Shown here: piece by piece, positions 1 to 64,000 of the stretch | How positions within the stretch are numbered: position 1 is the first letter of the stretch | How the letters are laid out: each line of letters opens with the position of its first letter | NCBI GenBank assembly: GCA_037447655.1 | Contig: JBBHKE010001475.1 | Location: 20,172-84,171 of the forward strand | Reading direction: 5' to 3' | DNA length: 64,000 nucleotides | From: Zygnema cylindricum | Taxonomy: Eukaryota; Streptophyta; Zygnematophyceae; Zygnematales; Zygnemataceae | Position numbers and translations under genes: made by a program | Notes under the pieces: model-generated | What the model saw: only the letters and a program-made list of their open reading frames with translations | Databases searched by the model: none | Told to the model about the DNA's origin: nothing

Positions 1-203
1 AGCAATAATTAAATCAGGTGTTATAACAAGTGTAGTTAATAATCCGTAGTTTTGTTATAAAAGAAGCCTAGTTGAATATTAAGACGGGGTCGTTATATTT
101 GGTGTTAAATCTATCACACTGGTGACATATATACATGTATGCTGGTCCGCCAGTGCGCCGTTCATTGCCGTAAATTCGGTTTCAGGCGCTTGCATGCACA
201 ATC

Positions 204-276
204 GGCCGGGTAGCTCAGTTGGTAGAGCTAGTGTATGTCTAACACAAGGTCCCGGGTTCGATCCCAGGCTTGGCCA
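204..276 (+). tRNA. tRNA-like gene or head of a tRNA-derived SINE (anticodon GTC by position)
   Basis: The stretch folds into a type-I cloverleaf. A 7-bp acceptor (204-210 with 269-275, two G-U pairs), a perfect 4-bp D stem, a 5-nt variable loop and discriminator A276 are present. The internal promoter is intact: A box 211-222 and B box GGTTCGATCCC at 255-265. By position the anticodon is GTC (Asp). The first anticodon-stem pair is A-A, the T stem has a G-A mismatch, and T follows the anticodon, so it is probably not a working tRNA. The CT-rich tail at about 338-356 fits a tRNA-derived SINE. No intron or CCA is encoded. Confidence 0.55.
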
Positions 277-832
277 TTTAACCAAAGTTTTCACTTTGGC
301 GCCCATGCGATATGTAGAATATCGCCGATCCTCAACACCCTCTCCCTCTCCCTCTGTACATATATACAGTGGTCACACTATCTAAATTGTGGTTTATATT
401 GCTGGGGCAGAATTATAAGTTGATCCGAAGAAAATATTGTTTTGATGCCTAATAATTGATGTGAACAATATTGTGGACTAAATTAATAACGATCCATGCT
501 GCAGTAAACATGTTACCAAAAAGCCACACTAATTCCAGTGAGTGGTCTATTGACTGCCACCATCTCTTTGCACAGATGCATTGACTTTTTTGGTTTAGTT
601 TTGTGAAATATTTCTTGTTGCTAGAAACAAGAAGTGTCTCTCGCTTCTCTTTGTAAAATTTTGTTGCCACCTTTCGCAAACCTTTTTGCAGCTAGCGGCT
701 CTTTTTTGTATAGCTTTTTTTGATTTTCCTGTGTATTCAACTTTTTCTACTGATGCAATTCTGTTTCCATGTGATTCTGTTTCTGCTCAAATTCCCGGTA
801 CAAACCCTCTTTTTTTTTGTTTTTTTTTGCAG

Positions 833-2638
833 AGATGTGAAGTCGACCAACATTTTAATTGATGCTGATTTGTCGGCCAAAGTTGGCGATTTTGGTTTAA
901 CACGGATCGGTCCAACGGAAGGGGAGACACATGTGAGCACTGCCGTTAGAGGCAGTTTTGGCTACTTGGACCCGGAATACTACAAATGGTTACAGCTTAC
1001 GGAAAAGAGTGACGTCTACAGTTTTGGAGTTGTCCTATTGGAGCTCATGGCGGGAAGGAAAGTCATTGACTTGTCGCGATGTGTAGAGCACAGTCAAGTC
1101 ACCGAGGTAAAAATGATATATATATATATATATATATTTTATATAATAAACGAAATTCATTCTGTGCTGTAATGGTGTGGAGCAAGGCCTTTTTTTGTTT
1201 TTGTTCTGTTTTTTTTTCTTTTTTTGTAATTCCGATTTCTATCGCTTATTATTGTTTGTGGATGAGGAGTTTCTTGGAACTTTGTAAAACGTGACGGAGG
1301 TGTAACAAGACGGATTATACTGTATTTTTCTTTTTCTACCTTTTACCATATTTAGTGTTGGTATATGTTGGTTAGTTTCACGCTGTACACCAGAAATCAG
1401 TACATCTCTCCCTCTCCCTTTCATCCTCTCTACCTCTCATCCTCTCTCCCTTCCATCCTCTCTCCCACGTTTTTATAGAGATTTGCCTAAAACTTAAGGA
1501 AACGTAAGGAGTCATAAAACCTCTTATCTATATTTCATTTTACAGGTGAACCTGGTGGAGTGGTCTCGACCGTTCCTCCAAACAGAAACACTAAATCCAA
1601 TTGTTGACAAAAGTCTTAACGGAAACTTCCAAATGGAGTCCATGGAGCTCGTGGGGAAACTTGTCCTCCGTTGCCTCCAGGTGTGTCTTAGGGGAACCTC
1701 TTATTAACACTATTTTAGGTTTCTTTTTTTTTATCATTTCGGTTGGCTTTTGGGTAACTTATTTTTTTTGTTTTTTTCGATTTTTTACAATTCCCATATC
1801 TGTACATTTGGAACCTTAAAACCAAATGGATTTTTTCCCGATAGTTATCAGAATTGCTCATAACGAAATTATTGTGAAAATTGTCAAAAACTGTTCCTTT
1901 TTTCTGCCGTAAGTAACATCTTTAGATTTTCGTTATCTTCTTTGTAACTATTCTTTTGTTACCAAAATCGGTAAAACCAAAACCAAATTTTCAAAAAATC
2001 GGTCTTTTGTATACCATTTTGAAAGCCTTTTCTCAAGTGTTTGAAATTGTCGAGAAATGCGTGAAATCACCCTCCCTCCTTCCCTCCCTCCCTACCTCCC
2101 TTTCTCCCTCCTTTGAAACTTATACATCACAATTATAGCAAGTTTCAAAGCTCCTGATCTATCGAGAATCTACACTAAATGAAAACACGACAAATTGGAA
2201 AATAACTTTGAAAATCTTTATCTGAAGTGTTAGAGAATCCTGGTCAACTAGGATAACGACAAATTCTACTTTACACATGGACAGAAATTCCTGCTTTCTT
2301 AACGTCCTCTCTCTCTACTACCCTCGCCCTCCCCCTCCCTGTCTCCCTTCTCCCTTTCTCTCTCCCTCCCTCCCCTCTCTCTTTCCCTCCTCCCACCCTG
2401 CTCCCCCACTTTTGTTTTTGGGCAGGAACCGGGCGCAAATAGACCGGGAATGGACGAAGTTGTGAGGGAATTAGAAACCGCTTTGAGAATAGAAACAAAA
2501 AGAACGAATGAAAATAGTGAATTCGTATTGGAAGTTTTTACTGAAAGACCTTTTTCTAATTCTAGTCTTAGTTCTGAGGGGGAATTTCACCCTTATGAAA
2601 ATTGTGGATCCACCAGACTTGACGATCTCAGTAGGTGA
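833..2638 (+). CDS. Receptor-like protein kinase, FERONIA/CrRLK1L type, C-terminal half of the kinase domain (5' part not in window)
   Basis: Three exons join in frame: 833-1106, 1546-1680 and 2426-2638 (TGA). The first enters with the last base of the Arg codon of the HRD motif, after a poly-T acceptor. The protein carries the catalytic loop RDVKSTN, the metal-binding DFGLT, the [24 protein letters not shown] activation segment and [15 protein letters not shown]. The GPT-THVST[27 protein letters not shown] pattern is typical of the plant CrRLK1L (FERONIA-like) cell-wall-sensing family. The tail after the kinase fold is Ser/Glu-rich, about 50 residues. The exons for the ectodomain, membrane helix and N-lobe must lie left of position 1; I found none in 1-832. 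Family call is by recognition; a related RLK subfamily is possible. Confidence 0.85.
1117..1139. repeat. (AT)n microsatellite in an RLK intron
   Basis: An uninterrupted AT dinucleotide run lies just inside the intron after the first visible kinase exon. Confidence 0.9.
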
Positions 2639-4381
2639 AAAAAGGAGGGAGAGTTGGTTAATAAATAGGGTGGATCGAGTCTCGCAAATTTTTTGAGTTG
2701 TATAATAAAGTGTATAATGGTGAAATTTGTATTTGAAATTGGTAAGGGGGAGAGAGAAGTCGAGCGATGAAGTACATGTTTTTTTAGTTGACTTTATGAT
2801 CATTTCTCCTGCTGGACTCAAAGAAGAGGTCGTATTTTTATGGCAACAAGATAAAATTGGATCTAAATTAGTAAAATTGAATGAAGAATTACAGGTGGTT
2901 TTGTCCTTTTCGTTCTATTTTTTATAAATTTTTTTATTGATATATTATTATTATTATTATCATTTCGCAGCAGCATCTCCTTATTGGTCTGTTGCAGTAT
3001 ATCGAATTTGCTTCGCTAGATCGTGATGCGATATGTATTGTGTATCATATGGAGACACTCAGTTTTCTGTATTGTGAAGATATATGACCCAGGACATTTG
3101 ATACGTGAAATGGAGTACATTCATTATGTGGTGGAGGAAAAAGTATTGCAGGCGTAAAGATGGAAAAAACACTACCTTTTGGTTTTATTCTCTTCCCTTT
3201 AACTTCACCGTTCCCATTCACGCCTCCCTATCACCCTTCTCGTTTACACTTCCTCTTTATGTAAACGTAGAGTTAAAATGTTAAAACTTAATTATAGTTA
3301 AAATTTAATAACACACTAATTTATATCTCATTTCATGTGCAATGTTTTGGAAAACAAGAAAAATATACAATATTTATACAAAATTGAACAGTTATTACAT
3401 AGTTAGAAATAGATATTACATAGTCAACTTCACATAGTACTATCAAGTAATCTAACACCCTCAACAACAATAATAAAAGTCGATATATTAATTACAAATT
3501 AATTATATACTGCACAATCACATCCGCTTTCAGATTGGATCAGAATTTTACATAGCTCAATTAAAACTGAATTTATCATGTCTACCTACAAACAACAAAA
3601 CCTGGTCACACATTTCTTGGGATCCTGTCATACTGAAGCTATTAAGCACATGAAATGAGAGAAAACAGTTGGTAACAGTATATGTGGACTCAAATACTAA
3701 TATGCGTGTAGTACTGGCTCACCATATATGGCATTTCCAACCGCTTTCACACGCTCGATCTATGGTTTTCACAACTTGGTGTGGGTGTTTGCTCAAAAAA
3801 TCTAATGAAGTATGCAAACAGCTTTACTTGTACATACAAAATCCCATTTTACATTTATGCATTTGTGTTACATCCATTACCCGTCCGCTTACATCCATTA
3901 CATCCATTCTGCATCCCATCCATTATCGATCCAGTATCCATCCATTCGCATCCACTACATCCTGTTTTACATTTTTTTTAGATTTTCGACACTCGCAACG
4001 ACAATTAAAACGCATTTTAACATTCTATCGACTCAGGTCAAAGCTGTAAAGCTGATGTCAGAGCACAAAAATCTCTTACCGCACACCGGCTATTGAAAAA
4101 AAAAACTCAACACGGGGAAAAAATATTAAACATAATAAATATTTCTATCAGAGTCTGATGATAGCTGGCATTTATTCTGTTACGGTTCCTAATCTCACAA
4201 GCACCAAACTGACGCAGTTGTTCTGCTATTTACAAACTTCTGCACCTTCAGCAAAAATAGCCGATCACTGTGGTTAGCCCACCTCTCCATGTAATTTAGG
4301 TCTACACCTAGAAATTGTTCGGCAATAACTTTCAATACCAAGTGCATCACAATAGCGAAAGGGATTAAAAAGAAAGGGATG
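2639..4381. other. Intergenic region between convergent RLK and APS kinase genes
   Basis: The 3' ends of the two genes face each other here. The left part is AT-rich. Positions 3862-3970 carry a degenerate run of an ACATCCATT unit. I see no gene. Confidence 0.6.
3862..3970. repeat. Degenerate short tandem repeat (ACATCCATT-like)
   Basis: About ten imperfect copies of CATCCATT/CATCCACT follow each other, which makes Pro/His/Ser-rich false reading frames. Confidence 0.7.
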
Positions 4382-7300
4382 CTATTGACCAGTCAGGAAA
4401 CCTTTCTCCTCCAAGTACTGAATTAAGTATTCAGCCATTATTTCCGGTGCAATCAAATTTCCGTCCTCCTTCGCCACCTCCATCACAATCTCGGGATTCT
4501 CTGGGTCTTCGTATGGGTCATCAATGCCTAAAACCCATGGACAAACTTAAACATATGAGTAGGGATTCAGATCGAGGGGTAGTTTCCGACCATCGATAAT
4601 CTGGTCATCGATATTCCATAACATTGGGGGGGCTGAGAACCGATTAACGGATCGATATACATAGCAAAATATATGAAAAACAAAAACGTCATGAACAAAA
4701 ACAATGCACCACAAATATGTGATCGAAAATGTACATATTTCAAGTTCCCGAACGCAAAAATTATTGCTAATGGACTAGAAGGACAAATTTACTAATATAG
4801 TGAACATGCAAACTGTGAAAAGCATATACGGTTACAGACATACAGCACAAACCACCGGTACTATATCTTTTCTATTGTACCGTACACATAGAAATATCGA
4901 GACTTTGAAACAATCTATAACCGATAGATATTGTTATCGCTGATCATCGGCCAACCGATATGATATGAGTCCCTACATGCATCTACCATAATTTTGGCAA
5001 CAAGTGTCGGTTTCATCTATGACACACTTTTTCCTTCACTCTCACAAGAAGAAAGTTAAGAACCATTGCCGCCCGAAGAAAATTCCGAAAGCCCCAAAAA
5101 TGACTTACCTGTGAATCCCTTGATCTTCCCAGCACGTGCCATCTTGTAAAGCCCCTTTGGATCCCTCGCCTCACAGACTGCCAATGGGATTTTCATAAAG
5201 ACCTCAATAAAGTCCCCCTTTGGCAAAAGCTCTCTCGCCGTGCGCCTGTCCTGTCTGCTCCCATGACCAGCAACTTCTAATAGAGTCAATACTATTTTTT
5301 TCTCGACCCGTAAGAAATAGTTCAAAAACACAAATATTAAACCACACTCTCACCAAATGATGTTTGAATGCCCATAATGCAATACAAGTAATGCAAATAA
5401 TGCAATAGCTTAAATCGTTTGATGAAAAAATGGCATAAGCAACCTCGTTAATCCATTACAAGCGTATAGTTTGAAAAACATTGCAAATAAGTTAATCCAG
5501 AATACATACACATTCAGTGTCAATTGCTCAAACTACATCACCAAATGCTCCTCCTTTTGCAAGCTACAGCATTACATGAAACAAACAGTATATAACAAAC
5601 TGAGTTTGTCTTAATTCCTCCAAAATTTCCAAGGACACTCTGCTAAATTGTTAGATCAAATGGGGAAAGTTTAGGAAAATTAGCTGTACTTTTTTCAAAA
5701 TTCCTTCAAAGTGTCCCTAAAAACTATAAATTTATAAATAAGATTCACTTCCATCGACATCCTTATTGATGTGATACACTGATCAAAATGATGGGAACCA
5801 CCTTTCGATAAAGATTAATAGTGATTCTATTAGCATACATGACTTCATGTGGTGTCAGAAAACATATCATATATAACTTCACGCGGTTTCAGCAAAATGG
5901 TGAAAAAACTTGACAATGCCAAAACACCATACATTAGAGATTATGCATACGTTAGTCATGAAATGGTGGAGTGCTGGTACCTGTATGGTGAAATAAAGCT
6001 GACCAAAGTAATCATATTCGCTTCAGCAAACAGTTTGGCAACTTCTCCAACCCTCCGAATATTTTCCTCACGATCACTGTGGCTGGCATTCATATATGAT
6101 TGACAACAGATAGTCAGTCCAAATGTTATACATAGTTAGGCTTTACCACTGCCATTGCCCTGCAAACAAATCTGAAAAAATAAAGACAAACAACAACCAT
6201 GAAAGTGGCTAAGCAAACAACTGTTACAGCAATGGCTGATGACATGTGCTCATGGATGGTGTATTTCAGTTCAGACTAATTCATCTGATTTGCGGTGAGC
6301 TACAAGGATTAAACCTGGCTAGCATAAGAGAAAAGCTTAGCAATGAACTCCAAGAATAATCCTGAAAGCCTGCAAGCTGTGGAAAAGATACAAATGCAAC
6401 TTGCACAGGTAAGAACAATGCAGGTCTTCCGGTCCTTCAACAATTAACACTTCAGAAGAGTACCCCATCAAGGATCTTGCATATGCTAAGATTCCAGTGA
6501 ATCACTACAAAGCAATAGAATCAAACAGTCAGTGTAACAGACCTAGAAGGAACACACGAACAAAGGCAGACAGGAAAAAGAGTTTATATGTTTACAATAT
6601 CAGCCAAAAAATTAATATATTGAAGGCGCATATGCAAGTTCTATCCAACGAGCTCTAACCTACTGCCGTCTCAGCTCAAGATGACTCCACTGCATACTAG
6701 ATCATTAAAGCAGAAAGAATAGAAAGTCAGAACTTAGGTGTGTGTCCAACTGCAGTATAGAAGAAATAAGTTTTCCAGATGAAACCCACATGAGGTCAGG
6801 AAAAATTAAAAATAATGTTATTTAGAAGACTTCGGGTAAAATTATAAATGACCAAGGAGATCGGCTCACCTGAAACCAAGATTCTTGTTCAGACCATGCC
6901 GAACATTGTCTCCGTCAAGAACATAAGACATTTTACCCAGACTTGTAAGAGCATGGTCTAAGGTATAAGCCAAGGTACTCTTTCCGGAGCCACTCAATCC
7001 AGTGAACCAGAGAACACATCCTTTCTGGTTCATCAGTTTTTGTCTGCATGTCAAGGACAGTCATCAGCATAGCTCCTGCATAAAAGCTGAGGCAGAAAAG
7101 TCCATAACTGGTTGGAATCAGACTTGACAAATTTTAACAGGGATCTGGAACAATCCATGACTGTAAAAGTAACAGAATGCATTACAGATTTTGACAAAGA
7201 TCATAAAAGAAATTTCACTCAGATCTTCCAAGAAATGTAGCCACGTATGAGTATCAGCAGTCATTTGACATTCGACCAATCAGACCAGCAGCCACTCATA

Positions 7301-8268
7301 ACTTGAAAGTTATTAAAAACTAAAACCGAAAAAAATAATGGACAAAAGTTACATAGTAGCAACCAAAAACTAATGCATTCAACATCAGCATAGAAGCATA
7401 GCCTAACAGAAATTCAGTCAGCTATAGATTAATTTCGGATAGCTGCATTCACGAATTCAATATGCAAAGAAGTACAAAAAAGCAAAGTGTCAGAGAGGTG
7501 ACAATCATAGCATCCATATAAGTGAACAGCAAATGATAACAAGACAAGGCAAAAAAATTGTTATATCATAAAAAGGCCCCATTCTAGAAATCCTCGTGGA
7601 ACCTGATGATCACAAAATACGTAAGTGACAACTCAATTCTTAGTTGCATTTTTGAAAGGACAGCTTTTCAGCAGATGTCAATTAGAAAAACAAAGATGTG
7701 GAGAATTACGAGTTCAAACACACTAAAAAAACTACCAGCTGAGTATGCTTGCTTGAAAAGAAGTCAAGTTAACCAAATTAAAAAAGAATCTGAGGTCTAT
7801 ATTGCAGAGAGACATTTACCATTTACATTGACCGAGAAAACAGATGAAATAATCAGGTAGTAGTTAAGGAAAATGGATGGAGAACAGGATCCAGTGTGTA
7901 AAAAAGAAACAACTTTTGCAAAGAGAATCCACTTTATTGCTCACATCCTGAACTCACCTATTCTCTTTCGCTACTTTTGATTCGTGCCATTTGATGTTTG
8001 TTGCCTTTCCGACGTCATATACACCCGATTCTAAAACCGCATTAGATAGGCATCTTACTGTCTTTTCTGGCACTATTGCACCATTCTCAGCCATTGGATG
8101 AGAGCTCTGGCAAACGACAGTAGGCTTAAAGGTAAAAGGAAAACTTGTTGACGACAACCGTACTTGTCGGACACTAGAGCATGATCCAAGAAAGTCTTTT
8201 GCCAAATAGACAACAGAGTCACTTCCGAAGAGTTTGAGGACTCTCCCCGGATGGAAGTTTTGTAACAT
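4382..8268 (-). CDS. Adenylyl-sulfate (APS) kinase, probably plastid-targeted, complete
   Basis: Phosphorylates adenosine 5'-phosphosulfate to PAPS, the sulfate donor for sulfation reactions. Five minus-strand exons join in phase with GT-AG introns: 7958-8268, 6870-7043, 5981-6082, 5109-5254 and 4382-4527 (stop TAG). Together they encode about 292 residues, the usual length for a plant enzyme with a transit peptide. The first ~85 residues are Ser/Val/Arg-rich and poorly acidic, as expected for a plastid transit peptide. The P-loop GLSGSGKS is at 119-126, [10 protein letters not shown] at 147-156, then [48 protein letters not shown] and GFTGIDDPYE, all family blocks. Start chosen as the first ATG of the exon. 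Positions matching the regulatory cysteines of Arabidopsis APK1 are Ser97 and Tyr130. Confidence 0.95.
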
Positions 8269-8856
8269 TCTTAAATAAAAAAGGAAGTAAAATGAACCGA
8301 ATTTCTGTGGATCTCCAGGAAGCTTTCAGAAGATCAAGCTAATTGACGAGGAAAAAAGGAAGAACTTGTAGACAAATCTGGCGTTCTTGAAAGGTTTATT
8401 CTTTGCGATTTATAGATTATGAAACGCGAAACAGATTGAAGTCATGAGTGCCTTTGACAAATCACTGAATCACTGAAAATAGGCAGGTTGGTTTCCTTGG
8501 TTGAAATTTCCACGTGGTTTGGAGTCTTGGACTGGGAGGAAAGATGGGACGACTGAAATTCAACATGACCATCTTGTATGGGGGAATTCCTTGCTCACTT
8601 ATATCTTGGGATTAGTTATATCTTAGTTTGTACTTTTCCAATAGGCCAGATGACGACGGGTAATTACGGCAACCGCGAGATTAAAGGGTACGAGAAGTGT
8701 GCGTGTGCCACGTAGGGCTATTTTTCGGTCACCAGACGGATCCTACGAACAACAAACGGAAGAAAATTTTTAAATTTCAATTTGCCGTCTCGGCCTACCT
8801 ATTAGCGTCAAAGAAATGATTAGAATTGAGGACTGTTAGTCTATTACTCTATAGTA
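8269..8856. other. 5' flank of the APS kinase gene
   Basis: Putative promoter and leader of the minus-strand APS kinase. I recognise no distinctive element and no other gene. Confidence 0.4.
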
Positions 8857-9411
8857 CACCGCGCATCGTTATTAGTGTCAAAGTTTAAATAGTGTGTAAG
8901 TAAATATACCGTCATTGACGCTAATTAAGAATTTGAAAATTACAAAAAAAAAGGTTTATTCTAATTTCAGTGTTAACGCTAATTTGGAACAGCAAAAATG
9001 GAAAATTTTCTGTACGATTATATATTTAAATAGTGTGGTGCACGGTCGAAGTCAGACCGTACATAAATGTACCTTTTCAAGTGAAAATTTTACAATAAAT
9101 GAATTAAATCATTCGCGCACGCATAGGAACGTGCGCTCAAAAAACGGGATTAGTCTGACACGTAAACTAGTCTGGACATGTACGGATATTTAAATTTCAC
9201 GACGGCGTACGATTTCTAATATTTTGTACGGATACATATATTAATGTTTGTAATCGTACGGCGAATATTCCATTCTTGCTGTTCCCAAATTAGCATAATG
9301 CCGAAATTAGAATACACCTTTTTTTTTTTTTTTTAAATCTTAATTAGCATCAATTACGGTTGATTTTCTTCAACACTATTTAAACTTTGACACTAATAAC
9401 GATTCGTGGTG
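8857..9411. mobile_element. TIR element A (555 bp), CACCGCGCATCG subfamily
   Basis: Left end CACCGCGCATCGTTATTAG follows TA. The right end is its near reverse complement, followed by TT instead of TA. The inverted homology extends about 150 bp inward on each side, with a GGTTTATTCTAATTTCAG block and its complement, leaving a short unique core. There is no transposase reading frame, so it is non-autonomous and able to fold back. Confidence 0.85.
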
Positions 9412-9420
9412 TTTACTCTA

Positions 9421-9958
9421 CACCGCGCATCGTTATTAGTGTCAAAGTTTAAATAGTGTGTAAGTAAATATACCGTCATTTACGCTAATTAAGAATTTGA
9501 AAATTAAAAAAAAAAAGGTTTATTATAATTTCAGTGTTAACGCTAATTTGGAACAGCAAAATTGGAAAATTTTCTGTACGATTATATACATTATTATATG
9601 TTTCCGTACAAAATATGAAAAATCGTACACCGTAGTGAAATTTAAATATTCGTACATGTCAGACTAATTTACGTGTCAGACTAATCCCATTTTTTTAGCG
9701 CACGTTCTTATGCGTACGGGTCCGATTTAATTCATTTTTTGTAAAATTTTCACTTGAAAAGGTACATTTATGTACGGTCTGACATCGACCGTACACCACG
9801 CTATTTATATCTTACTGAACTTTAGTTCTTTACGCTATTTTGTACAGTACCTCAATTAACGTCAAGGAAAAATTAAAATCATATATCCTATTTGAGGAAA
9901 AAAATCAAAATTTTAAGAACCCAACTTAGTGACTTTGACACTAATAACGATGCGCGGT
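9421..9958. mobile_element. TIR element B (538 bp), same subfamily as A with inverted core
   Basis: Both ends are intact (CACCGCGCATCG and complement) and bounded by TA. The outer arms match element A, but the central core is in the opposite orientation to A's core. It lies only 9 bp after A. Confidence 0.88.
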
Positions 9959-9965
9959 GTACAGT

Positions 9966-10174
9966 ACACCGTGAATCGCTATTAGCGTTTAGAAATAAAT
10001 AGCGTTATGAAACAAATAGCGTTATTAACGCTATTTGAGAATTTGGGGGTTTTGAAGGAAATCATATACTCTAATTTGTTTTTTAAAGGGTTTTTATTTA
10101 TTCTATTTGAGAATTTGGGTAAAAAAACGGGGTACCGCAATTAGAGTCATTGACTCCAATAGCGATTCACGGTG
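9966..10174. mobile_element. TIR element C (209 bp), CACCGTGAATCG subfamily
   Basis: Left end CACCGTGAATCGCTATTAG and right end complement with TA on both sides. It starts 5 bp after the TA closing element B. Confidence 0.85.
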
Positions 10175-10374
10175 TACTGTACTGTAGTTTTGGGTATTCT
10201 CACTATTTTGCTACACCACGTATGAATCTTGAACTCTGACCAAAAGCGTGTGGGCTGACGTAGAGAAACGTCATGATCACACTATTAATCAACTTTTTAC
10301 ATCAATTTCTATTTACTTACGCCAATCACGTTAAGTGATGTTCCTGACAATACTTTGGGTACCCTGGTACTGTA

Positions 10375-10988
10375 CACCGCGAATCGTAACTAGAGTAATG
10401 AAAAAATTAGAGTAAAAAAACAAAAAAAAACAATTAGAGTAATTGACGCTAATTTATGTGATAGAGCTTTTTCAACTATGAAGTTTACTCTAATTTATTT
10501 AGTTATTCTATATTGGGTTATGTCGGTGATAATTATGTGCGCGACAATTATGAACACTAAATTACGTAGACGTACAAAATGTGTCAGTCCGGTATAGTAT
10601 TGACGTCATTATGACGCTAATGGTATTTGTCGCATTCGATGTCGTTAATGTTCCCACTGACGACGATGCTGTCGACGGACGTGGAGTTATGCGAACGGCT
10701 TTTTCGATGTGATTGATTTTTGTTTAGTGCGATTTCACGTAGAGCGCTATTCTATTAAATCATTATTTGTACCATTTTACTTATAAAAGTACAATTTTGC
10801 ACGGTCAGACGTCATCATACTCCACACTATTTAAAAAGTTACCTATATTATAATTTATTACGCTAATTAAACCCTCACCTAAATTAGAATAATGAAAAAA
10901 ATAGAATCGATTACTCTATTTGATGTGATAGAGTCGAAATTTCGCGCGACCGAATTAGAGTAATTTACTCTAATTACGATTCGCGGTG
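10375..10988. mobile_element. TIR element D (614 bp), CACCGCGAATCG subfamily with TTACTCTAAT arms
   Basis: The ends are TA-flanked and complementary. The sub-terminal arm uses the motif TTAGAGTAA/TTACTCTAA instead of TTAGTGTCAA. Its right half recurs, reverse-complemented, as the left half of element K. Confidence 0.85.
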
Positions 10989-13033
10989 TAGTTTTTCAGT
11001 TTCAGCCACGCCACCCCTTTTGTACCCTCAGACTTAGATGGTTTACCATCGTGCTTTTTAATTTATCCTGCATGCTTTTGTCACACCTAATGTTGAAGGT
11101 AATCCCACCAGTTAGTTTACGACGTACGTTGTACTTTCGACGTAGGCTGTCATTGTTTTATCCTCTAGTGAGAGCATACACATACCGCGGTAGATTTATA
11201 ACAGCAGTCGCCTAACATTCCGATCTACGTTTTTGGATTATACTAGAGAGAATGCCTTCTGGAGCTGACGCAAGCGAAAAACACAGAGAGTTAAGCTAAA
11301 CGCTCGAGACAAAAGATCAAGGAAAGCCCCCCCCTCCCGTAATTTTACATCATAGAAACTGCTCGCAGTCTTTAAGTTCGTTCCTGTTTCCTTCAGCTGA
11401 TTGGCGTCTGACTTTTGGCATGACAGAGCACATTGGTCAAGAGTCCGCCATTCAGGTCCGGTTTCGTCCTTCTTCGTTTTTTTCAAATGTGAAAAGCATA
11501 GTTCATAAGTAAGTGAAAGTAGGTACATACAATATGCCTATTGTATGCAAAACATACAATAAGAGTATAAGACATAGTTGTTCAAATCATGCGATTTTTC
11601 CTTTTAGATTAAAGCGTATAATCATTGACTTTTGAATAAATCGAACGATGTACTTCTGTCGATAAACGAGACGAAATTCTGGCTACGGTACTCTGATAAA
11701 CTATCTGATTTTGTACCAAAAAAGTAGGAATTTGACTAAAAGATACGTTACCAGTACTTTCTGTCCGTCGTGAGCGAGAAATTTAACAGGAAGCGTCGGA
11801 ATGTAACAAAATTTGCGGACTATGGCCGAAAAGGCGAGTATGCGGACAATGCAACTGCGTTATATGTAAAACTCAATTTGTTATTTTACATATGCGAATT
11901 ATGCGGAATATAATTCATTAACGATTTTAACGATTTTTTCAAAAGGTTCAATGCGTTTGTTACATATAATTCGTCGCGATTAAATCGTTCGCACGAAACG
12001 CCATACCCATATTGTATTCGGACCTATTCCGACCAATTAAAACATTCGGACCAAAAATTGGACCAATTAAAATATTTGGACCAAAAAAAATTATTTTCAC
12101 CGTCAGATTTGGACGACCGGACGATCGCTGATTAAAGTAGCGATCTAATAAGATCGCATGAAAAGCCATAACACAACTTACGATAAAGCGCCGAGCCAAA
12201 GGCCTACCATAAAACGCCTACTTTTGAACTATGGTGAAATTTGAAAAGCAACTCGCGGCAAACTTTCTATCAAATTCTGATTGTTTACACAGCGGCTCGG
12301 TCTGCCGTCATCTCATAAAGCTGGTCGCCTAACTGCGTAAGCGCTCCATGGACGTCTCCATTTCTATTAAGAGCGCTCTTTATTCAGTTTACGTAATGAA
12401 CAGTTCCTCAAGTTTGGTCAGAGTTTGCCCTTCCTGGCCGCGCTAAGCTGGCAGAGAAGCTGAAGTCAAAATTCTAGATAACCGAAACGATTTTTTCAGA
12501 ATATAGTAGGCCCGATCGGGTTATGTCATCCTCAAAATTATTAGTTACCCAAAACGCGTTTACGAAAATAAAAGTTAACCGAAACTCGATTTCTCGCATA
12601 GCCGCCTGTACCCGCAAAAGAAAAAAAAAAGTGGTACATATCCCTCATGCCTTCCCACGATACCAACAATAGAAAGTACAATAATGTTGGATAGTATGGA
12701 CAGTACAAAACCTTAAATTATTTTCATTTTTTGCTTACCCGACTGTAACCGATTTTTTTTTCTGTGTATCAACCGCCCAAATCCGCCCGCCACCCCAAAT
12801 TTCGCAACCGCACCCGTTGCGGATCCGACGCGGGCTGTCAGTTAACGGTCGGTTACATCGGTTTCGGTTAACCGTTTGCGATCTCTGCCATACGGGGTGA
12901 AATTAAACACGTCGTATCGTATGGCCACATCTAATCAGAGCCTTGCCGATGCGCATCGGAAAAAGCATTGGCGCATCGTAACAACTTTTTATTGTTTAAT
13001 TAAAATATCCGCTAGCAATACAAGAAAGGTTAC
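10989..13033. other. Repeat-rich stretch without recognisable genes
   Basis: It holds one copy of a dispersed repeat (11565-12001) and unique AT-rich DNA. No coding exon could be supported. Confidence 0.5.
11565..12001 (+). repeat. Dispersed repeat family R1, copy 1
   Basis: It shares ordered blocks with 14448-14898 in the same orientation. These include the GCGATTTTT-CCTTTT block, a TATATGTAAAA block, and the ATTCATTAACGATTTT block followed by a TCAATGCGTT block and an ATCGTTCGCAC block. The copies are diverged, so it is an old repeat. No terminal repeats found. Confidence 0.7.
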
Positions 13034-13261
13034 ATGCTACTAAGTGGCCACGTGGACAAGATCACCGCCCACCGTCATTGGACTATTGACCAAATGCGTC
13101 GTTGGTGGTCTCTTGAATCCCTCACGTGCACTCATCACGGGGGCATAAAGGCGTTGGTCCAATTGCCCGAAGATTGCGATATTTTAATCCGAGTTGTTGA
13201 TGATGCATTGTTGAAAATTTTGTCCATTGAAAAGACATTTCCGAAACTTCTTATATTGTAG
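13034..13261 (+). CDS. Unidentified 75-residue reading frame
   Basis: An ATG-started frame whose amino-acid mix (Trp, His, charged residues, few low-complexity runs) differs from the surrounding junk frames. It contains HWTIDQMRRWW and a leucine-rich end. I do not recognise it. It could be a single-exon fragment of a dead element or chance. No promoter or splice evidence. Confidence 0.2.
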   Translation: MLLSGHVDKITAHRHWTIDQMRRWWSLESLTCTHHGGIKALVQLPEDCDILIRVVDDALLKILSIEKTFPKLLIL

Positions 13262-13429
13262 CATGCCTTCATATCCGGACCCCGGGCCCTCTTTTTTGGC
13301 AGTTTTTACCGTTTAGACTTTCGAGCATCAATTTTTTTTACTGATACTCTAATTCTGGTAAAATACTTATTATATCAATACTAGTTGTACTTTCCTAGCC
13401 AAATTCTTCAATGTTCTTAGTTTATATCT

Positions 13430-14215
13430 AAGGGTGCATCCCCATGCGCATAAGTAAGGGTTTTTTTTTTGTCGTTTTCCTGTAAAACGTAGCGTCGTAC
13501 TGCCTAAGTTGCAACCGTACGAAGGTATCGCAAAATTGTACAGTACAATTTGCGTCATCCTCAAACTTAGGATGTACGGAAATTTGTCGTCTTGTGTTTT
13601 TCGACCCACGGCCACGACAAAAAACGTCATCTTCAAACTTTTTTTTAAAACACATCGGCGATGTGTTTTAAAGCTAGGGTTTTTCGATAAACAAATAGGA
13701 ACATATATTAGCACGTGCCGTAATTCTCAAAAAAACTAAAATGATTTCCAACTACAAAGAAAAGTACATAATTCGCTATGTTTTGTTCGATATCGTTCAA
13801 TACAACAAAGAAAAGTACACAATTTGTTTTGTTCGTTTTCGCCTGGTACAGATTTTTTTTTTTGCAGGGGTCTTTGAAATTCCGATGCTATTTCACGTCG
13901 ACCGGACAGGAGACACAAAGGCAAAGCACATATTCTTTAACAGTGAAATGGCACAGACTCGAAAGAGGTACGTCTACAATGTCACGGTAAAACATGCGAC
14001 GTCACACGCAGTTCCAAAAAAAAACGTGCGACAACACAGATTATAGACGCTGACAACCGTTACTGGTATTGTCGACGTATACGATAGTCACAAACGTAAG
14101 TTACGATTTCGTTCTTACGCATAGGGACACTTAAAAACCGGGTCCGGTGGATCCGCGCTAAAATAAAAAGTAAGTTCGCTAAGTTACAAGTACGTGGGGA
14201 CATACCCAAACTATC
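13430..14215 (+). repeat. Dispersed repeat family R2, copy 1 (about 0.8 kb)
   Basis: The ordered blocks match 31400-32898: a GTGCATCCCCATG-like start, a CCGTAC-rich part, a GTCGTCTTGTGTTTTTCGAC block, the GATGTGTTTTAAA hairpin, a CATGCGACGTC block, TTGTCGACGTAT and AAGTAAGTTCGC. It carries no conserved long reading frame. Confidence 0.75.
13644..13672. repeat. 29-bp perfect hairpin within repeat R2
   Basis: Arms TTTAAAACACATCG and CGATGTGTTTTAAA flank a single G. A slightly decayed copy sits at about 31752-31781 in R2 copy 2, so the hairpin is an ancestral part of the repeat. Confidence 0.9.
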
Positions 14216-14317
14216 TTGCTTACATAGTTCGCATTCTGTTCGTTCAACCTTAATGTTCGTACGTTGTTGGTACATTTTACTTGTTCGTATAGTCGTGCTT
14301 AGTAGCCGGATAAAGTA

Positions 14318-14357
14318 CACCTTGAATCGTTATTAAGTCAATCATCAATTCAAGGTG
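14318..14357. mobile_element. TIR element E, 40-bp minimal pair of ends
   Basis: CACCTTGAATCG at the left and CAAGGTG at the right, each bounded by TA, with almost no interior. It looks like an internal deletion product that retains only the two termini. Confidence 0.7.
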
Positions 14358-14447
14358 TAGTTTACGCGTTGGCGGGTATTGCAATTAAATCGTTTTCTTC
14401 TATTGGAATAGAAAATGTGGTTTCTATTATATGGTCAACAATACAAA

Positions 14448-14898
14448 TTTATCGCTATTATTCAAATTGTGCGATTTTTTCCTTTTTCTGATTGCTACGT
14501 ATAATTCGTGAATATTGAAAAAATCGCAAAAATTCGCAATGTACTTTCTGTCTAGTAAATTGAACGAACAATTTACGGAAACTATACGGCTTTTTACGGG
14601 AAATGTACGGACTTTGACGAAAGATACGTTGCACTTCGTAGTACTTTTTGTCCAGTAAACTTTACAGAAATTTTTCGGAAAATGTATGGAATTGTACCGA
14701 AAATGTACGGACTATTACGAAAAGAGACGGAAATTGTACGGAAAATTTACAAACTGCGGTATATGTAAAATTATTTTTGGTTTACATGTACGGAATAGTA
14801 CGGGCGAAAATTCATTAACGATTTTTACGATTTTTTCAAAACGTTCAATGCGTTCGTTACGTATAATTCGTCGCGTTTGAATCGTTCGCACTAAACGA
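14448..14898 (+). repeat. Dispersed repeat family R1, copy 2
   Basis: Direct-orientation relative of 11565-12001 with the same block order. This copy has extra internal GTACGGA-type short repeats. Confidence 0.7.
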
Positions 14899-15054
14899 TG
14901 TGAAGAACTATGAAATTTATGTAACGTTGTATAATACAGAGTACAATGCACAAACCTTAATGTTAATCCGCAATCTTGACCGCACAATCGTGTTGCTGGA
15001 ATGCAAATTAATTCAGTGTTCTAAGACGGTGCATGACATTTTTTTTAGGAGTTA

Positions 15055-15257
15055 CACCCCGTATCGCTATTAGTGTTCATGTTCTTTTCGCCACTTAAAG
15101 AATCTTTTCTCTGTTCACACTTGCCAAATTGTAAATCTGACGGTTGCTATTGAAAAGGAAATATCCTTACCTTCTTACTGAAGCTCACATGCACGCACTG
15201 AGAAAATATGTTTGAAGTGGCAAAAAAAAACATTAACACTAATAGCGATACACGGTA
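15055..15257. mobile_element. TIR element F (about 203 bp), CGCCACTTAAA subfamily
   Basis: Ends CACCCCGTATCGCTATTAG and its decayed complement. Sub-terminal blocks CGCCACTTAAAGAATC and its complement fold the element into a hairpin. Relatives are G, Q and the remnant at 34845-35021. Confidence 0.75.
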
Positions 15258-15339
15258 ATTCCAAATCATGTTTTTAACTCCAATGCAGAATGGCACCGGC
15301 CCCATATCATATTCTGCAGGCTTATGTAATACGAAACTA

Positions 15340-15576
15340 CACCGTGTATCTGAAACCACACCGTGTATCTCTATTAGTGTTGATGTTTTTTTGTCACTTA
15401 AAACATCTTTTCTCTGTACACGCTTGTCGGATTATGGATCTGACGGCTGCGTTTGGAAGCTTATGTTCTCACCTTCCCATTGGCGGTTTCCATGTGAAAA
15501 TTGGACAAGTGTGCACGGATAAAAGATGTTTTAAGTGGCGAAAAAAATATTAACACTAATAGCGATACACAGCGTA
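15340..15576. mobile_element. TIR element G, CGCCACTTAAA subfamily, with doubled left end
   Basis: The left terminus CACCGTGTATC occurs twice (15340 and 15359). The interior matches element F, with CACTTAAAACATCTTTT and its complement. The right end is degraded. Confidence 0.7.
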
Positions 15577-15584
15577 ATTGCCAA

Positions 15585-17121
15585 AGAGTACATCATGGCA
15601 CTATCTGCCCAATCAATGCCCTTGAATATTTGGAGCTTACGTGTCAATTTTAACCCAACCAAGTTCCTCTCTAGTTTGAAAAGCGTAATGAGCAATTTAA
15701 GATTGTAAAGTAAGTCTGAATACCCCTCTCCGTCTCCCTCTCCCTAATTCTGAATATCCCAGAGGGGGCAAAACAACCCCAACTTTATTAGAAAGCACAA
15801 TGGTCAACCATTTGAGTCCATGGGAACAAAACGGGGCAGCAATGCTAAAACTGAAAAATTACATGTGGAGGGAAGCAAACAAAAAAGACAAGCAAGGCAA
15901 AAGCAACGAACACACAAAAAAACGACAGGTAAAACAAAAACACCTAAAGAAGCAACAACCACCGAAGAAAAAACCCAATAGAATGCGTAAACCAAAATCA
16001 TCTAACCAAACCCCAACATAAATAAAAATCTACAAAAAAACCAATGTCGTAATTTCCCAAAGGTGAGAGAGCTACTCGGTTTCAGCCTAGTAGGATTGGA
16101 GTTCCACATGTAACATACAAACCGTGAACTCGAAGGGACTTGGGGCCTTTGGCTCCTTAGCGTGTTTTGGTTTTATTCTCGAGTCTCACATATGGTCGTT
16201 TGCCCCTGAGGTATAATTCAAGTTTTTCGACTACGTATACAGTAAACCTCACATATGCTATCACAACATCCTCGTCATTAATGAAGATTACTGTTGTTAT
16301 CAAAGCATGGTTGGTACCAAGTGGCATATAACTTCTGAAACTTTTTTTCCTCATTCTACAAGGATCCTTGCCACCTCGACTACAAATAAAAGAGCCTATA
16401 TCATAATCACACACAACTAGGGGTTGAAATCCCCAGACCATTGATAACCAAACAAGCAAAAGTTTCAAAAGGTCATTAACCAGCTGTTCTCTTCTCCAAT
16501 ATCCGCGCATTCATGTGGGTAATCACATCAGGGATAGAAATGATTTGGTGCAAAAGAGTATCGGAAGTGCACAACCGCAAGATAGATGTAAGGCTTAATA
16601 TTGTGTCAATCTGGAATACCAGAAGTGCACTACAGATATCTCATAAGGTTTTCCAATTGATTTTATCCATTCACACATAAGTTGTTATTCCCTGTGACTG
16701 CTCGTTCAGCGCCTGAATAGTACCGACTTACGAAAAACAAGAAATCCAAAACTTCAAAGAGGTATCTGGGCGAGTTGATCTCCTATTACACCAGTCAGAG
16801 GTCACAATCGTGTACACGATCCGTACCATCCCGGCCGCATCACATCCGAAACGGATTCGAGAGCCAAATAGTGGGGGCCGCCAAATAACGCATTCGGCCA
16901 GGTGATTCAGAAACAAAAAAGAAAAAGCAGGTACAGCAAGAATCAGGTAACCGATTGTGACCTCTGACCCCAGTAGTCATGACATTGGCGATGGTGCACC
17001 AGCCTCCTAAACACGTCAAGAATCTAGCCTACTGAAAATCACCGCGAAATTTTCCAACTACTACAACAAAACCAAACTTCCAAACCAAGGAATGACCAGG
17101 CTGTCAACAATTGAAGTCGAC
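15585..17121. other. Non-genic stretch
   Basis: It holds a CT-rich patch (15722-15745), some short lysine-rich or aliphatic false frames, and a 17-bp inverted repeat at 16794/16952. No gene could be supported. Confidence 0.5.
16794..16968. repeat. Perfect 17-bp inverted repeat with 141-bp spacer
   Basis: GTCAGAGGTCACAATCG at 16794-16810 is repeated exactly as its complement at 16952-16968. No target duplication or coding content was identified. Confidence 0.75.
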
Positions 17122-17125
17122 AGCA

Positions 17126-17351
17126 CACCGTGAATCCCTATTAGCGCAAAAAAAAAGATAGTGAGAACTGTTTTAGTGTCAATGATTCTATGATTATACT
17201 TCCAGTCCACGTGGCGGGGAAAGAACTTAGTGTTAATAAAAAAAAAACATTAATATTAACGCCAATAAAACCGAGAAGAAAACCGAGAAAAGCGAGAAGA
17301 AAACCGAGATGGAGTTTTAAGTGTTATTCACCCTAATAGCGTTTCACAGTG
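17126..17351. mobile_element. TIR element H (226 bp)
   Basis: Left end CACCGTGAATCCCTATTAG after CA, right end CTAATAGCGTTTCACAGTG before TA. Both termini have point changes, suggesting an older insertion. It lies 275 bp beyond the stop of the ribosomal protein gene. Confidence 0.75.
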
Positions 17352-17626
17352 TAGAATGTATACAATAGCCAGAGCATGTCTGATTCAGTCATTATACATC
17401 CCCAAGAAACTCAACCATCTGAACTCGACACTGGGATAGTTCATAGTACAAATCAAGAAGTACAGGAGTCATGTCAATTTCCACCTTTAGGTGCTGTTTA
17501 ACTGAAATCAGATGTACAAAATGTCTGTCATTCTTTGCTATGGCCCGCCTAGGCCTTGGCCTAACTCACACTTTTACTGAACAAGACCCAAACCAGAGTA
17601 TTGCATTTTAGTGTCGCGGACAGCAC

Positions 17627-20232
<2,606 letters not shown>

Positions 20233-20251
20233 GGCTGCAGGAGAGTGTGAA

Positions 20252-20260
20252 AAACCCTAA
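20252..20260 (-). promoter_or_regulatory. Telo-box in the RPS23 leader
   Basis: AAACCCTAA lies 19 bp upstream of the RPS23 start codon. This motif is a known shared feature of plant ribosomal-protein and translation-gene promoters; its role here is inferred from position. Confidence 0.6.
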
Positions 20261-20415
20261 AAAAGTCAGGTGGAGAAAGCGGCGGCGAGGAGACAGACGA
20301 AAGCGCAAGCGCGGAAGAGAGCGTCAGTCACGCCCGATGCCACTCTTTGACCCCGAAGATCCAGGCGTTCCATGCGGTTCCAGTTGCACATCCAGTTTTT
20401 CATTAGAGTTATCGG

Positions 20416-20612
20416 CGTGTTTCACGGCTGGTTGCACAGCCGGTTCCACCAGTTTTTTCACGCCGGTTTCACGGCTAATTTTACCTGCCGGTTTCACGGC
20501 TAAATTTTTACTAGCCGGTTTCACAGCCGTTCTATCAACCAGACGCAGTTTCTCAGGCGGTTTAACCAAACGCGTTCATATCCGGTTTCACAGCCGGTTT
20601 CGCATAAAGTCT
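20416..20612. repeat. Degenerate minisatellite CGGTTTCACGGC upstream of RPS23
   Basis: Six or more imperfect copies of a CGGTTTCACRGC unit, spaced about 25-40 bp apart, lie 180-380 bp upstream of the RPS23 ATG. They generate a false repetitive peptide on the minus strand. A role as a protein-binding array is possible but unsupported. Confidence 0.65.
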
Positions 20613-21585
20613 AGTTGTGGAGAGGCGCCTTTTACAGCACTGCAGTCTGCAAAATTGTGGCACAGAATGGCCTGACGAGCTGTCAAAGGGACAAGACTGT
20701 AACTTAGTGGAAACTTGGAATGTTGGACCTCCAAAGTTCAACCGTGCGAGGAGTTCATACGCACGGATCAGAATTTTTCAGCGTGGAAATTTCATGCGGC
20801 CGCAAGAAATTACGTAGCCGCATCAAATTTCAGCTAATTCAGTTTTAGAGTGTTTCATTTCTCTCCTTTGTTCGTCCTATTTGCAAAACTTGTACGGTTG
20901 TACCTTAATATGGTTACGTCGTGCTTTATGTACCACTCTTTTTTATATTTCTTGTACCCCCGTTTTTCACCGGTTTCTGTACGACTGTATGACTGTACCT
21001 CTGCTAGTACAACGGCTACAGAATGTTTCCGCAGATTCTGTACGAATTCGGACATGTTAACAAACCGTAAGTACTTGGGGGTGAAACCAAACCGAGGTTT
21101 GAAAAAAGCAATTCCTGAATTCCGAAACGGTATTGCAAAGAACTTGTGGCACCCGAAGTCTATGTGATATGGACCGTTCGTTGTTCTCCCGAACATGGGA
21201 CTTTTACTTGATAAAACGGAACAAGCCGACATAGATTTAACGAGCGAACACCGTGAACGTCTTTAGTTATTCGTTCCGTACCTTGGAAAGCTCGAGAGAA
21301 AAACGAGATGAAAGACTCCTCTGTTTAGATTGTACACATGGAAGTAAGGGTGAAGAGGAAGGATATACGTGACCGAAGTATTGTGAGAAGAGATCTGCAG
21401 TGAATGTAAGGCGGGAGAAAGAGGGAGGGAGAAGGAGAAATAAATTGTGAGAAGGAATTTAAGCGACCAACAAAGGGTGCGTTACTTCTAAGGCAGAGTA
21501 GAGATTTGAAAGTGAGAGAGGTACTAGTTTAGATTGAAACAGTGGAAATAAAATAGAATCAGAGTGCTGGTAAGGCGAAAATACC
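20613..21585. other. Intergenic region between divergent RPS23 and HERP-like genes
   Basis: No gene supported. A TACGTGAC core (bZIP-type ACGT site) occurs at about 21365, some 220 bp before the HERP-like ATG. It would fit unfolded-protein-response control but is a short motif only. Confidence 0.4.
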
Positions 21586-24500
21586 ATGGCAGACGTGGAT
21601 AGCTCGAATAGAGAAGTACGTGTAGTAACTCTTGTGATCAAGAATCCATCAACTGCTTCTCTTGGTGATTTCCGAATGCAAATGCCTGTGGAGACTACAG
21701 TCCTGGCTGTCAAACAGCGTCTCCAGCGAGATTATCAAGGCAATCCGGAGCCATCAAAGCAGAAGCTCATCGTCGGAGGACAGTTTATAAAAGATTCTAC
21801 ACCGATCCGAGAAGTATTCAAGCAGGTATGATGTGTTTTTCTCACTTTTTGGAATGTCTTTGTTATCAGGTAAGATTTTTCACCTATCCTAGAAGTATTC
21901 AAGCACGTACGATATGTTTTTTGCTAATTTTTGAAATGTCTGTGTTATTCTCTGCAAGGCCATGATTGATGGTGCTGTTTGGAAGTCTTAATGTCCTTTT
22001 ATCTTCTTCCTAATGGTATGCAGAAGGATTTGACGGAACCATTGATGATGCACCTTATGGTTACAAGCCTTGGCACTGAAAGCAGTCCCTTAAAGTCTTC
22101 GACTCCCACGTTTTCAAGCTCATCTCCTGTTCCATCATCTTCTCCAGCCACCTCTTCTGTTAATTCAGAGCAGGCTGGCAGGAACAATAGGCAGGTAGCT
22201 TCTTCTTCTCCTTCTTCAGTTCCAGTTGGTGTAACCTCCAATATTGTTGTTTCTCAAGTAGGCATAGGAAGAGCCAATAGCCATGGTAGTAATGAGGCCT
22301 CGACTAGCTGGTCGCAGGAAAATTCATCTGTCAGTCCTTCACAGAGTTCTCCTCCAACTCTCTCCACCAATGCTACATCTCCGGAAGCCGTGGAACAAAG
22401 TTCTGGTTTGGTTAGTGGGACCGCTACACAAGGAGGAGGAGGAGCGTCATCCTCCACTAGTCCGGCTACAGATGGATTTGCGCCAATAGGAGCTCCAGGT
22501 CCGAGCCAAGCCACATCCTCAACAGCAAATCCAGGCGTTGTGGGACAGACAGGCGCAGAAGGCTCAGCTTTTCCAGCAGGACCATTACCTCCAGAAACTG
22601 TGAATTTGGCTATGTTACAGGTGACTCTTCTGATATCTGTGGCTTCTCTCGGTTGTCTATCTAGAGCAGTGCGAGTGGTATAAATATCTGTGAATGTTTG
22701 AACGAGCGTACCTGTATAGCATTCTTCCATGTTTTTTATGCAGCTTTCTTATGAGGACGGAAAGTGTGTTTATCTTTGATTTGATTCTGGCAGATGATGT
22801 ATGGTGGAATGATGTTGAATCCGCTTGCATATAGCCCTGCCATGGCCGCGTACAATGCAGCTCTACTCAACCCTGCCGCTTTTGGAGGGTTGGGTCCACA
22901 CTATCCGGGGTATATGGCTCCATTTTGTCCACCAGCAATGGTACCACAGTATTTCCCTGTGCCTGGTGATCAACAACAGCGTCAACAGGCTGGTGGAATA
23001 TTTGCAATGGCCCCACTGCCAGGTGGCGCTATGGGAGCAGCAGGTTTCGGTGTGATGCCCTTCAATGTGCCTTTGTAAGTACTGGACTTGCATATATGGT
23101 CTGTTTTCAGATGTCTTATAGAGCCCCCTTTTTCCCTGTTTCACACTACTAATTGATACAAGTAGACACTTTCAACTATCATTCACGACCCTCACATGTA
23201 CTCACTATCGGGCTGTATTTTGCGGTGTTGTTGGTACAGAGGTGCTCCTTTACAAGCCATGCCTCAAGGGGTACAGGAGGCTGGTCAGATGGGTCCACAA
23301 ATGGCCAGAAGGCCTCAAGCAGGTGAAGCTTATGCGGCTCAAGCAGCACACTTGAGGCAAAGACAGGGCCCAGCAGTTGGAGCGGCAATTCCGGTTCAGG
23401 AAAATGCGATAGGGGGGCAAGCAATGTTTGTACAGCATGTAGGACAGGATGGAAGGCCACCAGTAGTTCGCCGGATCCGAATTCACCTGCGACTAGACCT
23501 CATGCTTATTGCTAAGTTGGCAGTACTTGTTTTTGCTTTCAATCAAGGGGGAGAAGGTAATCGGACGCGGACGCTTCTTCTGTCGGGCGCCGCTGTTCTC
23601 TTCTATCTGTGAGTATCAGCATGTGGTGGTTTTTGGATGGAGCAGCAGTGTGTAGGTGGCATTTGGTAGTCAATATTTGGCAGGAGAATCTAGCAGTGAA
23701 TTTTGAGATGTTTAATTTGCTGGCTGCTTGACCTCCAAGGTAATAGCTGATTATTATCAATCTTTTTTGCATCTTCTTCTGCACCCTTTTTTATCATTGA
23801 TGGTTTTTAGACTGCGATGTCTGTCTGGAGAAGAAATATTCATTTGCACCATGTTATTGACAAGATCTTGCTGAATGCTTAATGCTAAAGTGGCTGGAAA
23901 TGTCACTGTACTTTTGCTTTTGGTCTCCAAGAGAACAGGCAATGGCTTCGAGGTTAGCATTGATTTGGGGTCTTGATGGTGATGATTCAGGTATCAAACT
24001 GGAGCACTTGCCCCATTGCATCGTTGGTTTGCTCAAGGCACTCGTCACGTTTTGGGACAACCACTTCAACCTCCTCCAGCCGAACCACAGAATAACGGTC
24101 CTGGTGAGACTATACTGACCTTGATACCAAGCGTTTATACTGGTGATTTTGGTTTTAAATGGGAAGGCAGAGGAACGGTTTTGCATTTGGAAAGGGACCT
24201 TAGGTATTAAGCAGGAAAGCAAAGGACTGTGATAGTGTACAGAGCCACAGTACAACAATGCATTGCAGGAGGACATGGAGCAGTTTTGAAGGATGAAAGT
24301 CCTCTTAGCAGAAACAACGATATATTTATTGTGAAAGCGAGATGCCTCGATGTTGTGGATGTTTAATGAGAGGGGAGAACAAAGTTGAGATATCCGCCAT
24401 ATGTTTTCAAGCTTGGCAGGATGTGTGTTGTGTGTAGCTTTATTTTTGACATTTTTCACTGCAACTAAACCCGGAATTAGCATTTGTTGTGCCTCAGAGT

Positions 24501-24969
24501 GGTTTTTCTGGTCCTCACATTTGGTTTTATTAGCTTCATTTAGTTGTGCTGTGGTTTTCTTAAATTGATCCAGTATAAATATTTAGACACGTTTATGCTC
24601 AAGTGATATAAGCGTAAAGACATCATAGGTCATCCATTGTAATTGCGAAGTTGGCGCAAATGCTAATGTTCTTTGCACACTATGTTTTTTTTTTTTCCTT
24701 TTTTTAATTGAACAGGTAATCAAGCAGGAGGTGGGGCAGGTGTCGGGGCTGTTCCAGTAGGAGGGCAAGGTACGGGTGTAGGACCGGAACAACCTCCAGT
24801 TCAACAGCAAAGAGACCGTCGAGGCATATTGCGTGAAATTCAAGTTTTTTTAATGGGGTTTTTAGTGTCTCTTCTTCCTGGTTTCCATGCCCCCGACGAG
24901 CCTCTTGTAAGAGAGCCCGAGGATTTGGCTCAAGCCGAAGCTGTTCCTAACCCACCACACCAGGATTGA
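21586..24969 (+). CDS. HERP-like ubiquitin-domain ER membrane protein, complete
   Basis: Six exons join in phase: 21586-21825, 22024-22620, 22794-23074, 23240-23608, 23991-24103 and 24716-24969 (TGA), about 617 residues. Residues ~10-100 form a ubiquitin-like fold (VTLVIKNPS, AVKQRLQRDYQGNP, QKLIVGGQFIKD). A long Ser/Thr/Pro/Gly-rich linker and a Met/Pro/Gly/Tyr-rich region follow. Two hydrophobic segments at about 459-474 and 484-500 form a membrane hairpin. The tail then has IQVFLMGFLVSLLPGF, close in kind to the FFASLLP tail of animal HERPUD. HERP proteins act in ER-associated degradation by organising the HRD1 ubiquitin ligase. The order UBL-linker-hairpin-LLP tail supports the call; the linker is longer than in animals (HERPUD1 about 390 aa). 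Start is the only ATG before the UBL. Confidence 0.8.
21801..21949 (+). repeat. Tandem duplication of an exon end and its splice donor
   Basis: The last ~25 bp of HERP-like exon 1 plus the start of intron 1 (21801-21868) recur about 81 bp later (21881-21949). In the second copy AGCAGGTATG has become AGCACGTACG, so the copied donor has lost its G at the exon edge. Confidence 0.8.
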
Positions 24970-26676
24970 AAAATGGTTAAATTGCTTGAAAAAATTATGT
25001 TTTTACGTAGTACTGCTCTTCAACATGTTGATTTTACCAATCTGCGTCCGCAAGTACAGTTTTTGCTTGTATCTTTTCCCGTCTGTTTCTTGTCTTAGAG
25101 TGCTCATGGTAACTGTTGGTGTTTACTAGTCGTGAATTTATGTAATGATCTTATTGGTTATCATAATTGTATTAAAAAGAAAACGCGAGGGGCCGAGTCG
25201 TTATTCCTCAATAATCTCCTATTTGATTTTTTCATCAATCTGCAGTCTAGGCCATATCCAAGGTTGGGTTCAAAGAAAAAATTTGACTTTTTTTTTCTTT
25301 TTATATGGCCTTTTTGACAACATGACGTCTCACGTTTTTCATTTAGTTCGCACGAAATACAGAACAAATAGCGACGACTCTTCTTTTTCCCAATTCTGTT
25401 TACTGTATACCTTTAAAGAAATATTTGACTGACTCCTACTTTACAGTACAACAAAATGTCTCATCAACTTATCAGCTTTCTCCTTGATTCTTTTGACTAT
25501 TGTTGGAAACAGAAAAATTTGTCTTTAATATAAAGTCGCCCGGTTGATTGCTTATCCGTTGATTCTCTCACCGATAGGGAAATCAGGCAGAAGTTTGGAA
25601 AAAAAGGGATGAAAAGGGTCAAAAAGGGGGGAGAGGTATAGGGCAAATGTAGGGAGTGAACATACATTTCGTGGATTATACAGAACGAGGTATTGGCTGG
25701 AGTTGTACCTTCGAATTTGATGTTGGTTCTAAATTTTTTTGTAAAAATCTTATCCAGAAATTCTCAACTCCAGTCTAAGAAGAGGAATAGACCTGCTCGG
25801 TGGAGAGCTTGGGGTTACAAAAAATGTCTGTGAATAGTTAGGGGAATATGAAAAGGATTCTTTGCTCTTTCAATAGTTGCGAGTACCTTTAGTCCCATAA
25901 TATTGACCGTGGAGGCAAAAGTGAAAGGCTTTTTTTTCATTGAAGGAGACAACAAAATTGGTGTGGTATGTCGTAATAATGTCATCTCAGGAGTAAATTT
26001 ATCCGATTTTGTTTGAAAGGAAACATGTTCGTAGATCTGTTGAATGACCGCCATCATGACATTTGTGTGTCAAAAATTCTGTATTTTTGCTCTCTTCTAA
26101 CTGTTTTTCTTCAGGGTTTTTTTTTTCTTTTTCTCAACTGCAATGTGGTTTTTAGAGGTTGTGCAACTACGTGCATTTGACAAAACAGCTATTCAACAGG
26201 AATATCTTCGTTGTGTGAACCCTCGCATAATGTTGATTCTCTTTTACTATAGTTTCTTTAGAGTTTGTCAACTGGCAAGTTGTATGTCTCCATTATCATT
26301 CCTATGAAGGTGTGAGCCGATTTCTGTTAGTTTGCTACACCACCCATTGTTACTAAAGTTAATAAAACTACGTATGTCGCGCCTTTGTTTGGCCAAAATC
26401 AGAAAATAGTGTAACACAGGACGTCCCAATAAAATGTGCAAGGTCCCCTGGCAATATCAAATAATATCAATAATTCTAATTTCGCATTAACACCAATAAA
26501 TCCTTAATACTATGGCGGATGAGCTGTGCAGTTTCTGACAAGATAGTAGCAGTGAGCTGCAAGGTTATTGTCATGTCCATGTAAACGAACTGCAGCTATT
26601 TTCCTTTGTTATGAAGATTGAGTCGTAGTCTTTGCATCTTATTGCAAGTTGAACAATTGAACATCGTGATCTCATG
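24970..26676. other. Intergenic DNA after the HERP-like gene
   Basis: 3' UTR and unique AT-rich DNA. No coding exon or known element supported. Confidence 0.5.
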
Positions 26677-27141
26677 AACTGAATTCTTTATTGTGACGGT
26701 TGACTGCAAACCTTAGTTCTTACACGCGTAACCTTAGTTCTTATCGTATCTTGAAAGCCATCGCGTTTAATATGCTTGACATATATTGTGAAAATATGCC
26801 GATTATAGCTAGAATATCATGCGTTACAATGGCAAAAATTATATGATGACATGCTTGAACAAAAGCCATCTGTTTTTTGGGGCTGGTAGTTTTCTATACT
26901 TTGAGCTTTACTCGTGATAGTATTGAACAAGTCAATCAATAATTATAGAAGTTCATTGCTATGAAAATTGTGGTTTGCATGCTGTTCTAAGAAGTACAAA
27001 TGTTTTAAATTTTAATGGAAAACTTGCAGAAAAAAGCACCATTACCTGCAATTGTTACCTTGGTGTTTACAGTAAAAGGCTAGGGTTCCAGTTACAATAG
27101 TAAGGCAGTTCTGAACCATCTAAATGTTAATCGTTCAGTAA
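26677..27141 (+). repeat. 465-bp direct duplication, copy 1
   Basis: Nearly base-for-base the same as 28019-28484, beginning AACTGAATTCTTTATTG and ending TTCAGTAA. No TG/CA ends, primer-binding site or purine tract was seen, so these do not look like LTRs. Confidence 0.92.
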
Positions 27142-27888
27142 GGGTCAAGTTCCATCAGTCGTTTCTGTAATCGTACGGCCAACTCTACGGGCCGGGTTAA
27201 TTGAGTCGATGTTCCATCACGAAGAGTGTAATCCACGTGTTATACATTGAGTGGCACCACGTAGGTTTTGACCGGATATTGAAAAATCTTTTAATAATCT
27301 TCACGCCGACAAATTTCACTTCAAATCTTCAGTTGCGTACCATGTACCTGCGTACCAAGTCATAATACGACAAAACTTTTGTACTTTCTGCAAACGCCAG
27401 TCTTTCACGCCAGCTCGTTTTTTAGAGTTCGTGTTTTCGAACATGACGAAAATCCTTTGCCGGATATGGTGTGACGAAAAAAAATGCGCGACGAAGGACC
27501 GTTTCAAGATTAACTTCTTTAATTTTCAGTTGCATTTTGATACGTACATACCATGTGCAAGTTTCGTCATTTTTCGTTGGTTTTCCATCGTGACGCGTAG
27601 CTTATTTGTCCAGCGTGTCACGATTAATTTTTTTCTGTATCTGCCAACCCACCTTTTACAGGTACGTCCTTTTACAGGTACGTTGGCAGCTACAGGGAAA
27701 AATGAAGCGAACGCCTCGTGGATGAACATCTGACGGTCAGTATTACCTCCAAGACCTTCGGAGAGTATTGGCAAGATTCTCTATAATGTTGCTTCGCGTA
27801 TATAAAACAAAATAAGCGGTACGAATTGGTACGGATAGTCGCGGATTTCTGTAAACTACCCCACTTTTCGACTGATGGAACTTGATCC
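27142..27888. mobile_element. PIF/Harbinger-like non-autonomous TIR element (747 bp)
   Basis: Ends GGGTCAAGTTCCATCAGTCG and CGACTGATGGAACTTGATCC are inverted repeats with one mismatch, flanked on both sides by TAA. A 3-bp TWA target duplication with G-rich ends is the PIF/Harbinger hallmark. No transposase frame. A related right end (CGCCTGATGGAGG) is seen at about 30298. Confidence 0.7.
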
Positions 27889-28018
27889 TAATGCAGGATT
27901 CACACTAGGAACGGATGGTGAATGAGATGAAGAAACGAATGTCCTTTTTTTTTGTTTGGACGTGAATTGCCCTTGACGTCATCTGACGTCAACAAAAACG
28001 TCGCGATGTGATTCATGT

Positions 28019-28484
28019 AACTGAATTCTTTATTGTGACGGTTGACTGCAAACCTTAGTTCTTACACGCGTAACCTTAGTTCTTATCGTATCTTGAAAGC
28101 CATCGCGTTTAATATGCTTGACATATATTGTGAAAATATGCCGATTATAGCTAGAATATCATGCGTTACAATGGCAAAAATTATATGATGACATGCTTGA
28201 ACAAAAGCCATCTGTTTTTTGGGGCTGGTAGTTTTCTATACTTTGAGCTTTACTCGTGATAGTATTGAACAAGTCAATCAATAATTATAGAAGTTCATTG
28301 CTATGAAAATTGTGGTTTGCATGCTGTTCTAAGAAGTACAAATGTTTTAAATTTTAATGGAAAACTTGCAGAAAAAAGCACCATTACCTGCAATTGTTAC
28401 CTTGGTGTTTACAGTAAAAGGCTAGGGTTCCAGTTACAAATAGTAAGGCATATCTGAACCATCTTAATGTTAATCATTCAGTAA
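28019..28484 (+). repeat. 465-bp direct duplication, copy 2
   Basis: Second near-identical copy. It lacks the Harbinger-like insertion that adjoins the end of copy 1, and the flanks diverge right after CAGTAA. Confidence 0.92.
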
Positions 28485-28610
28485 GTGTCATTCAGAAGGC
28501 AAAAAAACAGAATCCGCTTTAGAGCTACTGACTTTAACAGCGATTTACCCTGTTAATACTTTAGCATCTGGTATGTAACTGACTAACTGGGCTTTGATTT
28601 CTCTACAGTA

Positions 28611-29149
28611 CACCGCGCATCGTTATTAGTGTCAAGGTCACTAATTTGGGTTCTTAAAATTTTGATTTTTTTCCAAAAATAGTATACGTGATTTTAATTT
28701 TTCCTTGACGTTAATTGAGGTTCCGTACAAATTAGCGTACAGAACGAAAGTACATTAATATGTAAATAGTGTGGTGTACGGTCTATGTCAGACCGTACAT
28801 AAATGTACCTTTTTAAGTGAAAATTTTACAAAAAATGAATTAAATCGGACGCGTTCGCATAGGAACGTGCGCTAAAAAAACGGGATTGGTCTGACATGTA
28901 AATAAGTCTGACATGTACGGATATTTAAATTTCACTACGGTGTACGATTTTTTATATTTTGTACGGATACATATAATAATGTATATAATCGTACAGAAAA
29001 TTTTCCATTTTTGCTGTTCCAAATTAGCGTTAACACTGAAATTAGAATAAACCTTTTTTTTTTAAATTTTCAAATTCTTAATTAGCGTCAATGACGGTAT
29101 ATTTACTTACACACTATTTAAACTTTGACACTAATAACGATGCGCGGTG
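28611..29149. mobile_element. TIR element I (539 bp), CACCGCGCATCG subfamily
   Basis: TA-bounded intact ends. Core orientation matches element A, arms match A and B. It occupies the same flanking site as element L in the duplicated block downstream. Confidence 0.88.
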
Positions 29150-29261
29150 TACTTGATTTAAAAAGTACGGTCCATTTGATATCTTTATTACGAAAAACTA
29201 TCTGCGAGTACTCTGGTGCCTCACTATCAGTGTCAATGTCACAAGAGACTACAGTACAGTA

Positions 29262-29385
29262 CACCTTGAACCGTTATTAGCGTTACTAACGCTATATCGG
29301 CGCCCCCAAATTTTGACCCCAACTCCTGAAATACAGTTAATGACACAATTTTTTTTTATACGTTAATTAAGGTTCTGGTAAATTA
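29262..29385. mobile_element. TIR element J, left part, interrupted by element K
   Basis: Left end CACCTTGAACCGTTATTAG after ACAGTACAGTA. The next 120 bp match the left part of element M. The match ends exactly at a TA where element K begins. Confidence 0.75.
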
Positions 29386-30104
29386 CACCGCGAATCGTAA
29401 TTAGAGTAAATTACTCTAATTCGGTCGCTCGAAATTTCGACTCTATCACATGAAATAGAGTAAATGATTCTAATTTTTTCGTTATTCTATTTAAGGTAAA
29501 TTTTAATTAGCGTTTTTATTTCTAATATAGGTTCATTTTAAATAGTGTGGAGTACGGACGACCTCCGACCGTGCAAAATTGTACTTTATTAAGTAAAAAA
29601 GTACAAATAATGATTTAATACAGGCCGTTATCATGTAATTGTGTTTTAACAAACCACGTATCATACATTCTAGTTGTTTGATTATGGTAATTTGGATCTT
29701 TGAAAAAACAAATGTCGGTAGCAAACATGCTTACACTAGTATAGGTTTCCGTACAAAATCTAAAAAACCGTACACAAATCGTACATTAACAGAGTCGAAA
29801 CGCGGCTGTCGGACGAATATGTGCGAACGGTATTTTTTACGACCTGGTTTTTTTTGCCTTTTTAGAACGCACATTCGCATGCGTCCGAGGTTACTAAAAC
29901 TAATTTATTGTACTTTTTAACTTAAAAAGATACATTTATGTACGGTCTGAAACTGATCGTACACCACTCTATTTAAGAGAAAGCGTACTAAATATAACCC
30001 TAAATAGAATAAAGAAAAAAAAAATGAACTACACTAATGGAGAATAAAAATAAATAAAAGCGGGACGGAATTAGTGTACACAACGCTAATAACGATTGGC
30101 GGTG
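29386..30104. mobile_element. TIR element K (719 bp), mosaic, nested in J
   Basis: TA-bounded ends CACCGCGAATCG and CGATTGGCGGTG belong to different subfamilies. The left ~250 bp is the reverse complement of the right side of element D, and the right ~450 bp matches element S. It looks like a recombinant of two subfamilies. Confidence 0.8.
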
Positions 30105-30344
30105 TAGCGAATCACTAGACGGAGTGACCTTTTGCTTCGAAAATTCATAATCGGACGGTAGACGTTGTCGCCCAAAAGTTTGGAGAATCTTGATGAATCT
30201 CGAGTAATCATGTTTTATATTAAAAAAAAAAAAAACTGTACGAAAATGAGCTGGATATGTACAAAAATGTACTTTTTCTAGTAAATAACCCCACTTTTCG
30301 CCTGATGGAGGTTCACCCAACTGGGCTTTTATTTCTCTAAAGTA

Positions 30345-30543
30345 CACCTTGAATCGTTATTAGCGTATAGAAATTATTAGTGTAAAGAATAAATTAGCGT
30401 CATTCATTCTCATTTAGTGCAAGGAGGCGTGGCAGATTATAGTCCACGTCCATAAATAGTGTAATTTATTATATTTAAGGTATCAATGTCACAATTTTGG
30501 GGTGGCGATATAGCGTACGTAAGGCTAATAACGATTCACGGTG
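30345..30543. mobile_element. TIR element L (199 bp)
   Basis: Ends CACCTTGAATCG and CGATTCACGGTG with TA on both sides. Its flanks match those of element I on both sides, though the element itself differs. Confidence 0.82.
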
Positions 30544-30655
30544 TACTTGATTTAAAAAGTACGTTCCATTTTATATCTTTGTTACAATAAACTATATGCG
30601 AGTACTCTGGTGTCGTGCTATCAGTGTCAATGTCGCAATAAGCTACAGTACAGTA

Positions 30656-31259
30656 CACCTTAAATCGTTATTAGCATTACTAACGCTATATCGGCGCCTC
30701 CAAATCTTGACCGCAACACCTGAAATACAATTAATAACACTATCTTTTTTTTACTTTAATTAAGGTTCTGGTAAATTAGCGTTAATAATTCTAATTTACG
30801 ATATTCTTGAATAGTGTGGGGTACGGACGTGTCATTCCGTACAAAATGTACTTTGTTAAGTCAAAAACTACGAAACATGGATTAAAATAATCGCGATCGC
30901 ACGTAAAACTGCGCTCATAATAAAAAGCAGAATGAGATCGTACCTATTTTAGTGTAAATATATTGATCGCGTATTAATTGTGTGGGAAGAAACCCAAATT
31001 AGAGTTATGAATCAATCAGAGCAAAGGGATGCGACGGCGTACGATTTGTCACATTATGTATTCGTACCCTATGTTAATGTAAATATTCTGATGGCAAATC
31101 CATCATATGCGAATTTTACCCAAATTACGGAAAATAGAACTATGGATAAATTAGAATAAAATGTTTTTTCCAAAACTGTGAAAAATCCAAATTAGAATTG
31201 ATAACGCTAATTAATTTTTTACACAAATAATTTCCAAACGTTAATAACGATTCAAGGTG
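30656..31259. mobile_element. TIR element M (604 bp)
   Basis: TA-bounded ends CACCTTAAATCG and CGATTCAAGGTG. It carries the sequence found at the left of J uninterrupted, so it serves as the empty site for K. Confidence 0.8.
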
Positions 31260-31399
31260 TACTGTAGTCGTCTACAACCGTCACAAATTACACCCACGTC
31301 TACATCCGTCACAATTTAAAGTAACGATTTCGTTGACGAGCATCGGACCACTCTGAAAAGTACTACAGAGAATCTTCGTTAAAACACAAAGTAACAAGA

Positions 31400-32898
31400 A
31401 TAAGGGTATGTCTCCATGTGTCGAACTAAGGGTTTTTTCTGTTGTTTTCTTCTGAAACTTAACATCGTACCGCTTCACTTACAACCGTACAATGAAATCG
31501 AAAAAAGTGGAGATACATTTTGCAACATCGTTGAACTTAGGGTGCGTCTCCATGTGCCAAATTAAACATTTTTTCCTGTCTTTTTTCTGGAAAACCTAGA
31601 GCCGTACCGCGTAAGTTTCAACCGTACAAAAAAATCGGAAAAAATAGAAGTAGTTTTTGCGTCCTTGTCAAATTTAGGACGTACTACATGTTGTCGTCTT
31701 GTGTTCTTCGACACGCGGCCAAGCCAAACAACCTCATTTTCAAACTTTTATTTTAAACACATGGGCGATGTGTTTTAAAACAAAGTATTTTATAAAACAA
31801 ATAGTAACACGTATTGGCACGTGTAACAAATTTACAAAAAGTTCAAATGAATTCAAGCGACGGCGAAAGGTACACTATTCGTTGTGTTTTGTCCTTTTGC
31901 GTCCATCAAAATACACAATTTGTTTTGCTCTTTCACGATATTTTTTGTTTTGTCTATGTTTTGTACGGATATTTTCCATTCCAGAGTCTAAAAACTACGA
32001 TGCCATTTCACGAAAACGTGAGAAATCTCTAAGGGCGCCCCTGGAAGTCGCACACATCGCCTCTCCCACATTCTCTTCTTCACTTTTCCTCATCCTTTCA
32101 CGATGCGGCTCAACACTGACCAGTGGGAGGTTTGCGATTTTTTTTTTTACCTTAAAAAAAATGAAAACCCACAATTATTATTGCTATGTTTTTCAACCCT
32201 GACAAAGGCGGATACCAAGTCTATTTTATTATGTTGTTTTATCTGAACATTTTACCACATTTTTATAGGCTCATAATTACCGAAAAAATATTAGTGTGTT
32301 TAATACTGGTCTTATTACGTCAGACTTAACCTCCTGTGCAAATCGGTTATTCTAAAACAAAATTTAATATGATTATTATTATTATTTCAATTTGTTGTTC
32401 GTTATTATCTTTGATTCTTTACACAATAATGAAAAAATCAATGCATCCACTATGAGTTAAAAATAAAATTTAAATTCATGGGGATTACATCAAATTTGAG
32501 ATAGGATTCTCAATTAAGGATAGAGATTCAAATGGCGTGGAAATTGCCTAAAAGACAGATTTACAAGGAAGGCAACGTTAACCATGGAGAGCAATTTGGT
32601 GCGTCATCATAGATTATAGACGTTGACACCTTCTTCAACCATGACACGACACATGTTGGAAAGGAGTATGTTTAAAATATCACGGAAAGACATGCGACGT
32701 CTCAAGCAGTTACGCAAATTAACGTGCTTCACATATTGTAGACTTTGACAACCATCACGGGCATTGTCGACGTATGCACTTGTCACAACCTTAAGTAACA
32801 ATTCGTTACGCATTGGGACACTTGAAAAGTGTGTACGGGGAATCTACGCTAAAATAGAAAGTAAGTTCGCCAAGTTACAAGTATATGGACACATACCC
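31400..32898 (+). repeat. Dispersed repeat family R2, copy 2 (about 1.5 kb)
   Basis: Same block order as 13430-14215. The first block is duplicated in tandem (about 31400-31500 and 31540-31650). An unrelated stretch of about 0.6 kb (about 32040-32670) interrupts the match. No protein-coding capacity recognised. Confidence 0.7.
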
Positions 32899-34180
32899 TA
32901 AAGGGTGTGCCGATGTAACAAGTCCTTTGAAGAAGTACTTTAGATTTTAGTGAAAATTCTCTGTACTAACTCTAAAATGTGACAGTTGTAGACGTCGATA
33001 TAGCTTGTGATGATTGAAGACGACTGCAAAACTTTCAACAATTGGTGACGTCTACAAAAACAACGACAATTGTAGACGTCTAGTTTTTTGTGACATTGTG
33101 ACGTCATGCTCACTTGTGACAATGTCGACGTCAATGATTTAACAACTCTCGACCATGGTTTCACGAATTTGTTTTGTCAAATTTTCTCACTTGACTTGCC
33201 ATCAAATCTTACTTAAAGGTAGTCAAAATAATTACTTTTCAATTATCTTTCATTTCATACAAGTATTATCGTGTCTCGTTCTATAACGAGTGAGATAAAA
33301 GCGATATTGTGAGAGGGAGAGGGGAGAGGCGACGACGGTGTAAACTTCTAGAAAGAACCCTTCTATAATGAAAGTGGAGGTCTACGTACCCTGCAAACGT
33401 TTTTCTTTACATATACATGACGAGCAAAGAGAAAAATAATGAGCACTCTCCTTTGTCCTAAAATTCCCCCACTTGTGTGGTGCGTACGTGTGTTGCTTGT
33501 CGTTCGCTGTATAGGTGACGATTTAGCTAACCTCGTGAGGTGATTTTTCGATAATTTTTTTCGATGAGTTGGATTCTCTTGCCTTAGGGTCAAAATGAGG
33601 AATATGAGTGCAAAATACGACAAACACGGAGTACATTCAAAGTATCAAGTTGACGTTCATTGTATTGCGGTAAAAGTATTTTTTCGTACGGCAACATATT
33701 TTCTTGTTGGAGACTAAAATATTTAGGAAAAGACAGAAAAAAGCTCGATACTTTAATACATGAGCAGATCCCCTAATTTTCATCTACATGGGAGCATTTC
33801 GCCAACACTAGATGGCATTTACTATATTGTTAACCAATGAAATGTTTTCAATGTAGTTTTTTTTCGTGGTCTCGGAAGGTGTACCCCGTTTCTTCTGTTC
33901 ATGTTCAATGTCCAATAAAAGTTAGCAAGGACTAAAATGCTTGCCTTGTCAAGGCATGACCTGGGATCAACCGCGAAAACACCCCCGATACTTAGCATTC
34001 CCTAACCAATACCTTTGATATGTATCGTACGTGACCTATTTCAAGGAATTTTGAATGGTAAGGCTAAAAGCACAAAAGCCACTTTATTGGTGACATTGTT
34101 CATCGACTGTTAGGTTTCGTGTTTCTCTATTCTTTTTTTTTGTGGTCAATTCTCTCCTTTGGAGAATATGTGAACAAGTA
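32899..34180. other. Non-genic AT-rich stretch
   Basis: It contains several GACGTC/GTAGACGT short words but no supported gene. Confidence 0.4.
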
Positions 34181-34376
34181 CACCGCGAATCGTTATTAGT
34201 GTTAAAGTCACTAATTTGGGCTCTTAAAATTTTGATTTTTTCCCGAAATATAATTATTAACGCTATTTAAGGATGTGGACCATAATATGCCACGTCTCTC
34301 GCACTAAATAAGATTCAATAACACTATTTTTTTTTTTACGCTATTTAAACTTTGACACTAATAACGATTTGTGGTG
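34181..34376. mobile_element. TIR element N (196 bp)
   Basis: Ends CACCGCGAATCGTTATTAG and CTAATAACGATTTGTGGTG, TA on both sides. The right TA is shared with element O. Confidence 0.82.
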
Positions 34377-34378
34377 TA

Positions 34379-34591
34379 CAACGCCAATCGCTTTTAGCGT
34401 TGTGTACGCTAATTCCTCCCACTTTTTTTTTTTTAATTCTCAAATAGAATTATCCATACTATTTAAAAAAACCATATTTCCTAATTAGAGTAAACGATTT
34501 CTTCGAAAATTCCAAATTCCCAATTAGCGTAAACCACGCTAATTATTCGTCTACGCTAAAAAAACTTCTACGCTAATAGCGATTGGCGGTG
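34379..34591. mobile_element. TIR element O (213 bp), abutting N
   Basis: Left end CAACGCCAATCGCTTTTAG and right end CTAATAGCGATTGGCGGTG; the left end has one inserted A. It starts at the TA that closes N, so one element landed in the target duplication of the other. Confidence 0.8.
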
Positions 34592-36851
34592 TAGTGGATG
34601 GATTCTTGAAGTTGTGCACACATTGAGTATTTGACCTGGCAAGATTTCTTACACAACAATGGGACAAGGACCCTGATGTGCTTCGAGACAAAAATGAGAC
34701 GCGACGTGACGCTTTTTTTTGTGAAATAAATTTATACTATGCTTTTTCACTTTCTTCGTACGGCAAAATATTTTATCTGTGCAGCATTCAGTTTTGGAAA
34801 AAATCAGAAAAACGACAGAAATAAACCCTTACCTTCACCAATAGGCTGATGTTTTTTCCGCCACTTAAAAACATTTTCCACCGTGCACACATGTCAGATT
34901 GTTAACCCGACGGTTGCCATGGAAAGTAAAAGATTTCACCTTCCGATTGGCGGTCTCAAATAAAAAATTGGATCTTCGTGCACGGAGAAAATATGTTTTT
35001 TTTCAAAAAACGTCAACACTAAATGCAGTAAATTTCTGCGAGCGTCTACTTTAGCGACGGGGTCCACTGTGTCAAACTGAAAATAGTGTTTCGACCGGAT
35101 TTGGCGCTCACTATTGTTAGACCCATTGAGGTCAAAATCTGGAAAAGTGTAAAGTCTAAGTGCACTGGAAAAAGACAACGAAACGGATTGATCCCCATAA
35201 TGATGGAAACAACTCAACAAAAGGACGTATAACGACGAAAAAAAAGAGCTTCAACGACATTCTGTACTTTTTTCAAATTTGAAATCTGAACGGGCTATCC
35301 AACATTCTGTACGGATTCAAAATTTAAAATTATAAACGGGTCTCCACTTTCTAGCTGTAGCTGTCTTTGTCAGACAGAAAATGTCGACACTCCGCAAGAT
35401 TCGCTCTGCAACCTTGTGATGTCTCCTGCGAGTATTTGGCTGCCACCTGTCGTCAACGCTGTCAAGGTTTCGAATTTCAACACGACGACTTCAATGTGCG
35501 ACTGTTCGCGATACTCGGTTTGGTCGCTTTACAAATATCACGGCGGCAACGAGGATTTTATGGTTGAAGTGCACGCGCAAACTGTCATTCGGCACTCGAA
35601 AACGCATATCCTCGCTACTAAATCTAGGTCCACTTTTAGGGCCGAATCCAGTTAGAACTCAGCTCAACGTTTAAGAGCGTACTCAAAAGGACATTTGACA
35701 ACTGGCGGTGTAACTTCGTACGACATTTTTCTCTTGTCGGTGGCCACCAGCTGTTACACCGTATTGGATGAGGAATGTATACTGACCACCGACTGCTATT
35801 TCAACAGGGTAGTAATCTAACTATTTCGACCAAATTGAGGCAGCCGCATGTATATAAGTTCCACACGTCATGAAGGAAATCTGATTCGTTTGGCGTTGCA
35901 AAACTTCGAAAATTGGACTTTACTGCAACACGCGGCATGCTTAGTTGGAGTTCAGCAATTCATGCCTTGTGATGACAAAGCTTGACTTTTTGTCCTGTGC
36001 CAAATCACGCAAATCACGCACTTAAAACTTACAAACACCAGTGCAGTAAATTAAGAATTAGTAAAGCCTGACCGTTAAAAAGTCATTGTGTATCATCTCC
36101 GGAGGGTACTCGTACATTAAAATACCAGATCCACTGTGCCACCAGAGATCCGTACAGTAATTGTAAATTAAATGGAAGTCAATCCACCTGATTGGCTGAG
36201 AATATAATCTTGGAATTGTCTAGATCCTGAGTTTTAACCTTCAGATCGGATTTTTGAGACAAGATTTTTCACCGTGTCTGCAGTTTGAGCTTCAATTTTA
36301 ATGTGTGAAAACGTTTTGACGATCGTACTTTACACGTATTTTAACGCTAGCTACGCGTACAAATTATGGGACAATTACGAAAAAACAATGTTTCCACACG
36401 TTTTCGCACCTTAAAACTACGAATTCAACGGTCTGTTGTGACTTTCGCATTTTGTTAGACCATCGTCAGTTTATGACTTATGAGCTGCAATAATTAGGGT
36501 TAGAAAGAAGTTGCAAATATTTTGTAGAAATTATTACATTTTTTTTTCATTCGAGATTTTTCACTCTTTTTGACACAAATTTCGAAGATGAAACCGAATT
36601 TCATCTTTCGTGCTGTTGTGTGAAAAAATATTTGTGTTTCTTTGTTTGTATGTCTATACCTGCTATTAGTCAATTGTTTGCTTAACTTAAAAAATTAAAG
36701 TTTCAATTGTAGTTCTTGTTTAAAGAGAAGGTGGCAACACTGCTGCTTGGTGTACACATAAACTTTAACCTATCTTGAGTTCAACAACTGTACATAATTT
36801 GTTTGTTTCCTGAATGTTCAGACTTGGTCATTTTATAATTGATTACATCAA
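34592..36851. other. Intergenic DNA upstream of katanin
   Basis: At 34845-35021 lies a remnant of the CGCCACTTAAA subfamily (F/G/Q). The rest, including a less AT-biased patch at 35340-35660, holds no supported exon and includes the katanin promoter. Confidence 0.45.
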
Positions 36852-41825
<4,974 letters not shown>

Positions 41826-43544
41826 GAATCTCCGCATAAGAATTTCGACATAAGAATTTCCACATACGTTTTTGCCGATCTATTTGGCTCGCCACAATTT
41901 TGGCACCGCCGATTATTTTTTGTGAATGACATTGATGCCGTGACAATACAAGACAAGCTCTTCTTTGGATTGAAACACTCAGTGCTCAACCTACAGCAAG
42001 AAAAAATGAGAACTTGCTTAGGTTGAGTAATGAATGTATTTTTTTCTTTCTTGTTCCTTTTGTTGTACCTGCGTGAAAAAGATCTTCGACCACTGCGACA
42101 ATTATCCAATTAATCCTACTTTTTGTTTGAATTATTCAACAGAAGTCGTTTGATGATCTGTACGCCTCTTCAGATCTTCTTAAATTGTATACATCGGAAC
42201 TTTTTCTCATTTTTAATTAAGTGTAGTCTGAAGAGCAGGGCATTGTTTTCATTATTTTTTCTACTTCCCTTCTTTTAATCGTTATTTGATTGGACATTTG
42301 ATTGGAGGAGCAAAGGCTACTCTTATTTTGGTGCAGGGATAAGCTTTTAGTACTGGTCTTTAATTTTTCAGCAGCTCTGAAAGCCATTTCGATTTGACTC
42401 GAGATACGTTAGTGGGCCGACCTAAAGACTTATGTGTCCTGAATATTTAGCTCTATCCATGGGTAAAGCATTATTTTTGACAAAGAAATTCGCAGGACTT
42501 TACTGAACAGGACTTTTTACTGATTTTATTCTTTATAATTGTCTTCTTGTTAAATTGACCTTGTGACACCCTTTGTATTAATGATACATCGGTGATGGAG
42601 ATTGACTTTAAGTGGACTTTGCCTTGACAAATTGGTTATGTGAAATATTTCTTTGTTATGACTTTCTATTGTGATCTTTCAGTTCAGTCAAGTTGGGGTA
42701 TTATTTTCGTATTTTCGTTGCTTTTACCTTGCTTATCCTTTTTGTTTCTCCCCCCCACATGTAGTTTTTCATTTTTGCAATGCTACTTTCTTTTGTTCCC
42801 ATGAACTCAGATAGTTTACCATTGCGCTCTTTAATAAAGTCAGCCATATACATTCATTAAACGCACATCGTAGTCCTGTGAGACCATCTTGTGTTACAGT
42901 TTTAAGCAAGACTTCCACATTAATTGGAAAGCGTCCTCTAATTTGACTTCTTGTTCGGATGCCCTATCTATCCATTGAACTTCCACAGCAAATAAAAGGC
43001 AGTGGGTAGCCTATGTGCTAGAATTCTTTTAGGTACAGCTACGGAGTTTGCAGTACAATGTTCAAGTTTAAGTTTCGTCACGGCTTGAGTTAACAAACAA
43101 TTTTTTTGATGGGAGTCCTGTTAGATGCAGGTACGATGCATTTTCAGTAATAAAAAGCACAGAAAGCTGAGATATGTTATAGATCAACCCGTATCAAAAA
43201 GATGATGGAGTAGATGATAATCTGTACAGATGACCTATCCAGATATAGGCATCTTGCGTATATGTTTGTTGTGATCTTTCTCAGTCCTTTCTGCTAAATT
43301 GTTGTTGCTATCTTCATTCCCTTAACGATGGAACAGGTAAGTGTCACACATACATGCGCAGTACAAATGATTGATATTCAACACCCATGAAAGTTTTTTC
43401 GGTTTTGCAATACACCATAAATTACAAGAACATTGAATGATCACAAACAACATGGTGCGAGCGGATGCTTCCAAAAAAGTGAACACAAACCTAAAACCCA
43501 AATAATCATACAAAACAATTACGGTCTACCGTTTAACTATTCAC
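41826..43544. other. Intergenic DNA between convergent katanin and FAD-oxidoreductase genes
   Basis: 3' UTRs of both genes and unique AT-rich sequence; no exon or element supported. Confidence 0.5.
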
Positions 43545-44176
43545 TCATAAAAGTGGGCTTTTCAAGCCGAAGTTCCGGAGAACTTGGCGTGTTTCTTTAG
43601 CAATAGCTTTTGCAGAAGCAATATGAGGCTCATCTGCCTCAACCGGCAAAATTTTAGCTCTGGGGCTTAACAACTTTAAATATTCTGAAACAGCATTTGC
43701 TGCTTCTAAACCAGTCACAAATGCCTTTTCTTGAGATAATCCTCGAGCTCCGTGGCTACCTGGACCTTGTTTAAGCCAATCGCCGGCCATAAATACATTA
43801 TGTAAACTTGTTTCAGTTTTTGGCATATGTTGGTGAGTACCCGTTCCGAATAAAGTTACGGCTCCACGAAAACGCAATACACTGCTATCCACTATTCCGG
43901 AATCTCCAAAAGAAGGATCACATCTGGTGAGGTACCGAGTTCGAATCTACAAATGTCAAAAGGAAACGTAAAGACAACTATAAGAAGTCAGCAAAATTTC
44001 CAAGGGAAAAGATGAACGAGATGGGGAGGGGGAGGGGGGAGGTCGTGAGGGATGGAGGGAGGGAGAGAGAGAGCACTTACCGCAGAGATTATTTCTTCGT
44101 CTGACAAAGCTAATAATTGGTTGGCGTGATATACATCGACCTCGAACACACTTCCCTCTTCGTTGCGATACTCATC
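43545..44176 (-). CDS. FAD-dependent amine-oxidase/phytoene-desaturase-like oxidoreductase, 3' exons only
   Basis: Two minus-strand exons, 44081-44176 and 43545-43946 (TGA), joined in phase 0, encode the C-terminal 165 residues. The segment NVFMAGDWLKQGPGSHGARGLSQEKAFVTGLEAANAV is the C-terminal FAD-contacting region of the amine-oxidase fold, where MAGD-(W) contacts the flavin and G-x-x-S/A-x-x-AA forms the following helix. The FAD-binding N-terminal Rossmann motif is absent from this window. The next upstream exon on this strand belongs to a different gene (GET3-type ATPase), with TIR element R between. It may be a carotenoid-desaturase relative; I cannot fix the substrate. The gene is truncated by rearrangement or by assembly error. 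Confidence 0.65.
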
Positions 44177-44294
44177 CTAAAAACAAAAATAAAAGGGAAA
44201 GAGAATGGAAATGTTGAGTCCTTCATGAAGTAATATAGAAGCCTTAAATGAAAAACTGCATAGAATGACTTAGCCTCCAAAGTTCTTCTGTCTA

Positions 44295-44492
44295 CAACCT
44301 GAATCACTATTAGAGTAAAGGAAAAAAAAAGAAAAACATCGGTTTTATATTATTGTTATAAATTCTAATTGAGTTCCAAATGACATGTAAATTGGCGTTC
44401 GCAAATCGTTTGCAAAAGGGTAAAATAGAACCGAAACCTGATCAGTGTTATTAATGCTAATAGCTATTCATGTTAATAACTATTTATGGTAT
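44295..44492. mobile_element. TIR element R (about 198 bp), decayed
   Basis: Left end CAACCTGAATCACTATTAG after TA. The right end is degraded (ATAACTATTTATGGTATAG). It sits exactly between the FAD-oxidoreductase and GET3 exon groups. Confidence 0.6.
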
Positions 44493-44786
44493 AGAAGATG
44501 AAATGTTTACATATAACAACCTACCAATTCAAATATTAAAATAAACTTTAATATAACTGACTTTCGGTTCATTACCACCCCACTTTCGGCAAATATGGTA
44601 GTTATGTGAAAAACAAAAGAAGAAAATTTGAAGGTCATTTTCGACGCATATTGGTAAATCGAATGATTTCCTTAAGACATATTGAGACAAATATAAAGTG
44701 CTCATAAAATTTGCAAAAGGATTGTAAAATTTATGAAGGACTGTAATTTGCAAAAAGGATTCTGATATTTGCAGAGGATCGTGAAA

Positions 44787-44876
44787 TTAGAGAGAGAGAG
44801 AAAAAGAGAGAGAGGAGAGGGAGAGAGAGAGGAGAGGGAGAGAGAGAGAGGAAGAGAGAGATAGAGAGGAGGGGAG
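44787..44876. repeat. (GA)n-rich polypurine tract
   Basis: GAGAGAG and GGAGA units in the intron after the last visible GET3 exon. Confidence 0.9.
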
Positions 44877-44884
44877 ATCAAAAC

Positions 44885-46832
44885 CTTGAGAATTTTTCCG
44901 ATAGAGGCGTCCAAAAAGTCGGGCAGCGAAAGTAAACGTAAAGTGTGACCCTAATAACCCCAAAATTCCAAAACTTTTAACAATTATCAATCTTTAAAAC
45001 TAAAACAAAAAGAAAGAAAAAAAAAAAAACAAGAACTTCACAAAGAACCTCACAAAAGAGTTAAAACGAAGAAAAAAAATAATCTTAACATATGTGCCGG
45101 AATGTAAAAAAAATAAAAGAGTTTTTGTTTTTTTTTTCTTTTTTATAAAGGGTGAAAAGCAATAGTACCGTTGGAGCCGTATCGAAAACAATTTTTGTAA
45201 AATGACTATATTCCGGAGCTTGTAGAAACTGAACCACCTGTTTTACAAAAAAAAAAACAAAGAACCCACCGTAATCCGCAGTTCCGTTAAATTGAACGTC
45301 TCTATGAACGTGGTTATGTTTCAAGAAACAAAAAGTGACAACCCAATTCAAAACCCAAATGAAAAAAAAAAAAAATGATATAAACCATACGAGCATAACC
45401 CCGACAAAAACCTCAAACAAACAAAAAAAACTAAACAATGTAAAAAAAAATGTAAAACAAAACAATGTAAAAAAATCTCTACAAAACCCGATGGCTCACA
45501 AAATAAAAAGAAAATAAAAGAAAAAGAAAAACTTACGAAAACATTTTCAAAAACGCGTAAAGCAAATCCTTTAAAAAATCTTACCTTCGCAATAGCCACA
45601 GCCTCGTCCAATCCCGGAGGAGGAGAATCGAGAAGTTCGCCCAACTTTAGTTCACTCAGCTGATAAGACCCATTTATACCCATTTTTTCTGTTTAAACAT
45701 AAACATGAAAAAATAAAAAAATACAAACTACTCCGAGAATGACTAAAAAGAGCTGGGCACAAAAAGGAAAAGGAGAGAAACGTAAGGAGGGAGAGAGGGA
45801 GAGAGGGAGGGAGGGGGGGAGGGGGGGAGAGAGAGAGGGAGAGATTAAAAATCTACCAAAAGTTGAAGACAAACTAAACGTCGCTAAAAAACCAGAGAGG
45901 GAGAGAGAAAGGGAAAAACAAGGACACAGAAAATTTATATAAATACATATACACATATACATATATACATATATACATGAACATACATACATATATACAT
46001 ACATACATAAATAACATACAAAAATAACATACATACATACATGCATATATAAACACATATAAGATTAAGTTCCCATTTGTACCCACCTGATCCGCCCATC
46101 CCCCGAGGCCCATCCCATCCATGAAGTCCTTCACGCCCGAGGACCCGTCCTCACCCTTGGTGGCGGACCGGAACTCCTCCCGGGCCTGCTCCGGATCAAT
46201 CTGCCCGGGAAAACAAGGGGGCGAGGGAGGAGAGGGAGAGGGGGAGAGAGAGAGTGAGGGGACAGAGAGTGAGGGGGAGAAAGTGGGGGAGAGAACAACA
46301 AACGGGTTTTCTTTTTACTAGTTTTTTACTATTTTTCTTAATCTGTCTATATTCGTCTTTTTCTTTTTTTTTCTCACCTCCATCGCAAATAGGAGACCGT
46401 CAGTTCCATCCACTAGCACTGGCAGCCCCCCTGTGACATCCTGTCACACCCCGGTGCACTCCCACCACCACCATCAGATATAGAGAGGGAGAGGGCGGAG
46501 AGGGAGAGGGAGAGGGAGAGGGAGAGGGAGAGGGAGAGGGAGAGCGAGAGGGAGAGGGAGAGGGAGAGCGAGAGCGAGAGGGACAGCAAGAGCCAGAGAC
46601 CGAGTGAGAGGCCGAGCCAGAGTGCGATTGAGAAGCGAGAGGGAGAGGGAGTGAGAGAGAGAGGCCCGTCGTTTCCCACCTGGTCGAAGCTGTCACTGAG
46701 ACTGTGGGCGGGGTCGGTGGAGACGAGGAGGGTGGGCTGTCCCTCGAGAGCATATCGTACCGCCAGACTTCCCGCGGTACTGGTTTTGCCCACTCCTCCC
46801 TTCCCTCCTACCAAAATGAATTGGCGACCGGT
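44885..46832 (-). CDS. GET3/ArsA-type ATPase, probably the plastid form; middle exons only
   Basis: GET3 ATPases chaperone tail-anchored membrane proteins; the plant plastid form is GET3B. Six minus-strand exons: about 46832-46680, 46440-46378, 46200-46087, 45659-45585, 45237-45169 and 44950-44885, all with phase-0 junctions. They carry the deviant P-loop [23 protein letters not shown] (switch I region), [84 protein letters not shown]. The exon holding the P-loop has no clear AG acceptor; upstream is a pure pyrimidine tract leading into the 10-N gap, so the transit-peptide exon is missing. The C-terminal half (client-binding helices and the rest of the fold) is also missing before the next gene. 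Confidence 0.85.
45776..45845. repeat. GGGAGA polypurine tract in GET3 intron
   Basis: Purine-only stretch on the plus strand, pyrimidine-only on the coding strand. Confidence 0.9.
45943..46055. repeat. (ACAT)n-rich microsatellite in GET3 intron
   Basis: Alternating ACATAC/ATATAC units over about 110 bp. Confidence 0.85.
46486..46665. repeat. (GAGAGG)n minisatellite in GET3 intron
   Basis: Near-perfect hexamer GGGAGA repeated more than 15 times, then decaying into GAGCGAGA variants. Confidence 0.92.
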
Positions 46833-46931
46833 CGGAGAGGGAGAGGGAGAGAGGGAGGAGGAAGTGGAGGGGGTGACAGAGGAAGAGGCAGAAGCTGGAA
46901 AGGAAAGGAAGGGGGGGAGGGAGAGAGGGAG

Positions 46932-46941
46932 NNNNNNNNNN
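46932..46941. other. Assembly gap (10 N)
   Basis: Ten ambiguous bases within a GA-rich repeat. The true gap length is unknown. Exons missing on both sides suggest much more than 10 bp is absent or that two contigs were wrongly joined. Confidence 0.98.
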
Positions 46942-48026
46942 AGAAAGAGAAAGAGAGAGAGAGAAAGGGAGGAGGAGAGGTGGCAAATAAACATAAAAAG
47001 AACGATAAAAAGCCTTTAAAAAGAAAAAAAAAAAAAAAACATCGACATAATCTCCTTCGTTTGCGGAAAACTAAAGAAACAAAAGGGAAAACACTTTTAT
47101 ATTAATAATAAGAATATGAAGAAATAGCGACTAAAAATGAGTATAGCAATAATTACTAAAAATGAGAAAGAAAAAAAAAGAAAACACTCCAAAACAACAT
47201 TAAAAAAAACCTAAAAACACGAAGGAAACAAAAAATCACCAAGATATAATCTGAAAATTTTGTTTAAAAACAAAAACCTCAACAAAAAATGAGAAAACAA
47301 GCCAAAAAAAAAAAAAAACTTTGAAACACCCCTGGAAAAATAAAAAACATAGAAAATAAACTCTAAAAAAAAAAAATCTAAAAAGCCCTGAAAAATATAA
47401 TTTAAAAAAATATATCCCTCCAAAAAAACTCGAAAAAGCACCAAAAAACTCTAAGAACCATTTAAGAATAAAAAGAAACTCTACACAATCCCCTCCCCTC
47501 CCACCCCCTCACACCCCACCCCACCCCCCTTAGCCCCGCCCAAAAAAAATCATTATAAAAAAAAACTTCCCAAAATATTTGAAAAATACCCAGAAACCAA
47601 AAACCCCAAAACTTCTCTCAACAACTCCCCATAAACCCTAGAAATACCCTAAAAACTACCCTAGAAAACCTTAAAAATACACTAAAACACCCTAAAAATA
47701 CCCTACTATAATCCTAAAAACCCCTAAGAATACCCAACCAAACCCTAAAAACCTAAAAGCCCTAAAAAACACGAAAACAATTATAAATTTTAGCAAATCT
47801 TACAACTCTGGAAAAAAAAGGACAGGCCATAATCTATTATTATAATTGATTTCAAATTAATTACGACGCGGTTATTTTTTTATTTATTTTTTACGAGGCA
47901 TTTGAACGTAAGATTTCGATCGAGCGTAAAAAAATAAGGTTCCAAAAAAAAAAAAATCATAAAAAAAAATGAATGAATGAATAAATAAATAAATAAATAA
48001 TAAGATTAAAAAATATATATAGTTAC
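46942..48026. other. Very A-rich sequence right of the gap
   Basis: Poly-A-rich DNA; at 47632-47770 it carries many degenerate CCCTAAA-like words. The expected third and later exons of the proteasome gene are not here. Confidence 0.6.
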
Positions 48027-49562
<1,536 letters not shown>

Positions 49563-49568
49563 TCACGA

Positions 49569-49672
49569 TGTATGAGAGGGAGAACAAAAATGGTCGAGGA
49601 GATGGAGAGAGAGAGAGAGAGAGAGAGAAAAAAATCGAGAGAGAGAGAGGAGAGGGAGAGAGAGAGAGGAGA
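49569..49672. repeat. (GA)n tract upstream of proteasome exon 1
   Basis: GAGAGA runs interrupted by AAAAAATC. Confidence 0.88.
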
Positions 49673-49679
49673 GGTTTAC

Positions 49680-49913
49680 AATTTTTAGGGTTTGAATTAG
49701 CATGTGGTTGAAGTTCCACATGGCGTCTCTCAACATCAAAATTTGTTTCTTCGTTTCATCGTCCAGCGAGTATCGGATCCGTACACTTCGTATCGCGTAA
49801 AGCATGGCGAAACATATCGCCATATCGCCTCGGTTCATCCGTACCAGCCAGTTCGCATGAATTAATAATCGAGTTTGGCCTGGTGGAGCAAACTCCCAAA
49901 AATGACAACTGTC
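49680..49913 (-). CDS. Unidentified probable internal exon
   Basis: An open 78-codon stretch between an acceptor (TTTTGCAG at 49921-49914) and a possible donor (ATT|GTAAAC, GT at 49679-49678, adjoining the exon end at 49680). It contains HFWEFAPPGQTRLLIHANW, RMNRGDMAICFAMLYAIRSV and DDETKKQILMLRDAMWNFN, a plausible helical protein composition. I do not recognise the family. It has neither a start context nor a stop and belongs to a gene whose other exons are not visible. It may be another orphan exon of the same damaged region. Confidence 0.4.
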
Positions 49914-50014
49914 CTGCAAAACTGAACTCTATTGTACTGTAGTACAAAGTTACTGTGGGACAGTTTCCAGTAAATTGTAATATCCTGTACGGTAACGGGA
50001 ATTACAGTACAGTA

Positions 50015-50558
50015 CACCGCCAATCGTTATTAGCGTGTAAGTTTTTTTAGCGTATAAAAATAATTACCGTGGTGTACGCTATTTAAGAATTTGAAAATTT
50101 TGGAAAAAATCATACATTCTAATTGTTTGGTTATGGTAATTTGGATCTTTGAAAAAAAAAATGTCGGTCGCAAACATGCTTAAACTAATATAGGTCTTCG
50201 TACAAAATCTGACAAATCGTACACAAATCGTACATTCACACGGTCGAAACGCGGCTGTCGGACGAATATGTGCGAGCGGGATTTTTTACGACCTGCTTTT
50301 TTTTTCCTTTTTAGAACGCACATTCTCATGCGTCCACTGTTACTAAAACTAATTTATTGTACTTTTTAAACTAAAAAAGGTACATTTATGTACGGTTTGA
50401 CACTGACCGTACACCACTCTATTTAAGAGGGACAACGTCCTAAAATTAACCCTAAATAGAATAAAGAAAAAAATAGAATGAACTACACTAATGGAGAAAA
50501 AAAAAAAAAAAAAGCGGGACGGAATTAGCGTACACAACGCTAATAACGATTGGCGGTG
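50015..50558. mobile_element. TIR element S (544 bp), CACCGCCAATCG subfamily, beside U6
   Basis: TA-bounded, ends CACCGCCAATCGTTATTAG and exact complement. Its interior matches the right part of element K. It ends 112 bp before the U6 start. Confidence 0.88.
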
Positions 50559-50606
50559 TAGAGCAAATACTGTACTCAACAATATAGTGTATTTTTTAGA
50601 CAATAT

Positions 50607-50617
50607 ATCCCACAATT
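50607..50617 (+). promoter_or_regulatory. Upstream sequence element (USE) of the U6 gene
   Basis: ATCCCACAATT matches the plant snRNA USE (RTCCCACATCG) in its first eight bases. It lies about 64 bp upstream of the U6 start. Confidence 0.7.
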
Positions 50618-50642
50618 TTCGTTGCGTTTAATATTCCGCGAA

Positions 50643-50649
50643 TAATAAA
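50643..50649 (+). promoter_or_regulatory. TATA-like box of the U6 gene
   Basis: TAATAAA lies 22-28 bp upstream of the start and 25 bp after the USE. In plants this short USE-TATA spacing specifies RNA polymerase III. Confidence 0.6.
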
Positions 50650-50670
50650 GGAGTTTTCTCGTTATAATTC

Positions 50671-50688
50671 GTCCTTCGGGACATCCGT

Positions 50689-50720
<32 letters not shown>

Positions 50721-50773
50721 GGCCCCTGCGCAAGGATGACACGCACAAATCGAGAAATGGTTCAAATTTTTTT
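50671..50773 (+). ncRNA. U6: U6 spliceosomal snRNA
   Basis: Nearly the same as plant U6 along its length. It has the 5' hairpin GTCC-TTCG-GGAC, ACAGAGA at 50704-50710 (pairs with the 5' splice site), the catalytic AGC within GATTAGCATGGCCCC, the GCGCAAGGATGACACGCA internal stem-loop, and a T7 terminator at 50767-50773. The 5' hairpin is one pair shorter than in Arabidopsis and the end reads GGTTCAAA rather than GGTCCAAA. Upstream USE and TATA support an active Pol III gene. Confidence 0.96.
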
Positions 50774-52185
50774 GACATTTTTTCCAGGAGGTCTCCTATT
50801 AGGTGAACAAAAAGGTGAGGAATTATAATAATGTGTGCCATTTTATCAACTCTAACTCGGTTCATTACCGATTTAACACTGTTAAATCAAGTGAGTGTTT
50901 TTTAAGCCAAATAGATTAAGGATCATGACCCTATCAATTAAGTGGCCTATAACAAACCACATGGCATGGTTAATTCTAGTAAGGTTTTAACGCTAATAAA
51001 TCACTTACCCTGAGAGCCATATTTGGTGTCATCGATGACTAGCACCGATTCCATTAACTTGATATTCACGTTAAAAAATATTGTATTATGTAACTAGCAA
51101 TGAGTACACCAACAAGGTACAAAATATGATTAAAAGGGAACGAGTTTTGACTACTTATAAAATAACTTTTTACCCTAACTATACGACAAAAGGGGGGCAA
51201 TGGCTTGTATCTAAAAATGAAGCTCAGCTCTCTATCACAACCACGTAGACCATCTTCGTGCACCAATCGAAGGTTGTCAAGTGCATGAGGATCATGTGCC
51301 ACCATTTTTTTTCGATTAAAAGTCGTTTTGGGGCTCATTGGAGGGCTACATATATGCATGTCTCTATTGAAATCCAAGAGTAAAAGTGGGGCGTGATTCT
51401 AGATTCTCTGGCTTCAAAAATATAACAACCACTCTAGATACTGTCGAAAAAAGTATCTGTTGTCCAAAATACATCCAAAATAAATTGTATGAAATTATCA
51501 ATTGTGTCTCGATGGACATTGTCTTTTTCTCTGGAGATTGTTGCATCTCAATCCGCAACGCCAATATAAAACAACGTGCTTAGAGAAGCGCGGGTTCCAA
51601 TAATGTTAGTAAGGAATAAGTCACCTTGTGTAATTTTTGCATCGTGCAAGAGCACTAAGTACACTCTAAGACCACAAGAGCCCTTGGTCTAAATATGATA
51701 ATGAATAGCATATGTGCAAAGACAAATATGAGGGTTTGACTGAACGAAAACTCATCTTTTCTCTTCGATGGTGAATTTGAACTTCACAAAGACCAACAAA
51801 GAGTTTTCTATGCAACAAAATGCATTTTGATCCACCCAAGTTTGGATCAACGTAGTACTCTTAGGGCTTGGGCCTATCTGGTCATTTATCAGCCGATTTC
51901 AATAGGTGGGCGGTTTATAGCCGTAGGATTCTGATATCAACGGTGATCTAAAGCCCACTTTTATTGAAAACTAAAGTACCCTTAAGTGCAATGGTTTTAC
52001 AATCTAAAGGAAAATTTGACAAATTGGTGATGCGCCAAATGGGCAAATTCTCACACGGTTGACGGTTGTCTGACTACGCACTAAATATCCGCACGCTATA
52101 TTTTATAACTTATTACTGTAGTACTGTACCCTATCGCACTGAAGCTTCTCAACCGCTTTATTTGTCAGTTTGGGATGTCAGTTCG
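50774..52185. other. Intergenic DNA between U6 and selenoprotein W
   Basis: Unique AT-rich sequence; no exon, LTR or TIR element could be supported. The right part should include the selenoprotein W promoter. Confidence 0.45.
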
Positions 52186-52194
52186 TTAGGGTTT
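52186..52194 (+). promoter_or_regulatory. Telo-box-like motif upstream of selenoprotein W
   Basis: TTAGGGTTT lies about 115 bp before the ATG, in the place where plant telo-boxes are found. Function inferred only. Confidence 0.4.
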
Positions 52195-52307
52195 CCCTGG
52201 TAGCCATTGAAGTATTGGATTCTGCTGTCCGGTTGTTGCCACGTGTCGTTCGCAGGTGTCGAGTGTGTCGGTGCCACATGCTGGCTTTCTCCTGTTTCCG
52301 ATCCGCC

Positions 52308-55304
52308 ATGGCTAAAGTTAAGATTCACATTCTGTATTGGTGAGCTTCTTTTATGGAAATGGTTCTATTTGAGTTGCTTGACTTTTTGATTTTATTGACT
52401 TTTTGGCGTTTTGACATTTTGGCGTTCTGACTTTTTTGGCTTTTTGACTTGTTGACTTTCTACCTTTTTTTCCTTTGACTTTTGACTTTTTGACTCTTTG
52501 ACTTTTTGACTTTTTTACTTTTTGATTTGTTCGGGGATGTCTTTAATTTTGTTTTGGAATCTCTGAGTTTTAGTTTTTTTTTTTTGCTATTTATGTGATT
52601 ATTTCTTCTTGACCCTGTATTTGTTTTGTTTTATTAGGCCTTGCTTCACTTTTTTGTCGCTTCTGCTTTCTTGGCTCTTCCTTTTTTATTTTTATTTTTT
52701 TGTCTATTTTTGTTTGTTTTTGTGTTTGTTTTGTTTTGTCTTATCGCATATAGTGTTGTTTTTCGGTTTTTTTTTTCTTTGTTTTTTATCCTTTTGTTCT
52801 TTTTTTTTGGTGATGTATGTGGATGAATTTTCGTTTTTGTTGAAAATTGTATGTATTTTTAGTTTTGTATTTATGTTTTAATAGATTCCATGTCCGTTTC
52901 TCATTTTTAACTTTTCGTTTCTGGTGTTTTTTTTTTGTTTTTTGGTTTTTTTGTTTTTTTTTGTTTTTTTTTCATCTCTTTCCGAACAGCGGTGCCTGAG
53001 GTAAGCTTTTTGGACTTTTTTTTTCCCCCTATTTTCACATCCAAGGAAGAAGCCAGTCGCCATCCTGTTTTTTTGTCATTTTTTTGTTTTTGTCGTTTTC
53101 ATGTTTTGTCTTTTTATGTAATACCAGTGTCTATGGAAGCCAGTTGCCGTCCAGATTTTCTGTCATTTTTTGCTTCTGTCTTATTCTCCCTTTTTTTTGT
53201 ACTTTTTTTCTTAAAACAGGGTATATAAAGAATCCAGTCGCCCTCTACATTTAATTCATTTATTGTTTTTGTGTTATTCCACTTATTTTTGTCTTTTCCT
53301 GTAAAAACAGGGTACCTGAGGAAGGCAGTGGCTGTCCAAAATGCCCTAAAGCAGAAGTTTCCGGGGCAACTGGAATTTTCCCTCCAGGGAACCCCAGGGG
53401 CAACCGGGTTTTTGGGTCAGTTATACCCCTTCGTACCCTTTTTTTTATCCTCTTTTCGTTCCCTATTCTGTCGTCTTATTTTCTTTTTTCCCCTTGTTTT
53501 CTGTTTTTATCTTTTCCCTGTTTATATGCTGTACTTATCCCCTTTTTATCTTGTTTTTTATCGTCTTTTTCTCCTTTAATCTCCTTTTTTTCCCATTTTT
53601 ATCCCCTTTCTCTTTTTTTTATCCCTTGTTATCCCCTATTTTTTCCCTTTCTTATACCTATTTTATCTTCTTTTGTATCCTCTTTTTTTTATTTCCTTAA
53701 TTCGCTTTTTTATCCCATTTAAACCACTTTTTATCCCTTCAAATTTTCTCCCTTCTTTTCATCCCATTTTATCCCTTTCTTTATCTCTTATGTACCCTAA
53801 TTTACGCCTTTTATTACCTCTTTTTCGTCTTTTTTATTTATCAGCTTTCTACCCCTTTTTGCCCCTTCTTTTTAAATTAAAAATGTACAATTTTTTGAAC
53901 TTTATTGGATTCATTTTTTTATTTTCTTTAAGCCCAGTTGACACAAGGTCGAAAAAGTTTTCTTTTTTTGGAGTTTTTTGGGGTTGAGGAGTTTTTTTTT
54001 AGGGTTAAGAGATTCTTTTACGGTCCTGTTTGAGGATTTTTTTTTTATTATTATGGTTTTTTTAATTTAGAAGTGTTGAAGGCTGAAGATAGAAGTTGAG
54101 AAGGAGAGAGGGAGACAGGGAGAGGAAAGGAAGCGAGAAGGGGAGGAAAGGAGAGGAGAGTAGGAGAGTAGGAGAGAAGGAGAGGAGAGGAAACGGAGAG
54201 TTGGAGAATAGAAAGGAGAGAGGGGGGCAGGGAGAGAAGGAGAGGAGTGAGGGGGCGGAAAGGAGAGGAGAGTGGGAGAAGGAGAGGAGGAGAGAGGGAG
54301 AGAAGGAAAGTAGGGGAGAAATGATGTTAAAGCAGACGTTTCCATGTGCCTATTTTCCGTTACAGAAGTACAAATTGTGGGAGGGCCTCTTCTTCACTCC
54401 AAGAAGAATGGAGATGGATATGTGAGTAATTTCAAGTACCTGAGATTGTTCCCTCCCCCTCCCCCTCCCCCTCCCCCCTTTTTTTTTACCCTATTTTTGC
54501 CTCTTTGTACCATACGGACGCCACAGTACACATTTTTTTGTGTGCAGAGTACAAAAAAGTACAAGAGGTGTAAAATTTAAAACCAACCAATGAAACCTAT
54601 CGATTGGGAGAGAAGGAGAGCAGAGGAGAGAGGGGGAGGGAGAGTGGGAGAGAAGGAGAGGAGAGGGGGAGGGAGAGTGAGAGGGAAGGAGAGGAAATGA
54701 GAGGGGGAGGGGGAGTGGGAGAGTAGAGAAGGAGAGAGGGAGGTAACTCTCTAACGCGTAATTGACATCATGGGGCACAAAAAGACGACATGTCAAGATT
54801 AAATGAACTTTTTGTCGGTGATCAAAAAATAAAAATATAAACATATACGTATTTTTATATGTACATATAATTTCTTACCTTTTGTACTTTTTTGTACTCG
54901 GCACATATTAAATCCGTATGGCTGTGCCTAAAGGGTACAAAGAGGTGAAAATATCAAAATAATAAAGGTGAAAATATCATAAATGATAAAGTTAAAAATA
55001 TCAAAATAATAATGGTAAACATATCAAAATATTGAAGGTTAGATATAACTCCCACCTGTATATCTGTAAAAGAGTTTTTTGGCTATTGTTAATTCGACTC
55101 TTAGTTGTCTGTAGAGAAAAAAATATTCACCGAGGGAAAACTTTTGAAAATACTTAATGGACATCTTTCTTCCTCTTCTTCTTTTTCTTCTCCGTTTTTT
55201 TTTGTGTTATTTTTTGTTTTTTCATTTAATAGGTGGACTCCGCGGAAAAAATGCAACGAATCATAAATGGTGTCGAGGCCTATTTGACCTCAACCGATAA
55301 ATAA
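52308..55304 (+). CDS. SELENOW: Selenoprotein W with UGA-encoded selenocysteine, complete
   Basis: A small thioredoxin-like (Rdx family) redox protein. Five exons join in exact phase: 52308-52339, 52990-53000, 53311-53415, 54366-54421 and 55233-55304 (TAA), giving 91 residues against 87 in mammals. The start is GCCATGG. Residues 1-16 read MAKVKIHILYCGA-U-GY, where U14 is TGA; this is the CxxU redox motif of SelW. Then ALKQKFPGQLEFSLQGTPGA, TGFLGEVQIVGGPLLHSKKN, GDGYVDSAEK and a final helix, matching the SelW blocks FPG, GTPxATGFFEV, LIHSKKxGDGYVD. Exon 2 is an 11-nt microexon holding the TGA. All introns are GT-AG. A SECIS-like fold lies downstream at 56171-56235. If TGA were read as stop, only 13 residues would be made, yet the downstream frame is fully conserved in four exons. 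Confidence 0.92.
52377..52520 (+). repeat. GACTTTTTG minisatellite in selenoprotein W intron 1
   Basis: About twelve imperfect copies of a 9-10 bp unit TGACTTTTT. Confidence 0.85.
52990..53000 (+). other. 11-nt microexon carrying the selenocysteine codon
   Basis: CGGTGCCTGAG is bounded by a long pyrimidine tract and AACAG on the left and GTAAGC on the right. It contributes the third base of Cys11, then Gly12, Ala13, Sec14 (TGA at 52997-52999) and the first base of Gly15. Both phases are required to join exons 1 and 3 into the SelW frame, which makes a chance match unlikely. Confidence 0.88.
54095..54318. repeat. GGAGA polypurine tract in selenoprotein W intron 3
   Basis: Purine-rich over about 220 bp, following about 600 bp of T-rich intron. 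Confidence 0.88.
54605..54745. repeat. GGAGA polypurine tract in selenoprotein W intron 4
   Basis: Similar units to the intron-3 tract. Confidence 0.88.
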
Positions 55305-55355
55305 TTTGTCTCTTTCTGGAACTCCTATTGGTCAAAAATTGGTAAGTGAATCTTT

Positions 55356-55389
<34 letters not shown>

Positions 55390-56170
55390 CAGGAAGAAGG
55401 CATTGGTTTCTCAGAAGGCAAAAAATTTAGAAGGTTTTTTAGAAGGCTTTTTAGTAGGTATGTTGTGATTTTTTAAGAAGGTTTTTGAAGGTTCTTTTCA
55501 ATTTTGCTTTTTTGTATTTTGGTTTTTTAACTTGTTTTGCGTGTAAGAAAACTCCTCCAATTCTTTTCGTATTTTGTTTTTTTGTATGTTTTCTTTTTCA
55601 TGTTTTGTGTCCTCGTTGCTTTTGAAAAACATAAATAGAAGAGGTATATATCGAGGAAATTCTTGGTCGATATATTGTAATATCAGTACAAAGTAATATC
55701 GACAGACCGAAAAATCGATATTTATATTCGAGTTTGCCGATAAATAAGTAACGAAATAAATATCGATATCGCGATAGCTGGCCATAATTCATCGATAAAC
55801 TAATACCAAACTATAATATATATTTCGCCAAATCTTAACCGAACATTTGATTGGCTGGAAATTATGTGCACAAAATCTGATTAAAGAAAGTTTTACTGAA
55901 CGAAGTCAAACATTTGGTGCATGGAACTTTTTTTCGGACGGCAATAAATTGTCTTTTCCAAAGTAGTTGCTCATTGGAAAATGGGCAGAAAATGAAAGTG
56001 ATAATAGAAAATGGTAGGAAATTGGATTACGAGTGTGGATTGGGCGTTTTATAACTGACAAAATGGAAAATTGGTTCTGTGAAATGGCGTAGATTTGAAA
56101 GCTCAAAGACTTATTATAGTATTTTTTTGTTTCCTTTTCTTTTTACAGGCGATTTTGGCGAATGTTTTAG
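55305..56170 (+). other. Probable spliced 3' UTR of selenoprotein W
   Basis: Two candidate introns follow the stop codon: 55342-55392 (GTAAGTG donor, T-run, CAG) and 55458-56148 (AG|GTATGT donor, TTTTTACAG acceptor). If both are removed the SECIS begins only about 125 nt after the stop codon; unspliced it would be about 870 nt away. The first intron is very short (51 nt) and therefore less certain. Confidence 0.5.
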
Positions 56171-56235
56171 CGAAAATATGACAGAATCGACTGAAAGAGG
56201 AGAATATCCTCAGGAAGATTCTCGACTTTCTGCCC
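56171..56235 (+). promoter_or_regulatory. SECIS element candidate (form 2-like)
   Basis: The core ATGA is at 56178-56181 and its partner GA at 56224-56225. Helix II pairs AGAATC (56183-56188) with GATTCT (56217-56222) and CTGA (56191-56194) with TCAG (56210-56213). An unpaired AA follows at 56195-56196, 12-13 nt after the quartet, the spacing expected of a SECIS. A mini-stem GGA/TCC above the AA gives form 2. A weak helix I is possible below the quartet (GCGxAAA with TTTxTGC). It recruits SBP2 and the Sec elongation factor in known systems. Confidence 0.72.
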
Positions 56236-58244
56236 GGAAAAATGAGAAAAAAACTTTTTTTTAACATATTTCCGGTTCTCGCTTTGACATGGGAATTCTG
56301 CCAATTGGGGCAAATCGGGGTTTTTGACAAATTATTAATCGGTCAAAAACTAAAATTGTAGTCAAAACTTGTCTCTTGTGACAAATTTGATCGATAATCT
56401 TTTACGTATAAAGAAGAAAATATTTGTGATGTATCTAGTATGAATAAAATAATAAAAAAACAGCTCATTAGTCATTTTACCAAAAAATAGTCATTTGGAG
56501 AAAAATTAACACAAAAACCGGAAAAGTTTTTAAAATTTTTTGGATAGATGAGTCCAAAATATTCCTCTTCTCTGTAAATAAAGTTTCATTGAGTTTGATT
56601 TTGGTGTGATTTTGTCTTTGGTCATTTCCATAAAAAAACATAGAAATAAGTGCATGAAAAAGAACATTTTTTTTCCCTCTTCTGTGACTTCTTTTACTCT
56701 TCTCATCCTTCTTAAGCTTCTAGTTCTCCTCTCGAGCTTTAGGTTTTTACCTCTCCGTCCCTCTGTGCTTTCTTTATCTCTCCTCTTTTTTTTAGGTTTT
56801 TCTCTTTCCTTTCAATTTTCTCCTTTCACTCGTTTCTTCCTCCTTTCTTTTTTTCAATCTCCGTCTTTTCTCTACGTCTATCCTTCCTCATTTTTTTTCT
56901 GTCCTTTCTTTCTTTGTTTTCAATCTCTTAAACTTCCTTTACTTATTTCCTATCTTTGTCCTTTCTTTCCCCTTATTTTACCTCTCTCCTTCCTCTCATT
57001 AACTTTCTTCCTTGGTTTCCTATCTTCTATGGTCACGTAGATTGTCGATTTCCATTGGACCTTAAGTTATATTTTTTTAAAAAGACTAAAACTGTCACCA
57101 GTCAATTATTCTTATGCCTACATTATTTCATTGTTCTGTTTTCTTTCTCTTTTTCTAAATAATAAGTTTGTTTATCATTTACACAAACCGAATATTAATA
57201 TTAACCTAATAACCTAATATTAGTTAGCCATATTGATCTGTGATATTAACCTAATACTGAGACTACTTTTCCCCTTTAGTTTTGTGGATTTCAAGGAAGC
57301 TTTCTTCGACGTTGGTCATCATCGTTTAAAAGGGGTATACATACCTGTATAATGCTATGTTTTTTTTTTTTATATACGTTTAAAACAATTTCGGCAAAAA
57401 ACAAATTTAGGTCTCGAAGGAAAGCACCCCGAAATTGCTCACTGTTGTTTTCCTTCGACTTTTTTTGTTTGTGTCAAAAAAATAAAAAAAATTATAATAA
57501 TAACAACAATAATGTGGCATTTGTACTTCAGAAACCTTATTGAGTCTCTGTCGGAAATAACCGCTGAAGGCTAATATATGACAAATGGTAAAGGACAACA
57601 GCAGAATGAGAAAAGACAACTAAATATCTAGAGAAAGACAAAGACAATGGAAAAGAAGACAGAACAAATAGTAAAAGACAAAAAGGCCAGGGAGGAGGAA
57701 GGACAACTAATTATCTAGCAAAAGACAAAGGGGGAAGGGATAGGAACAGAGGACAGTAGAGGACAGGAGAAGATTACCAAATGGCAAGGGAGAAAAGACA
57801 AACGACAGCAAAAGAAGACAGAGGGGAGGACAAGAAAATAACTATTCAAGAGCAAAAAAGAAAAGACAAATGACAACAAAAGACAAAAGACAAAGGATAA
57901 AGGACACACATAAATCTCTACCTAAATCTCTTCCTAATACTATTCATTCCTCCTTCCAAGCAACAACATTCCAGATACCTTCTTGCCTACAAAGCATTAA
58001 AAAAACAAAAAAAAAACAAAAACACGAGGTTTTTGTCCTATTAACTATATTGCAAAGTGGAAATGTTTTGCTCATGATGGGATTGTTAACACCATTTTAT
58101 TTGATGTTTTAGATGGAAGGTTTACAAATCTGAAGTACTATACTGTGAATAACTATTTAAGTACTAGAATTTTCGGTGTCAGGACATTTGACTCTATTTT
58201 GACTCTTTTGCCATTTCACCAAGCTTCTAGTGTCTTGGGTGCCA

Positions 58245-58392
58245 ATCCTCCCTCTCCCTCTCCCTCATGCTCTCCCTCTCCCTCTCCCTCTCCCTCTTGC
58301 TCTCTCTCTCCCTCTTGCTCTCTCTCTCCCTTCCCTCTTGCTCTTGCTCTCCCTCGTTGCCCTCTCCCTCTTGGTATCCCTCTCCCTCTCTT
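58245..58392. repeat. (CTCTCC)n tract
   Basis: CTCCCTCTCC hexamer units with TTGCTC interruptions; the plus-strand mirror of the GGGAGA tracts elsewhere. Confidence 0.88.
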
Positions 58393-59663
58393 TAGGGGTC
58401 ACTTATGCTTGTCCCACTGAGTTCTCGACATCTCAACATTCTCAACAAACCCTTCCTTTACAATCTTCATTAGCACGAGAATTGAGATTTTGTCCGTGAT
58501 TTCGATATCTTAAAAATTATTATTTAGGCTCCTCTCGTCCTATACTATGGAACCCCATCTCTTAGACGTCCTGACTTTGTTGTAGGACTCTCTTTGACTC
58601 GCTCCATCCCACGTTTGTATTGATCTAACGGTTCTATTGTCTTAAGTTTTGTTTTGCTAGACATTTTTTTGTTGGCTCATTGGTAGACTTTATGGTGGGA
58701 CACTTTTTCGACTTCCTTCGTCCCGTATTTCATACCGATCTAATGTTCATAGGTCATTAGCAAGTCCTCCTCATGATTTCCCTCAGGGTTTTTGTCTTAC
58801 CATCTCAAGGGATACTAATGCTCAAGAGATAATGGCTAGGTGTAAGATTGTTCCTTTGAAGAGAGTGAGATTGGGGGGCCTTTGAAGGCAAGCTTGGGAA
58901 TCGAGTTTATAGAGCATCTTTTAAACAACATTGCCCACTCTCTTATTCAGGTGGCCCTTGGTATATTTGTCTTCAAGACCTTTAGACAGTGTCGGTGAGC
59001 TTTTCGGTTTCAACAATATTTTGAGGATCTTTTAACGCTTCGTGCACCGACTCCCACCATTTCAATTCGTAACTTTGAGCCTCTACAATACGTTAAGGAA
59101 CTCGCCACTTATTTCCATCTCTCAAGGTACAATAATTAAAATGTCTCGTGCTGTCTTACACCTTGAGTAGCGGCTGCGGGCTTTGATGATTTTTTAGTTA
59201 GTTATCGGTTAGTTCTTTATTACTAGCGGAAACATTCCTCTTCAAATATGTTATATCCTCAAAATGTTGTGATTAGTAGACATCATCAAGCCAAATGGCG
59301 ACAATTCCCCTATCTGCACGGGCAAACTTTTGTCCTACTCCATGGCCCGTGATATGAGTATATAGTGTTTGGTGGTGTTTCATTACTATTTTTTTGTCAT
59401 GGGTTGCTAATAAAGGTTTGCGAATTGGTGCTCTATGACCATTGGATCCCCGTTTCAACTAGATTCTCCTCTATGTTTATGTGTCGGTTGCTTTTATATA
59501 GTGGATCTTAACCTTATCTTTTCAAAGCATATGATTGCCCACGTGACCAATTTTCCAAGTTTTCCCTTTTGACTCCATCCTCCTACCTTGAAATGGGGGG
59601 AGGAACCTAGTTTTTTCGAAAAAACTTATTCGTATAATTTGAAGTTTATTCTCTTTAAACTTC

Positions 59664-59665
<2 letters not shown>

Positions 59666-59692
<27 letters not shown>
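59666..59692. repeat. (AT)n microsatellite
   Basis: Pure AT dinucleotide run. Confidence 0.9.
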
Positions 59693-59694
<2 letters not shown>

Positions 59695-60394
59695 AGTACT
59701 AGTGTTGTGTATCGCGTAAAAAGTTATCACCATCGAACGGTTAAAGTCCATGACATATCGCACCGAGACAAACAAATCATATCCCATTATGTATTTGAAA
59801 ACATGCAATACAACTTAAATTTAGTACTTAATAAATTTATATAATATATTATTTTATTGAATATTGAAAAGTAAGTTGTAGTAAGTCTTAGGAATTTGAG
59901 TTTAGGACTTAAAATATTTTTGGACCACCAACTGTTCAACTTTATGTATATTTAGTGTGGATTTTTTAGTATCTTCTCGAATAGTTATCTTTGAGTAAAT
60001 TAGTGTGTACGACCGCCTATGAATGTAGACGTGAAACATATCTCTCGGATATTTTGGGTCTAGATATTGTTACTAGACAATTTTGGTCAAAGTACATAGA
60101 TTTTTGTCAGTAGATATTTAGGTGAACCTTGTACATACGTTTTAGATGTTTTCTAGATCTTTTGAGTATTTAGTTCACTTAGGATTGATCAATTCAATAT
60201 AAAATGTTTATTCTACACAAAGTTAAGGAAATTAGAGCACTAAGTGCAGTTTAAGGTGTTTTGTGATCTATTGTCTTTGATTTGCTTGTAGTACATGTTT
60301 GTTTAGTTGAAAGGCCTCTTTCATTTGTAGTTACATATCTTACACTATTGATCTAGTCTGATAGGTATTCCTCTTTGGGTTTGCTTCTGCTAAC

Positions 60395-61575
60395 ATGTTT
60401 GATAATGGCTCAGCTCCTCCTGCAAGTGCTCCTATTAGCCCTGGTGCTCCACCTGCTCCTCTAGGGACGAATATCCCAGCTGGTGTAAGTGTGACTCTTA
60501 GTGGGAGCGGATCACAACCGAGTCTAAATGCCCCTGACCTTCAACAGGTTATGGGCCCACCGCCCAAAATGCCTACCTTTGATGGATCGGACTACTTGTA
60601 CTGGGAAGATATCAGGCTTCTGTAAGAGGGACTTGTCATCCATTGTGGATGGGACTGTTGATGAGACTGCACCGGATTGGAGAAAGAAGAATCTCCACTG
60701 CCTCAACGTTTTGAAGCAGTCTATGACAAAGGAGTTGGTAATGTCTTACCTTGAGATGAAAAAGGCTTCTCAAATTTGGTTTAGTGTACATGCTATGTAT
60801 GTTCAGCTAGATGTCACTGTTCACACTAATATAGCAACATAAATCTTTGAATTTAGATATTCTGGAGGAAGTATGTCAGATCATTGCCATGCTATGAAAA
60901 GGTTGTTATTTCAGAGTACAAGTGCAAGTGGGGACTTTTCACCACCTCAGCAGGCTATGTTATTGATGAGAACTTTACCTAATGAGTATAAGGGAGCCAT
61001 GGATAGGCTTAGGGCTCTACTTCAGCGTCAATGGAACATAGCATTAGCAATTCAACTTATTTTGAGTGAAGAAGCTAACCAGATTTCACAAAGAGGTAGT
61101 AGTAAGTCTGTTCGTGCACTAGCTAACCAGTTTTCGGATTCTAAGATTGACATTGGCAGTGGCAGAGGTAGTGGTCCTAAAAGGTCACCTTTGACATGCT
61201 ATTATGTGATGAAAAAGGGCATGTGTTCAGAATTTGTAATGCATACAAACGAGCGAAAGCCACAAAAAAATTTTGTTGTGGATGGGACGAAAGTCGGGTT
61301 CCTTCTCAATCAGGTGGCCGACCAACTAGTCTCTTCAACGAACTTAAGGAGGAGGACGTGAGCAGCTTTCCCATCAACTATGAAAATAAATACTTTGCGA
61401 TGGCACAAACAACAAAAGGCGTGGAGGAAGACGAATGGCAATGGACTCCAGTGCATCTGCCCACGTGCTGCAATCGCCATCTATTTGAGAGTATTCAATA
61501 TGTTTTACCCATCAAAATTTATTTTAGTGATGATACCTTTGTTGAGTCGAAAACAAAGGGGAGGGTGTAACTTAT
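60395..61575 (+). pseudogene. copia gag-protease region, frameshifted
   Basis: The N-terminal Pro/Ala/Ser-rich stretch leads to KMPTFDGSDYLYWE, the copia gag start (FDGxNYxxW). A shift near 60605 moves the frame to WRKKNLHCLNVLKQSM. A further frame carries AMLLMRTLPNEYKGAMDRLR. The zinc knuckle C-YY-C-DEKG-H-VFRI-C (about 61197-61240) requires another shift. The protease active-site triplet survives as Asp-Ser-Ser around 61444-61452, in a different frame from the following KIYFSDDTFVESK block. Not functional as it stands. Confidence 0.8.
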
Positions 61576-61618
61576 GTTGAATGTAGAGGGAAAACTTGTG
61601 AAAAGGGTCTTGTAAAAT

Positions 61619-62572
61619 GTGTTGCTTGTCCCAGCTTTTAAAAGAAACTTTTTCTCTACATCAGTGGTAGAAAAGAAAGGTTTTAAAACTATATCTGAGA
61701 ATGGGAAGAAAACAGTGAGTATGAATGGGAATATAGCAGAGGGATTTGCTGGAGAAAACAATTTGTATCGGTTGAGTCTTGCAAATGATAATGACAATGA
61801 TGTTATGTACTCAAGTGTAATCAATGATTGTGATTTATGGCATAAACGATTAGGACATGTGAATTATGATAGATTAGAAAAGATGGTAAATCAAAAAATG
61901 GTGGAAGGTGTAAAAATTAGTCAAAACCATCATCAATATATATGTGATGGTTGTGCAATGGGAAAAATTCATAAGTTGCCTTTCCCTTCGCAAACTGATC
62001 ATAGAAGTAACAGGGTGATAGAACTAATTTATTCAGATGTATGGGGGCCATCTAGGTATCCATTTGTGGGAGGTGCTAAGTTTATGCCTACCTTTACTGA
62101 TGACTATAATAGATTTACTACAGCTTATTTTTTGAAAAGCAAGGATGAAGTCTTTTCAAGATTTAAAGAGTATAAGGCTTGGGTTGAAAATCGGCATGAG
62201 AGAAATACAGCAGGATTCAGATTTGATAATGGAGGGGAGTACATTTCTAATGAGTTTGCAAAATTCCTAAAATTGCATGGAATCTCACGTCAGTTAACCG
62301 TTCCTTATTCTCCAGAACAAAACGGTGTTTCAGAGAGGATGAATATGACCATATTAGAGTGTGATAGGACAATGATGGCAGATATGGACATAGATTTAAA
62401 ATTTTGGGCAGAGGCTATGAATTGTGCAACTTATGTGAGAAACGGGCTAGAAACAAGAGCAGTAAAAGATAAAACTCCCTACGAAATGTGGACAGGACAC
62501 AAACCAGATGTAAGTCACTTCAAAGTTATTCGAAGTAAGATATTTATGCTAGATGATGATCCACAGAAATAG
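61619..62572 (+). pseudogene. copia integrase, nearly intact, ended by premature TAG
   Basis: About 317 codons open. The pre-integrase HHCC zinc site is H75, H80, C109, C112 (LWHKRLGH and CDGCAMGK). The catalytic D,D35E triad is D140 (YSDVWGP), D203 (FDNGGE) and E239 (PEQNGVSER). A stop at 62570-62572 cuts the protein. The same frame continues with a GIFLGYDDHAKGYKVYD block, so the TAG is a point mutation in the polyprotein. Confidence 0.88.
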
Positions 62573-63079
62573 AAATTAGAGCCAAAAGGCATACCAGGGA
62601 TATTTCTAGGGTATGATGATCATGCCAAGGGTTATAAAGTATATGACATTAAGAGAAATAGAGTCGTGGTAGCTAGAAACATTACAGTGAAGGATGAGGG
62701 AAAAAGGAGTAGATGTATTTAGTCAACGTACAGATGAAAAGAAAGATCGACGTGTTGATTATATCTTTTTAGAGGAAAATCCTATGTTTTTCAAGAAAAA
62801 TATAGAAAATGCATCTACATCAACTCAAAGTGACTTTCAATCATCTTCTCCACCAGAAAAAAAAATGTTACGTCTGAAAGAGTTGCAGACTCTCCAGTAG
62901 CAGACTCTCCTCTACCTCAAGCTAAAACTGAATCACAAGAAGAATCACATATATCGAGGATAAGGACCCAACCATCTATACCAGCGAAAGAATTTCCAGG
63001 TGGAGTTAGGCGAAGTGCACGACTCAAAGGAGAAAATGCAGCCTTTACTCACTCAGCACACACAAAAGATCCTCTAACG

Positions 63080-64000
63080 TTGACGGAAGCTTTTTCGAGT
63101 AATAAAAGGGAACACTGGGTGGAAGCCGTTAATGAAGAAATGAAGTTCATCATGGAGGCCCAAACTTCGGATCTGGTGGAACTTCCTCCAGGGAGAAAGG
63201 CTATTGGAAGTAAATGGGTGTTTAAATTAAAATTCAACCCATGTTATACCATAGACAGGTATAACGCTCGCTTGGTTGCTAAGGGATATAATCAAAAGGA
63301 GGGGATAGATTATGAAGAAAATTTTTCACCGGTTGTAAGGTTTCCATCTGTCCGCATTTTACTTTCATTAGCTGCCATAAAAGATTTTGACATCCACCAA
63401 ATGGATGTCAAAACTACCTTTTTGCATGGTGATTTAGATGAGGTCATTTATATGATGCAGCCAGAGGGTTATGAGGAAGCAAGAAAAGAAAATCTTGTGT
63501 GCAGACTTATAAAATCTTTGTATGGCCTAAAACATGCCCCAAGGCAAATGAACCGAAAGTTAGATGAGTTCTTGACAGGATTAGGATCTAGTATAATTAG
63601 CTCTGATCATTCAGTATATGTGATGTGTGGTTATAATCCAGATGAGGTGATATTCATTGTTGTGTATGTTGATGATTTGTTGCTAATTAGTAGGAACAAA
63701 TAAGGAATTGTTAGAGTAAAACACACACTTAATTCACAATTTGAAATGAAGGATTTGGGTGAGGCAAAAGATATTCTTGGCATACAAGCTGAAAGAGATA
63801 GAGAAAAGAAAATCATTAAGCTAACTCAAAAAGAAGCGATAGGAAACATGTTGGATATATTTGGCTTGGCTGATGCCAAAGGTTGTGCAACTCCTATGGA
63901 CTATAAGCAAAAAATTGAAGGAATGGAGCATGAGTTTGGAGTCATAATAGATGAGGAACTCAGTGCAGAAGAGCAAAAATTTATGTCCCAAACAGAGAAG
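63080..64000 (+). pseudogene. copia reverse transcriptase, with stop/frameshift
   Basis: WVEAVNEEMKFIMEAQT, GRKAIGSKWVFKLKF, ARLVAKGYNQKEGIDYEENF and QMDVKTTFLHGDLDEVIYM are RT fingers and palm blocks. The active site is VVYVDD near 63664. The frame stops at 63703 (TAA). Past a small shift the connection continues with LNSQFEMKDLGEAKDILGIQ and runs to the window edge. RNase H is not reached. Confidence 0.88.

Follow-up and report, generated by a model that had tools for sequence, protein, structure and literature searches.

The locus considered here raises the question of whether an in-frame TGA in a small multi-exon gene is read as selenocysteine (Sec), and whether this takes place in a relative of the land plants. 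Within the window (the whole stretch of 64,000 nucleotides that was analysed), it is very probable that the forward strand carries a functional SELENOW gene, belonging to the nuclear genome of a Sec-decoding streptophyte alga outside the land plants, in which UGA is read as Sec. On sequence grounds, the gene structure, the protein family and the TGA at the Sec position are established, as is the occurrence in the same assembly of tRNA-Sec, SecS and eEFSec.

The spliced model comprises five coding exons, all on the forward strand: exon 1 (52308-52339), which encodes MAKVKIHILY and ends two bases into a Cys codon, exon 2 (52990-53000), an 11-nt microexon with GT-AG flanks that holds the TGA (52997-52999), exon 3 (53311-53415), exon 4 (54366-54421) and exon 5 (55233-55304), whose coding part ends at the stop codon TAA and which probably continues as 3' UTR to 55341. 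Once joined, these exons form 276 nt in phase, every intron being of the GT-AG type, and encode 91 residues followed by TAA, with a single internal TGA situated in CGAUGY; the longest exon codes for only 35 residues. The motif near the N terminus is CxxU, read as YCGAUGY in the spliced frame, and the TGA is in frame and at the conserved redox position. We infer the splicing from the frame, the splice sites and homology. The first-pass annotation had described five in-phase exons giving a complete SelW of 91 residues with TGA at the Sec position, and the model agrees with it down to both ends (52308 and 55304), the size of the 11-nt exon carrying the TGA being an addition to that description. 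An internal TGA together with an 11-nt exon makes a structure that ordinary gene annotation likely misses.

Affiliation of the predicted protein to the Rdx family is well marked. Indeed, the Pfam Rdx profile (PF10262) matches it with an E-value of 7.1e-15 (55.4 bits, for a cut-off of 22.6) over residues 5-78 of 91 and profile positions 1-72 of 74, and two solved structures are matched, namely selenoprotein W (2npb, E 3.6e-20) and C17orf37 (2ljk, E 2.2e-5). Among solved structures, SelW is a closer match to the predicted window protein than any other Rdx protein. It resembles SELENOW (PDB 2npb) in length, in the position of CxxU and in the HSKK and GDGYVD blocks, but may be set apart from it by the location of the Sec codon on an 11-nt microexon and by a probable separate SECIS exon.

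A search of a database of 5.8 billion proteins returned 52 candidate relatives, all 52 at E <= 1e-3 (best 5.3e-31), and the column corresponding to Sec was examined in 25 of them. Tryptophan (CGxWGY) occupies this column in 14 of the 25, presumably because genetic codes that read TGA as tryptophan yield W, as judged from the protein rows; the other 11 start after the column or have an unrelated N terminus, and Cys was found at this position in none of the 25. The nearest relative (P0001) is 85% identical over 78% of the query and aligns without gaps to residues 21-91; as it begins downstream of the Sec codon, it is uninformative on that codon. SelW-like Rdx proteins exist in Cys forms, which have their fold family in common with the window protein but carry a Cys codon where the CxxU of the latter ends in TGA. 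A search of the whole assembly with the Rdx profile gave no match and missed even the SelW of the window, and is therefore uninformative on the number of SelW copies.

Sec decoding calls for a dedicated machinery, components of which were looked for in the assembly that holds the window (352,776,454 bases in 2689 contigs), with 14 control genomes. A tRNA-Sec gene (G000:C171:24996-25081) scores 74.5 bits, for a gathering score of 47, and the same interval is called by ARAGORN as tRNA-SeC with anticodon tca; it aligns to model positions 1-91, an alignment in which five positions are missing and two pairs of the acceptor stem are non-standard. At E <= 1, the tRNA-Sec model gives four matches in the assembly, one of them above the cut-off, and it gives matches in 14 of 14 control genomes, five of which have one above the cut-off. 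Of the three others, two of 41.7 bits are tRNA-Ser(cga) and one of 26.9 bits is a tRNA-Gly. An AT-rich box, aaataaata (in L001:1587-1618), lies 24-32 nt upstream of the tRNA-Sec gene, an arrangement that we take to be that of genes with external Pol III promoters.

Two protein components are also encoded. An exon of SecS (G000:C853:9126-9269, locus L005, Pfam family PF05889) was detected, and two exon pieces of this locus, once joined, match human SepSecS at E 2.7e-22; the Pfam family alone is not specific, since 3 of the 14 control genomes also match it. A second PF05889 match (L006) was not accepted as SecS, its frame of 655 residues looking, on reading, like an Orn/Lys/Arg decarboxylase. 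An exon of eEFSec (G000:C2570:590400-590498, locus L007) scores 32.1 bits, for a cut-off of 27, none of the 14 control genomes giving a match, and three pieces of the locus joined together match human eEFSec at E 2.7e-18. Absence of tRNA-Sec or EFSec from the genome had been named beforehand as the observation that would speak against Sec decoding; both are present.

Sec insertion in eukaryotic fashion would also involve a SECIS element in the 3' UTR. A probable 3'-UTR intron is predicted on the forward strand (55342-56148), opening with the GTAAGT at 55342, which follows 37 nt of UTR and is the sole GTRAGT within 55305-58304, and closing with the acceptor tttttacag that ends at 56148; an alternative acceptor at 55393, preceded by a run of T, is possible and would make a 51-nt intron. 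The probable 3'-UTR exon beyond it (56149-56262, forward strand, 56262 being the last base folded and not a mapped exon end) carries a candidate SECIS that begins 29 nt behind this strong acceptor. Its core (56178-56226, forward strand) consists of ATGA (56178-56181), AA (56194-56195) and CGA (56223-56225), with a helix II pairing AGAATC (56183-56188) with GATTCT (56217-56222) and an apical stem pairing 56197-56201 with 56207-56211. With the UTR spliced to 56149, the ATGA would start 66 nt past the stop codon.

The Rfam SECIS model found nothing in the window at its gathering score, nor in 52200-58500 or 56149-56270 at E-values up to 10, and a strict ungapped scan of 55305-61305 gave no site. 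A gapped scan of 55305-62000 produced this single candidate (-10.8 kcal/mol); in a rough-shuffle control of that scan, at least one site appeared in 6 of 12 shuffles, and a stronger site in 2 of 12. Under tighter criteria, which were chosen after the candidate had been seen, it is the only site in the 64 kb on both strands; when the 3 kb downstream were dinucleotide-shuffled 500 times, 17 shuffles held at least one equally good site, and when the whole 64 kb were shuffled 20 times, 12 shuffles held at least one on one strand. Chance sites being so common across 64 kb, only the place of the candidate counts, and not its presence in the window. Folded alone, the 51-nt core adopts both expected stems, helix II and the apical one, at -12.5 kcal/mol (z -1.49), and 15 of 200 shuffles do as well; over three lengths the z-scores are -2.23, -0.70 and -1.49, and the minimum is not the SECIS fold in the longer two. 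The spliced UTR folds at -31.5 kcal/mol with helix II imposed versus -37.0 kcal/mol freely, the free fold being better by 5.5 kcal/mol. The assignment of 56178-56226 as a candidate SECIS on a probable separate 3'-UTR exon is moderately supported.

Taken as a functional selenoprotein gene, the locus would be expressed as an mRNA in which five coding exons, and probably one exon of the 3' UTR, are joined. The factor eEFSec would bring Sec-tRNA(Sec) to the UGA in the 11-nt microexon, this delivery would be guided by the SECIS of the 3' UTR, and Sec would supply the last residue of the redox motif CxxU in a small thioredoxin-like Rdx protein, for which membership of the family suggests a redox role.

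Intron 2 (53001-53310, forward strand) contains about three decayed tandem units, spaced about 87-93 nt apart. Each unit (within 53006-53310) joins an acceptor-like pyrimidine tract to a decayed duplicate of the opening 20-27 nt of exon 3, and the intron seems to have been enlarged via duplication of its own acceptor. Since the UGA stands alone on a microexon, the skipping of which shifts the frame, since intron 2 holds these duplicated acceptor-like units and since the candidate SECIS lies on an exon of its own, Sec insertion might be placed under splicing control, with a choice among the selenoprotein, a frame-shifted product and an mRNA devoid of SECIS; we give this extension little credence.

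The origin of the contig was approached through the katanin p60 gene of the window (36843-41825, about eight exons). The encoded protein is 95% identical to that of a public contig (P0053) and, among the best 120 of 7848 matches, 58-62% identical to the named proteins with at least 98% coverage (Selaginella 62, Chara 61, Klebsormidium 60, Sphagnum 58). With only 61% identity in this protein, Chara braunii was discarded as the source. The second-best score among the same 120 belongs to a long protein whose record names the springtail Orchesella (67% identity across 56% of the query), a row that does not point to an animal, since Marchantia and Flemingia reach 79-80% over a similar stretch. In a tree of 26 rows (the window and 25 of the 120 listed), rooted on a single very long animal row, that of Orchesella, land plants group together to the exclusion of the window (SH-aLRT 97) and the window pairs with P0053. 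The window also falls outside Chara and Klebsormidium, with a weak SH-aLRT of 80, for one gene with long branches, and its exact place is unsure because the root row is very long. This one-gene tree puts the window with streptophytes outside the land plants, in line with the charophyte-grade source that had been proposed; as a guess, its class may be Coleochaetophyceae or Zygnematophyceae. A U6 snRNA gene (50671-50771), about 1.5 kb before SelW, is preceded by the element atcccacaat at a distance of 55-64 nt and, closer to the gene, by an AT-rich box, which we take to be like the plant USE and TATA elements.

Two other explanations of the locus have to be weighed. The gene could be a relic in which the TGA is a plain stop, as might be suspected from the decayed exon 3 duplicates inside intron 2 and from a SECIS fold that is not the free minimum; yet the frame and the splice sites are intact across 276 nt, a relative that is 85% identical aligns ungapped over residues 21-91, and tRNA-Sec, SecS and eEFSec are present in the assembly, which makes a dying or dead gene very unlikely. 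Alternatively, the contig of the window or those bearing the Sec machinery could come from another organism present in the assembly, and tRNA-Sec, SecS and eEFSec do each lie off the window's contig. Against this, the katanin of the window is that of a streptophyte, its U6 gene has a plant-like upstream element, the GC content at the tRNA-Sec locus (34-42%) compares with that in the window (34-45%), and the exon pieces of the SecS and eEFSec loci are, on reading, separated by low-complexity, pyrimidine-rich stretches of the same kind. Contamination is accordingly regarded as very unlikely, and a functional SELENOW of the alga itself is the reading retained.

Selenoproteins and Sec machinery have already been reported for streptophyte algae (Liang et al. 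2019, PMC6627142; Jiang et al. 2020, PMC7539508), according to the portions of these papers that were accessible. In those portions, Liang et al. ascribe a few matches in moss and liverwort transcriptomes to contamination (PMC6627142), Jiang et al. describe selenoproteins in Klebsormidium, Nitella and Chaetosphaeridium (PMC7539508), and a further paper, likewise in part, mentions one expanded selenoprotein group (PMC11096116). SELENOW is not named for any streptophyte alga in the accessible portions of PMC6627142 or PMC7539508. As far as these texts go, the published systems and the present alga are alike: each combines Sec machinery with a Sec-containing protein and stands outside the land plants. 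The interpretation given in the first-pass annotation is supported for SelW, for Sec at the TGA, for the streptophyte source and for the machinery, and it loses the surprise attached to Sec decoding in such a genome, selenoproteins being already known from streptophyte algae (PMC6627142, as partly consulted). A SelW in a streptophyte alga is a sound but expected finding, and is not claimed here as unpublished. It offers a clean case, open to checking, in which a relative of the land plants decodes Sec, and agrees with the published view that their ancestor lost this trait.

Several other features are encoded in the window. A protein kinase exon (714-1172) corresponds to the putative plant-type receptor kinase noted earlier. 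An exon for an ArsA/GET3-type ATPase lies on the minus strand (46413-47015), and its frame also contains a short stretch of Ns. Finally, pieces of a Ty1-copia type retrotransposon (61616-63703) are recognizable from gag-pre-integrase, integrase core and reverse transcriptase matches.
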